From Zarea fungicola (taxonomy: Eukaryota; Ascomycota; Sordariomycetes; Hypocreales; Cordycipitaceae): DNA of 64,000 nt. The position numbers and the translations under genes are program-made. The notes beneath the pieces are model-generated. The model saw only the letters and a program-made list of their open reading frames with translations. It ran no database searches and had not been told where the DNA came from. Shown here in pieces: positions 1 to 64,000 of the stretch. The DNA lies in contig FWCC01000474.1 in the NCBI GenBank assembly GCA_900169235.1, forward strand, positions 17,637-81,636. The letters are read 5' to 3'. Each line of letters begins with the position of its first letter. The stretch's first letter is position 1.

Positions 1-1049
1 TTCACCCTTGTCCAAAGTTTCGGTAATCCAAGCGCAGCAGCCGTTTTATCCTCGCGTCGGAACCAATCTTCTGCCGATTTAACTCTTCCAGGGTGAATCT
101 CGTCAAGTAGTGCGAAATTACGCTGGATAACGCCCGTGTTACCACCTGATTGCTTCCACATATTCCAAAAACCCGTAAAATTATCACGCAGCGACATAGT
201 GGCCGCATCATTCGGGTCAGAGTTATAGCCCGCTGCTGAGGTACCTTGGCCCATTGGACCAGTAGTCCAGTATTCGTCCAAATCTGTATCAATGTATCGA
301 GCCTGGTGACCAGTAACGCGTTCAAAAGCTTTGGCAAGGTCATCGTAACCAATCATGTCGACAGCGACTTCTAGATCCATGCCATTGGCGCGGTTTTGGT
401 GGTCAAATAACCACCGTACATAATATTCACAGTCGTCAAGGCTAGCATGCGCGACGCTGCCTTGGCCAAGCGGCACACGCCAAGTGACGATGCCGTTTTC
501 GACCTTGGGCGACATGGGTGTCCCCGCAGCCACCGTCATCTCAATGTAGGGGCCCGTGGTGAAAAGCGCTGCGCCCATCCTTTGTCTGTTTGCCAGGGTC
601 TTGTTCTGTTGTAATATCCACTCCCCCACTCGGCCCTTGCCATCGTAATGGCCGCATCGGAATCTAGGGTCATAGCCGCTTTTCTTATAGACAAAGTCGA
701 GGTTGCCATACACAGAGAATTTAATGCCTTCCTCCAAAGCTAATTCGTACGATCGCATTGCCCAGAAAATCTCAGTCTTTTCCCCACAGTTGAAACCGTC
801 AATATTGACAAATGCGTAACGGGCACCACGAAACCCTTGCCGTAAATCATGCTCGCTAGCGAAAGTGCCCTCAATAGCTGTGACATTTGGAAGAGCAAGA
901 AGATTCTGAGAGCGTTTTGAAGTTCGGTCTCGGGTGAGGAAGCGGACAGCGTATGCACCGTCCTTCACGAGGCCACGGATGACAGGTATGCCCTGGGCTC
1001 CAGTGCCACCGACAACGAAGACCAATGGCAGATTGGATAAGGTAGCCAT
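1..1049 (-). CDS. NmrA-like NAD(P)-binding protein, 3' end cut by window edge
   Basis: A single uninterrupted frame runs from the ATG at 1047-1049 to the window edge, giving 349 residues with no stop. The N-terminus carries the Rossmann glycine motif GGTGAQG (about residues 14-20). Further blocks are NIDGFNCGEKTEIFWAMRSY, RMGAALFTTGPYIEM and DNFTGFWNMW. It is homologous over its whole length to the complete 362-aa gene at 3877-4965, so only about a dozen C-terminal residues should be missing. NmrA-like proteins are atypical short-chain dehydrogenases that bind NAD(P); some act as redox-sensing regulators and others as reductases, and the sequence does not decide which. It lies on the same strand as the nitrilase and two more NmrA-like genes. 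Family assignment is firm; substrate is unknown. Confidence 0.88.
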   Translation of the reverse strand, partial: MATLSNLPLVFVVGGTGAQGIPVIRGLVKDGAYAVRFLTRDRTSKRSQNLLALPNVTAIEGTFASEHDLRQGFRGARYAFVNIDGFNCGEKTEIFWAMRSYELALEEGIKFSVYGNLDFVYKKSGYDPRFRCGHYDGKGRVGEWILQQNKTLANRQRMGAALFTTGPYIEMTVAAGTPMSPKVENGIVTWRVPLGQGSVAHASLDDCEYYVRWLFDHQNRANGMDLEVAVDMIGYDDLAKAFERVTGHQARYIDTDLDEYWTTGPMGQGTSAAGYNSDPNDAATMSLRDNFTGFWNMWKQSGGNTGVIQRNFALLDEIHPGRVKSAEDWFRREDKTAAALGLPKLWTRV

Positions 1050-1136
1050 TTTCGTATTCAATGTGCAGAATGAATACTATGATTGCTTATTGCATCATGT
1101 GGTTTTGAAGTGATTGTCGTTGGTAAAGTTGGGCGG

Positions 1137-1589
1137 CTATGCCTTTTTATGTCCCTCCCTGAAGCCCGTTCCACATTCTCCGCCTAAATCGCAGAAATTT
1201 GGTAACAAGTCTATGACAGCACATACGTGAGCATGTCTTTCCGCCTCTACTGCGGAATACAGGTTCACTAAGTATGATGTTGCTATATTTCGTCTAGAAA
1301 TGGCGTGGCGCCGTCTAATGATGCCGACCGGAGTTGCCGGCGACTGCTGATCAGTAATCGGAATAACACTGTAGTAAGTTGCAGCAAGCTTACACCTGAA
1401 CAGAGCAACAGGAGACTTTACAGCAGCCCAGTGAAGGGCCAGGCCGATATTAGGTGCATTTTCAACGAGCTCCAGTACAAGTCGTTGGCGTATTGGCGTT
1501 AGTCTATCAATGACTGCAGAGTATGAGGCCCTTCCTAACTTTGGTTGATTCTTGTTGAATGTTTCTAAAGAGTACCGGTCGAGTCTCAT
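1137..1589 (-). CDS. hypothetical 150-aa open frame, no family recognised
   Basis: An ATG-initiated frame of 150 codons lies 88 bases upstream of the NmrA-like start, on the same strand. The product is basic, has no signal peptide, no clear membrane segment and no motif that I recognise. The opposite strand has a shorter competing frame (1305-1502). It may be a real small gene, the remnant of a larger one, or chance. Only its length and its position within a run of same-strand genes support it. Confidence 0.25.
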   Translation of the reverse strand: MRLDRYSLETFNKNQPKLGRASYSAVIDRLTPIRQRLVLELVENAPNIGLALHWAAVKSPVALFRCKLAATYYSVIPITDQQSPATPVGIIRRRHAISRRNIATSYLVNLYSAVEAERHAHVCAVIDLLPNFCDLGGECGTGFREGHKKA

Positions 1590-1719
1590 TACAGGCTAAC
1601 ACATTACAGAAAACGATTGTTTTTCTCATGGTACTATATAGCAAACCAAAACATATTTACTTTAATCGAACGCTCCCCAAAGTCTGCACCATTTACTGCT
1701 CAACCAATTTGTACTCGCG

Positions 1720-2866
1720 CTAGTGTTGATTCTCATTATCAGAGGAGCCATCAGTATATCGAATATGAGGTCGCGCGCCCGTGTTTACAGTAAGAGACAA
1801 GATATCAGGCCGGGAATACTGCCCAATGCAGTCAATCAGCCCGTTGGCCACAACACAGCGATTCAAATCCAAGTTGGCGTAAATTAACCTCTCTTCGGTT
1901 TCCGGCACGTCTGTTGTGATTGCTTTGCCGTCCGGGCCATAAATTTTAGATGAGCCTCCTCCTGGCGAGGCCATAAGATATGAACCTTCCACCTCGTTAA
2001 TCGCAATTCCTTCCGCTGAGATAACCATTCCTGTGTGAAGGGCAAATGATTGTGATTCCATCCCAAACACTCTAGTGAGTGCCCGACCACCTATTGATTA
2101 TTAGCTAGAGAGTCAACGAGCAGCTATGCGCAACACGAAAATACCGTCTTCTAGAATCGAAGAAAAGGCCTGTGGCGACTGAGCTTGACCCAACGGAGGC
2201 CAGCCCGCGACATGAATCTGGGGCCGCTGGGACAAGGTGTGGTATTTTAAGAGTGGCTGTATATGCTCCTTCAAGATTAATTAGTATTTTCCTAGCTTTA
2301 ATTCAGCGGTGCATAGCTGAAAACCTTACCCAGCATACCAAGCCCGAAACGCGACCTATAACAGTTGTTGCGACATTGTAAAGTATGTCTGCACCGCTAT
2401 GAGCCTCGCCAAAAATGGTTCTTTCCATGTGCGTCGGTTTAAGCTTTCTTTGGCTCATCACACGTTTACCATTGGCATCAATAATGCACTGTCCCATGTA
2501 AAGGGAATCGTTGAACTTTTCCGAATATGCGAGAACAACGACAATATTATGTTCCTTGGCAGTCGTAGTTATTTTTCTCATTTCAGGAGAATCAAGTGTT
2601 AGGGAATTATGAAAATACTTTGTAAAGAAATCGGGACGGTTCGGGTATTTCCTATTGGTATTTTAGTTTCTCGCCTCGCTGCAGTGTCGGGATGGAACTG
2701 ACCATATCCAAACGGGATATCCGGGAATCCAGCATTCAGGAAATGATATCAGTTGTGCACCGTTTGCAGCAGCTTCTCGGATAAGCTTGACTGTCTTGTC
2801 GACAGAGCCGTGCAGGTTGAACCAACACGGTTCATGCTGTGTAACAGCAACACGAACTACACACAT
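1720..2866 (-). CDS. nitrilase (carbon-nitrogen hydrolase), four exons
   Basis: Rebuilt as exons 2866-2703, 2651-2330, 2268-2145 and 2090-1720, with introns of 51, 61 and 54 bases. The joined frame encodes 326 residues, close to the usual fungal nitrilase length. All three catalytic residues are present: Glu44 in [11 protein letters not shown], Lys126 in [10 protein letters not shown] and Cys161 in [15 protein letters not shown]. The spacing matches the family Glu-Lys-Cys triad. Exon 3 supplies the diagnostic QIHVAGWPP block and exon 4 the MESQSFALH block. Unspliced, the gene looks broken: the CWE motif straddles intron 2, and exon 3 is open only in the spliced frame. The first donor is GTCAGT, the others GTAAGG and GTATTT. 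Nitrilases convert nitriles to carboxylic acids plus ammonia, or hydrate cyanide; the substrate cannot be read here. It sits between two NmrA-like genes, all on the minus strand. Confidence 0.88.
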
Positions 2867-3876
2867 GGTGCTTATTTTGACTTGTGAAAAATATAATATT
2901 TAGAAACCTGATAGTACTACTGCATACCATCGCTGTGTGCTTAGGTACTGCATTTACTCTATCTGAGATTGAAAGTTAAATTTATGTCATTTCACGTTAA
3001 TTTTGTCGAAATGTATTTGTAATGCGGCCTTGGACCTCGGCATTTTGCAACGCAGCCAGCCACTGGTTCAGGGTTGCAACGGACACTGCGGACGCTACGG
3101 ACCCTGCGGGCGCTACGGACACTGAGGACGCGACGGACAATATAGAAAACTACTGCGGACGGACACTTGGGAACTTTGATGCTATTGTCATGTTGAAAAA
3201 GTGGATCGAGACTTATGCGTCTTAGACTCTTACAAAGAAATATCCCAGAGGATATCGACTTGGAGAAGAAATAGGTCTTGTGACTGCTGAGTCTGGTCAA
3301 GCAGCTCTTCCTGTGAGGCCTGACGCCTGCCGCTGATATGAGGACATCACAGCAGCTAAGGAGGAAAGAGGGGTTTTCCTATTCATTATTGACTTTTCGT
3401 TGACCTATTAATTTATATGTATAAAGGATGTTTTCCTCGTATAGCTATAGCTAGATTTTGAATTATAATAAGTTATAACTAGCATATAGACTAGAAGACA
3501 CTCCTCTTAGTACAGTGTCATATAACTGGTTGGGCTCATACAGCAATAGGCGCCGATCGTGGCTACCCTGCACATGCTCGTAGCTGGCAGCCCGGGCACG
3601 GACGGAGGCCTCAAAACTTTTCAGAAATGTACAGGCATCGCAAAGATTTAGTTTTGAACTATCGTTCCTTTACTTGCAGTTTGGTGACACTGTCGCCTCG
3701 AAGCAAAGTGTAGCCAGTTGAGCAGGGCAGCACAGTCCAACACGTGAGTATGGCATAACGCTGTGGTACATGCAATAAGTCCCTCTCCGACTGACCGTTT
3801 TGACATCATCGCTACGTTTGAGATTGAAACCACTATCAGTGAAAAAGTAATATTCAATTGTCGAGTTTAATTGGTA
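2867..3876. other. intergenic region with 9-bp minisatellite
   Basis: This separates the nitrilase start from the end of the next NmrA-like gene. It holds a seven-unit 9-bp tandem repeat (3081-3143). A short plus-strand frame (3022-3225) translates the repeat as an Ala-Thr-Asp-rich segment and continues for a further 27 residues, but nothing identifies it as a gene. The rest is AT-rich, and I see no other feature. Confidence 0.5.
3081..3143. repeat. 9-bp minisatellite, copy 1 (7 units)
   Basis: Seven consecutive 9-base units follow the consensus GGACRCTRC: GGACACTGC, GGACGCTAC, GGACCCTGC, GGGCGCTAC, GGACACTGA, GGACGCGAC and GGACAATAT. The array lies about 215 bases upstream of the nitrilase start codon. 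A second seven-unit array with the same consensus lies at 5143-5205, upstream of the neighbouring NmrA-like gene. Confidence 0.9.
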
Positions 3877-4965
3877 TTACAAAATTCCAGGCGACGGATC
3901 CTCGTAGCGCTTGAGAACTTTTTGTATGTTCTCGGGCTGAATCCTATCCCAAAGGCTTCCAAGCTTTTGCTGCTTTCCTCTCTCGTCTTCCAGTTCAAAC
4001 CACTGCTTAGCGCTTTTGATTCGGTTTGGGTAGATTTCATCCAGCAAGTCATAATCCCGCTTCACCAGGCCGTATCTGAAAACATTCCAAAAACCCGTAA
4101 AATTGTCCTTGGTTGACATGGTGCTCTGGTCATTGGGATCCGCGTTGTACCCAGCTGGTAAATCAGCGATGTATGGAAAATGACCCCGGCTCCAATACTC
4201 TTCCATGGTCATTTCAATGTACTGCGCTCTGTGTCCAGTAACAAGCTCAAAGGCGGCGGCCAACTCGTGAAACGTAATATGGTCAATGGCAACTTTCAAC
4301 TCCATTCCGTTGGACTGGTCGGTGTTATCGAACAACCAACGCACGTAGTAGCCGCAATCCTGCAGTGCAATAAAAGGCACTGCGCCATTACCCACCGGGA
4401 CGCGCCACGTCACGACACCGTCCTCTATAGTTGGTGACATGACAGTCGCAGCGCTGAGGCTCATGTCAATGTACGGCCCAGTGGTGAAGAGGGCCGCACC
4501 CATTCGCTCCCTGTTCTGCTGGGTTTGCCACTGGATCCATTCTCCAACCCTTCCTTTGCCATCTAAATGACCAGATCGAAACTTGGAGTCGTAGTTGCCC
4601 ATTTTCAGAGAATAGCCAAGATTTCCATAGACAAAAAACTTGATGCCTTGCTCAATGGCTATCTCGTATATTCGCATCGCCCAGTACATTTCTGTCTTTT
4701 CTCCCGTGTTGAATCCATCAATGTTCACGTAAGCCCCCTCGCAATTTCTGAAACCCTCACGAAGCGTGGTCTCGTTTGCGAATGAGCCAGCAAGTAACTC
4801 TATGTTACCAAGCGCCAGTAGTGCCTTGGCTCGCTGAGACGAAGTGTCGCGCGTAAGCACTCGTACATGATATTTCTTATCATGGACAAGCCCTCGGACG
4901 ACTGGTAAGCCCTGTGCCCCTGTGCCCCCAATGACGAAGATTTTTGCGCCTACGTCGAGCCTCAT
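3877..4965 (-). CDS. NmrA-like NAD(P)-binding protein (complete paralogue)
   Basis: Intronless 362-codon gene with ATG at 4963-4965. The Rossmann motif GGTGAQG follows a short N-terminal strand (IFVIGGTGAQG, residues 9-19). A region typical of the NmrA/HSCARG group follows, with blocks NIDGFNTGEKTEMYWAMRIY, ERMGAALFTTGPYIDM, VTWRVPVGNGAVPFIALQD and DNFTGFWNVFRYG. These blocks are shared with the partial gene at 1-1049, so the two are paralogues separated by the nitrilase. No signal peptide or membrane segment is visible, so it is probably cytosolic. The role could be a reductase in a local pathway or a redox-responsive regulator; the sequence does not separate these. Nothing suggests decay. 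Confidence 0.9.
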   Translation of the reverse strand: MRLDVGAKIFVIGGTGAQGLPVVRGLVHDKKYHVRVLTRDTSSQRAKALLALGNIELLAGSFANETTLREGFRNCEGAYVNIDGFNTGEKTEMYWAMRIYEIAIEQGIKFFVYGNLGYSLKMGNYDSKFRSGHLDGKGRVGEWIQWQTQQNRERMGAALFTTGPYIDMSLSAATVMSPTIEDGVVTWRVPVGNGAVPFIALQDCGYYVRWLFDNTDQSNGMELKVAIDHITFHELAAAFELVTGHRAQYIEMTMEEYWSRGHFPYIADLPAGYNADPNDQSTMSTKDNFTGFWNVFRYGLVKRDYDLLDEIYPNRIKSAKQWFELEDERGKQQKLGSLWDRIQPENIQKVLKRYEDPSPGIL

Positions 4966-5549
4966 TGCGAATATTAACCGATTTAAACAATCAATATTTT
5001 TCTAAAGGACGGGCCAAGTATATTGACAATGGTCTTGCCCGGATTTAAATAGTCTAGGTACAGTGTGCAGTGCCAATGCCATGCAGGTAAATGCAGCATG
5101 CTTGGTAATGTAGAGCGATTGGACTCTTTCCATGGCTGGTATGGACGCTACGGACACTCCGGACGCTACGGACACTCCGGACGCTACGGACGTTACGGAC
5201 GCTGGTGCTCCTGACGCTGAGCCTCTGCACTACCTGGTGCTGCGAGCAACCATTCGCCAACTGCCATACTTGTTTGGATAGGAGTAAGGAAAAGAAAAAG
5301 CTGTGGAAAACGGTCTGACCCAGCTTCATGCCCAAGTTACACTGTTTTGTGGCGCAATTGAGCAGTATCCTTGCCTGCAAAAAATAGTATCACCTAATGA
5401 GCGTATAATAGAAGATTACTATCGACCAATGAAATCGAATATTCTACTCAACTGATAAAAGAGTTTTAGAATACAAAAGTAACCATTCGCGAGAGTCGCC
5501 ATTCGCATACAAACAGGCAGATACCTTATATACCATCGTTCAAATTTGA
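4966..5549. other. intergenic region with 9-bp minisatellite
   Basis: This is the promoter side of the NmrA-like gene ending at 4965. An AT-rich TATTTAAAT-like stretch (minus strand, around 5044-5052) is a possible core promoter. The second 9-bp array lies at 5143-5205. A plus-strand frame from 5133 reads the array as Asp-Ala-Thr-Asp repeats and stops near 5280. I see no convincing gene. Confidence 0.45.
5143..5205. repeat. 9-bp minisatellite, copy 2 (7 units)
   Basis: Seven 9-base units of the same consensus as the array at 3081-3143: GGACGCTAC and GGACACTCC alternate, ending GGACGCTAC, GGACGTTAC, GGACGCTGG. The array begins 178 bases upstream of the NmrA-like start at 4965. Confidence 0.9.
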
Positions 5550-6455
5550 TTATGTGTACAGTTGAACCAAATTATTCCCAATATTCAGCTCCCATTCTCT
5601 CGATTGATTTTTTGACAAGGCTAGAAATTTCGCGATATTGCCTTCTACAGTCGAAAGTGCAGCAAGTTTATTATATCGATTCATGTCATTCTGGATTGAC
5701 TGACGAGACGGCGCTTGCTCCGCAATTCCCTCTTTTGTTGCCCGAATTGCTTCAATAGGAAATAGAGCTATTCTCTTTGCCAATGAATCAACATGTTCTC
5801 GCAACGCCGCCGCGGTTGAAAAGGCTGAATTGACCCACCCAACTCGTGCGGCCTCCTTGGAATCGACCTGCTTCCCCGAAAGTAAATACTCTGCGGCCCG
5901 TCCTGGACCAATCAACTTGGTCAGTAATTGCAATCCACCAACGTGGATTACACCAAGTTCTACTTCGGGAGCACTAAACTGAGCCTCGGGGCCAGCGAAT
6001 CGCATATCCATGTGCAAGAGGTGCTCATTGCCAGCGCCCCACGCTCGACCGTTGATCTCTGCTATAAAAATTGTCGGAATGGATGATAGGAGTGCCAAGT
6101 TGTCAAAGTACATTGTGAGAATATCTGTGACGTCTAATCCTTCAAATTTAGGGGTAAAAATATTGGCATCAAGATTCGTGATATAGAACTCCGGTATATC
6201 GCTAGAAATGACAACAACCTTTGTAGAGTTTTGGTCGTTGAGTGACTTCAGCAATGTATTAAGCTCGACGACAGTGTTGGCGTTCCACAGATTGATAGGT
6301 GGGTTCGATATAGCCACACGAACGGCACTGCAATCACTATTGATGCATGCCTTTCGCAGATAGCGGTATGGCCAAGGTGTGGCAACGCATGGGTGAAGAG
6401 CAATAAAGAGGAAGAGCCAAAACGCCAACATTGGCATCTCTCGCATACGAGGCAT
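5550..6455 (-). CDS. secreted crotonase-fold (enoyl-CoA hydratase/isomerase-like) protein
   Basis: Single-exon frame. I start it at the ATG at 6453-6455 (301 aa) rather than at the far upstream ATG, because a TATAAA (6523-6528, minus strand) lies about 70 bases upstream of it. Residues 1-26 form a classical signal peptide: a basic start, then a hydrophobic core FWLFLFIAL, then a small-residue cleavage region. The rest is a crotonase domain with the oxyanion-hole segment INGRAWGAGNE and the block AQFSAPEVELGVI. Glu144 and Glu164 align with the two catalytic glutamates of enoyl-CoA hydratases, so activity looks possible. Crotonases normally act on CoA esters inside the cell, so a secreted form is odd. 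It may have been recruited for CoA-independent chemistry, or the hydrophobic N-terminus may be a membrane anchor. It lies within the minus-strand cluster of NmrA-like and nitrilase genes. Confidence 0.85.
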   Translation of the reverse strand: MPRMREMPMLAFWLFLFIALHPCVATPWPYRYLRKACINSDCSAVRVAISNPPINLWNANTVVELNTLLKSLNDQNSTKVVVISSDIPEFYITNLDANIFTPKFEGLDVTDILTMYFDNLALLSSIPTIFIAEINGRAWGAGNEHLLHMDMRFAGPEAQFSAPEVELGVIHVGGLQLLTKLIGPGRAAEYLLSGKQVDSKEAARVGWVNSAFSTAAALREHVDSLAKRIALFPIEAIRATKEGIAEQAPSRQSIQNDMNRYNKLAALSTVEGNIAKFLALSKNQSREWELNIGNNLVQLYT

Positions 6456-7667
6456 GATAGGTCGACTGTACAGATGAAAGGTGGATATGAGCACTGGGGA
6501 AAATGATACCAGATGTGGCAGATTTATACATGCTACAGAGCAAAGTAAACATTGTGTAATCATTGCATGTTGCAAGACATAGTGCCTCTGTTATTGCCGG
6601 CTGCTGCGGACATTCAAACATTTGTAAGCCGAGTACAAGTTCAATTGGGTGGAATTTACGGACATTATACTTATCTGTAAGCCAATGGTACGCTGTATTG
6701 TGTAAGGCTTGCGGACTACGCGTCTCTGCATATGAGGTAGTGCCGTGCAAAGCCGTAGTAGTTAGTTATAGAAGAAAAGGTGTAGATTAAGTAAACCAAA
6801 CGTGTGAACTGGGACTGTTAGAGACACCCTTGTGGCGTGGCTCTCATGATTCAGCTATACGCGAAATTTTAGTGCGGGAACAACAGTAGAACTGGCAAGC
6901 AAAGCCTTTGCCTCTTTCAAATCACATTTCACCTTATAACATCCCGTCGCGTCTCAGTCCCTATGCATCTATCCTTTTGACTATGGAGACTTGCCTCAAG
7001 ACTCGTGAGAGGGGACGCGTTTGACGGCTCGCTGTTGACAGTGCCGCGACTCGGGCAGAAAAAGCAGCTTCTGGTTCTACATTGTCACATGAGCAATTGA
7101 CACCAACGGAATTATGGCCGCTACTGTCTTAAGGGGCATGTTATAGAGTATGTATCCATAGAGAGTCAACATTTTTCCCTGCAGTAATGTTGCGCGGAGT
7201 GAGATTATCGACTCATGAAGGAGGTCGGCTTCGGCGGAGCCTGCAATTTTGCAGGTAAGCTACATAGTAACTTGAGTATGATTCCCAGGGCCACCCCATT
7301 AGCGGGCATCCTCACACCCCCTTCAGAGCACCCTTTCCTAACCCACCCACACATTCGTATATATGAGATTTTTTTTGCTCTGCGTGATGATTAATTACAC
7401 ATGTGAACCTGCAGCACCAACTACAGCGTCTTACCATCAGGATCTGGTGCCGCTGGTAAATCCCGATGCAGCCAAACCAAGAGTGGCGATTTTGATACAT
7501 CAAAAGTTTATTAATGCTACTTGTTTATGTTTTAAAAGTTGAGAGTTGGGTGTGGAAATGTCAATTGAAAACGGTAAACTCAAATAGTGCTTGCCGGAAG
7601 GCATGTACATAATCTTTTGCTTGCATTTCTCGTTGTGTCATGTCCGAGTGTGCATCCTTTTCCTAGC
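6456..7667. other. intergenic region, no gene seen
   Basis: This is the promoter of the crotonase-like gene plus about 900 bases without a supportable gene. Short frames on both strands lack motifs. A small perfect hairpin, CCTGCAATTTTGCAGG, lies near 7240-7255. Nothing else stands out. Confidence 0.4.
6523..6528 (-). promoter_or_regulatory. TATA box of the crotonase-like gene
   Basis: TATAAA on the minus strand, about 70 bases upstream of the ATG at 6455. It supports the shorter start, since the upstream in-frame ATG (6575) would lie before it. Confidence 0.5.
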
Positions 7668-8767
7668 TCATTGGCCAGTAAGCTTTTCAGAGAGAGCTTT
7701 CCAAAACGATGCGTCTGCTATCCTAGCACTAGGTGACTGGGTCGATCTTAACGCACTTTCAATGCTCTCTTTCAATGGTATAGGCTGAAAGTCCGGATAC
7801 AAAGACTTTGCGTTCAAATATCCTAGAAACTCAGCTCTATGAGGCTGATTGTCTCCCCTCCCCCAAACTGAATGCATATATTGAATTAGTAATCGATCCA
7901 GCAGAGGATATGCATCGTTGTGAGCAGCATTAGACAGCTGCTCAGTATTCACTGCCGTAACAGGCACTTTTTCCCCAGTTACTCTCTCCGTTAGTGCAAT
8001 TGCATCGTTCTGGGTGAGAACCTCCCCGTACGCAAAAACTCGCTTATTGAGAGTTCGGGGATCCACAATGATGCGTGCAACATAGTTTCCGATATCGATT
8101 ACCGAGGTTAAAGCTGCTGGCGTGTCTCCCTGATCGATGAGAAACGTGGTAGGAAATAGCGCGGCGTGATCCAGTCTACCAGATGGCACTCTTGGTATCA
8201 TTGCCTCATGCCACCAACCAACGTCAATAAAAGTATAAGGTAAATATATCTTCTTGATATGATCAAGCACGTCTTCTTTCTATAAAATTGTTAGTTACGC
8301 TTGTCAACGTCGAGTCTAATTAGACAAGTGGCAGTGACTGACCCATTCACGCATAATCATAACTCCGCGCGGAGGCGATACAGTGTGCCATGCGTTTGGA
8401 ACAAATCGACTGACACCAGCTTTCAGAGCTGCATTGGCTAATGTAATTTGCTCAGCTGAACTCTCTGCACCAAGTGAACAGATAACAATGTTAATATCAG
8501 CCAGTGCTGATACAAGATCTTCTTGCGGGCCATTCAAATCAACGACAGAAATTTTTAATCCTTGACGAACGAAATCGCTGGATGAGAGTTTCGTCACCGA
8601 TGACGCGCGAACAAGAGCAGTTACCTCCTATGCAAAATATTAATTCTGCGTCCGTCACATAAGTGTTGCGTGCTTACGAAAGTAGGACTGGCGCACGCAA
8701 ATAGAGCCGCAATAATGCTCGACCCGGTATTGCCAGTAGCGCCTAGGACTGCGACTTTAACACTCAT
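7668..8767 (-). CDS. NmrA/isoflavone-reductase-like NAD(P)-binding protein, three exons
   Basis: Rebuilt from exons 8767-8678, 8627-8343 and 8279-7668, with introns of 50 and 63 bases, both phase 0. The second intron has a TAACTAAC branch site. The joined frame encodes 328 residues. Exon 1 carries the Rossmann motif in VAVLGATGNTGSSI, so splicing is needed to restore the cofactor site. Exon 2 contains DINIVICSLGAESSAEQITL and SRFVPNAWHTVSPP, typical of the isoflavone-reductase branch, and exon 3 the substrate-side half (YTFIDVGWWHEAMIPR). It probably reduces an aromatic or phenylpropanoid-like small molecule with NAD(P)H. It is more distant from the other two NmrA-like genes than they are from each other. 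Third NmrA-superfamily gene in 9 kb, same strand. Confidence 0.87.
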
Positions 8768-8836
8768 TTTGCTTATAATATATGAAATTTAATTACAATA
8801 AGTATTCAATGCCGTATCAAAATCTCAGATTCAAAC

Positions 8837-8845
8837 CTATTTATA
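8837..8845 (-). promoter_or_regulatory. TATA box of the NmrA/IFR-like gene
   Basis: TATAAATAG on the minus strand, about 70 bases upstream of the start at 8767, a normal position for a fungal core promoter. Confidence 0.5.
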
Positions 8846-9927
8846 GTTTCTCAATTGCTCCTACCTGCAAGTACGGAACCCAGAGCTTACCAATCCGTTC
8901 TTCATTACCCTCAGGACGAGTGGATTTATCTCCGCATTCCACTCCCTGCATTTTGAGCACTCCACGGAGTAATACTTTGTTACTTGCGGAGTTCTTTCCG
9001 GCTGTCGGCTGTATATGTAGCCCAGCGGACCAAATTGTTTAAGTCATGGCCTGAAAATAGTTGAAGTGTGTGTAGCTGTCAAGCTATATACATAAATAGC
9101 CTGTATTCTCAAATCGCAGACAGATATCACATTACATCTGGGAATGTCGCAGGACAGCACGTACAAAACTGCAAGAAAAAAGGTTGGAACTTTTAGGAAA
9201 CCTGCAGCTTAATCTATTATCAACCAGTTATCTATTGCTATAGAAATAAATTTCCCCAGCGCCATCCAGCGCCTTCCCTGCTTAATTGACTAGAGGAATG
9301 GCAGCCTCTGATTGGCTGGTAGTTCCTTGACTTAAGCATTATCACGCGTATCGTTAAGAGGTTCTTATTACGGAGCAGGTGCCTGAGTAGGCAGGCGATG
9401 CTGCCACGTAGAAGAAAGAGGGCGTTGCTGGTGAGGAAGAACCTCTATTTTGCCATGCAGACTGAGACACTTCAACGACATCATTTGGCTCTCTAATATT
9501 ACTATTGTAAGTACACAACTACTTTTGACCATTATTAATAATTAACGCTTATAGATTTGAAATCTAAAACGACTCGTAATCACTTATGATAGAGTTTCAG
9601 TAACCATCCCTACACTTGTAAACCGCCGCGGACAAAGATGAGTAAACCGGAGTAATTTGAAATATGCCGCCTGCGGTGTAATTGTGATTGGCGACAGCCT
9701 ACTCATGCCACACCCCACAGTCGAAGACTGGTAAACTCGTGTAAACTCTCTTAGCGGGTGCTTATTACAAAACTCCACCGCATCTACAGGATGTAAAAAA
9801 TGAGTTGACATTGTCCCCTGAAATTTCGCTGAAATTGAATTGTCTGGAGAACCTCAACAAGTGCAACATTTTTCAGTGATGAAATCCGAAGAATGAACCA
9901 GAATAAAATTTACTAATTAGGTCGACC

Positions 9928-10128
9928 ATGGGGCCTCTCAAAGTATACCTCACTGTAATGCTTCTATTGGCCATGGAAATAAGTATTCGCCACTTCTATC
10001 ATGAGAGACTCCCCATTCCAGTAATCGGATTAATATTCGACCAAAATTGGACATTTCCGCCGCATTGCATGCTGTTTACAGTTGCTTTAATGTGGAATAT
10101 GATGAACTGGGATTGGAGACATGACTAA
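9928..10128 (+). CDS. hypothetical 66-aa hydrophobic protein
   Basis: An ATG in good context (GACCATGG) opens a 66-codon frame. The product has an N-terminal hydrophobic stretch (YLTVMLLLAM) and a second one near the C-terminus (CMLFTVALMW), so it could be a small membrane protein or a fragment of a larger one. It resembles no family that I can name and stands alone in an AT-rich stretch. Confidence 0.25.
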   Translation: MGPLKVYLTVMLLLAMEISIRHFYHERLPIPVIGLIFDQNWTFPPHCMLFTVALMWNMMNWDWRHD

Positions 10129-11585
10129 GGTAGAGTCGGATAACCATTTGGTTGGCACAGTTTTTGTTGTTTATGCTAATGGTAGAGCTAATTATTGGGT
10201 TACGGGCAGGTGTATCCAGATGATTGTTTATCAGTGCCTCTATTTAACAGCTGTCAAAGTCGATACTGGCCGATTAGAGAATTTAACAGTCAGGATATAA
10301 GGCTCAGGTACTGGAATTTAAAGACAGCGTGTGGTGTGTTGCCACGATTAGCTACCAGGGTCAGAGGGACCGCTGTACATAAATACGTGTCGAGGAATAG
10401 GCGGTCCAGGAGCAATTAGCGGCCAACGATTTAAGACGACTCATAACACCGCCGTGGCACCGGCGGAGAGCTCGCCAGAGGCAGACGTGTAATGACTAGA
10501 GAGGCAGGTGATAAAAATGCTTGTAAATCACTTCGAGCTCGGTTTGGCCTCGCTAGGAGAACGACGCGATAATTCCAGAAAGCTACGGGGAACCTAACTG
10601 CACATAATCTGAATACGAGTAATCTCTTCTGCCATTTCTCACAAACGTACAGTATGGTACGCCGCCAAAATGCGGTTCGAGCGGCTGTCATGGCCTGCGT
10701 AGAACTTGTCGTGACGTATGACACCGAGGCCTGGCACCCAGACAAGACGAACATTTAGGTGCAAGTATTCCAGTAACCAGTATAGATATTGTCGATTTCT
10801 ATCGATCAATCTGAGCAATATATTACAATTGGGAGTCATGGTCCTGACGATACTTACCAAGTGTACCGTTCGGATAACCTGACCTGTTTTAGAGGCAGCC
10901 CAACTACGACTTGCGATGTACGCCATCGTTACGTTTGAAGACTACGCTGCTCACATTACCCATACTCAAACTGCCGCCAAATCAGTTAACATTGTAATCT
11001 GTGGGTTATCTCAGGGTTATGCGTAAATAGTTCCACTTAAAAGATAATAAGAACCTTCTCTAGCCCATCGACAATACCTTTTAATACCGAAATCGTTAGG
11101 CAGACCTCCATAATTATGGAAGCCATAACTAGCAAATGAAATTAAATATGGAGCAATATAATTTTCCCTAATACTTTGCCGCCAAGTATTAAATAGGTTA
11201 AACTTTACCCTTCAAGGCTATCCTAAAGAAATTGATTGTATCTTAGTCTTTGGACAAAACTCACATTAATAAACGCTTTTGCCAGCTTGAGATAGTCTTT
11301 ATCTTCGAAAGTAGGGGAAAACGTATCCATTACCGTATACTTAGACTTTTGACTTACTAAATCCTCTAATTTCTATCCTAAAATAGAAATGCATTACATT
11401 AATTGCGTATCAGTTCGGTTAAGCGACTGCGGGCTAATCGAATCTTAGTATTTCAGCTGTCATAGCAGCAAAGTCAGCTGCGATATTCACAATTCTGTTA
11501 CTCGACATCCCGGGTGTTTCGAGGTCATCAAGTCAATTAAACCAGAACCAGCACTTAGATTAAACTCAAGTCCTATTCACCTGCC

Positions 11586-12077
11586 TTAAAATAGTGGATG
11601 ACGGCTAGTGGCATTTTGTGGAATAGGTTGAATCACATCCCAGTGCTCAACAAGACAGGTGCCGTTGAATCGGAACAAGTCCGCGTAAGCTGTCTCCGGC
11701 CAACCTCCTCCGGTAACCCTCCAGTGAATCATAGCATAGCCACCATCTACAAGCAAATGCATAACCTGAATGGTTTTATTAGAAAAACATCTGTCAAGAC
11801 CCTTGATCGATGCGTCTCGACCGTCCATCAAGAACGGATTGTGCTGAACGTAGTCCTCTGGAACAAATTCTAAAAAGGCGGCTGTTGTATTCTTCTCCAA
11901 GTAAAATAGTTCAATAAACTTGTAGAATATTAAACGTTGTAGTTCGGGAGAAGCGTGCTTGGGAGGGCATGCCACCTCCGGCAGTAGTGGCAGCTCAGAA
12001 TCGGCCCAGGCGGTAGCCATTCCATCAGAGAAGGTACTGGACAGCAATCCTGGCAAAAAGTAACTGATCAAGTTCAT
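11586..12077 (-). CDS. SnoaL/NTF2-like protein 1
   Basis: Single-exon gene of 163 residues with ATG at 12075-12077. The body has the alpha+beta-barrel pattern of SnoaL-like predicted aldol condensation enzymes. Features include the early helix segment ELQRLIFYKFIELFYLEKN, then YVQHNPFLMDGRD, HLLVDGGYAMIHWRV and a C-terminal FRFNGTCLVEHWDVIQPIP, where the final Glu-His-Trp-Asp is typical of the family's pocket. The first 20 or so residues are hydrophobic (SYFLPGLL), so secretion is possible but not certain. SnoaL-like proteins act as cyclases, hydratases or isomerases in many fungal metabolite pathways. Another member of the fold lies 1 kb away at 13067-13622. Confidence 0.8.
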   Translation of the reverse strand: MNLISYFLPGLLSSTFSDGMATAWADSELPLLPEVACPPKHASPELQRLIFYKFIELFYLEKNTTAAFLEFVPEDYVQHNPFLMDGRDASIKGLDRCFSNKTIQVMHLLVDGGYAMIHWRVTGGGWPETAYADLFRFNGTCLVEHWDVIQPIPQNATSRHPLF

Positions 12078-12496
12078 GGTGAGAGTGTGACTGGTGCGAT
12101 TGTGGCTGGTGGGGAGGTAGATGTCACGCGGAGAAAAATTTCAAGATAAAATTTGTTTGCTCCTGTGGTGCTATACAAATAAAAGGTACCAGAAAGAAGA
12201 ATAGTTATGTTTTCTGGTGTAGCAGGACCATTTTATACATTTAAATGTCTTTCTCCTAGAGTAATTCTACTGTAACTCGACAGCATACTTTACAAGAAAT
12301 GCAGAAGTGTGGCTGAATCTGCGTATACTGTTAAACCATATGACAAATAAATAACTGTTAAAATGCATAACTAAGCATTTGTCATGAATACATAATCCCG
12401 GGAGCTAGTCCGAGCTTTCCGTACTACTTACTACAAAGCAGCTTCATCTTGGTTGAGCTGTCAAGCTCAGTGCCCGAGAAGGAAGACATCAACGAG

Positions 12497-12766
12497 CAGG
12501 GTTAGACATCTTGCGAATCATGCGATTGAAACCCACACTAAATCAAAACATGAGAATTACTAATGGTTGAATTTAAATGAAGTTAAATTTAATATATTAA
12601 ATTATCTAAATTATCTAAATTATCTAATTTATCTAAATTATCTAAATTCTTTATATAAATTCTTCAAATTCTTTAAATTTAATTGGCCCTCTATTTGATT
12701 TGACATTTTAAGACTTGGCGTTAATGAATTCTATTCGATCGACCATTCGCAAGATGTCCAACCCTG
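12497..12766. mobile_element. hAT-like MITE, 270 bp, intact TIRs and 8-bp target duplication
   Basis: Terminal inverted repeats of 22 bases start with CAGGGTT (12497-12518) and end with AACCCTG (12745-12766), with one mismatch (A versus G at position 8). An exact 8-bp direct duplication TCAACGAG flanks the element at 12489-12496 and 12767-12774. An 8-bp target duplication and termini starting CAG are hallmarks of hAT-superfamily transposons. The interior is AT-rich, carries no open frame, and includes a 9-bp satellite. It must therefore be non-autonomous, mobilised by a transposase elsewhere. The exact target duplication and nearly matching TIRs suggest a fairly recent insertion. Confidence 0.88.
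12599..12650. repeat. AT-rich 9-bp satellite inside the MITE
   Basis: Five to six near-identical 9-base units (ATTATCTAA, once TTTATCTAA) in tandem, followed by a looser run of ATTCTTTA-type repeats. It forms the core of the inverted-repeat element. Confidence 0.85.
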
Positions 12767-13066
12767 TCAACGAGTCACTTTGCAGTCATAGCCTAAAGTT
12801 ACAGCCTTAGTTAATACCTGCCAAAGTTGCGGCCACCCGCTGTGCTACGTACTGTGAATTTATATGCCAAAGCTTTCATTTATTCTAGCCTACTCGCGAA
12901 TAAATCGCATTTTCGAGGAGGCACCCTCTCTTAATAAATACTTGTAAAGCTGACTTGCCAGCAAACTATGTCACCTGGCTGGCATCATATGCGGACTTAA
13001 AAGCAATTATTGCAGTATTATGTACAATTTTAGCTTCATAAATGAGCCATGCTAAAATACATTGCG

Positions 13067-13622
13067 CTATTCCTCTGACATAGCTATCTCTAAAGTATGG
13101 TAGTTAGCGACATCTCTGCCTTCGCCAAAATCCCACGTATACCATTCCTCAATACCAGCTATAAAGCCATCTTGCTTGACAGTGAAATCCACAACGCCTC
13201 TAAAGATAAATTCGTGGCCGCTAGCCTTCTTAATTGGCAAATCATTAACGAAGGTTCCTTTGTTAGTCGTGCGAATACTAAACTTGACAGTCGATTGCTC
13301 CCTTGTGATATCATGTGAATCTGGTACAAGATGGAAACTATTCACTGTCATATTGAAATCAGGTATCGCTGCGCGCCAATTCATCCAGTGACGCCGCAAT
13401 GCTCCATGTCCTATACGTCGGATTTGAAAGGCGTGGTCCACATAAGACGCGTTGCTATCGTACAGGGAAACCCAATGTGTGGGGGAATCGCCTCCCCAGG
13501 CAGCGGTCCAGCGTGTGGCAAGGGAAAAGAGCTCGTCACTGGACACTACTCGATAAAGAAAGCTTGTATGAGTACGTTGTTAAATGGCTGCAAGGTAACG
13601 CCATCTTACTGGTTTCTGTCAT
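13067..13622 (-). CDS. SnoaL/NTF2-like protein 2, two exons
   Basis: The main frame lacks an ATG near its N-terminus. A 13-base first exon (13622-13610) ending before a strong GTAAG donor joins the main exon (13545-13067) across a 64-base intron. The splice itself creates the fifth codon: it reads MTETMSSDELFSLATRW and gives 163 residues. The body is an NTF2-like fold: WVSLYDSNASYVDHAFQ, GHGALRRHWMNWRAAIPDF and a final EWYTWDFG segment. This resembles ester-cyclase/SnoaL proteins that act on polyketide-like or terpenoid intermediates. It is on the same strand as the first SnoaL-like gene and the NmrA-like genes. A hydrophobic stretch runs in frame just upstream of the first ATG (see findings), so a longer N-terminus cannot be excluded. 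Confidence 0.75.
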
Positions 13623-15299
13623 TTTTGCTAAAGTCTGGAAGCTGCCTGCAGAGAGGAACCAGAGAGCATCATTAAAACAAAGTAAAATGTCAAGGATTGG
13701 GTGAGAGGATGAGCCCGATGTCCATGCTTGAGTAAGGTGTGGAAAGATTCCATGCACTTTCAAGGCAGTTCCGATACTTCCGGCTGCTGCAAGGGGGGTC
13801 AAACAGTACTAACCTCGGCATCCACGCGCTTGCTATTGTGGACATTAGAAGAATATTGTAACAGGCACATGATGTGGTCGATTACAGTGCTGTACCTTAC
13901 TCACAATACATCCAGTACGAGAATGGCATTAGCTAGCGATAGTTCCCCTGAAGGATGACTACTTAATTTTCTTGATAATATAATTTAGCGAAACTATGTT
14001 AATGTAATTCTACAAATGTTGGAACCAGAAGTTTGCAAATTTTTCATGTGATACCGCAGAGCATTTGGTATGTGTTAATCATTTCTTGTATCGACGTTCC
14101 TCTGGGATAGCTAGGCTTCAGCCCTACCCTCTCTCATAACGAACTTCACCCTCTCAAAATCAAGTCATTCTGTGAGAATCTGCACAACACCTGTTATTCT
14201 CCGTTGTAGCTCATTGATTATAGCTTTTCATCTATCATATAGCGTTGAGCCTCACTAGCTAATATTTAGTACAGGCCCGGTATTATTCGTCGTCACATTG
14301 GAACCATTTTCATGGCAAAGTGAGCTAGGTGTGGCGGTGTAGCCAGCCACTGGATTGATTAAACGCTCGGCGGCCGACACTCTATCGTCATTTAGAATTT
14401 AGGAGCAATTCGACACATTAATCCTCTCTGCGAACTGCAGGCCCATCGTGTTATAAAAAATCTCGGGCTTGTTTTGGGAGTACATCAAGCTGCAAATATT
14501 TCCAAATAATGGCCAAATGTTGGTTTCCGGCTTACGTATTGTACTAACTGTCCTTGCACCCAGATTAGATTTCGTTTTCAATCGGGCTTATCTACATCGT
14601 ACTATAATATCTCCGACTGAAGATGAGCACCCTAACAAGCCGCAAACTAGCGCAACTAGCATAAGTATGGGGAAGCACGAAGTATATATGTCCTCACTGT
14701 CCCGCCGCAATTTGCCGGGCCTAGGAAAAGTAAGGCGCAATTTATTTGGTAAATGGCTGCTGTAGACAGAATAACTAGTTCAAACGGAAGCCATCTGACC
14801 GCTTTGCCCAACCCCTAGCTTTAACCACATACAAGTGGACAACTAGAAAGTCAAACTCAACATGGATATATCCAAAACCTTTTCTCAAAAGATGTGGCTG
14901 TTGATCATCGCCGGTAAACCTAGCTTTTACCTTTAACTCATTTTCTTCGAGCGACCACAGACGCATCCAGTTTGCTTTTGCAGTCACCTATCCAGTCACC
15001 CGTACAAGCTGAGCAGCCCATGACTTCGCAGCAGTTCAGCACGAGGCCCACATTCGTTTAGAACTTCCCTCTTATGCCAAGAACTTCAATATCGCATTAG
15101 GATAGTGTCGGAATAACTACAAAATAAACTTTACATAGCCGATTCAGTCTAGAGCTAAATCCGAGGCCTCAGTAGCCACATTAAATTAATGGCGGAAAGG
15201 TGATACCTCTGGTTTTCTAGTTCCGATTTCATCCAATTATAAATATGCAGAAAAGTTTGCTTTATTTACCCACTTCATTTTGTCCTACACCTCACAATC
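13623..15299. other. intergenic region; hydrophobic open frame at its start
   Basis: From about 13802 to 13623 (minus strand) a hydrophobic, protein-like stretch (GTALKVHGIFPHLTQAW, DILLCFNDALWFLSAGSF) is open and in frame with the SnoaL-like exon 1, but has no ATG of its own. The remaining 1.5 kb has only short unsupported frames. A TATA-like stretch for the kelch gene lies at its right end. Confidence 0.35.
15237..15248 (+). promoter_or_regulatory. TATA-like core promoter of the kelch gene
   Basis: ATTATAAATATG, about 55-60 bases upstream of the ATG at 15300. Its position fits a core promoter for this intronless gene. Confidence 0.45.
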
Positions 15300-16319
15300 A
15301 TGAAGCTTTTGCTCTTCGCTAGCTTATGTTCCTGGGCAGCCAGTCAGCCGTCACAACTGGGCGACTGGAAGACCGCCGCTAATATCACCATTGCCCCCAG
15401 ACAAGAACACGCAACAGTAGCCCTAGATGGCTCATCCCTTGCCATTGTTGGGGGGATTGTCCCGAATGAGGGCGAGCAAGGGGTTCACACCACAAACCTC
15501 ATGCAGATATACAACTGTTTGACAGACTCATGGTCAAGCGCCGCTGAGGTGCCAATTGCCGTAAATCACCCCAACGTTGCCGTCGTCGACGGCAAAATGT
15601 ATCTGTTAGGTGGCTTGGCGGCTGCTGCAGATGGCGCGTGGCAAGGATTTTCGGACTCCTGGGTCTACAGCATCCAAAACAACAGCTGGTCGACACTCCC
15701 ACCTATGCCTGATCCAGACCGTCGTGGCAGTGCCGCTGTCGGTGTTTACAAAGGTGTCATCTACCTTGCTGGCGGTTTGCGCTCCCTGGAGCCAACAGGA
15801 AACTCAGGAAAGCAAGACACTGTTGACATAGTCTCTTCTTTTGACACTCGAACACAGAAGTGGAAATCGCTACCACCGCTGCCCGAGGCCAGAGATCATT
15901 CAGGGGCATCAGTAGTGAAAGGCCGCTTTTACGTCGTCGGGGGCCGGAGGAACGGCCAGTATAATGTTGTGGATACTGTTTTCGTCCTCGAACTGGATAA
16001 CATTGGCAAGGGCTGGCGACTGAGTTCTGGTCGAATGCCAACGACACGTGGTGGCATCGCAGCAAGCACCATAAACGGAGTCATATATACATTCGGTGGG
16101 GAGGGAAATCCTGCGGTGGGAAGCTATGGTGTCTTTCCTCAGGTCGAAATGTTTGATGTGAAGAGAGAGAAATGGACAAAATTACAAAACATGCCATATC
16201 CCCGACATGGAGGCTCGAGCACAGTCATCGGTGGCGCAATCCATCTACCTGGCGGCGGCCGCAGGGAGGGAGGGAACCCTCAAAGTATTCACGATGTATT
16301 TTACCCGATACGTAATTAG
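15300..16319 (+). CDS. secreted kelch-repeat beta-propeller protein
   Basis: Intronless, 339 residues. Residues 1-16 are a signal peptide (MKLLLFASLCSWAAS), so the protein is extracellular. Six kelch repeats follow, seen as hydrophobic-Gly-Gly blades: LAIVGGIV, MYLLGGLA, IYLAGGLR, FYVVGGRR, IYTFGGEG and IHLPGGGR. The repeats cover the whole mature chain, so it is a propeller with no other domain. Similar secreted kelch/galactose-oxidase-like proteins occur in fungal metabolite clusters and as secreted binding proteins. No galactose-oxidase catalytic motif is obvious, so an enzymatic role is open. It is transcribed away from the SnoaL-like genes and ends the 5' accessory block. Confidence 0.88.
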   Translation: MKLLLFASLCSWAASQPSQLGDWKTAANITIAPRQEHATVALDGSSLAIVGGIVPNEGEQGVHTTNLMQIYNCLTDSWSSAAEVPIAVNHPNVAVVDGKMYLLGGLAAAADGAWQGFSDSWVYSIQNNSWSTLPPMPDPDRRGSAAVGVYKGVIYLAGGLRSLEPTGNSGKQDTVDIVSSFDTRTQKWKSLPPLPEARDHSGASVVKGRFYVVGGRRNGQYNVVDTVFVLELDNIGKGWRLSSGRMPTTRGGIAASTINGVIYTFGGEGNPAVGSYGVFPQVEMFDVKREKWTKLQNMPYPRHGGSSTVIGGAIHLPGGGRREGGNPQSIHDVFYPIRN

Positions 16320-17249
16320 TCGTTTTGCTGGCCATTATACAATCTTTCGAACTACTGGATTAGACAGACAGTCGGTTGCGTCTAGTGCCATAAGTATAAA
16401 ATTTCAGAGAAGAGATAATCTTTGGTGACATTTGTAAATTAGAAAAATCGACAGAAATACAAAGACTTGTTACTAGAAGTAAAAGAATCACACGGGCACT
16501 GGTATATAGCTTTGAGAAAGCCTTAGACTAGATAGGAGAAGCTATAGACCTGCACAGCCGGATCTAGAACTTGGGCATGGCCTAGATTCAACATGGTTAT
16601 ATATTAGTTTATAGTTAGCTACCATTCAACAGCGTATTATTCGGCCCCCAAAACCGTCTTTGACGCAGTAACACACTCGTTGTCGCATTTGACCCTTCAG
16701 ATTGCACAGAAACGTCTCGGCTCACCAGGCACATCACGCTTGCTGCTGTTATATCTCAACTCATTTCCCTTTGGTTTCCTCCCCCTCTCAGAAAGTTTAG
16801 ACAATAGCTTGTAATCAGGTAGTGGTGGGATGTTGTTGCCACTAGCACAATGCTAGAGCACATTAGGACACTTGTTGTCCAGTTTAAGACCCGGCTTGGA
16901 AACAAGCAGGCAAGCTTATGTGCAGTTTTGTTTCTTATACGTCGGATCAGATCCTTTGGCGCTTTTGTCTTTGCTCTTCCTGCCGGAGTCTTTCGCTTGT
17001 TTGTTGGTGCTGGTTCCTGCTCCGCTCTACCGTTGATAACACTCTGCTCCGCCTTGTTTGTCCTCGTCACGCCAGGGAGGCACGGTGGAATCTTTGCGCG
17101 ATGACTGCGACGGCCGAAAAGTGTGTTTTCAAGTCATGAGGAATCTATCACAAGAAAAAGATTGATCTATGCCGGGCGAGAACATAGATAAAGATGAATC
17201 TATGTCTTCAGACGCCCGTGAAGTAACTTGGGTAGTAATAGCCACCAAG
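16320..17249. other. intergenic region, no gene seen
   Basis: About 930 bases between the kelch gene and the end of the membrane-protein gene on the other strand. Overlapping short frames at 16756-17139 on both strands lack motifs and cancel each other out as evidence. Confidence 0.4.
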
Positions 17250-18945
17250 CTACACCTTGCGCTTACGCCATTCGACAGCCCGAGATACCAAAGCAGCGAA
17301 AATATATACGCTGATGATAGAATATACCTTTTGTATAAAAATAAACTCAACCTCAAAGGTACACAAAACAACCACGTAAATGACACAGTTAAGAAACTGT
17401 AGCGACACTCGAAGCCAGAATGGGCTCTGGGAGAAGGTCTGCTCGATCCAGATTGAGCAAATCACAGTGCAGTACAGCAAATATACCGCGACCGGTAGGA
17501 GCTCGCCGACAAGAGAGGGGACTGAGGGCCTTTTCTGGAGGACCTGCGGGTAGGCAAGGTATGCCGCGACAGCTCCAACCGCATGAATAAAAGCTGAGAT
17601 CGAGGCAAGAGCGGCGGTGCGTGAGCGCCAGTCCGCATCTGGCCTCTCAAAGTCCTTGGATGCAAGTGATGATGTCGAGTTCAGGGGCAGTTCGGGCGGC
17701 TTGCAAACAAGTGGTACGTGTGGCAGCGGTTCAGGAATGTCCTCTTTTTTTGGCCGTGTAATGACTTTTTGGATGTTAGAAATGATATTCCTAGATTTGT
17801 CTTGTGTGGAGCTCACCCTCTTCCCATGTTCCAAAGACGCTGATGACGGGCGACAACAATGCTAATACAGACACGACTTGACCAAATGTCCAAGCCTGCC
17901 TGCCAAAGAAAAGTTGCTCAGGGCCTTCCCACATGTCATAAATAAAACACCAGATCCCCCACATAAAAGCCGCCATCACCCAGCTGATCTAGAGTCGATT
18001 GATTAGCAACTGTGACGCTGTCCGCAACTTGATTACTTGCCTCCATCGCCAGTGAAGCCCAAAGAACAAAAACCAGCCGTATAGCAGAAACTAAACCGTA
18101 AACAGGGCGATAGAGAAGTGATCTTTTTAGACTATGGGTATCCCCATCTGTGCAGAGTGCTCTGAACAAAACCCAGAGGAGCTGATTGACCTGGTCATCA
18201 AGCCACCGTGTGGCTCGGCCAACGGCTTGCGAAAGAGGTTGGTACAGCCTAATGACACGACCTAAAAATGCAAGTAAAATGAAAATGGCAGAAAGTATTG
18301 CCGTTATAATGGATTCGCTATTGTGCACGAAGCAGGGGCCGCTCCATGAGAAGGGGTGGTTTGCGTTCTCCAATGCCTCGAATGCGGGAGAAGGAAAGGT
18401 GAAGCAAAGGGCAGGCATAGCGTCGGAGCCAGGACCTTCCCAACACCAATGCCCGTTGGCAATGAGTATTCGGCCAATGGCAAGCAAAACGGCAAGCGTA
18501 CCCATGGCAAACAACCTCCATATGCGCTCAAGGTAATGAGTTTGAAGATTACATCGCAGCATTGTCAGACATGAGAGGTGTGTCAAGCAGGAGAACCATG
18601 CGAGATCAAGGATAATTCTCCACTTCCATGATGCCAGGCCACATTGTAACTGAACATATGCGCTGACAAGGATTGCAAGGCCGGTGACAATCTGCATATC
18701 GCCCATGAGCATGATGCACTATACGGGATGTCAGTAAAAATATGTGGGTATACTTGCGCAGAAGTACCAACTTTGATCAAGATTTCCTCTAACTGATGTT
18801 TTGTATTGCTTGACATGACACCATGCGGGCCGAGCAAGCGTTTCGAAAGGTACTTCGGCCCAGAGCGTATCCAACGTAGCAGCGACTGGTCCCATACGTT
18901 AGGACGGTGCGGTGTGGTACAATTATGGGAAGATGTGAAAGGCAT
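17250..18945 (-). CDS. polytopic fungal membrane protein, four exons, one GC-AG intron
   Basis: Rebuilt as exons 18945-18772, 18718-18041, 17988-17817 and 17764-17250 (introns 53, 52, 52 and 52 bases counting each gap once: 53, 52, 52), giving 512 residues. Exon 2 carries the family signature MQIVTGLAILVSAYVQL followed by DLAWFSCLTHLSCLTMLR. Several hydrophobic helices follow, and the C-terminal part has more (VYLLYCTVICSIWIEQ, FLNCVIYVVVLCTF). I count roughly eight membrane spans. This pattern is common in uncharacterised ascomycete integral membrane proteins. Intron 2 starts GCAAGT rather than GT; only this choice keeps frame with ISWVMAAFMWGIW, and its GCTAATC branch site is good. The first donor could also be GTATAC, adding six residues. 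Function is unknown; the plasma membrane is a guess. Confidence 0.8.
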
Positions 18946-19710
18946 CAAATGATGGTCATGTTTGGGCGAAAGCAGCAGAGGGGACGGCGAAAATCTCTGT
19001 CATCTATCGCCCCGCGTGAGGACAGGCCATCTTTTGCGCACCCCTCAGCCTGGGTGCCGCCTTAATGCCTAATACTTCCAGTTACACAGCGTGTGTTGAC
19101 ACAGCCAGATGGGTGGCGGTGCAGATTGTCAGCCTCAGCATGCAGATAGAATGACTGGAGGACGGTTGGGAGGCTGCTGATGTCAACAACTTTCGTGCAA
19201 CGGCAATCATGTCATGCGGGCTACTACTCCTTGCCGCTGTATGAGCTAATCCCCCGAGAAATTTCGGCTGCACTACCACGGGCGTAATAATTAAAGATAC
19301 GTAACGTGTAATTTATGGGTAGTAATTAATTTTTCATCGGCCATCGAGAGAGGGAAACATTGGACAGACATGTCGTGCAATACCGCTTGGATGGTGGCAA
19401 AAGCTGAGCAGAACGGGTCGTACGCGCGGCGCGACAAGTTCCAGCTGCAACTAGCTAACTTGTAGGTAACTGCAATCATGTCACCAAAGTGGTAGCTAAC
19501 ATTTGGGCATTCGCCCAGAAATGCCGAGCTACACTTAGGTTTGCTACCTGCATTGCCAAGTCAATTATCGTGCTAGCTCTGCGCTCCAGACGGATGCCAA
19601 CCATTTTCTCAAGAATATGCAGCTCTGGTTCAGTAGAAGGTTTCGATTAGACCTACATTTTTAGTACTACAAACGCTAGATTAGACAGGCATTCGTCCTG
19701 AAACCGAATC
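18946..19710. other. intergenic region with a diverged duplication
   Basis: No supportable gene. Two stretches around 19195-19275 and 19470-19540 share a recognisable order of short matches (GCAATCATGTCA, then AGCTAA, then AGAAAT..CG and GCTACACT-like), suggesting an old local duplication. Confidence 0.3.
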
Positions 19711-22700
19711 CTACATACGCCTGCCCCGAACCCTCTCCCCGTCGCCTTGCGCCGGCCCGCCGGCGGACCTCTTCGACGTATCTTGGCTTCCAGCAGTTAC
19801 ATCTGGAAGTGGGTGGCTTCCGTGGTCTCTTCCACAATTTGGAACGCTCTGCAGCAGCTCAATAAGCCTTTTGTCTCCATGCTTAGCCGCCCACCATAGA
19901 GCAGTCCGACCGTCCGCGTCGATGGCCTCAACATTAGCACCGTTGTCGACCAAAAGTTTGATGACTTGGAACTGCTCTTCAAAGAGATTTTGAAACCCTT
20001 CCATGTACCCTCTGCCTTCTCTTGCATCGGAGCTGATCTTCTGCAGTAGAGAATACTTCTTCCACAGATCAAGGATCGCCAGCCACCAACCCCCCTTCTC
20101 CCTGTCCAACAGCCCGACCTCCGGCTCCAGTTTCCTCTTTATATCATCCATCTGACGGGTATTTATATTAAAATCGGCGCCTACGCCGCAGACTAGATCA
20201 CGCATTTGGCCTCCAAACTTCATCACCGACAGCAGAGGGGTCTCCCCTCCTTGGTCTTTATTCTCTAGATTGATGCCATTCACTTTCAAAAGTAATGCAA
20301 CAACAGGTTCGTGAAGAAATGCCGCTGCCCATGTGAGTGGCACCCGCCCAAATTTATCTCTTCCGTTAACATTAGCCAGACCAATGTCCAGCAGAAGTTG
20401 AACCATAATTTCCTGTCCGGTCAGAGCCGCCCAAATGAGTGGAGTTTGGCCGTTCCAATTTGCGCATTCGACGTCAGCGCCTCGCTCAAGTAATTTCTCG
20501 ACAATCTCCAGACTGCCTTTAGTGACTGCCAAAAAGAGCGCAGTCTCACCTTTTTCATTCACGGCATTGATGAAACCGTTTTTGTCCAGTGGGAATTCGA
20601 TAGCTTCCGCCAGTTCACCTGCTTCAGCAGCTTGTAGTGGTGATGTCAACGGGTTATTCTGAGCAGTTGCCAAAGTATTATTCGACAGGAGAAAAAGTGT
20701 TATATCTTGATGCTCTTTGATAATAGAAAGCTGGAGCGGCGTATTACCATTGGTGTCACGATCACCTAATCCTGCGCCATGGCTTCGCAAAAATGTACTG
20801 ACGGCAGTCTTTGACCCGAGGGCAATCAAGGCGTGAAGCGGTGGCCGTGGCTCCTTGAAGTAGGAATGAGGGTTTTCACTGACTACGCTCCCTAGACGCG
20901 CCAGAATTTGTACAAATCCGCCTTGAAGAAGTAGATGTAGATCGCATTGACAGATTCCGCGACGTTCCACTTGCTGAATGTGGTATAAGAATGACTGCAC
21001 CGCGTACCATGCTAATGCAGGCAGTGCCAAGTGTCCGTCCATAGTATGTCCTTTAGCTTCTGCGGCTTCTGCAGCTTCTACCGTTTCTTTTAGTTTCATA
21101 TATCTGAGACAGGACCGTGAAATCTCGAAGTGAGCAATGCCGCTTTGCGTGATTTGGGTGCGGGAGGCATGCGTGCAATGTTTTGAGAGTACGGTAGCTT
21201 TCCTCTGTAGATGGTCGGCCACTGACTGGTGAATAAATTGGGCTGTCCGGTTCCAGTCGTCATCGGAAGAGTCGTCGTCATAACTAGACTCGTCATCGGA
21301 AGACCCATCTTCATAATTAGGCACATCCTCCCGAGACTCGTCATCATAATCAGGCTCAGCTTCTCGCCACGATTTCCGAGTTTGAAGCTGCACTAGACCG
21401 CGTGATAAAGTGCGGACATGTTTCTCGAATTTGGCAAAATCATCAATCCAACTCGGGTGGCGTTGAAGTTCCGACAGAGTGGTACATTTCATATCCACAT
21501 CGGTGGCAAGTGCTGCTCGAAGTGCTTTTGCGCGCAGAGGTCGCATGGCGCAAAGAACCCACCGGAAAAGTTTGAAGACTTGGCTTATTTCGGCTGGGTC
21601 AACGTTGTTGAGAATGGTTGTGTATAGCTCGTCGAGTCCCTCCGGAAGACGGTCCATGATTTTGAAGAGCTCATCGTCTCGTACTCCGCTGCGGTCTTTC
21701 TGTGCAACCTCATCTGTAACTAGGACAGCCCATTGAAATACCCCCTGAGCTTTTGACAAGATCTTTTTCTCAACCTCTTGACGTACATGAACTGGCGTGA
21801 GTTCGGCTAAACTCCGCTGGACGACTGACCGGATGTCCTCCTGGTTATAATTCTCAACAGAAATCGCAGGGATTTCGGAAAAGCCCAAGTTGGGGTAGCT
21901 TCTTGACGAGAAGCATATTCTAATCCTGGATCCTTCAATCTTAGCCTTATCCGTCACACCCCCGAAGAATGTAATAATCTGTCGCGCAATGGCTTCTCCG
22001 CACTCGTCAAGCGCGTCGACAAAAACGACGACGGGCTGGGATTTCGTGCCTCTAGTTAAGACATCAGAAATAACCTGCTGTAGATCATCTTCGGCCCATT
22101 CCCATTTATTTGGTCCAAAACGATTCTGGCGGTCTTGGAAAGTCGTTGTGAGTTGGTCAAGGAATTCTGGGAAGAACTGGAGCATCGAGTTGAGCAGTGC
22201 ACGGAACACACCAACGGGCGACTTCTGTAAAGAAACCCCCGTGGCTTGACAAAAGAAATGCACAACAAGATGCCTAGGTTGACTGGATTGCATCATTCTG
22301 GTTGCAAATTTCATTAAGACAGACTTGCCAGCGCCGGGAACTCCTGTAATCCAGAAAAGACCTCGTTGCCCACTCATCCATTGTTTGTAGTTTGGTTCAT
22401 CAAAGAGCCACTGGCAGGTTTTATGAGCATCGCGAACCTTCTGGTATGCGGATTCTTGCTCACGAAATGCAAGTGATTGGAGACAAGCTGCAACATCTCA
22501 GTAGGTCATAAGATAACGGTCTCGAATTACGCACCTGCCTGGCCCGGTGAAAGCTTTAGTACAACTAAAAAGACCGTCAATATATGTACGTTTTGCAGTT
22601 TTGGCCCAGCTACTAACCACGAGACGCACCGACACGTGTATCTTTGTCGCTTGTTAGCCGACGTAAGATATCCAGAACGTATAGATAATCTGGATCGTGA

Positions 22701-23937
22701 TTGTTTTGAAATTTAACGGATTCGGAATGATCCCGAGTGATTGGATGTTGTTTAGTGCTGTGCCAGGTCGCTGAGTGCTCTTCTACGGAGACTTCATGTG
22801 GCCCAGACAGACGCCATGTGTTATTTACCTAAGCGCGAATTAAACATTTGAGCTGGAGGTTCTTGGCTTAGAAGACTTACTTGCTCTGGAGTTCGAGAGC
22901 GTTCTGTTTCGTAAAATGCGATAACCTCGGGCGACCGCGCATGTAGCGCATTTTTGAAAGGCCCATTTAGGCATCGAAGATATGCTGATGTCTCGTCCAG
23001 TGACTCGAGAAAGCTGCGGTTGGGATTTTCTTTCACCATGGGTCTAAGTGGCTTTATATGCATGCCGAGATGAGGCACGCCGAAGAAAAGGAATGCCGAA
23101 ATAAAATTCAGCATAGAAGTGTCGCTGTGTCCTTCCTCCCAATGCTCAATGATTGCCTGCGACAACTAGTTAGTATGCACCGCGAAACACTGCAGCGTTC
23201 CGAGCGTCAAAACTGACTTGTTTAATGACAAGGCCCCCTAGACTATGTCCGATGAAGATGATAGGGCGGTCTTCTTTCAGTTTCTAAGAATTGATCAGTT
23301 TGAACTGAACAGGTTGAAAAGGAAATATTTGCACTGACTCGAATAAGCCTCAATTGCCTTTCCAGCTTTCTGCCGATGTCTATCATGTTTTGAGTCGATT
23401 CACTCTCAAGAAGCTTTGTATCGTATCCGTATATTAGTATTCTTGCGGATGGAAGATCCTTGGGTAGGGCGTCCCGCAGCCACATGAATGAGCCGCCCCT
23501 GTCCTTGAATGAGCCAAAAGCGTGCCCGTTAAGACCTGATATCGCGACCACGCTATGTAGGTGTCAATATTTCAGTCTCAAAAACACTCATAATAAACTT
23601 ACTCTATGGAAAAATCGCCATTTATAGCCTGCTGGAGAGGCGTGAATCCATGAAAGTGGGTATCAAGCGTCAGTGCCTCAGAGTCAACATCGTCTCCATC
23701 TGGGAAACGCCACCAAGTTTTAGTCTCATCCAGTAATTTAGGCGGCGTATTCTCAAAATAAAATGTTGCAACGTTATATTCTGGTCTGTAAGGGCTTGCT
23801 GCAAGAGACTGGATATGCAGCTCACTAAGGCTAACATCGATGGCAAGGATTCGCTGAACGAGCAGGTGAATGTCTTTCTTGCTTTGATACTCAGCGGGAA
23901 TTCCCGATAACCTGAAATTAGGGGTAGTCTTCGCCAT
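19711..23937 (-). CDS. NLR (STAND) protein: esterase-like, NACHT and ankyrin domains
   Basis: Six exons join in frame: 23937-23603, 23552-23339, 23283-23218, 23156-22881, 22828-22630 and 22487-19711, giving 1288 residues. The first ~110 residues resemble the small ferredoxin/RRM-like segment that often precedes fungal esterase NLRs. Next is an alpha/beta-hydrolase (SesB-like) domain with AISGLNGHAFGS and the nucleophile elbow IGHSLGGLVIKQ (Ser197). The NACHT domain has Walker A GVPGAGKS (412-419) and Walker B VVVFVDALDECGE (about 516-528). A winged-helix-like region follows, an acidic linker of Asp/Ser/Glu repeats, then ankyrin repeats such as NGNTPLQLSIIKEHQDITLF, GETALFLAVTKGSLEIVEKL and DGRTALWWAAKHGDKRLIEL. 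Such proteins are receptors in fungal non-self recognition and programmed cell death: ligand binding at the repeats drives oligomerisation through NACHT and activates the N-terminal effector. All key residues are intact. Confidence 0.9.
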
Positions 23938-25855
23938 AACTTCAGTTTTATCAATGTTACGTTAGAAATGTGTGGATATTGCAGCACAACCTCCGCAGCT
24001 GAGGACGCAGCCACCCTACCCCTCATGCCTTGCTAATGGTGCAAATTAGCCGCCAGCCGCATGCATGAGATTCCCCGGACTCGGATCAATTATTTTGCCA
24101 GACTCAATTACCGTATGACCTATATTAGGCATCGATGGATAGAGTGCCAATATAAATACCGATTCTGGAGGCGGTCCGTCATGAGACGGGGGTTCGAATT
24201 TACGTTCCATGGTTCTCACTTGAATGGCAGTCGATCGCAAAATGCGCAAAACATGGTGAGTAGGCTTTTTAACAGAATAGACATACACATTTTAGTTATT
24301 AGGAGTATAGTCGTGCAAAAGCGCGGCAAACAGGGGTAGTTGGTATGAGACATGTTGACACGACAGACGCATATGCAACGCTGGGATCTTTCTTCTTCTT
24401 CCTTTAAGTACCAAAAAAATCATAACATGATATGTAACGCGGTACCCATTGACTATTCATAATTTATATTATTGCAACGCTGACGAGTAATTAATACAAC
24501 TTGAAACTTGCCGGCGTTACCAGATAACAGGAGGTGCCAGACCTACCCTAGACGCATCATTGACAGGCTCCAGCCGCCAACTGCTGAACGAGAACTGGCC
24601 GCCCGCTCAAAAAAGTATCATGTGAATTGGTAGACTGGTGGTCATGTATTCGATAGCTCTCGATGCCGCTGCTGGGCTGGTTGATCCGGTTATGGCACTG
24701 GCGTCAATGCGTGTGCGTTGTCCTCCCTGATTTATTCACGGACAGATGTATTTACTGTTTCGAAATCTGTCAACGGCGTCTGCTCCTATTACCCGATCGC
24801 GCTTGTAAACAAATTCGCCACGGCTTGGATAATTAGTGTCAACTCCACAGAGCTAAAATATGACACGGCTGTTCTCTCAGAAGCTGCTGTGGAGATGAGT
24901 AGCTTGGCACAGTAAAATGCAATGCATTTGCTGCCAGCTGAAGGTACCAAGATTGAAAGCATGACAAGGCTGTAGAGCGGACTAGCCCGACTGCCCTGTA
25001 TTTACGACAACAAGACGGCTGGTCAAGATGGCTGGTACAAGAGTTGGTGTCCTTACGGATTTTGCTATTTTTTCTCTTGGTATCTCCACATACGGATTGT
25101 GTTGTTGTACGTATTGCGCTTAATTATAGTTTCAAAAGTTTCAACAAGAGCCCGTGGTTTCGGGTGGTATGGAGAATTGGTAGCTTGTGCATGTGGTCTG
25201 ATCGTCCGGCAAGTGTTCCGCCTGCGGTCAATATTGTCCGCACCTAGTCAACCCACAAGCAGCCCGTAATTGCGTCCGCAAAGGCGGCCGATAAAGTGGA
25301 AATCATGGCCGCCATGTGGCTGGGAGTTTTACAGGACATCCCTGTAGATGACTGCAGTCAGTCTTACCTAACTTGCCGGCCTTGGAAAGAATACCTAGAC
25401 TACTCTCTATTACTATGGGCTATTGCTGTTTATATTTACAATTGGTAATGAGAGCTCTGCTGTTTCCGTAGGACTTCATATTCTCCAATCAACTGGATAA
25501 CAAAGGCCGTGGCGGCGATCATGATCAACGAGCAGGCTGAGCTGATGCAATAGTCAGTTAGGGGTCAGCGGCGTCTCACACCAAACGCCTTGTCCCACCA
25601 ACAGTCGCCCAACCCCCTGCCTAACTGTACGAAGATGCTCCCACATTGAATCTTTAGTCCCGAAATGTCGATGGTGCGTCGCCCACGCCAGCTTGGCACA
25701 TGATTATTGGAGAACTGTAACGATGAGTAAACAGAAATTAACAGCAATGGATGAATGTATATATAGACGCAGGAGGAGTTGACATTCACTCCCCCCATTA
25801 CCCCAGTTTTGTTTGCATTCCCGATTGTAAATCCAAGTTTCGAACTATAGTAGTC
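23938..25855. other. intergenic region, no gene seen
   Basis: About 1.9 kb between the divergent NLR and calpain-like genes, so it must hold both promoters. Short frames (for example 24718-24915) lack motifs. The minus-strand frame 25565-25981 overlaps the calpain 5' exon and is dismissed. Confidence 0.4.
25758..25766 (+). promoter_or_regulatory. TATA box of the calpain-like gene
   Basis: TATATATAG lies about 90 bases upstream of the chosen ATG (25856). An in-frame ATG at 25751 lies before this box, which is why the downstream ATG is preferred. Confidence 0.5.
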
Positions 25856-28831
25856 ATGATTGACAAGACGCCGCAGCGAGCGGTGGACAAGTTCTGGCAG
25901 AGCTTCCATACGAAAGCTCCAGGAAAGGGTAACAAATACAAAGTTTAAATGACAAAGAATAATTCTAATATTTTGCAGCAACCGCTGTCATCCCGCATAT
26001 TAAACAAACTAAGGCTAAAAAACCAAGCAATTCCTCGCCCACGCTAACGACACAAAACGCCCAGGCCTCCTTCGAAGAAGCTGCCGCCACATGCCGCTCC
26101 AAGGTCGCCAAGATTGTGCAAGAGTGCCGGCGCGTGAACCAAAAGTACCGCGATCCGTACTTTAACATTGAATTCGACCTCAAGCTCAACCAGCGCGAAT
26201 GTCTCGAGTCGCTCTCCAACGCCGGCCCGGTCACTGCTACTCCAAGCGACTCCACGGCCGAGGGAGGTGAAGGCGGCGGCGATGATGACAACGAGTCAAA
26301 AGAGCCCGACGCACCAGGTTCGCAGTTTGCGCCGCGCAGCGCCAAGCGCGTGACGGAAATCTTTACCAAGCCGCGCTTCTTCATCAACGGGCCGACGGCA
26401 AACGATGTGAAGCAGGGCCACGACGGGGACTGCTGGCTCATGGCGGCGCTGTGCGCGCTGAGTTTCAAGGAAGGTCTGATTGAGCGGCTGTGCGTGGCGC
26501 ATGATCAGGACGTGGGCGTGTATGGGTTTGTATTTTACCGGGATGGGGAGTGGATTTCTGAGATAATTGATGATTTCGTAAGCTCTACCAATTTCCAAGA
26601 CGGTATTGTTTTTATGCTAATTATGAATTATGTAGCTATACCTCACCAAGGCAGACTACGACGACGACGAAAACGACCGCATCATCTTTGACGAGGTCGA
26701 GTACCGGAACCCGCAGGAGGCGTATCGACGCATCTTCCAGTCCAACAGCAACTCGCTGTACTTTGCGCAGTGCGAGCACCCGCAGGAGACGTGGCTGCCG
26801 CTGCTGGAAAAGGCGTATGCCAAGGCGCACGGCGACTATGCGGCCATTGAGGGCGGTTTGGGGGGCGAGGGGATTGAGGATCTGACGGGGGGTGTGTCGA
26901 AAGAAATCTTTACCACGGATATTCTCGACAAGGTACTTTCCTCCCCTCTCTCTCACAGTGATTCACCAATTCACCTCTACATGGCTGTTTCGAGTGGGAA
27001 AGAAGATTAGAAGCTAATTAATGTGTAGGAACTCTTCTGGCAACAACTCCTCCTGGCCAACCAGGAGTTTTTGTTTGGCTGCAGCACCGGCGTCTTTGGC
27101 CGCGGGTTCGGCACGCAAAAGGGCATCGTCGAGGGCCACGCCTACTCGGTGCAGCGCGCCGTCGACATGGACGGCAAGCGCCTCGTGCTCCTGCGCAACC
27201 CCTGGGGCAAATTCGAGTGGAAGGGTGCCTGGGCCGACGGCTCCAAGGAGTGGAACGCCGAGTGGATGAAGAAGCTCGGCCACAAATTCGGCGAGGACGG
27301 CGAGTTCTGGATCAGCTACGAGGACCTGCTCCGGCACTACCAGTGCTTTGAGCGCGTGCGCCTCTTTGGCCCCGAGTGGAACGTCTCGCAGATCTGGACG
27401 ACGCTGCTCGTCCCCTGGGTCATGGAGTACAACGAGACATACTTTACCTTTTCCGTGGCGAGGCCGGGTCCCGTGGTGCTCGTGGTCGCGCAGCTGGATG
27501 ACCGCTACTTCCGCGGCCTGCAGGGCCAGTACATCTTTCAGCTCTCGTTTCGGGTGCACAAGGCGGGCCACGCAGGGTACATTGTGCGCAGCGAGACGCC
27601 GTATCGCATTCGGCGGAGTGCCAATGTGGAGTTGGAGCTCGAGGCGGGCGCGTACGAGGTGCACGTCAAGATCAAGGCGTATCGGGACGACACGGTGCTG
27701 CCCGTGCAGGACACGATTCGCAAGTGGGCCAAGACGAAGCGGGACAAGGTCAGCCGGGTGGGCAAGTCGTATGACTTGGCGCACAGTCGGGGCGTGATTC
27801 GGGAGACCAAGGAGGAAAAGGCGGCGCGGGAGGCGTATGAGAAGAGGAGGATGCAGAAGAAGAGGGACGAGGCCAAGAAAAAGCTGGTGGAGCGGCGCAC
27901 GGAGGAGTACTATCTGAAGAAGAAGGAGTTTGAGCGGGAGAGGGCGCGGGCGGCAAAGAAGAAGGAGAAGAAGGCGGAAAAGGCCAAGATGAAGAAGGAG
28001 AGGAAGGCGTCCAAGGCTGCGGCCAAGGCTGCCAAGGTTGCGACCCAGGCGAAGGAGGAGCAGGCGACGAATGGTGATGCCGACGATGAGGCAGCGCCTA
28101 AGAGTGTAGAAGCCAAGGAAGTCGAAGTCAAGGAAGCCGAAGTCAAGGAACAGCCCAAGAAGGCTGAAGCAGAGGACTCCAAGGAGGAGTCCAAGGAGGA
28201 GTCCAAGGAGGAATCTAATAACGAGAGCAAAGCCGAGTCCAAGAAAGAGTCCAAGGAGGAATCCAATGACGACAGAGCCGAGTCCAACAAAGAGTCCAAG
28301 GAGGAATCCAATGACGAGAGCAAAGGAGACTCCAAGGAAGAATCTGGCGAGTCCAAACAAGACAATGACGAAGACTCCTCCTCCTCCGACTCGGATACGG
28401 AGAGCCTCGCCTCCTTCACCGACTACTCCGACGGCGAGCTCGAGCGCCAAGTCAGCGCCCTCCACCGCGAGGACCCGAGCATGTTTGACAGCGCCTCCGA
28501 CTCCGACGGCGGCGACAGCGACGACGAGCAAAATGTGCTGTTCGCCAAGGACCCGTGGAATGCCGTGGCCGTGGTCGGTCTGCGCGTGTACCACAAGGCG
28601 GCTCCCGGTGAGGCTCCCACCGAAGTGACGCTGAGCGTGGTCCGGCCGAATCCGTATGCGGACGTTGACGACGGCAGTCAAGAGGCAGCAACGGCCATTG
28701 GTGGAGAGGGCGTCAAGGCGCGGGTGGGCGTGCTGGATGTGGATGACTCGGCGATGGATGCGACGCTGGAGGGGGGGCCGGCGGAGAAGAGGGAGACGAT
28801 TATGGGGAATAGGCAGACGCCTCTTGCATGA
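25856..28831 (+). CDS. calpain-like cysteine protease with long acidic/basic tail, four exons
   Basis: Exons 25856-25928, 25979-26577, 26636-26932 and 27029-28831 join to 923 residues. The CysPc domain has the complete papain-type triad: Cys176 in GDCWLMAALCAL, His360 in GHAYSV and Asn380 in RNPWGKFEW. The Cys and the His/Asn lie in different exons. A C2-like calpain domain follows, then a charged helical Lys/Glu/Arg region (about residues 660-760), and a low-complexity tail of Lys-Glu-Ser repeats and Ser/Asp runs. Calpains make limited, often calcium-dependent cuts in cytosolic targets. There is no EF-hand domain, as usual in fungi. The tail is unusual and may mediate interactions or phase behaviour. 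The last codons and stop lie within a tandem duplication (28783-28893). Confidence 0.9.
28171..28345 (+). repeat. in-frame Lys-Glu-Ser coding repeat
   Basis: The motif TCCAAGGAGGAGTCCAAGG and variants recur many times, encoding KEES and ESKEESND-type units within the calpain tail. All changes keep frame, and the product is a highly charged disordered segment. Confidence 0.8.
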
Positions 28832-28893
28832 TAACGGCGAAGAGGGAGAAGATTAGAAGATTATGGGCAATAGGCAGACGCCTCTTGCATGAT
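28783..28893. repeat. tandem duplication spanning the calpain stop codon
   Basis: Two copies of roughly 50-57 bases (28783-28833 and 28837-28893) both end in an identical 25-base core (28808-28832 and 28869-28893) ending TTGCATGAT. The first copy encodes the last residues and the TGA stop; the second lies in the 3' flank. A few substitutions and a short insertion (TAGAAGAT) separate them. Confidence 0.85.
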
Positions 28894-29190
28894 GAAATGG
28901 ATGAAATATACGGATGAAATTCATGGAAAAATACACGGGCATGTGTTTGGGCCTGTTTTTAGCGTCAAAAAAATCAACTCGGATGTCTTGTCCTATTTAT
29001 ATACAATTCCACTCTATACAATGAACCCATGCTTTTGCATTACACCAAACGCCGTAAATCAAGGCCAGTTACAATCCATGCACAACACACCTTGCTCCTT
29101 ATGTTCTTGCTCCTTCAATGTTGGTTCCTTTAACCTTGCTTTCAAACTTGACAACAGCCCACAGATTCGTCAACGTATCACTTTCAGAGT
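28832..29190. other. convergent 3' flanks of calpain and Erv41-like genes
   Basis: This holds the second copy of the stop-spanning duplication, then about 300 AT-rich bases. No gene is seen; both 3' untranslated regions must lie here. Confidence 0.5.
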
Positions 29191-30456
29191 TTATTCATCG
29201 TACCCCCCTTTAGTACCCAAAACACCATCGCCGCCGCTGCTGCGTCTCCGCTTGCCAATAATCTCCACCAGCCACTCGGACAGGGTAAACCCCCAGTGGC
29301 CGGCGACGAGGACACCGCTGACGACATTGATGAGCTTGATGAGAAAGACGATGAAGCTGTCGCGGGACTCGTGGACGGCGAGCAGGATGGGCTCAATGTC
29401 GTACTTGACAAAGATGCCCGGGATGGCGAAGCGCTCGTCGATTTCCTTGCTCTGCTCGGTGACGGCGTACTGGTTGGTCTGGATGACGGAGCGGCCGACG
29501 CTGTAGACGGTGGGTACGACGGAGAGGTAGTACTGGAACTTGTGGAAGTGTGCGGTGGCGAGGTTGACGGTGCGGTCGAGGGGGTTGACGAGGGAGGGGT
29601 AGAAGGCGCCGTAGGAGAGTTCGGAGATGACGTGGGAAAAGTTGAATTCTGATGTAGATGTCAGCTGGGTTAGCTTTTCATTGCCAAGATGCCTTGTATG
29701 TGTAGTGTAGTGTCGTGCAGTGGTGGTACGTACGAGAGTGCTCCAAATGCTGGCCAAATTCCGTGTAGCCGTGTCCTCTAGCGGTTATGTGAAAGTCGCC
29801 CTGGACCTTGTTGAGGTCGAGGGAGCCGTAGATGCGACAGCTGTCGGCGGCGCCCTTGAAGCGCGGCGTCTTGCTCCACTTGGCGCGCTTCTTGCCGAGG
29901 GCGACAATGTCGTGAATGTGCTCCTCGCCAAAGCCCTCGTCGTGGCTGCCGGCGAGGGTGGTCCAGCCCTCGCCAGTGTTGACGCGGCCGTTGCTGTCGT
30001 GGCCGAGCTTGTGGATGCCCTTTGCGTCGACCCACTGGGACCAGAGGGTGCCGTCGCGGTGCAGCTTGGAGGAGGCGAGGATGCGGTCGCCCGAGGCATC
30101 CTGGACGTTGACGTGGAGGTCGGAGCACTGCATGCGGACGACAATGTCGAGGTTGATTTGCAGGTCGTGGGCGACGCCCTTTTCGACGGCAAAGTTGTGC
30201 GTCTCTTGGCCGCGCCACCAGCGGCTGACCTCGCTGGAGAGGAGGACAAAGGAGACGAAGAGCATGGCGACGGTCCACTTGCCGCCGCCCGAGGTGCGGG
30301 TGACGAATTCGGGTTTAGATTTGGCTGTTGAGTGTGAGCGAGTAAGTTTTATGAGTAGAGCAGAGAGAGCATACGGAATGCGTCAAAGGCGCTGACGACG
30401 CTGCCCTTGGCGCCAAAGTTGTCCTCGTTCATGTCATGTTTTTCGAATCCGTTCAT
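29191..30456 (-). CDS. ERV41: Erv41/ERGIC2-like COPII vesicle cargo receptor subunit
   Basis: Exons 30456-30375, 30324-29734 and 29648-29191 join in frame to 376 residues. The N-terminus MNGFEKHDMN...SAFDAFPKSKPEFVTRT is characteristic of Erv41/ERGIC2: a short cytosolic segment, then transmembrane helix 1 (VAMLFVSFVLLSSEVSRWW). A large luminal domain follows (HDLQINLDIVVRMQC, GSLDLNKVQGDFHITARGHG, HSQFNFSHVISELSYG), and a second helix lies near the C-terminus (DSFIVFLIKLINVVSGVLVA) before a basic cytosolic tail (GKRRRSS). With Erv46 it forms the receptor that cycles between ER and Golgi and retrieves escaped ER proteins. Two introns of 50 and 85 bases. Housekeeping gene, complete. Confidence 0.95.
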
Positions 30457-31300
30457 GGCTGCGGATTGTGGCTCTGCAGGCCAGTGTGGTGTAGGCCGGT
30501 GTGGTGTAGGCCAGTGTAGTGTATTGGGGCCGTAGATGTGATGTTTGCGTGGAGGAGAGTGGGAGGCTGGAGGTGGGAATGGTCGCAGCGGCTACTTGTT
30601 GCCAATGCAGGTGCAATTGGGTACAAGGAATCGGTCGTCCGCCGTGTCGTCTGGATGCCGTGCCGTCCGTGTGGCAGTCGGATGGCTCGCAAGAGGGTCC
30701 AGGGATGGGAATGTCGTGATGAAGCTCAAGCCAGATGCCAGATGGTGGTTCTCAGCTGCTCTCAGTCTGTTAGAGGACACCTTTGACAGTTGGCTGGTAC
30801 CTGGTACTTGCCAGTGCCGGGGCTAGTGGACCAGTGCTGCCAGTGGAGCGTGGTTCCTGGTCGGAAGCCTAATTGGGAATTTGAGACGAGGTACCGGCTG
30901 GGGCAGTTGAGGTGTCAAGATACCTGCGGAGTGGGTTATTATTCATCCGGCAATGCCATGGCTGTGACCCGAACTAAAATGAAGAAGATGAAGACAATGT
31001 GGTTAAAAAGAAATAATTTTAGCATTGAAAAATAATGAGTTATTGAATTACTTAAGAAACTGCCGATGCAACGTAGATGGAATCGTGCGCCCATGCCAAG
31101 GAATCTGCGGCCAGTTGAACTAGCTAATACAGAGTACTGGTACAAGCACTGCTGGCAGGAATAAAGCAGCCCCCACGGTACCTGCGTACCGACACCTCGT
31201 CACTGGTACTTTATACATGTCCTGCATGCTCTCTGTTGGGACTTGGAGAGGAACATGTGTTGTACTGGGTATATTGTCCAACTTGGCAAAGGCTCACTAA
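30457..31300. other. promoter region of ERV41 and 3' flank of the DUF7053 gene
   Basis: About 840 bases with many TACC/GGTAC-type short repeats (for example GGTACCTGGTAC near 30795) but no supportable gene. Confidence 0.4.
30479..30523. repeat. three 15-bp tandem units in the Erv41 5' leader
   Basis: GGCCAGTGTGGTGTA, GGCCGGTGTGGTGTA and GGCCAGTGTAGTGTA follow directly on one another, starting 23 bases upstream of the ERV41 start codon. They must be in the leader or core promoter. Confidence 0.85.
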
Positions 31301-31786
31301 CTAGGTACAACGTACTTCTGTAGATTTACCCATTCCCTCAACCACAAGATCGAGATATGTCCTGTGATTTTTCTGCATGTAGCTTTTAAATGCCAAAACA
31401 CCAACTTGCCATCCACTCATTTCTACTTGCACATCCACTTCAAGGCCAGATTGGGCCAATCTGACGGTCCACATCTCTTGGAACAAAAAGCCAAACGGGG
31501 CTTGCTTCACCACAGTTACCCCATCCTCTCGGTCGGTATAGGTAACATGGACAGTTTTTGAACCTTTCCATAGCCCAAATGGAAGATATGTAATTTCGTC
31601 ATGTAGCTCGTATTGCTTGACACCGGGTTGGAGAGCAGCGTCGGCGGGCGGGCTGATTTGCTGGTATTTGACGACAATCGGATTAATGGTGATGAGATTC
31701 AGCGGGTCATGTAGATGGGCAATGGCCTTTTCAAACGTGACGGAATCGGGAATGGGCTTTTGAAACGAGTATTGAATAGTCGACAT
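31301..31786 (-). CDS. DUF7053-like protein
   Basis: Intronless, 161 residues, ATG at 31784-31786 with a TATA box 60 bases upstream. The pattern is that of the fungal DUF7053 family, a START/polyketide-cyclase-like small fold. A first strand (IQYSFQKPIPDSVTFEKAIAHL) leads to the ...INPIVVKYQQI segment. Then come EITYLPFGLWKGSKTVHVTY, FGFLFQEMWTVRL and a C-terminal helix (YMQKNHRTYLDLVVEGM). No signal peptide. No biochemical function is known for the family; a lipid- or small-molecule-binding pocket is inferred from the fold. It is divergent from the Zn2Cys6 gene at 32164. Confidence 0.75.
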   Translation of the reverse strand: MSTIQYSFQKPIPDSVTFEKAIAHLHDPLNLITINPIVVKYQQISPPADAALQPGVKQYELHDEITYLPFGLWKGSKTVHVTYTDREDGVTVVKQAPFGFLFQEMWTVRLAQSGLEVDVQVEMSGWQVGVLAFKSYMQKNHRTYLDLVVEGMGKSTEVRCT

Positions 31787-32163
31787 TTTGAAAGCATGGT
31801 GTCAGGAAGATGCAATGGCAAACCATGAGGTGAACAATGCGACTGTTTATATACGAGTTCGTCAATGAACAGCAACGATTAAGCATCAAGTCTCGGCGAA
31901 AAGTTGCCTGTATTTCCAAAGTGGAGTTGATCCTGAGAACTAGATGAGCTCAATTGTTTTAAACTTCCTGGTTAGGTCTAGTTGCGATGAAACTATACTT
32001 TTAGTGGCCCTCTTTCGGTGAAAAGTTGCCTTCTTACAAGCATTCTTTACTCTTAGTGTTCTAACTACCTCATATCTACGCACGGAAACGTCGGCTCTGG
32101 AATGGGAGGTTAAATGCGACATTTTAAAGCAAGTGGTGCGAAATTCAGTACAAAGAAAACGCC
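31787..32163. promoter_or_regulatory. shared divergent promoter, DUF7053 / Zn2Cys6 factor
   Basis: A 377-base region between two divergent start codons. A TATA box serves the minus-strand gene. The motif GTCTCGGCGAAAAGTTGCCT (around 31891) and a similar CTTTCGGTGAAAAGTTGCCT (around 32012) form an imperfect direct repeat that could be a regulatory site. Confidence 0.4.
31846..31853 (-). promoter_or_regulatory. TATA box of the DUF7053 gene
   Basis: TATATAAA on the minus strand, about 60 bases upstream of the start at 31786. Confidence 0.5.
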
Positions 32164-33803
32164 ATGCCTGCTGGTAATGCTAGCAAGGCCTGCTGGCCGT
32201 GTCGGGGTAAGGAGGAAAGCAGCTCAGTTTCAAGTCTTTAGGCGCTGTACCTTGGCTGACCGCGGACAGATCGGAAAATCAAATGCGACAGAAAACTCCC
32301 GGCATGCCGTAGCTGCATCAGATCCAACCGCAAGTGTATCCACGACGGCATTCGACTCTCTTGGCCAAGAGCTGGCAAATCTAAACGGGCGCAGTTCGCC
32401 CCAAGTGTCCCAAGCCAAGGACCCGATGCGCGCGTCGAGTGGTTTCTCAATGTGACAGTGGCCGATGTGTCGCTACTAGCAGATTTGCATGCTCTCAAAC
32501 GCGACAAGCTGGTCAAGCGGGCTCCTCCTTCTTTATCACTTAGTACCGCAAGGCCAAGTCACATCTGTGGTTTCGATCTTGGCTGCTCTGAAAGTGCCCT
32601 GTTGGCCTACTGCGCATACCTCGGCGATTGCCTTGAACAGCACAGCCATCATCAATTGCTCCTGCAGATGGCCTTTGCCAATGACTCGCTGCCTTCGTCG
32701 GCGGTCCTGCAGGCCATGTTTGCGCTGTCTTGCCTGTACCTGGAGCGGCCAGCCAATGCAAAGGCTCACAAAGCTAGGGCCTTGTCAGCACTGAGAGTGG
32801 CCATGGGGCAGACATTTGGCTATGTTGAGCAGCTCCAGCACATTGCCACGCACATGCTGCTTTGCCTACTTGAGGTAATTATTGGCGGTAGCGATGAAAA
32901 AGTTGGCAGACGTTATTCTGACTGTTCAACAGCACGGCAACCCCTATGGGGAATGGAAGGCACACAAGCGATGCGCAATTACGCTGCTCGGGATGTTGGA
33001 TGACCGAGCGGACACCAGAGTCGAAGCCAATATGCTATTCAGCTGGGTTTATCATTATGAAGTCATGACGAAATTTACCCGCTGCCACTGGGCCGTGCAA
33101 GACGCTGATGCAAGAGAGACGTTGCATTTGGAACCAATAAATACGGCCTTGTCGTTTACACAAACAGTATGTGCAAAAAACAAAAAAAACTCGCAGCATA
33201 GCGTTGCTAATTATCTTTGCATAGAATGATAATATACTCGGCTGCTCAACAAAGGTATTGCAGGTCATATCGGCGGCATGTGACCTCGTCAAGCCTGATG
33301 GTCGTACCAACAAGTGTGGCAATGAGTCGACAGCACAGCTGCTGAAACAACAGCTTGATATTGCACAAGAATATATTTCTAATGGTTCTAATGCAGCATT
33401 TTTTGCCCAACTCCAGAGACGAGAGATTACAGCTGAACTGTACCGCATAGCTGGTCTTGTCTATGTTTTGCGTGCTGCCTCGGACCTGTATGGCTCGTCA
33501 CAGGAAGTCGTGCGCCTTGTGGATATTGCTCTTGGCCTGTTGACAGAGTTGGGTACATTTGATAGATCATTCCCGCTCTTGATTGTCGCGTGTGAAGCCG
33601 GTTCTGATGCGCAGCGACGACAAGTTCTTGACCTATTTGGCAGGACACGGACAAGGTACCCTTTAAAAGGGCTTTTACGCACACAAAAGATTGTTGAAGC
33701 TTCGTGGACCCAAGATGATTTACATTTATCGAACGGTATCAACTATCATGACAAATTGACGGCGGTAATCAGCTCAGGTACCATGTTTCCGCTGTTTTCT
33801 TAA
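32164..33803 (+). CDS. Zn2Cys6 transcription factor, four exons
   Basis: Exons 32164-32206, 32270-32874, 32933-33166 and 33264-33803 join in frame to 473 residues. The zinc cluster is created by the first splice: Cys10, 13, 20, 27, 30 and 37 with spacing C-x2-C-x6-C-x6-C-x2-C-x6-C (ACWPCRDRKIKCDRKLPACR). A basic linker follows (WPRAGKSKRAQF). The rest is an all-helical fungal regulatory region ending in PLLIVACEAGSD and EASWTQDDLH, typical of the Fungal_trans_2 class. It is a nuclear DNA-binding regulator; targets are unknown. Neighbours are DUF7053 (divergent) and DUF1993 (convergent, with a tandem repeat between the 3' ends). Introns are 63, 58 and 97 bases with CTGAC-type branch sites in the first two. 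Confidence 0.88.
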
Positions 33804-33838
33804 CAACACTTGCATGGCAACACAAAATTATACATTGT

Positions 33839-33931
33839 ACACTCTGTATTATTATAGCAAAAGGCATAATGCACTCTGTGTTATTATAGCAAAAGGCATA
33901 ATGCACTCTGTGTTATTATAGCAAAAGACAT
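33839..33931. repeat. three 32-bp tandem units between convergent genes
   Basis: The unit begins GCACTCTGTGTTATTATAGC and continues with AAAAGGCATAAT. It occurs three times with few changes, the last copy diverging at its end. It sits in the short space between the 3' ends of the Zn2Cys6 and DUF1993 genes, followed by a duplicated ATGTTGACTCA. Confidence 0.9.
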
Positions 33932-33952
33932 GGAATGACCATAGATGTTGAC

Positions 33953-34480
33953 TCAATGTTGACTCAATGTAAAGTGCTGAGCCATAAACCCAGGTATATA
34001 GTCGCTCTTCTCCAAAGGGAGGCCGCCCTTGCGCAAAATAGCATATGCCATGGCAGTATGAAATTGTATGTTGGGCATGGCCACTGCAAAGGCAAACACC
34101 CTGTTGGTGATATTCTGAGGACCAAGCGGTCCCAGTTGCTCGATGCCATACACTCCAGCATTCTGCTCGACTACCATTGGGCTAGTGTCCCTGTCCAATG
34201 CCGTAATGGTTTCTGCAATTCTCCCATGCATATCGCTGTATGTTGTCAAGTCATTGGTATATGGTACAGCATCGCGACTCATCAATCTCGACATCAAATA
34301 CTGTGTGGTTCTCGTTACCATGTGTACTTGAAAGGTAAGAGGCTTCATGTTGTCTATTAGGCGAGCATGTAAGAGGTTTGCTGCGTCGGGAGACTTTTCG
34401 GCCATTGCGAGAACATGGTCTAGGGTTAACAGGGCGGCTTTGGCGGTTTTAATGGTAGACTCATAAAAGCTGTTGTCCAT
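33953..34480 (-). CDS. DUF1993 family protein
   Basis: Intronless, 175 residues, ATG at 34478-34480. It has the DUF1993 layout: an N-terminal helical bundle (TIKTAKAALLTLDHVLAMA), LLHARLIDNMKPLTFQVHMV, then the C-terminal ...NIQFHTAMAYAILRKGGLPL motif with the family's conserved His and Gly residues. The family has a DinB-like four-helix fold; a metal-dependent role has been suggested but no reaction is established. No signal peptide, so probably cytosolic. Length is normal. Confidence 0.88.
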   Translation of the reverse strand: MDNSFYESTIKTAKAALLTLDHVLAMAEKSPDAANLLHARLIDNMKPLTFQVHMVTRTTQYLMSRLMSRDAVPYTNDLTTYSDMHGRIAETITALDRDTSPMVVEQNAGVYGIEQLGPLGPQNITNRVFAFAVAMPNIQFHTAMAYAILRKGGLPLEKSDYIPGFMAQHFTLSQH

Positions 34481-35917
34481 TGTAAATATCGCCTGGTAGA
34501 AATGTTTATGGAAGAGAAGCTGCGCGTGCAGTAGTTTTGGAAACTGAAAGGATACAGAAGCTGTACATTCTATTCTTATTCTTCTAGCAAAGAAAACTTT
34601 TTGTCAAGAATATTGAAGCATATCTTGAGGTTACATTCGTGCCAGGCAGGGGGATGACTCATATGTACGAGATACGATGCTTGCATCCGACACCACTCTC
34701 AGGAAGCAATCATGGCGGCAGACAACGTTGCAAATCGAGAAAGAAATGATGTAAAATAATTAAAAAAAATAAATGAAAATGATGAGTGAATTCCTGATAG
34801 TCTGCTTCAAGATCCCATCAACCTGTTTCCTCCGATCTGCACTGGACACGTCGCTGTGCAACTGCCGCTGTATACCCTGCAGCCTGCTATAGCAGAGACT
34901 GGAGTCAGAGACTGGAGTAACAAGGGGCGAGGTACGTACCGGCAAGACAGACGTCATACATGCGCCTCACGGTAGCAGCGCCCAAGACACTCAGCTGGTG
35001 TTGCAGCGCCAGCCTGACTCGACATGATAACTAGCCTGATTTTTTTTCTCATTTTCTGTTTTGCTCGTTGCCTTTTTTCTCATTTTTTTTTTCTTTTTAA
35101 ACTGATCTGTTTTTAAGTTTGGCCATGTCCCAACTGGTGGGCCTGGGAACAGCCGCCGCTTCGGCCCGCCAAAATATACTGCCAAGGTACGTACAGCCAC
35201 TGTAGAGAGGGGGAGGGGCAAAGCTTACCTAAGAGCCAGCAGAGCAGAGCAGAATGAGGCAGAGAAAAGGCAACATGCGAACAAAGGCAATCAACAGCTC
35301 AAGCATGCATGACGCAGCTTCGCAGCCCTACATGGAATGTACTAGTCTCGACTAATCAGAACTCGTCGGCCTCGTGATCGACACTCTTTTCACCATTCAG
35401 CAAATGACCCATGTCCAGTGGATAGCCTCTCTAGCCTCTCTACCTCTCTAGCCTCTCCCGCTAGCTCCTCACGGAAAGCTTCACAGTCCGGCCACAATAA
35501 TCCGACCGTTTATCAAGAGCATCACGCTCCGCCATCAGCACCATCCTCCACGTTGGTGCTTGGCTGCTCACCTGGTGGCTGGCGTGCAACTGGTGCGCCT
35601 CCCGGTATGCCTTGCAGCGAATAGCATCACCCCGCCCAACACAAGTGTCCACCCACACCACCATCACCCACCCACCACCACCACTCCCGTTTCGCCTTTC
35701 CATCCTCCTCCCATTAATTCCCAGCCACTCTCTTAATATCCCGCTGGCCTCTCTCCTCACGCTCTAGCCTGATTTCTTCTTCATTTCGTCATCCTTTGTC
35801 GCGCAAACCTAGATTCCATCGCTCACCACTCACAACCATCTTGGCACGCACTTAACCCCGCCACGCAAAACGTACATACATACACACACATACACACATA
35901 CACGACAAGGCTGCAGC
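34481..35917. other. intergenic region, promoter of the DUF3824 gene
   Basis: About 1.4 kb between divergent genes. It holds a T-rich tract near 35039-35100, CTCTCTAGCC-type short repeats near 35425-35460, a CT/CA-rich stretch with many CACC runs (35640-35720) and a CA-rich microsatellite (about 35876-35905) directly before the next start codon. No gene is seen. Confidence 0.45.
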
Positions 35918-38900
35918 ATGGGCGACGCATATAGGTCGACCCGAACCTACCGCGAGGACGACGATGACAACGGCTACAAATCCACCACCGTCACCCGCTA
36001 CAAGGTTGGCTCCAAAAACGGCGACCGCTATGATCGCATAGAAGTCGAGGACGACGCTCGCTCTCACTTCTCCAGCTCTGGCCGCCGCATATCCAACGAC
36101 CACATCGACCGTCCCCGTTCCAACTTTGACCCATCCGACCGCGAGCGCACCCGTACCACCGTCATGGAGACACGAGAGGTCGAGCGTGAGCGTGACTGGG
36201 ACCGCCGCTCCAGACCCGACGATGTTCGTGTCGAGCGCCGCGTCGAAGAGTCCTTTGAAGACAACCGCGGCCATGATGTCGAGCGCTATCGCAAGGAGAC
36301 AGAGTACTACACCCATCCCGAACCCACCCCGCCCCCCGTCATCATTCGCCAGCAAGCCCCGGAGCCCCAAAAGATTATTGTCCAAGAGGCCCCTACCCCC
36401 CAGCCTGTCTTTTACAACCGTCCAGAGGCCGGCCCCATGGTCGTCAGAGAAAGAGACGTCGACCGCGAAGTAGTCCGACGTGGCCCCTACGAGGACGACT
36501 ACTACTACAGACATGAACGCCGTCAGGTCGGTCCCGGCCCCGTTGGTCCCTATCGCGGAGACCCATACTACAGGGACCCCTATGGCCGCGACCCCTACGC
36601 TCGCGACCGCGACTGGGCCATGTCTAGGTACGATAGCCGCCGCCGTGAAGAGTACTACAGCGAGGACGAAGACTACTACGTCTCCAATGGTCGCCGTCGC
36701 CGGTCCCGCTCCCGTCGCCGCCGCAGCCGCACTCGCAGCCGCAGCAAGAGCGCCGACCACCACCACAAGCTTCATCTCGCCGAGGGCGCCCTTGCTGGTG
36801 CCGGTGTCACTGCCCTCCTCAACAGTAAACGTGATGAGAATGGCGACCTTCCCGAGAATCGTGGCCGCAAAGTCATTGCCGGTGCCGCCCTCGGCGCCCT
36901 CGGCACAGAGGCTCTCAAGAGGGCTCATAGCGCCTACGAGGAGCGCTGGGGTGATGGCCGCGAATCCCCCGATCACCACTCCAAACTCAAGACTGGCTTT
37001 GGCATTGCTGCGGTTGCTCTTGCTGCCGCCGGCGCAGCCAAGTACTTTCAGACCAACAAGATTGAAAAGGAAGAAGCCCACCGTGGCCGCAGCCGCAATC
37101 GGGGATACGTCTCGGATGAATACTACGAGTCCCACTCTCGCTCCCGATCCCGTCCTCAGAGCAGCCGTCGCAGAAGCATCTCCCGAGTTGCCAAGGCCGC
37201 TCTAGGCACTGCCGCCACCGCCGGTGTCCTGCGTCACTTGCACAACCGTTCCAAATCTCGTGGTGGGAGCCGCTCCCGGAGCAAATCCCGTCTCCGCACC
37301 GGTGCCAAAATCGCCGGCACCGCAGTCGCTGCCGGCGTGGCCAGCAAGCTCTACAAGAACCACCAAGAAAAAAAGGAAAAGGAACGCTCCCGCTCCCGCG
37401 GCCCACCCCCGAGCGACAGTGAAGACGACCGCTACCATGACCGGCGAGACAGAAGTCGCAGCCGCAGCAGGTCCATGGCCCGATCCCTCCATTCCGATGC
37501 TGGGGCTGATAGAGAGCTAGGCTTAGTTGAGTACGGCAACGGTGCCCTGCCCCCGCCGGACCGACGAGGATACCCATCCGACGACGACCGCCCCCCTGCA
37601 AGACGCCGAAGCAGGGCCCGACACCGCTCCACCTCGTCCTCTGCTTCTGACCACGCACGCAAGCGAAGCAGGAGCGGCCTCCGAACCGCCGCCGCTGCCG
37701 GTGCTGCCGCCTTTGGCATCAAAGAATACAAGGACAGAAAAGACCGCGAGAAGCGTGAGCGCCGGTCCAGAGACCGAAAGCAGTCGCGAGATCGTGATGG
37801 TACGGTTCCATGTGAGATGTTAAGCCCGCCGCCCTACTTTGCTAACTTTGCTCTCCGACAGCCTATGATGATGACGACGCCTATTACAGACGTGACCGCC
37901 ACCGCGACGACAGACCGTCTTCACCCCCCCACGCCTCTGGCGGCGCCTACTACCCGCCCTATCCAACCACGCCCGGCACTGGCCCCGCCGGAGAGCACTA
38001 CAGCACCAACCCCTATGACAACCCGGCGGCTGCCCAATCTCGTGAATACCAGCCCTATGTGCCCCAAGACTACATGGGCTATGTGCCTCCGCCGCCTCCC
38101 GGACCACCTCCTGCCCCGGTCCCCGGTCCCATGACTGGCTACCCGCCCGAGCCCCACGGACCACCCGGACCACCCGGACCCCCAGGACCCCCAGGACCAC
38201 CCCCGAGCGGTCCCGCCCCCGGGCCACCAGAGCATGTGAGTGACCTTACCCAAAGACCCGATACCGGGCCAAGTGCAGATGGTGCGTTGGCCCACTGATG
38301 CCATCTGGTGATGAATGTGGTGATGCTGATACCTTGTAGCCTCTGTAATCCGCTCGCCCTATGAGATGGCCTCTGTAACCCACTCTCCTTATAACATGGG
38401 CCCATCCGGGAAACCGCCCACCGCAGCCAAGTCTGTGTCCTTTATCCCCATGTCCCCCAAGAGCAGCGAGACCATGGAGATGCACAGGCGCCAGCAAGAG
38501 CTCTCTGCGAGCGGCCAAGCCTCGCCCGACCACGACTACGAGAGCGACGAGGACTGGCGCGTGGCTCGTCCCCGGCGGTCCTCGGACACTACGCACGATC
38601 GGCCGCGCGTTCCGGCGTCGGATGAGGATGTCGAGGACCTCCCGGACCGCTTCGACTCGCACGGCGTCCCTCTTGACCGCCGGTCCGCCAGCCACCACCG
38701 CTGGACCAGTCGCTCCGGTGCCTTTCACCGCCAGCCCCAGGCACCGGGTGACTGGAACGTGCGTGGAGCGTGGCATGTCGGCGGTACGAATAACGAGGCG
38801 GTCGAGCGGCTTGCCCACGGCGTGACAGATGCGCTCGAGGGTCGTGGCAGCTGGATGAATGTGATTGGGGAGGTTCTTGGAGGTGGTGCACTGGGCAGTC

Positions 38901-38995
38901 ACGAGGGACGTGTAGGAGGTGAGCGTCGGGGGGAGCTTGAAGACGGACAGGAGGATGAGGATGAGCGGCGGCGAGGACGAAGGCGACGATATTGA
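35918..38995 (+). CDS. DUF3824 protein, Arg/Ser-rich with glycine-alanine helices, three exons
   Basis: Exons 35918-37799, 37862-38239 and about 38340-38995 join to 971 residues. The N-terminal third is charged (YREDDDDNG, ERTRTTVMETREVERERDW). The middle alternates Arg/Ser stretches (RRRRSRSRRRRSRTRSRSKS) with short Ala/Gly helices (LAEGALAGAGVTALL, GIAAVALAAAGAAKYF, KIAGTAVAAGVASKLY and TAAAAGAAAFGIKEY); these are the DUF3824 repeats. Exon 2 is Pro/Gly-rich with collagen-like GPPGPP units. The C-terminal part has KSVSFIPMSPKSSETMEMHR. The second intron is uncertain: the in-phase choice is donor GTGACC at 38240 with acceptor TTGTAG at 38339, or donor GTGAGT at 38236 with acceptor at 38365. 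Related proteins are conserved in filamentous fungi; the function is not established. Confidence 0.85.
38340..38399. repeat. 30-bp tandem duplication at an exon boundary
   Basis: Two adjacent 30-base copies (38340-38369 and 38370-38399), both starting CCTCTGTAA and ending ATGG, translate as SVIRSPYEMA and SVTHSPYNMG. Copy 1 abuts the acceptor of the last intron. Confidence 0.85.
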
Positions 38996-39236
38996 GATTG
39001 ATGATGACGATATGACTGGCGATTACTGATGATGTGCTTGATTTTGCTTGACGTTGAGATTATGGAAAATATTTGGTCGATGACGAACGCTTAATACTTG
39101 ATTTATGGCTTGTGCAGTTACGCTTTACGATTAACGGCTTCATAGAATTGAATGCATTGTCATTCATGGAAGTGTCCATGATTAAAAAGAATGAAATAAA
39201 TTAAATTAAAAACTACAGTCTGATAGGCTGGAACAG

Positions 39237-40953
39237 TCAACCATGACGCACGACATCACGCAGCTCCTCCGGATCGCCATGCATGCGCGGCGCATTGTCG
39301 TCCTTGCCATCCTCTCGCCTCTCGTACGCCCACTTGTCGACGAGCTCAGGGGCCAGCACACCCTCGATGGAGTCGACGACGAGGTCGCCGATGATGGCGA
39401 GAAACTTCCACGCGTGCGCGGAGCCGCCGGTGGCGAGGTGGATGCTGGCGATGCGCGGGTGTGGTGCGATGAGGAAGTCTGCGGTGGGGGTTGTTGAGAT
39501 CCTGATTTATTAGCCTGAAGCGAAAAGAATAAACAAAAAAAAGTAAAAGAAATAAGAAAAAAAGGAGCCAAGAGGTTGAATGCATAGAAGCTGGGAACAG
39601 GGATATAGAGAAAGACATGGTAGGCAAAGAAGGCGGACGAGGCAAAAAGGGCAAAAAGGAGAGAAGAAGCGTAGAGGTATAGAGATGTCAGAATGGAGAT
39701 GAAGGAATACAAGAGAAGAGAAGAAGAAGAAAAAAAGAGAAGATTAGAAGAAGAAAAAGAAGGAGAAAAGCAAAAGAGAAAAGGAAAATGCTGGACTCAC
39801 CAACACAACTTGGTCCGGTCAAACTCCCTCCCCGCCAGCGCCGGCATAATCTCCCTCAAATTCTCCCTCAGCATCGCCTCCGCCCTCTCCGGAATCACAT
39901 CCCCCGGATTTGACACCACCGTCCTCGGATACGAAATCGTCATCTTCTGCGACGCATCCTCCGGGTGCGGCACCTCCACCGTATTCACATACCCCGCCGA
40001 CCGCCGCAGAATCTTAATCTCATTCTGATGCGGCGGAAACAGGTTCAGCCCCGTGCTCAGGTTGGTCGTGATGGACATGCCCGCGAAATGCGCCGCTTCG
40101 GCGGGCGTAAGCTTGAGCCACGCGACTTCATGCGCAATGGGACGGATCCGCGTCCCGACGTCCACGAGCCGCGGGGACCATGCGCCCGCTGCGACAATGA
40201 CTAGATCCCCATTTACAACCTCGCTGCCTTCATTCTCCAAGACGACCCCCGTGGCCGTCTTGGATGCAGTGTCGGTGAGGATGCGCGCCACCGGGGTACC
40301 GCAGCGGAATGTTATGGATGGCACGTCGAGGCAGCGGCGGTAATACACATCTACACTGGCCTTTGCATCGATGAAGGAATTATTGCGGTTGCAGTAGCCG
40401 ATATTCCACCGTGCTAAACCCCCCGGCAAGCTGGCCTCGTCGGGTAAGGGCGTATCAGGACCGTGAATGGCGCGAAAGACGGCTTCGCGGGTGGGCATGT
40501 GCACAATGGCAGAGGGGGGGTTGTTGGCCTCGACGGAGTGTTTCTGGGTGTGCCAGATTTTGGTGTACGACGACCCCGGGAGGCCGTCGCATACAAAGGT
40601 CATGCCCTGCTTGAAGATGTACGGCTGCAGGGCCGGGTCTGATTCGAGGATGGTTTGGGATTTTTTGGCGAGGGCGGCGTAGATGGGGTCAATGTAATCT
40701 GGAAATTAAATGGAAATTTCTTAGTATTTATGATGATGAGGAGAAAAAAAGGACGCATACCTGAGCGAATGCATCGTGTTGTGTCGACGCTGCTGCCGTC
40801 AATCACTGGCGGCGTGAGTCGGTCGATGACGGTAATGGCAGTTTCGGGATATCGCTTGGCAATGGCGAGGGCGGTTGACAGACCAAATATGCCCGCGCCG
40901 ATTATAATGACGGACTTGGGGATGGGATGTGGTGTGCCGTTTTGGACTGCCAT
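39237..40953 (-). CDS. FAD-dependent fructosyl-amino-acid-oxidase-like enzyme, three exons
   Basis: Exons 40953-40761, 40698-39801 and 39501-39237 join in frame to 451 residues. The Rossmann FAD motif is [17 protein letters not shown] near residue 15-31. Further blocks are [25 protein letters not shown] and, across the second splice, [19 protein letters not shown], followed by [12 protein letters not shown]. Cys363 in KLCW matches the residue that binds FAD covalently in monomeric sarcosine and fructosyl amino acid oxidases. The enzyme should oxidise a secondary amine such as a glycated amino acid to an imine, with H2O2 formed. The C-terminus lacks a clear peroxisomal SKL-type signal (ends RDVVRHG). 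Intron 2 is 299 bases with a long purine tract on the plus strand, far longer than others here. Family is clear, exact substrate is not. Confidence 0.9.
39688..39790. repeat. polypurine tract inside the oxidase intron
   Basis: About 100 bases of almost uninterrupted A/G on the plus strand (units such as GAAGAAGAAAAAAAGAGAAG). In the transcript it is a C/U-rich stretch in intron 2 of the FAD oxidase gene. Confidence 0.8.
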
Positions 40954-41042
40954 GGTGGCTAATACGGTATCGTGAGAATTACAGAATTGGGTAGCGTTGG
41001 GTGTGATGAGAAAGACTGGGTGATGAAATGTGCACTTTAATA

Positions 41043-41070
41043 AGGTCCGAGTATATAAACAATCGGACCT
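41043..41070. promoter_or_regulatory. palindrome AGGTCCGA-n12-TCGGACCT around the TATA of the oxidase gene
   Basis: A perfect 8-bp inverted repeat (41043-41050 and 41063-41070) has a 12-base spacer that contains the TATA-like ATATAA of the FAD-oxidase promoter, about 100 bases upstream of the start codon. The CCG/CGG half-sites are of the type bound by Zn2Cys6 dimers. Confidence 0.6.
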
Positions 41071-41108
41071 GAATTACTGTTATGGGCAACTTGGGCAGCA
41101 TCAGTGAT

Positions 41109-41162
41109 CGGCGTCGGGTGGAGGTCCGACAATCCTGCAGATGTCGGACGACGCCGACGCCG
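41109..41162. promoter_or_regulatory. nested CCGAC/GTCGG palindrome upstream of the oxidase gene
   Basis: Outer arms GGCGTCGG (41110-41117) and CCGACGCC (41154-41161) enclose inner arms GTCCGAC (41124-41130) and GTCGGAC (41143-41149) around a PstI-like CTGCAG core. It lies about 160-210 bases upstream of the FAD-oxidase start. The inner arms repeat the GTCCGA half-site of the palindrome at 41043-41070. Confidence 0.6.
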
Positions 41163-42984
41163 ACACTTGGCGGGGAGATTGCTGTGCAGATGGCGGGGTA
41201 CAAAAGAATTGACAATTTTAGAGTTTATCAACAAGCTAGGTTATTGATACGAGGTTTGTTAAATGCTTGAATGCCACGCGGCGTGTTCGGCTGGCGAGCA
41301 CGCAGCTGCTGATCTATGAAGGGCTCATACGCGGTAGCATTAAAGAATAATTGTCGCTCTTTTATTCTTTTTGTCCCCCCGTTCCTTCTTTCTTTCTTTC
41401 TTTTTTATTTTTATTTTATTTTGCTTGGCTATGAAGAGAGCACTGCCTCGATCCATCCAAGCTCAAATGCCGTGTAGCAATACATGATGCTGCCCATCCA
41501 GTACAATATCCGGGCAAAAAAAGAGCAATTCAAGTAGCAAGGGATATATAATTCTCTCTTTATTTATTCAAATACAGCCTACAAGTTGCTGACCCGTCGA
41601 TTTATGCCGAGGTTTGCCTGAGCCCCGTGCCTTTCTTCATCGTACGAGCTTACTAGGTTTAGGTCTCAGCATTAAATAAATCAATGTCGCTCATTGATAC
41701 GCTGTAAGAAAGACAACCCAGAAACTGCGGTCCTTGTGAGTGGTCATGTTGGAATGAGATTTCACATGACTTATACGACAATGCAGTATTACTGCTCAAC
41801 TCTGTCTTGGGTGAAACAGATTCTGTTTAGCACTTATAAAATATCCGCCACATAGTCTGCAAGCCTGCAATTGACAGCAGTTTTTCAACACTAGTCAAAC
41901 TTGGATAATGGAATTGCAATTTCTTTCCTTCTTTCATATTATACTGCCGGGCCTTCCCCTTTACGCCTCTAATTCCACCAATCCTTCATTAAACCCCGAC
42001 ATTATTTCTTCCGACGAGCCGAAACTGGCTAACTCCTTTGGCCTGCTTATGTGTCACCATGTGTCACTATGCGTCAAGCGGCCCACTCATCTCAACGGCC
42101 TCGGCATGCCCCTGTCCAAACGTATATTGGTTTCTGACATGATAAAATGCTTTAACCGAAAGAAGCGCAAGCCCCTGTGCAATGCAAGCCATGCCTATCC
42201 ATGTTGGTGTATGTGTGCCGCTGCCGGCCATGTACAAGCACGCGTACTGCGATAAAAATAGATTTACAGGACCAATAGCCAAGTTACTCGTCACAGGCGT
42301 GCCCACCTTCGCGGATATCTCCTTTTATTACACATACGCGTATGACGGGCCAACTAGGACTTTCGGAGCTTATTCATGTTATAAGCTACGTGCGGGTTAC
42401 GATTTGCTCCATAAAATCCCCGGTGAGACTGGCCGAGTACGCGTACCTGACGAAAGGAAGCCGTTGGCAAGGAAGCCTTTGTCAAGCCTCGCAACTTACT
42501 TGGCCGGACCAATGAGGGGGACAATTTGTCTTGGCAGTGAGGGGAGGCTTCGGACTCGCATTGAGTATCTTCTTTCTACGCTAGGCGTTTCTGAGCGTTA
42601 GTGTAGCTACATTTAAATTTGCATGTACTTCCGTTCCTAAGAACTGTAGACTACGCAGTATTGGTCGGAGGATTGATAGGGAGAAAAATTACTCATCTAG
42701 GGCTAGCCTTGGATTAGCACCTCAAACGCGTAGACTGACCCATACCAGTATAACCTGCAAAACGATTCGAACAGGTTGGCAATGAAAGTTCAACGAGGCG
42801 GAGCCATTTGGGGATGGACCAAAAGACAACCCTGTCTGGGCTGAAAACTAGGCTGGACGCTGCTTACATCCGAGCTAGAGAGCTTTATAGTTCCGCTTAA
42901 GCCCAATTCATCAACTCTTGTCTGGTTACCTTTATTCTTTCATTCTTTGCTTTTTGGAAAACAAAAGGTTCAAAGACCTTTAAA

Positions 42985-43848
42985 ATGAGTGAAAATAAAG
43001 ACAACGGGACCACTCAGGCTGAGGCGACGCCGCGCGAAACGGTTGCACCAGAACACCAAGCTGAGCCAACAGCTCCCGCCCCTGCGCCAACTCCAGCGGC
43101 GCCGTTGGTCAAGCCTCCACCAATACTCTGCCTAGGGGCCGCGCGCACAGGAACCGCATCCCTCGGCGCCGCCCTCAACATCCTCGGAGTCAAGCGTGTC
43201 CACCACGGCCTGGAGACGTACACGGAAGAGTACAACTGGCAGTACAAGATCCTGGACCGCGCGGCCGACGCGTCGTTCCCGGTGCTGCCGACGTACACGG
43301 GAAAACCGTTTACACGCGCCCAGTGGGATGAGCTCTTTGGCGAGTACGATGCCGTCACCGACATTGCGTCCTTTTACGCCATGTCGCTCATCAAGGCGTA
43401 CCCGGACGCCAAGGTCATCCTGGTGGAGCGGGACATTGATCGCTGGTGCAAGAGCTTCGAGCAGGTCTGGGAGCCGTGGACGCACAAGTCGATGCGCATG
43501 GCCGTGCGCGGCGCCAGCAAGCTCTCCGGGAGTGACTCGGGCCCCGTGAGCTACAAGTTCCTGATGGGCTGGACGCAGTCGAAGAGCCACAAGGAGCTGG
43601 AGAAGAACTCCCGGGCTGCGTATATCCGCCACTACAAGGAGATTCGGGAGGCCGTGCCCCCGGAGCAGCTGCTCAACTTCAAGCTGGGGGATGGTTGGGG
43701 CCCGCTGGCCAAGTTTCTCGGCAAGGAGGAGCCGGATGTCGCGTTTCCTCACGTGAATGATTCGGTGGCCTATCAGGCGCATATCGAAAAAACCAAGAAG
43801 GATGTTTTTATGCGCATTAGAAAAAGGCTCGTTCCTTTTGCAAAATAA
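42985..43848 (+). CDS. P-loop sulfotransferase-family protein
   Basis: Intronless, 287 residues, ATG at 42985 in good context (AAAATGAG). After a Pro/Ala-rich N-terminal segment of about 45 residues comes a P-loop-like motif (LCLGAARTGTASLGAALNIL), matching the 5'-phosphosulfate loop of the fungal Sulfotransfer_4-type family. Then GVKRVHHGLETYTEE, DAVTDIASFYAMSLIKAYP and AKVILVERDIDRWCKSFEQ (3'-phosphate-side motif) follow. The C-terminal part is helical. These proteins are abundant in ascomycetes and are annotated as sulfotransferases or NAD-dependent epimerase-like; few have a known acceptor. No signal peptide, so probably cytosolic. A high GC third position sets it apart from the AT-rich flank. 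Confidence 0.85.
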   Translation: MSENKDNGTTQAEATPRETVAPEHQAEPTAPAPAPTPAAPLVKPPPILCLGAARTGTASLGAALNILGVKRVHHGLETYTEEYNWQYKILDRAADASFPVLPTYTGKPFTRAQWDELFGEYDAVTDIASFYAMSLIKAYPDAKVILVERDIDRWCKSFEQVWEPWTHKSMRMAVRGASKLSGSDSGPVSYKFLMGWTQSKSHKELEKNSRAAYIRHYKEIREAVPPEQLLNFKLGDGWGPLAKFLGKEEPDVAFPHVNDSVAYQAHIEKTKKDVFMRIRKRLVPFAK

Positions 43849-44253
43849 TTTTGGGGTTGTGTTATGCTGCACTCGGACATTTGTCCATGTTTTGACCTTA
43901 CTTAGATACCAACACGGCCTCAACAGACACTCTTTTACTCTTTTTACTGTACTAAACTATCAATTGGCAAAGACTCGTTTCCTTGCTCAGGTCGATCCAA
44001 AGACCTGGGCATCTGTCGGTCTCGTTGCCCGAATGAATTGATCGGCCAATGTGCTGCACAATCCCATTTCACTTTGTGTCTAACGTCTGCTTCCTGATTC
44101 GTACCATGCAGCATATATTACTTTCTTTCCTGGCACGGCATGGCTAGGAATATAGAAGCGCGATCTCCAATCCTAAGAATGATGATGACCTATCGGCTCT
44201 GTGCCAGGCAGCTCTATGATGTCACTTTGCACATTCCCGCCGGTTCCCATCCG
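43849..44253. other. convergent 3' flanks, no gene seen
   Basis: About 400 bases between the convergent sulfotransferase-like and C2H2 genes. No supported frame and no obvious repeat. Confidence 0.45.
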
Positions 44254-47251
44254 CTATTGTCGAGTCCTCCGCTTTGAGCTGTATACCGCTTTCGTTGAAG
44301 AAATCGACTCGTCACTCCAGTTCTCTGATGACTCATAGGCAGCTAGAGCCTGGCTTGTGAGTGGAATGAATGCGGTCTCCTCGTCCTGGTAGGCATGGTT
44401 ATCCGTCTCGGAAAGGAAGAAATCGTCCTGGAAGAAATCATGCTGGAAAGAATCGTCCGGCTGATTAGAGCCCTGCACCGGAAATGACTGGTGAGCTGCT
44501 GCCTGCTGCGGCCGTGGTCTGTGTGGTGTATGGCCTTTTTGTTCCACTTGGTGCTCCCCAAAGAATTGTTGTTGATGCTGTGAGTGTGGCTGCTGGGCTC
44601 TTGCAATGGCATCAGCAGCATCGCGCGATCTGGAAAACGCCACGGCTTCGCCTCCAGGTCCAATCTTTAATTCCTTATACAAGTCAAGTATGACATCATT
44701 TAGCATCTGCTTTGGGGAGCGCCGGTAGTATAAATCAACGGAAACCCTCTCGAACGCGTTCTTGGTTCTGGCCCTGCCGCGCTGCTGCTCCTTGTGCGTC
44801 TGTGTCCTAGTTCCCTGAGGATTGGATACTCTGCGGAAATTGACATCAAATTGCGCCAGCTGCCATTCAAACCTGCCATCCCTCTCGCCGCTCTTGATTC
44901 TCTCCGTGACCCTATCCATCTGTGTCTGCATAGTGACCGGAAGAGCTGCCTTTCGAGCCTCCAAGGTTTCTCTTTCCCTACTAGTCACCAAGCCTAGGCT
45001 CACTTTAATGTCATCTTGGGATAGACTTTTCCTCGTCACAACTTTAACCCTCTCCCAGGGCTGCACCTCTTTGTAGTCAGCGCTACCTTCACGGTCACCT
45101 TGAGATTTTTCCAAGCGAACCATGCGGTAAGTCGTCAAAGCTCGAACTGCCTCTGGAATTGTCATGTCGCGAATGTCTTCCACATATTGGGTGGGCCGCC
45201 ACTGCGATCGGCTAGGAGCTTCTGATGATGAAGCTTCAAACCGAAGCTTTGCTGCACCAAAAACTTTCGCGCCAAAGTAGTCTCGCAGTTTGCTGTCATT
45301 CAAAAGGGCTGGTTTTTCTGGCCCAGTTCCTGTCCTGTTTGGCCCCAAGGATATGGAAGACCAAAATCCCCATTCGTCGCTACTGGACACAGTTGTGAAT
45401 GCAGAAATTCTGGATGCATAAATTCTAAATGCAGGATCTTCGAATTCGTCGCAAATGGAGGTTGTTGATCTCAGTTGCACAGTGTCTGGGAATTGTGACC
45501 AGTCGCCGGAATCAAACGATGGCGGTTTCTTGCAGTCGCATCCTAGCCTCTTGCATTGCAGCTTGGTTGCGGTCCACTGTCCATAAAGAGTGTCGAGACC
45601 TTCTATATTTTTGTAGTTGTCGTCGCCTCGATCAGCCCCCGAGTTCATGTCATCTTCCTCGTCTTTGTTATTGGACTCATACCGTGGGGGTAATAGTATC
45701 AGGGCTGTTTCCACCAAATGCTTCCGGATGTGCTTGGTAAGCTCGGTAACTGCTCCGTCGCTCTCTCTGAGAGGATAGTTCTGCTCAATTCTCTCAGGGT
45801 AGCCACCACAAAACGGACAATCGGTTAAACACGGTCGGTCTAATCGACTGTGTTTAACAACCGTGGAACGCCCAAGGTCTGTCATTGCTTCGCCATGTTT
45901 CTCGTTCAGATGACTCTCCAATAACAACTGAGATGGGAATCTTTGTGAGGGAGTGGCACCAGGTTCACAGTACAAACAATGCCAGGCCGGTTCGCTGTGA
46001 GCTGACACAAGATGTTCTCGCCATGCAGTGTACGACCCGGTATACGAAAACGGGTCCTTGCAGGATCGATATACACAGAAATACGGTGCAAGGTCATGAA
46101 TAAGGTGATTTCGCCACTGTTCCTCCGTACTCACTTCTGTTGCGGGGCAGGTCAGCAGACAGTATGGGCAGTCGAACGACATGCTGGCTTCATCAATCGC
46201 TGGAGCTTGCGGAAGTTTTGCGACCGAGATTTCGACTGACACCACTGACTCTGGTCGCCTCTCCGCCTCGAATTTAGTCGCTACCGTTTGTGACAGCTGG
46301 GTCCTCTGCGCCACACTCTCTGCTGTTCTGCTCTGTCGTATCACTGGCTCTTGAAATTTCTCCCCCGTGTTTCCCGCTTGTGTTGCCGCTCTGTCCACGT
46401 TCACTTCTTTGTATTGATTTCTATTTCGTGAATCGTCTCCTGTGTCCCTACAGAGAGCGAGTTGCTTGATTTTATGGCGCTCCAAATACATAAATCGGGA
46501 GCGTCGCAGCGCAATGGACTCCCCAGCTCGCCTGTGCAGCCATTCATAGGCTCTCGGAAAGGCATGAATCGCTCTTTCTGTTGCATAATGCTCCGTCAGT
46601 TTGTGAATTTGTTCATTGTTTGGCAACCGAATGAAGCGATCAACGCGTTGTTGCCGATGGCGTGCCGCGCTGCGGTACAATCCGACTCCAAGCTGGCGAA
46701 GGGTGGTAATATTCTTTTCGATACTTTGCCAATTCCCAGTTGTACTCGGCTCATCTTTGCCGCCCTCTATTGGCTCTCGGATAAGCCAGTCAGGGATTTC
46801 AGATCGATCTGACGACGAATCGGTGTCGGTGCTCCGTTCACTGTCCTCATCGAGGCAAATAGTACAGTCAAGTTGCCTTTCTAGAACATGTTCAGCTCAC
46901 GCATAGTTATTGGGTTTGGCTTGGAAAATATTTAAAATATTTACCGAGATTGCGTGAAAGGCCCTCCAGTAGACGTTCCGTAAGGCTGCTGATGTCGGGA
47001 ATGTCCTTCAATCTTGCAGCTAGAGATTGGTGGCCGAGTCGAAAAGCTCCCACAGCAGCCGCCCAAATATTAAAGCTTGCGAGATGTCTGGTGGCCTCCT
47101 TGTCATATATGCACAGCTCTTGCAGCAGATCTTTGCATCTCCCAACCAAACGCTGGATATCCCCAAGCAAATTATCCGCAGTCACGGGGAGCTGTTCTAG
47201 ATTGTCAGACAGCGGAGGCGCGATCGAGTGCTCGTCTGTAGCTTCTTCCAT
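44254..47251 (-). CDS. AcuF-type C2H2 zinc-finger protein, two exons
   Basis: Exons 47251-46945 and 46880-44254 join in frame to 977 residues. The N-terminus is helical and acidic (DNLEQLPVTADNLLGDIQRL). The centre has four atypical Cys/His fingers of the fungal AcuF-like type: FDCPYCLLTCPA...HLIHDL, YFCVYRSCKDPF...HLVSAH, WHCLYCEPGATPS...HLNEKH and TDCPFCGGYPERIE...HIRKHLVETALILLPP. A helical region follows, then a Gln/His-rich low-complexity stretch and an acidic C-terminus (DSFQHDFFQDDFFLSETDNH). Proteins with this finger block are numerous in filamentous ascomycetes and often sit next to NLR-type and cell-death genes. Their role is unknown, and the name derives from annotation, not from an oxidoreductase activity. 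It is divergent from the DUF7580/subtilisin gene over a promoter of only 276 bases, suggesting shared regulation. Confidence 0.82.
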
Positions 47252-47527
47252 TTATTTCTGGCGTAAAATTAGCCCCAGGCTGGGACAGTGGTGGGGAAAG
47301 ATGCGATGGTCTGCTACTAAAGCTGTGAAAAAGCTGACTGAAGCACTCTTCAGCTCACACTCTGGAGGTGCATGGATTCCCCGCATCTGGCAGCGCATGG
47401 GACATTAAGCAGCCAATGGTGTGACGATAATGGCCGCTGATTAATCCCTCGCTATCCAGACTTTGTGTTTCATGGCTACGCTTTCACCTGGTCCTACGTG
47501 GATTTCATCCGGTGTCACGCACTCAAG
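47252..47527. promoter_or_regulatory. short shared promoter, C2H2 gene / subtilisin gene
   Basis: The 276 bases between the two divergent start codons are the only space for both promoters. No strong TATA box is seen. Confidence 0.4.
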
Positions 47528-50407
47528 ATGGCAGCTAGCTGGTTTGGCGTTCGTGCTTCTCCTCCAGTGCTGAGCGAGCGGGAGGTTTTACGGCGACTGC
47601 TCCATATCTTGCCTGCGTTCACATCTCTCGCAAAATGGGATATGGATGATTTGGGCCGCGCTGATGCGGTGGAAAATAAAGATTTCCGTACTCGGCATGA
47701 TTTTTATAACATCCTATATCCCAAACTCTCAAGCATACAAGCAGCGTTGACGATACTAGATCCCGATCTTACAGAAATCACTCCCAATACGCTTTTGGCG
47801 GTTTTGGACGAGTTTGAGAAAAGCTTTTTATCGTGGAAGAAGGAAACCGACAGTATTTATAAGCATCTTGAGTTTCAGAGGCACAGAGATGATAGGCATC
47901 CGAAGCTAAAGGCAATGCAGGCTATTCTGCCTGAAAACAAGTTTGAGATTGATAGCCAAGTGCTTGGCTCTCTCCGTGGGATTATACGCCTTTATCATAA
48001 GAAGGCAGAGGATCGCGACAGCGTCATTTCTGCTCTTGATCAAGCCTTCAATTACCTCATGTCAATGCAACCGCGCGGGCAATCGGAGACGAACTGCCCA
48101 TTGCGCTTCTCAGATTACCCTGTCAAGCACATGCGCAAATTCTCCAGAGGGCTCATCGTAGTGCTACAGGAGCGCTGGAAGTGTACATGTGGAAGTCCAT
48201 GTCATCGGCGCCGCGTCTTGAAACTTGATCTCACGCAATATCAGCGGTTTGAAACAGGGCCTTGCCGTGAGCTGACCGTAATGCAGGACAAGGCACGATT
48301 CCGAGTCATGTTTCCCACTGGAACTGGCGCTCTGCATTGGAAGGGAGCGGATATATCAGTGAGAGATAATCAGTAAGATAATTTCCGGCTGTCACCTTGC
48401 AATCTTCATTCTTCACGAACACTGTCATCTCGGCTATGATACTCATCTTCATTACAAGGCCCAGGGATGTATGCGAGGAAATAATTCACAGTCTCTGCCG
48501 TATTATCGAGCAGACTAGTGATAAAACACTAACGAGTCTGGCTATTTTCAATGAACGACTATGGCATCTTCAATCCAGATACGACAATAAAAACGCAGAA
48601 AGGATACCCGATGGGGAATTCCAATCGTTGGAGGACCTTTTAGAACCATCAACCAGCAGTGGTAACTCACCAATGTCAAAAATCGACTTGAAACAGCGCA
48701 CAATCCTGTGCTTTGTCTTGGCAACATCGTTCTTCCACGCCTTCGACATCAAGAGCTCATGGATCCGCATCACAGCCGCAAACGTCTGCTTTCGGAGGAC
48801 AACCCGGAATCTGAGTATTGTGAAACCATATCTAAGCATAAACATAACCAATTCAGGCGGGGCTCAATTGGTCAGGAAGCTTCAGGAAATTCATTCTTAC
48901 CCCAGCCTCCTCACTCTGAGCATAATTCTATTTGAAATTTATCGGGGAAGACAGGTAGTCATCGAGACTGGAAAAGATAGATGCGCCGAGGTTCTTAGCA
49001 TATACGATGACTGGGAAGAGAGTATCAGCGAGTGCTCCAGTCTTATACCGATCGGTTGCCTCCAGGCAATGCGTGCTTGCATTGGGCCAGAACAACTAGA
49101 GAAAGCTGGCCTCATATCAAAAAACGTGAGGGACATGGATGTGCGCTTCTACATATTTGAAAGAATCATATATCCCCTCGGCGAGGTTATTTCAAGCATA
49201 TACGAACAGTCTCTACACCAACTACACGACAGCACACCTGAAGAACCAATGACTGCCCGTATCAGTAGCATGGATTCCGGCCGGGAACGAGCAGGCCAAC
49301 GCTGGATAAGATACCTCAAGGATGCCCAGCAAGTACTATGGCACCGTCATTTTGAGAATCTGGATGATAAATCAGCCACTGTAAAGGTTGCTGTTCTCGA
49401 TACAGGGCTTCAACTGCCCGAGACATTTCAGCACAATTATGTACAATATGGTTATGTCGCGGCCAGCAAATGCAAGAGTTTCTGCAGTAAGGAGCATGAT
49501 GCTACGCCATGGAACCGCGATAAAGATGGTCACGGGACGCAAATCTGCCAGATTCTTCATGATGTTGCCCCAAATGCTGAAATCTATGTAGCAAAAATTT
49601 GCAAGACGCAAAACGACTTTGGAACCCAAAGGTGGGCTACGGAGGTGCAACAAAATGCTGCTACTGTAAGGACAACCTAAAACAGCAAGTCAGCAACCAT
49701 GCTAACGTTTTCAACTGAAGGCAATCAGGCATGCATCGACAGTTTGGGGTGCGGACATGATAATCATGAGCTTTGGCTTTGATCGCCCAGTCAGTGTCAT
49801 AAATACGGCAATTACCGAGGTTCTCAAGCTGGACAGGCCGCCACTCTTTTTCGCGGCGACGCGTAACGATGGCGCCCACAAACCCATGGCATGGCCAGCC
49901 TCAGATCCTCGCGTCTTTGGCATAAGTTCAACTGACGGTGACGGTACACCATCCACCTTTGATCCCAATGACGAAGACTCATACCCTGTGCTCTACGCTT
50001 TCGGAGACGGCATCAAAGTATTCTCACCTGTAGGCAAGCAGGAGAAACTAAAGAGGCCTGGGGTGGGCGGGCACAGAGATCAACAAGAGCACAGAGAGCC
50101 AGAGGAGCAATACGTATCTGGAACCTCGTTCGCTGCACCTACTGCCACGGGCCTAGTGGCAATTCTGCTTGGGTTTGTCCGCATGGCTGTGCAGGCGTGC
50201 TCAGAGCAAGACCGCATTAAATACGCCAATGTGCCGTCGGATCTGCAAAGATTTGATGGTATGCTAAAAGTTTTGCAGCGACGGATGAGGCAGACGCACT
50301 TGCATGGAGGAACAAAGAGTTTGCTGCCATGGGGATTCCTGCAGAGCTCTCAGGTGTCGAATAACGGCATCCTGAGTAAAGTACATAAAACTCTAAACTC
50401 TGCTTGA
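47528..50407 (+). CDS. intracellular subtilisin-like (S8) protease with DUF7580-like N-terminus
   Basis: Exons 47528-48372, about 48459-49665 and 49721-50407 join to 912 residues. The start is the ATG at 47528 (MAASWFGVRAS); there is no signal peptide. Residues 1-550 are an all-helical region with the fungal DUF7580 pattern (SSIQAALTILDPDLTE, FLSWKKETDSIYKHLE, later LDLLEPS-type and LQEIHSYPSLLTLSIILFEI blocks). The C-terminal third is an S8 subtilase with all catalytic residues: Asp596 in VAVLDTGLQ, His640 in DGHGTQICQIL and Ser820 in SGTSFAAPTATG, plus the AIRHASTVWGADMIIMSFG segment restored by the last splice. The acceptor of intron 1 may be 48458 or 48464 (two residues' difference). Proteases of this build are paired with gasdermin-like genes in fungi, as HET-Q2 is with HET-Q1. 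The next gene downstream fits that partner. Confidence 0.87.
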
Positions 50408-50858
50408 TTACAAGTAAAAACTAAATGCCAAGTTAGCAGGTGGTAAACTGGAATCAAATGTTACAGATGGAAGTAGTATATACCCAGTTGCATTTAATTT
50501 TGATAATGAATGATATGAACAACGGCAGTGCCAAAATCGTAGCGATTAACAGCGACCCCCGCTTCAGGTGATAAAGAGGCAGAACGACCATGCCATCATG
50601 TGACCATAGTAATAGAATGCTGGCAAGACACTGAACATGACAGCCTTGGTGGATATCTTTCGCCTGTTCCAGCCCAGTGGCTCAGCCCCGTCATCTTGCT
50701 ACCCAACTCGAGACTGCAATGGTACTCCTGAATGAACCTTGGAACCCCTAACGATTGATATGCATTGAGCAAAGATTAGGCGATAACTACGTTATACGAC
50801 AGATAATCCGAGCCACAGTAGTTGTGCTACCGTATTCCATAAATCCTTGCTACTTACA
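50408..50858. other. intergenic region between protease and gasdermin-like gene
   Basis: 450 bases between two co-oriented genes, AT-rich, with no other frame of note. It should hold the terminator of the protease gene and the promoter of the downstream gene. Confidence 0.4.
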
Positions 50859-51644
50859 ATGGCCAGGAACTTGATGCCCAAATGCATACCCTGTCCAAAC
50901 TGGGAGATTTGGGCATACACCGACGTCGTAGTACTCGGCCGTCTCATCACCAACCCTAAAGACCCGGAAAGCCAGGTATTTCGTGCCGGTGTGCTGATAC
51001 CAGAAAAAACATACGAAGGTGCCAAAGTCGGTTGGCAAATGGTCTATGATTCGACTATCGGAGGCAAAATTGGCCTGTGGGCAAAGTGCATGCAGATCGT
51101 GACGGGAGGCCTGACTCTCGCCCATATCCGCTCACTGGCAGCAAAGTTGGAGTTTGAGTTTCTAAGAACTCGCTACTTTTTGCCCGACAAGGATTACATT
51201 AAAAATGTGGTACAAGATCCTGGTGTCCAGGCACACTTTAAAACGACGCATCGGCGCAAACCAATCTACTTAATCACAGGTATCAAGATTGCAGAGAACC
51301 CAAAGGAAACACTGCACGTCGGGAGAGAGAATGAGCTTACGAGCGAGTTAAAGGCCGATGCAACTTCATTCGGCGCGCCAGTCGAGGCGGGCCCTGAAGG
51401 CAGTGGTACCTCAAAGAGAAACATGACTATTACCACCAAGGCGTCAAACGACTACATCTTTGCATACAGCCTGATGCGGATCAGTGTCAAACATGACAGA
51501 TATGATGAAGAGACAATCAAGAGCGAGCCTTATATTAAAGGCGCGGCGTTTGGCCTCACAGATGCAGAGAAGGCGGTTGAATATGAGGCCGAGCCTTTCA
51601 ATGACCTTGGCTTTGACGAGTACGATGAAGAAGACACCGCATAA
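50859..51644 (+). CDS. candidate gasdermin-like pore-forming protein (HET-Q1/RCD-1 type)
   Basis: Intronless frame of 261 residues from the ATG at 50859 (context TTACAATGGCC). It has no signal peptide and no long hydrophobic helix. Amphipathic strands alternate with helices, as expected for the pore-forming half of gasdermins. The segment PIYLITGIKIAENPKETL lies in a central sheet followed by a flexible Gly/Ser/Thr stretch (about residues 165-190) and another strand pair (YIFAYSLMRISVKHDRY). The last ~35 residues (after GAAFGLTDAEKA) form an acidic tail rich in Glu and Asp with several Phe. In known fungal gasdermin-like proteins a short C-terminal tail is removed by the partner protease to release the pore former. 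Length, tail and position 450 bases downstream of an S8 protease all fit. Similarity is judged by eye and needs a profile search. Confidence 0.6.
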   Translation: MARNLMPKCIPCPNWEIWAYTDVVVLGRLITNPKDPESQVFRAGVLIPEKTYEGAKVGWQMVYDSTIGGKIGLWAKCMQIVTGGLTLAHIRSLAAKLEFEFLRTRYFLPDKDYIKNVVQDPGVQAHFKTTHRRKPIYLITGIKIAENPKETLHVGRENELTSELKADATSFGAPVEAGPEGSGTSKRNMTITTKASNDYIFAYSLMRISVKHDRYDEETIKSEPYIKGAAFGLTDAEKAVEYEAEPFNDLGFDEYDEEDTA

Positions 51645-51888
51645 TAGCACCAACAAACTATTTTGTTCTCAATTTTACAAATTCACTTTGATCATTTGCT
51701 CGGATGTTGAAGGGTGGGATCAAGGCCGGTTGCTCATTTTTCCCGGTCTGGGGTTGATAACTTATGATAGCGCGATTGTTGCTAGAAGTTGAACAAGGAA
51801 TTAAACTCCTGTAGAAATACATTTTCGTACTAATAACCCGGGGAAAAATACAAAATCTCGTGTAAAATACCACATTAACTAGAGCGTC

Positions 51889-54181
51889 CTATTCCCAGCC
51901 CCATGGAAGTACACTACCTTGTGCGGCATCATCCAGCTCGTCCCAGTTGACAATTTGCGGGCCGCCTATATCCCAATCAATTGAAGCCGAATCCGTCCAC
52001 GGCATGCTCGATAGGGTGCTACCCGTCTCTCGACTATTTGCATCAGGTAGCTCGTTTGGGAGACGTACCGCTTCGTCCACTGCAGGCTGACGACTGGCAC
52101 CTGTTCCAGTCGTCTCGCTGGCTATATTCCCACGAGTTTCCCGGGAATAATCAGCCAGCGTCTTTGCCGTCAGCACATCAAAGGCATCTCTCTTCTCCTT
52201 GAACGCCGGAAAGTGCTCAACCAGCCCCCAAAGAACGTTACTCGCTGCGTGTATAAAACCTTCGAATTCCTGCAGCGTAAATAGGCTCCTCACCGCTTCG
52301 ACCTCGACATACGAATACGCCAGTGCGGTTCCTGCATCAAAGATATTTTCCACAGCTTGCCAGAAGAGATAAATATTCTTTTCATGATAGAACTGGGTGT
52401 ACAAGGTAATCACCCTGGCCGACGCCGACGCCAGCTCTGTCATCGCAGTCGCGGACGGCTGCGGGATTCTCGGCGAGGGCCGGTATAAAAAGACTAATGC
52501 GCGCTGAAACGTTAGCTCAAAGCGGGAGGGTGTGACTTTTGCGCCTCTAACGTCGGTTCCTGGATAATGTTCGGCGTGAAAGTCGGTGAACCACTGTCGG
52601 AGGCGCTGGTGCATGCTCGCCTGCCACTGGGCGTAGTCCAAGGGGAGGAATCCAGCGGGAGTTTGGTCTCGGAGGATTGTGAGCATCTCTGACTGCAATT
52701 TTCGGTACTCGAACCAGTGTCTGCAGTATATTTTGACATTGCTGGATGGGTCAGAGGCAGGGGTGGCAATGCCTTCAGCAGTGATGTACTTGTCGTCGAC
52801 GAAGCTTGGATACTACTCAGAATAGATGTAAGCATTTGAAACAACAGGCAAGGGAAAAGTCTAAAGTTTTCGCACCTGAGCCGTTATCGCAGTATCCGAC
52901 AAACACGTCGGTCGGCCGGTCGCAATCGCAACATTTCTGTCTAGCGAGTACGCGACCCAAAACGTGCGACGCATCGTGTCGAGGGTCAGACAATCCAAGG
53001 AGCCAGCCGGAGGATCCTCGTGTAGTCGGAGCTCAACCGCGCGTCGAAGGGCGAGCCCAATCATGTTCCAGCCACCAAAGTTGACAGGATGCATGTAGGC
53101 AAACTGTGCCATGAGGAGCAGCGCCTGCACACCCTCGACGTCGTTTGGTAGCGCGCCATCCTCCAGTGTGCGCACCGCCATTTGGTAGTAGTGGTCGCTC
53201 ATCAGTGTTGGAAATCGCGCAGGATTTTGCTTCTGCAAGGTCAACAGCCCAAGTGCGAGGACAATATTTACAAAGAAGCGGGCTGTTTTGAGCGCTTCCT
53301 TGTCGCGGATGTGGCCATCTACATTCGCAGGTTGCTGTGATTCTTCATTATAGAGGAGGTCTAGCTTCTGGTGGAAAGTGGGCTCGTGGAGGAGTGGTAA
53401 ACTGAAATTCGCAAAGGCAAAATACGCCTTGATAAAGGCCTCTGCTGTCTTGCGCTCTGGCAGTGCGGTCGAGATCAGGCTGAGGGTATCGCGTAGGTAT
53501 GAGGGGTTACCGTCTTCGTCATCCAACGGCGATTTTCGCTGTAAATGAGGCACAGAGTTGGTACGGCCAAGGTCCATTATCCCAGCTAGCAGGGCCTTGG
53601 AGAAGGTTGGGTCATCAAATGACTGCGAAGAGGCCGCCTGCGCCATGCGCAGCACAGGCTCAATCATCGCCTGATCCTCCGCATGCTTGCTGGTAGCCGC
53701 CTGCGTATTTTCTGGTGCACTTTCAATAATAATATCATTTTGCGCATGTGAGCGACCAATTGTGTCGACGGTCGAGGAAGTGGGAGACACATCTGCTCGA
53801 CTACTGCTTTCCGCATCCTGGATACCAAGACGTTGGAGCTTTGCTCTAAGCAGTGCTACTTCATTTTCTAGCTCATATATATAGCTTGAATATGGTTCAA
53901 TGATTATTAAAGCTGTTCAAAGTAAGGCGAAGACGTGTGGCTACTACCTTCGAGGGACGCTTCTCTGCGTAGCGGGGTCATAGCCGATACACTCAACGCC
54001 CGCAGTGTGGCACTGCCCACAGGCCTGCCGATGAAAGCATCAGCGAGGGGATGGCTAATTTGCCTGATTTATAACGTACTGGTAGTCTCTGGTCGCAGCG
54101 CTTCTTGCGTCGGCGACAGCGCAGACAGGCGGTGATACTCGATCTAGCGACCGAGGCTGGCCTTTGCCCGGCCTCGGGCAT
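51889..54181 (-). CDS. Zn2Cys6 transcription factor with Fungal_trans domain, four exons
   Basis: Exons 54181-54080, 54024-53948, 53884-52876 and 52812-51889 join in frame to 703 residues. The zinc cluster spans the first splice: Cys19, 22, 29, 36, 39 and 46 (ACLRCRRRKKRCDQRLPAC, then GQCHTAGVEC). A leucine-rich coiled coil follows (YIYELENEVALLRAKLQRL), the usual dimerisation element. The middle region has the PF04082 signature (NFGGWNMIGLALRRAVELRL, TMRRTFWVAYSLDRNVAIAT, GRPTCL). It is a nuclear regulator. It is divergent from the allantoate-permease-like gene at 55165, with 983 bases between the starts, so it may control that transporter. Confidence 0.9.
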
Positions 54182-55164
54182 TGTGTCAAGTTGTGGTCTT
54201 GTATCCAGAGGCAGGCAGAGTAATCAATACAGCGACGATGATGTAATTGTCACAGAGGAGTGGGACGTATGTGTTGTCGCCTGAGCGCGATGTGATGTGG
54301 AGGAGACAGCGGCGGGTACTTCCGTGAGGTCTTGATACAACTTGGACATGCGCTGTATTTGCCGATCACACGGAACGTCTATCGCATGGCTGATCAATTA
54401 CCCCACGCGGCGAGTCATGCAAGAGGACATCGTGTAAACTCCTCCCAGAGTAAACAAATGCCCGTATAGTCAAGTTTATCATTGCAGCAATTAAATTAAT
54501 ATTCGCAAAATGATTAATTCGTAGAAGATTTCTTACCGAAAAACCGGTTAAGATTGCAGTGTGAAGCCTGAAGTGTTACAGTGTGAGTGTGGCCCAGACT
54601 GTATGTGAGCTTTGAGACAGGTCTTCGCCAACAATACAAAAGGTTACGTTATCTACAGTTGTCTGAGACCTCCGAAATTTGCCCCCGACCGTAATTGACG
54701 TATGAGAATTTTAATAACATTTGAATGGAAATGGCGACACCATCTTCGACAATACCATGTCTCGTGCTTATCTCGCCATCCCGACCTAATATTCTGGGAG
54801 TTGGAGGCCACAAGATGTGCACCAATAAGCTAGTAGCCATCATATCACGGCAAGATGACCTGCCATTGTTCTTTATCGTCTTAATACCAGATTGCGATAC
54901 GAATACCGCCAAAACCTGGAGATATGCGCGGCGGCCCCACAGCCGACACTGAGACGGCGCCACCTCCGACGACAGAGTCAGTGGCGCTGACGACTCTCGC
55001 GCCTCCGCATTTGAGCTGAACATCTCTCCAAAGCATGAAATTTCTTTTGACATGAGATATATAACCTGAGATGTAGCTCTGCAGTGTTTCACCAGAAATG
55101 GAGTCGACCTAACACTCTTCAACTGCACCACCTCTGACCCAAACTCGCCCTGCACTGTGTCAAG
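54182..55164. other. shared upstream region, Zn2Cys6 factor / MFS transporter
   Basis: About 980 bases between divergent starts. A minus-strand frame (54649-55266) is open here but overlaps the transporter's first exon and has no family motif, so I do not call it a gene. No clear repeat. Confidence 0.4.
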
Positions 55165-56764
55165 ATGGACAAGGAAGAAAGCGAAACAGTTATCGGAAAA
55201 GTGGAAGATGTCTTTATCGACGACGTTCTCGCTGCTTCGGAGGAGGAACGGGCCCTCGTGCGCCATGTAGACAGGATTCTACTCCCGACGCTGTGGTTCA
55301 TGTACCTCTTTTCCTACGCCGACCGAACCAAGTGAGTTTCACCCCTATGAAATTGAAGAGAATGATGTCCATCTAATTACATCTTTCAGCATCGGAAATG
55401 CAAAAATTGCTGGCATGTCAAAGGACCTCCACCTTTCATCCGACCAATACTCCCTCTCCCTGGTCCTCTTTTTCATACCCTACATTATTTTCCAAATTCC
55501 GAGCAGCCTTGCCCTGTCCAAGACCCGGCCGTCGGTGTATCTGCCCATTATTATGACACTATGGGGTGTCTTGACATGCCTCATGGCCGTTGTACAAAAT
55601 AATCGTACCTTGTATGCCGTCCGCTTTGTTACCGGCGCCCTCGAGGCAGGCTTTGCGCCTGGTGTGAACCTCTTGTTATCAACCTGGTACAAGAAAGATG
55701 AGCAGGCCAAGAGGTTTTCGATTTTTTACTCGGCGGCAGTTCTTTCCGGTGCACTTGGTGGTATTGTTGCGGGTGCCATTACAGGCAGCCTGGATGGCGC
55801 CCGTGGAATCGCAGGGTGGCGATGGCTCTTCGTATGTCAAACTTGCCTGACCCTGGGTGAACTCGGTATTACTAGCAGCAGCTAATATTTTGCAGATTGT
55901 TGAAGGCGCAGCAACGATTGCCTGCGCGCTGGTCTCAGCCTTTTTCCTACCCGACTACCCAGCAACAACGAAGCGCTTTACAGAGCGAGAAAGACAACTC
56001 GCCGTGGAGCGGTTGATTGTGGATAGCGGAGCTGTCTGGACAGAGGATGGCCCTGAAGTCAGTGCTCTGGGCGCACTGCGCGAAGCGCTGGGAAATTGGC
56101 GAACTTGGTTGTTCACTGTTGGCTACGTGGTAAGTTGTATTGGTTGACCGCCCTCAGACACAGAACCCAGCTCACCATATTCAGGCTATTGGTGGATCGG
56201 GCACAATGTCCTACTTCTATCCGACTCTCGTAGCAGGATTGGGATATACCTCCCACATGGCCCAATACAGTATGTTGCACCTAGCCAGAATATTCTGCCT
56301 TGTCTAACCAGTGTTCAGTGGTTGTACCGATTTACAGCGTCGCTTTTGTTTGCGTCTTATTCACTGGCTACATGAACGACCTAAAACCGAACTATCGCGG
56401 GCTTTTCATTGCCAGCTGCCTAGCGGTTTCCATGACGTGCAGCATTATAATCTGCGCCGTGTATAATTACACTGCCCGCTATGTGCTCTTGGTGTTTTTG
56501 GCATCTGCACTGTTGTCGTCGAATCCGTTGTCGCTGGCGTACGTTTCATCGAGCTTTGCATCCACAAGTCGCGATACGAGGGGTGTCGCTCTGGCCTTTA
56601 TTAACGCAGCAGCCAATTTCTCTCAGATATATGGGGCGTATTTGTTTCCATCGAGAGATGCGCCAAAGTACCTCGTTGGTTTTGGGGTTATTTCTGGGCT
56701 CTGTGCTGTTGGAGTTGTGGTGTATTCTGCGCTACATGTGCTGGTGCGGAAGTATCCTCTCTAG
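55165..56764 (+). CDS. MFS transporter, allantoate permease (ACS/DAL5-like) type, five exons
   Basis: Exons 55165-55331, 55390-55831, 55896-56129, 56185-56269 and 56319-56764 join to 457 residues. The N-terminus is acidic and cytosolic, then TM1 starts with RILLPTLWFMYLFSYADRTN, the typical ACS-family opening. Loop motifs include NAKIAGMSKDLHLSSDQYS, LSTWYKKDEQAKRFSIFYSA and ARGIAGWRWLF. About twelve membrane spans are visible after joining. The family moves organic anions such as allantoate, nicotinate, pantothenate or biotin precursors with protons across the plasma membrane. The protein is somewhat shorter than the usual ~500 residues because its central loop and C-terminus are short. All splice sites are GT-AG and keep frame. 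Confidence 0.88.
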
Positions 56765-58306
56765 GAGTTGAGCTTTACGCGCGTTGCTTGATAAGTTGCG
56801 TCAAGTTGCTGCCAAAGAGATATTTTAGCTAAATATTAACTACCAACAATCTTTCGCCATCCATCTTCACCCATATTCATCCATCTTTATCCATCGAAAT
56901 CATTAGTAATTCCTTCTTGCAGCTAGCTTTGGTCAACGTACATGGGTAAAAATAGGCAAACATCCCAATAGGATACCTCTTTGTTAGCACCTATTTCTTT
57001 TTCAGCAGGGTTTCTCAAGTATTTTAATGGGAAGTCTAAGTTTTGCTGTGGTTCATTTAATCTGGCAGTACGATGCCATCTTTAGCCATAAGAAGTCATG
57101 TAGCAATATTTGCAGCCTACTTTATTAGAACAGGTTGGTGGGGCGGTGATTTCCGTATTGTTTCCACATAGCCGCCGGATCTACACCAGCGATGTCCTCT
57201 CTTGCCCACCATAGCGCAGGTATTTGGTGAACAGCTAAGTGGGGTGATTCCGTTATCTATTACTGAAGTAGGACCATATTGCGATCAGTTGCCCCAGAAC
57301 TCGGGGTGGCGTGATCAGTATAGGGCAGGGGCGGATGCGACGGAGTTTGCTGCAGACTCGTGATGTGATGAGCGCCGGTAACTTCGTATACAGGTGAACG
57401 ACTTGTTAGCCCAGAGTGCATCCCCAAAGTCAAACTGAGCTTTCCCACAGGCTCTAATTTTTTATAGCCTAAGAAAATGCTACCCTGTGGCCAACTAAAG
57501 TCAGGTGGACGTGCAGCAGCCCGGCGCAGCTAGCCCAGTTGTCCTAAAATTGCCCGCGTCTCTGTGATACAACAGGCCTAGTTACGTGAGAACTGTCCGG
57601 TGAAATTAGTCGATAATGTGTAATAATTTCACGGACCGTACGCTTACATACATGTTGAATCAGCCAACTAGAGGCAGGGCAGCATTACCGTCGGATCCGA
57701 ACTTGGCAAATGTACGCTGAAAGGCGACAGCTAGGCTGTGGGAACTGGGTGTTGGTCATTTAAATTCAAATAACGAAATTACTTGATTAGGAAACCTTTA
57801 CTAGTGCTGATATGCAGGACTTTCTCGTCACCAGCGGCGTTGTCAATGAAGCGACGCTGCGATCTCGCGCCGCCGCACCCGTAATACAAAGTATATTCTC
57901 GCCCTGCGCAGAGCTCAAAAAACAACCAGATTACTAAATAAACTTAACTAGTGCTTATATACTATATTCCAAGTTATCACGCTTGACGTAGTAAGCTATT
58001 CCAGTAGAGGTTAATCAACGCAAACTAAAATAGAAAAAGGAAAATAATACTCGTCGCGTCGCAGTCCTAACGTTATGGCCAGGACAAGGAGCCGTGGTTT
58101 ACTTCTTTTTAGTCTGAGTATTCCCCTTCACGTTGGTTATATATAGGAATGGGCCGGAATCGTCGGTATGATCTCCTGCAGCCTTGACATATATTTCAAC
58201 GCAGCCAGACTGTACATTGCTGTCGCTGCTTTTTCTTTTCATCCAGCACTTGTAGACGGAAGCTACCAACAAGTAAGCGTTGCACTGTGTCCTCTACTCA
58301 GCCGCT
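56765..58306. other. intergenic region, no gene seen
   Basis: About 1.5 kb between two co-oriented transporter genes. It contains CCATC-type short direct repeats near 56860-56900 and otherwise only short frames without motifs (for example 57260-57448, minus). Confidence 0.4.
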
Positions 58307-60421
58307 ATGACATTACTTGATATGCTCAAGAACGCGAGGTCGATTTTCATGGATCGGGTGAGTAGAACCAGCGCCCACGTGTATGCCAATGTTCACTAAC
58401 TTGGAACCTCGACTAGACACATAGTGAAACCCAATCAACTAGAAATGAACAATTTTAACAGGGGGACCTCGGGCCCCTGCAGTTTAGTAGCCATCATGGT
58501 AGCAATGAAGATTCGAGTGAGGCAGCTCTCGAGCGAAGTTCTACTGAACCAAAGCAGACTTCTGAGACAGTTCAGCCTTCCCAGAGCAGTATGTATTTGC
58601 AATTATGAAACTTTCAGACTCAGTCTTGGAGTCAATAACAGATGAATGTAAACTTATTGTAGATATAGCCACAATAGACCCCCGCAGCGATTGGCCGGCA
58701 TGGCGATGGCCAATGATTCGAGTATTCTGGGCGCTCGGTTTTCTCGTAACAGGTATGCCACCCTCCTACATCTCCAAGAAACGTGCTGATCCGGTTCTAG
58801 GCTATGATGCGAGCAATGTTGCCAATATTCAAGCGCCCATCTTTGAAGCATTCGGCCACATCGAATTGCTTTCATGGGTCACATTGGGATACACTGCTCT
58901 CAATGTCGCATGCGTTCCGCTCGTCTCCAAACTAACCTCAGTTTTCAACCTGCGCATCCAAGTTCCCTTGTATACAATTCTTATCATTTTAGGGCCGATA
59001 TTATCTGCATCTGCACACAGCATAAACACTGTCATAGTTGGTAGCTGCATCACAGGTATCGGAGGCGCAGGGCTATACCAAACGTAGGTCATGGTTGAGT
59101 GAAAGCTTACAGGTGACCCAAATTCTGACATTAACTTGCAGTGCTATGATATATGTTCTTCATATAAGCCGCGTCTCTGAGCTTCCAGCCATTCATGGAT
59201 TCAACAGTGCGTGTTGGGTATGCGGATTATTCCTCGGTCCCGTTATCGGAGGAGCTTTTGCGCAGAATCGGCACGCGACATGGCGATGGGTACGTTGATC
59301 TATTAAAGAATACTCTTGTTTGTTCGACGCTAAGCATGGGAAACTAGGCCATATATTTGAACATTCCTCTGGGCGGCATTGTACTGGTGGCGGCTCTACT
59401 TTGCCTCCCGCCCCTTCGGCTGAACCCTGCCGGAACGAGTCTTTCTCGACTGGCCGCTTTGGATTGGGTCGGCATTTCGCTTCATTTTACCTCTTTCATC
59501 CTTCTCTACTGCTGCTTAATATTCAGCGGTACGATCTGGACATGGGGTTCTGCTTCGACCATTGTCCCATGGATAATAATGGGCTGTCTATTTGTGCTCT
59601 ATCTGCGTCAGCAAATCTACGCCTACTTCACCACCACAGTGAAACGTGCCATCGCAGTAGACTTACTCAGGATTGGTGCAGTTTCTCCCACAGCACTTGG
59701 AACACTTGCCGCTGGGTTTCCGTACATGGTTACACTCTACTACATCCCACTGTTCCTCGCCTTTACGAAGGGCGATAGCTCCCTCCAATCTGCAGTCTCC
59801 CTTTTGCCTTTTATTTCAGCTTTCATCATATTCGCAATACTTGCAGGGGGGCTTTTGCCGCGGATTCGTCGCTATGCACTCTTTTACATGTTCGGTGGGG
59901 TATGCATAACAGTTGGCGGCGCTGTATTAACAACAATAGACGAAAACACGTCGATAGCGACGATACGGGGTCTCACCTCTCTCATTGGAGCAGGTACTGG
60001 CTGCATATTCATGACTGGTGCCTCCGTCATGACGGCGGCGGTTCCTGAGCAACGTCGTATGGATGTTACCGCGTTGTTTATACTCTCTCAGCTTAGTGGT
60101 ATTTCGGTTTCGATTGCGTTAACGAGTGCAATTTACCAGAATGTCGGGTTCAGTACATTGAAGGCCGTTGTTGCTGGAGCAGGTATAGCGTCTAGCGACC
60201 AACAACTTCGACAGATATTGGCGGGGCTTGATTCCGATTTGCTACTGTTGGCTGGTCCAGAATACGTCGCCAAAGCTATCAGGGCAATTACAGCTGTTAT
60301 TGCCAGACTATTCTACCTCAATGTTGGCTCCGGGGTCTTGGCGTTTTGCGCCGGTTTTCTAATGGACTGGCAACCGTTAGAGTTCGGGAGTACAGCCAAA
60401 GGCGATGCCACCGAAGTTTAA
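58307..60421 (+). CDS. MFS multidrug-type transporter (DHA, about 14 spans), six exons
   Basis: Exons 58307-58357, 58462-58588, 58663-58752, 58801-59083, 59142-59289 and 59348-60421 join in frame to 590 residues. The N-terminal ~65 residues are cytosolic, Ser/Glu-rich (STEPKQTSETVQPSQ). TM1 runs into GYDASNVANIQAPIFEAFGH, whose glycine is completed by the 48-base intron 3. Other motifs are GFNSACWVCGLFLGPVIGGAFA (motif C-like) and RHATWRWAIYLNIPLGGIVL, the standard DHA2 segment between spans 5 and 6. Late spans include GRGLTSLIGAGTG-type residues and DVTALFILSQLSGISVSIAL. Such proteins export toxic compounds or own metabolites with proton antiport. It lies upstream of, and co-oriented with, a secreted BBE-like oxidase, so export of its substrate or product is possible. 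Confidence 0.88.
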
Positions 60422-61760
60422 CAACGGCACGAGCGGCCTGTACAAGGAAAGCACGATGCTTGGAAGGATTTTAATAGTCATAGCTTTGAATTAATGACGC
60501 ACTCTTTCTGCAGCCTTAATTTGCCTTTCTTGTGCATTAATGATCCAAAGTAATAAGTACGCTGAAGCATTTTGCACAGTCAGCCGCTAGATTCTAAAAT
60601 AAACCCGTTATTCCGACACTAAAATAGTTAAAATCAAGGCGAATTACGTATAGTCGTTCTGCTTACATGTTTACAAGAAATCGCGCCGGAATAACTAGCT
60701 CTTCTCCTCCTCCGGCTTGAATTTAGTAACAACTCAAATGGCCCACTTACCTAAATCCTTCAATCGCCGACATGGTACTCATTATTCTTGGAACTGTAGC
60801 TTAAAGTGATATCCTCGGTCTGAAGCCATCCCTGGAGCCCTCATACGGCTCTCTCCGGCGTTTTTTTCTGCGATACCAATGGCAGCCTAGTCATATGCCG
60901 ATATATTTGGCACCGGAGTCTTTTTCCAACCTGGTTGGACAGAGTTGTAATATTTTGAACTCCCTAAGGAGGTTACGGAAGAAAATTCCCCTTCTTACTA
61001 CAACTAAGCATGGCGTTGTCCTAAATTCACAAGTGCCACTAGCAAGCAAGCAAGGTCCAAACTGCGCCCAGCCAAGAGATTCGGCATCCACTTATAGCCC
61101 TGATTTTCCAAGCTTACCTCGGACTTACACGGTCGCAGGGGGTTAACCCGACGGTCGTGTACTAGCTTCTCAGGGTACTTGTTAACTATAATGTAGTTTC
61201 TTAGGTTATGCTAGCCGTGAAACTTGATGGCAGAGTAAGCCCGTTTACCCCTCCGCTTAAACCAGAACTGGGATAGGCTAGGGGCTTTGTCATCGACTTT
61301 TCCGGAAAGCGTAAGTGATTATGGAATCTTATTTCCACACCTTATGCCAACCTTTTCCCAAGGCGAAATGCCATTGGCTGCGACTCTCTCTGTTCCTGGC
61401 GAGGTGGAGAGCTGGAAGTTGCTCCCGTTTCCTTGCGCGGTCGCAGTCGTACATAAAAATGAGCCCGTCAAGATATAGTCGGCGGCAGTTCTCCTGATCT
61501 CACGCTTCTCACTAACCTCCATAAGCTGGTAGCTAACCAGCTGGCCGGTATATTCGGCTTTAATTATCCAAACATGCCGCAGTTCGCCGCTCATGTAGGG
61601 CTATGCCGACATCCGACATCCATAGCTTCTGGTACTGTACTCTTTTGTTTTCACTGTGCTTATAAAATACTACGGCTGGCGCATTACTGACCGGCCATTT
61701 GCCGTTTGCCACGCGACAATCAACTTCTTTCATTCTTTTTCATTATCCTTCGCTTTTATC
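60422..61760. other. intergenic region, promoter of the BBE-like oxidase
   Basis: About 1.3 kb. An inverted pair GTTATTCCG (60607-60615) and CGGAATAAC (60687-60695) encloses about 70 bases. A 15-base stretch here also occurs at 15103-15117. Short frames at 60895-61146 and 61287-61594 have no motif. Confidence 0.4.
61661..61668 (+). promoter_or_regulatory. TATA box of the BBE-like oxidase
   Basis: TATAAAAT about 93 bases upstream of the chosen ATG (61761). The longer open frame starts just before this box, so the downstream ATG followed by a signal peptide is preferred. Confidence 0.55.
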
Positions 61761-63221
61761 ATGTTGACGCTCTCCCTACTCGCTCTTTCTGCATTAGCAA
61801 CAGCCTCTGGCTCTATTGACCCTTTGCTACAGTGTCTGGCGAAAATCCAGAGTCAGTCTGCAAGACTTGTGACGCCCTCGTCCAGCGACTACAACCAAGA
61901 CAGATTCGGCTTCAATTACTATTTCAACTTCAATCCAAGGGCCATCTACTACCCTGTGACTAATGGCGATGCAGCGGCTGCCATCAGGTGTGCTGCCTCC
62001 AACAACGTTGCGGTAGCGCCTAGATCTGGCGCCCACTCTTACGAAGGCTATGGCGAGGGAGGCAAAGACGGCGCTCTGGTCATTGATCTCGAGCAGTTTA
62101 AGCACGTCTCCGTCGATAGCAACAGTGGCATTGCCACTATTGGAGCTGGCAATCGCCTCGGTCCTCTATACAGCGCATTGTGGAATAGCGGGCAATATCT
62201 TATTCCTGCCGGCACTTGCCCCTCTGTTGGTATTGGTGGGCATGCTTTAGGAGGCGGGTATGGGCTGACTGCACGCAAGTACGGAACAGTATCTGATAAC
62301 ATCGTCCGAATGACCATGATCAATGCCCGAGGCGAAATTCTAGACGTGTCGCCGTCATCAAACAAGGACTTGTTCTGGGCTCTTCGGGGCGCTGGAGCTG
62401 GTTCATTTGGCCTCGTGACTGAGTTTCAGATTCAAGCATACAAGGCACCGCCGAAAGTCACGACGTTTGAGCTCTTTTACAATTTGACGAGTTACTCGGC
62501 CGTTATTGACGCTTATACTATCCTGGGCTCAAATGCCACGGAAGATTTTATGGCTGAGATGAGTGTTGGCGACTATGGGCTCGATCTTCAGGGTACGTTC
62601 CTTGGAGATCAAACCGAAGCTACAGCTTTAATGACACGAATTATCCAAGCCACTGGGGAGCCCCAGTCTCAGAACATTGTTGAAGGGACTTGGTATGACG
62701 CTGCTACGCGCTGGGCGTATCTAGCAAACGGCACTCTGGCTGACCCTATTGTGGGCGATTCCCGATATGCACGGGGTCGCTCCTTGGTGTACCGCAAAAG
62801 CCTCAGCAGCGAGGAGAAGGACATCATCTACAAGTACATCAACAGCCCTCCGACAGATGCATCCGCCAGTTATCTCATTATTGATATCTGGGGTGGCAAA
62901 ATGAACCGGCCGCTGCGGCCGTCGGCTTTCGACAATCACCGCGGAGTTCTATTCGGTATTGAATTCATATCTGAGTTTGGTGATGTCACGTCAGGACCAG
63001 GTTTAAGCTGCGCAAGCTGCCTGTCATGGAGTCAGAGCTTTATAAAGGATATGCGCGCGGCCTACAAATCTGCGCATCTTGAATCCTATCAGAACTACAT
63101 TGAGCGCGATGTACCAATAGAGACGTACTATGGCAAGTCGCTGCCTCGTCTCAAGAGAGTGAAGCGATGCGTTGACCCAAAAAACGTATTCACATTTCCA
63201 CAAGCGATTCCTCTAGCATAA
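61761..63221 (+). CDS. secreted FAD-linked oxidase, berberine-bridge/glucooligosaccharide-oxidase type
   Basis: Intronless; the ATG at 61761 gives 486 residues beginning with a signal peptide (MLTLSLLALSALATASG). The PCMH-type FAD domain has both covalent attachment residues of the bicovalent group: His92 in PRSGAHSYEGY and Cys153 in AGTCPSVGIGGHALGGGYG. GAGAGSFGLVTEF and a substrate domain follow, ending with the BBE motif (SYQNYIERD, then YYGKSLPRLKRVKRCVDPKN and VFTFPQ). Bicovalent BBE-like enzymes oxidise sugars, oligosaccharides or secondary metabolites and give H2O2. Several Asn-x-Thr/Ser sites fit secretion. It lies downstream of an MFS exporter on the same strand. Confidence 0.93.
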   Translation: MLTLSLLALSALATASGSIDPLLQCLAKIQSQSARLVTPSSSDYNQDRFGFNYYFNFNPRAIYYPVTNGDAAAAIRCAASNNVAVAPRSGAHSYEGYGEGGKDGALVIDLEQFKHVSVDSNSGIATIGAGNRLGPLYSALWNSGQYLIPAGTCPSVGIGGHALGGGYGLTARKYGTVSDNIVRMTMINARGEILDVSPSSNKDLFWALRGAGAGSFGLVTEFQIQAYKAPPKVTTFELFYNLTSYSAVIDAYTILGSNATEDFMAEMSVGDYGLDLQGTFLGDQTEATALMTRIIQATGEPQSQNIVEGTWYDAATRWAYLANGTLADPIVGDSRYARGRSLVYRKSLSSEEKDIIYKYINSPPTDASASYLIIDIWGGKMNRPLRPSAFDNHRGVLFGIEFISEFGDVTSGPGLSCASCLSWSQSFIKDMRAAYKSAHLESYQNYIERDVPIETYYGKSLPRLKRVKRCVDPKNVFTFPQAIPLA

Positions 63222-64000
63222 TGTTGGATCAACAGAAGTCTTCCCAGTGATGATGAAGGGAGCACCCAGCCCATCCACCGCCATAGTACACCAGTGCATT
63301 GACAGTGCTGCGATTGACACGTAGCAGCTCTCTAGCGGCGGCTACAAATAGATGGGGTTAACTGTCGCGCGTATTCCGGTTAACGATAATAATAAAAGTC
63401 TCGTAGTAGACGTCCACTATTTAGCGCAATAAATAAGGTCGATTGGTTTTGGCCACCGCGACTAGTTCTGTTGCACCATGCTAACATTCCTGGCGTCGGT
63501 GATGGGGGTCTGTCCTGTGGACGGTTGTGACACTAGTGTAGTCGAAGCTAGAAACAGACCAGTTTCGTCTGGTTCAAGTAATGTCAACAGAAGACATAGC
63601 GTTGACAGAGTTGTGTGTCTGAGCTATGCTGTCTGCCCATTTTATTCCTCTACAACAATATCGGATACATGTGCCACGCCCCCACCGCATTCGCTAGAGG
63701 GTGCTGACGGCTCTGCCGGCCACCCTAGTCAGACGGCCACGCGTCAACAACAATAACACTTCAAAACGCTCTGTACGCCGTAATTATGCCCTAAAATATT
63801 CGAGAAAAAGAGCATGCTGTCTAGCAATGCCTAGAATTCCTTGACTAAAATCCTGGAGTCGCAGTTATAGTGGCTGTGTGATAATTTGGTGTGATAAGAG
63901 TGATTGTGCGACGCCGCCTTGCTGGAATTTAAATGCGTCTTAGGCAAATATCTAAGAAATAAAAGCTTAACCTAGCTAAGGAAGAAGGAATTTTAAGGGT
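63222..64000. other. 3' flank, no gene seen
   Basis: About 780 bases to the window end. One ATG frame (63478-63756, 92 codons) has no motif and contains many Cys/Ser/Thr residues; I do not call it. Confidence 0.4.

What the first reader, a model, noticed from the sequence alone, without database searches (positions are those of the whole stretch)
47528..51644. Candidate protease-gasdermin cell-death pair (HET-Q2/HET-Q1 type)
Seen: an S8 protease with an intact Asp/His/Ser triad, a DUF7580-like helical N-terminus and no signal peptide, followed in the same direction by a 261-aa protein with no hydrophobic helix, a central PIYLITGIKIA strand and an acidic C-terminal tail. Known: in Podospora anserina HET-Q1 (gasdermin-like) is activated by the subtilisin-like HET-Q2, and fungal gasdermin-like genes are usually next to protease genes. 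Inference: this is such a two-gene unit, and the tail after about residue 225 is the inhibitory part.
Basis: partly seen in the sequence, partly recalled or inferred. Interest (0 to 1): 0.9.

Follow-up and report, generated by a model that had tools for sequence, protein, structure and literature searches.

The report
Fungal gasdermin beside its predicted protease
Two neighbouring genes of a filamentous fungus look like a self-destruct unit, a pore-forming gasdermin and the protease expected to switch it on; this kind of pair is already known, but here the protease carries an inactive-kinase-like sensor that makes it worth a look.

The parts
47528..48372 (+). Q2L protease gene, exon 1: N-terminal region of unassigned fold and start of the DUF7580 region
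   Evidence: Open frame from ATG 47528; GTAAGA donor at 48373; aligns with eight relatives; no Pfam family at cut-off
48459..49665 (+). Q2L protease gene, exon 2: most of DUF7580 (kinase C-lobe-like) and the first half of the S8 domain (Asp and His)
   Evidence: Pfam PF24476 6.1e-21, PF00082 2e-5; acceptor 48458 or 48464; kinase-like model
49721..50407 (+). Q2L protease gene, exon 3: second half of the S8 domain (Asn, Ser)
   Evidence: PF00082 8.9e-7; intron 49666-49720; SGTS motif from residue 817
50859..51644 (+). Fungal gasdermin, 261 aa
51549..51551 (+). Predicted P1 residue Phe231 of the gasdermin (inference)
   Evidence: F or Y in 47 of 47 family members; HET-Q1 is reported cut at P1 residue F238, losing 40 residues (PMC10989679 passage)
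51552..51641 (+). Predicted inhibitory acidic tail, residues 232-261
   Evidence: Residues 230-261 have net charge -11; this stretch is net negative in 47 of 47 family members; pLDDT under 50 from residue 227

Best explanation
It is a two-gene regulated cell-death unit. The downstream gene makes a fungal gasdermin held inactive by a short acidic C-terminal tail. The upstream gene makes a cytosolic sensor protease: an N-terminal region of unassigned fold, a kinase-like but catalytically degenerate DUF7580 domain, and an S8 protease. A signal sensed by the first two parts frees the protease, which cuts the neighbour shortly after the last strand of the pore domain (most likely after Phe231) and releases the tail; the pore domain then assembles in the plasma membrane and kills the hyphal compartment. 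Shown here: gasdermin homology and fold, protease homology and triad, the pairing, the conserved acidic tail. Inferred: the cut, its site, the gating by the kinase-like domain, the pore, the death. The trigger is unknown.
For: Gasdermin. Protease. Pairing in this genome: 7 of 7 DUF7580-S8 genes with a gasdermin-profile ORF nearby; reversed ORFs gave no hit; 0 of 18 control stretches, 15 distinct places; whole-genome searches with four gasdermins found none at the 24 S8 places without DUF7580. Pairing elsewhere: 12 of 25 DUF7580-S8 relatives share contig length and species with a gasdermin relative, 6 of these 12 with neighbouring locus tags. Matched distances: Mantel r 0.90 over 14 pairs, 0 of 9,999 permutations. 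Tail. Precedent: HET-Q2 and HET-Q1; about 80% of fungal gasdermin genes clustered with a protease gene, about 63% with an S8 gene (PMC10197012 section 15; PMC12881547 section 20).
Against: No direct evidence of cleavage, pore or death. The gasdermin model is moderate (mean pLDDT 64, 47 sequences). Two of the seven pairings (C196, C451) rest on weak profile hits (E 4.2e-4 and 1.4e-5), and the C196 and C144 DUF7580 matches run over stop codons (three and one), so introns or decay there. One gasdermin of this genome (C327) has no S8 match on its contig and no protease recognised nearby (by eye), so the link is not absolute. The distance correlation is confounded by species descent. In the window itself the tail departs from the family pattern at several places. 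RCD-1 shows that some fungal gasdermins need no cleavage (passage).
Confidence: 0.85

Rival explanations
1. The pair is an allorecognition (heterokaryon incompatibility) locus: strains differ in protease or gasdermin alleles and fused cells die.
For: HET-Q1/HET-Q2 and RCD-1 are such loci (PMC12881547 section 20). P0077, a protein of unnamed source, has an S8 half 78% identical to this one behind TPR repeats instead of DUF7580, which hints that sensor ends change quickly.
Against: Both genes lie together in one assembly, unlike the het-Q idiomorphs. No population data were available.
Confidence: 0.2
2. The gasdermin is activated without cleavage, by a partner or an allelic variant as in RCD-1, and the protease has another substrate or removes the gasdermin.
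For: RCD-1 is the best sequence and structural match and is not controlled by proteolysis (PMC12881547, passage).
Against: Linkage to an S8 gene in this genome and in other genera; an aromatic residue at the start of an acidic tail in 47 of 47 family members.
Confidence: 0.1
3. The two genes are unrelated neighbours, or the cluster is decayed.
For: Expression is unknown; the intron 1 acceptor is not certain.
Against: Repeated pairing; no stop in either reading frame; triad motifs intact.
Confidence: 0.03

Closest known systems
Fungal gasdermin/Q2L two-gene clusters (Clave et al. 2022, known here only through PMC10197012 section 15, PMC12881547 section 20 and passages of PMC10989679)
   Same: Gasdermin gene within 10 kb of a gene for an S8 protease with an extra sensor-like region; short C-terminal tail
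   Different: The sensor here is DUF7580, kinase-like by model, after a region of unassigned fold; the texts I saw name WD40, ANK, TPR, NLR and 'kinase-like' partners; no paper held contains the name DUF7580
HET-Q1 / HET-Q2 of Podospora anserina
   Same: Gasdermin plus S8 protease; profile match 4.1e-7 to the HET-Q1 pore chain; aromatic residue at the start of the tail
   Different: HET-Q2 is 388 aa (PMC10989679 passage) against about 912 aa here; het-Q1 and het-Q2 are idiomorphs, these two genes sit together
RCD-1-1 / RCD-1-2 of Neurospora crassa
   Same: Best sequence and fold matches of the gasdermin
   Different: RCD-1 acts by pairing of two allelic variants without cleavage; here a protease gene is adjacent
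MLKL/RIPK-type (pseudo)kinases
   Same: The DUF7580 model retrieves kinases; the MLKL pseudokinase (6vbz_A, row 31), a chain of the RIPK3-MLKL complex (7mon_B) and RIP2K are among them
   Different: They are not the top rows (TNNI3K, B-Raf and FAK are); likeness of one lobe in a moderate model; the N-terminal region was not shown to be a four-helix bundle; the output domain is a protease

Membership tests
Fungal gasdermin (RCD-1/HET-Q1 family) | Sequence homology to a characterised fungal gasdermin | tested here: met
   RCD-1-1 E 4e-5 single sequence; profile 5.5e-10 RCD-1-1, 1.8e-9 RCD-1-2, 4.1e-7 HET-Q1
Fungal gasdermin (RCD-1/HET-Q1 family) | Gasdermin N-terminal fold | tested here: met
Fungal gasdermin (RCD-1/HET-Q1 family) | Short C-terminal inhibitory tail removed by proteolysis | tested here: inconclusive
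   Tail present, low-confidence in the model, acidic in 47 of 47, aromatic residue at its start in 47 of 47; inhibition and removal not testable
Fungal gasdermin (RCD-1/HET-Q1 family) | Membrane binding and pore formation | not testable with these tools
   Needs an experiment
Q2L protease (HET-Q2-like) | Protease domain with intact catalytic residues | tested here: met
   PF00082 over the cut-off in both exons; triad motifs, invariant in 19 relatives. A sequence search of solved structures with the S8 part found nothing at 1e-3
Q2L protease (HET-Q2-like) | Gene within 10 kb of a gasdermin gene | tested here: met
   451 bases between stop 50407 and ATG 50859; repeated in paralogues and other genera
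Q2L protease (HET-Q2-like) | Cleaves and activates the neighbouring gasdermin | not testable with these tools
   Needs co-expression
HET-Q1/HET-Q2 incompatibility pair | The two genes are idiomorphs, different genes at one locus | tested here: not met
   Both genes are adjacent in the same contig of one genome
HET-Q1/HET-Q2 incompatibility pair | Polymorphism causing death on fusion | not testable with these tools
   No other isolates held
Protein kinase-like fold (DUF7580) | Kinase C-lobe fold | tested here: inconclusive
Active protein kinase | Catalytic Asp of the HRD motif | tested here: not met
   0 of 19 rows with letters there have Asp five residues before the N-I/V-C-F motif; 5 of 24 rows are not scored. 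The register is inferred by eye from the motif; the motif itself is recalled

The most novel reading that the evidence does not exclude
DUF7580 is a pseudokinase. A whole class of fungal gasdermins is run by single-protein sensors (N-terminal region, pseudokinase, S8 protease) that join the switch type of necroptosis (MLKL/RIPK-like) to the executioner of pyroptosis. The sensor end is exchangeable: a close relative of this protease's S8 half sits behind TPR repeats.
Probability: 0.4. Interest if true: 0.65.

Novelty: new member of a known kind. Interest (0 to 1): 0.42.

Why it matters
What fungal gasdermins sense is open; the review section read here calls the nature of the stimuli a major open question (PMC12881547 section 20). 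This genome holds seven proteases of one architecture, each with a gasdermin candidate nearby, so sensor specificity could be compared within one strain. If DUF7580 is a pseudokinase, that gives a testable switch and a function for an unnamed Pfam domain. No gasdermin family of Pfam matched any of the 47 gasdermins scanned, and the names that sources give them are 'hypothetical' or 'uncharacterized' apart from one bare gene id.

Tried and rejected
Rejected: an unrelated profile family for the 261-aa protein (no Pfam family at E<=1; over 47 family members seven families match one to three members each, best E 0.0014, none a gasdermin). Rejected: chance neighbours. Rejected: a third gene of the unit. 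The divergent 880-aa frame upstream (44254-46896, -) matches no Pfam family at E<=0.1, and no ORF of 150 aa or more lies upstream of the protease in the closest paralogous pair (L030 8035-9901).

Led nowhere: the N-terminal region against solved structures gave only designed helical proteins, cytochrome b562 and one Ctap5 chain, at E 0.016 and above, so a HeLo/four-helix bundle was neither shown nor excluded; the DUF7580 part of this protein alone against solved sequences, no hit; the spliced S8 part against solved sequences at 1e-3, no hit, so the S8 assignment rests on Pfam, motifs and relatives. No paper held contains the name DUF7580. Clave et al. 2022 is not held.

Limits: a profile search of the whole genome was not possible; gasdermins were sought genome-wide with four single proteins and with the profile only in fetched stretches, so the genome's total may be higher, and C451 was found by profile alone. 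Profile controls cover 12 of the 24 S8 places without DUF7580; they were not picked at random (8 are the tool's best S8 matches, with 1.5-kb flanks only; 4 have 9.9-kb stretches), and the rest could not be fetched. Of the 18 control stretches three lie inside others. The broadened profile includes five of the paralogues it rescored, so only its C451 and C119 rows and its control result are independent. The script used 46 of 52 gasdermins and 23 of 29 protease relatives; two of the six proteases left out (P0080, P0081) do carry both domains, and checked by eye against the lists none of the six shares a contig length with a gasdermin, hence 12 of 25. CHAT or other protease families beside the C327 gasdermin were not searched.

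Full report
WHAT IS THERE. The window lies in a 43.1-Mb, 456-contig genome of a filamentous fungus. A citrate synthase of the same genome is 93% identical to those of Trichoderma barbatum and Metarhizium acridum, so it is probably of the order Hypocreales (inference; the placing of those two genera is recalled). At 47528-50407 (+) lies a three-exon gene for a protein of about 912 aa. Intron 2 is clear; intron 1 has two acceptors that fit best, 48458 and 48464 (chosen by eye from the candidates). Pfam finds DUF7580 (6.1e-21) and a subtilase domain split over exons 2 and 3, both halves over the curated cut-off. The subtilase motifs are intact: VAVLDTG from residue 592, DGHGT from 638, FAATRND from 728, SGTSFAAP from 817, and the catalytic residues are invariant among 19 relatives. 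At 50859-51644 (+) lies the 261-aa ORF.

THE PAIR IS REAL. The genome has 10 DUF7580 matches. In 7 of them an S8 match follows on the same strand within 1 kb (contigs C54, C216, C144, C258, C119, C196, C451); that each is one gene is inferred. Whole-genome searches with two gasdermins found five gasdermins, beside the proteases of C54, C216, C144, C258 and C119, plus a weak sixth at C327. The family profile on the fetched stretches also found gasdermin ORFs beside the proteases of C196 (E 4.2e-4) and C451 (1.4e-5). C196 is independently matched by the C327 gasdermin (1.4e-9), and C451 gains a second piece with a broader profile (3.9e-4). So 7 of 7 have a candidate, two on weak evidence. The C196 and C144 DUF7580 matches run over three and one stop codons, by introns or decay. 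Reversed ORFs gave no hit at E<=10. Control stretches around 12 of the 24 S8 places without DUF7580, and the 3 DUF7580 places without S8, gave none (18 stretches, 15 distinct places, 110 kb of which about 11 kb count twice). The four whole-genome protein searches placed no gasdermin at any of the 24. Gene order varies: tandem in C54 and C216, converging in C144, C258, C119 and C451, diverging in C196; so the association is unlikely to come from one frozen duplication. Against the reading: the C327 gasdermin lies beside citrate synthase, with no S8 match on its contig and no protease recognised among its large neighbouring ORFs (by eye; CHAT not searched).

ELSEWHERE. Of 29 relatives of the protease, 25 carry both DUF7580 and S8. 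Six of the 12 have neighbouring locus tags, for example CEP54_015752/015753 and INS49_012716/012717. Over 14 pairs (these 12, the window and C216) the distances of gasdermins and proteases correlate (Mantel r 0.90, 0 of 9,999 permutations reach it); species descent accounts for part of this. Inside this genome the closest paralogue of the window's gasdermin (51%) and the closest paralogue of its S8 domain (49-52%) are both at C216.

THE TAIL. Residues 230-261 carry net charge -11 and the rest +5; the stretch is net negative in 47 of 47 family members (mean -9.9). Its commonest pattern is F-D-I-E-E...G-F-x-D, which the window's copy follows only in part. Position 231, six residues after the last predicted strand (218-225), is F or Y in 47 of 47. 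HET-Q1 is reported to be cut at F238 and to lose 40 residues (PMC10989679, passage); the family's stretches counted from position 230 have a median of 41 residues, the window's 32. I therefore predict a cut after Phe231. Position 242 is also F or Y in 47 of 47 and cannot be excluded. In paralogues C258, C119, C327 and C451 the equivalent place is not clearly aromatic (by eye; C196 was not judged).

HOW IT WORKS. By precedent (HET-Q2 on HET-Q1; about 80% of some 1,900 fungal gasdermin genes clustered with protease genes, about 63% with S8 genes; PMC10197012 section 15), the protease, once released by its sensor, removes the tail and the gasdermin opens pores. Every step after transcription is inferred here.

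KNOWN OR NEW. It is a new member of a known kind, the fGSDM/Q2L two-gene cluster. It is not a HET-Q1/HET-Q2 idiomorph pair. The added points are the within-genome pairing of a whole protease architecture, the kinase-like reading of DUF7580, and a sign of sensor exchange. Papers: I read section 20 and passages of PMC12881547, section 15 and passages of PMC10197012, and passages of PMC10989679; other papers I saw only as search listings; Clave et al. 2022 I know only through the reviews.

Noticed in passing
L030 (C216) 3710-4516 (-) and 5053-8034 (-): A second, tandem copy of the same pair (gasdermin 51% identical), with open protease frames in the same order; the closest paralogous unit.
   Followed up: partly
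P0077, residues 532-662: A protein of unnamed source has an S8 stretch 78% identical to the window protease but TPR repeats in place of DUF7580: a likely exchange of the sensor, or an assembly chimaera.
   Followed up: partly
L036 (C327) 4207-5154 (+): A divergent gasdermin beside citrate synthase with no protease recognised among the large neighbouring ORFs and no S8 match on the contig: an orphan, perhaps controlled in another way.
   Followed up: no
L050, L051, L052: Three DUF7580 genes without an S8 match and without a gasdermin-profile ORF in 9.9 kb; DUF7580 therefore has other partners.
   Followed up: partly
Alignment A1: No gasdermin family of Pfam matches any of the 47 fungal gasdermins at E<=1: an annotation gap for this family.
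   Followed up: partly
window 44254-47251 (-): Divergently transcribed frames with C2H2-like cysteine/histidine patterns (by eye), first ATG at 47251, 276 bases before the protease ATG; no Pfam match to the 880-aa frame; no ORF of 150 aa or more in that place at C216.
   Followed up: partly
window 51889-53916 (-): Frames of a fungal-specific transcription factor gene (PF04082 in the second frame) converging on the gasdermin gene.
   Followed up: no
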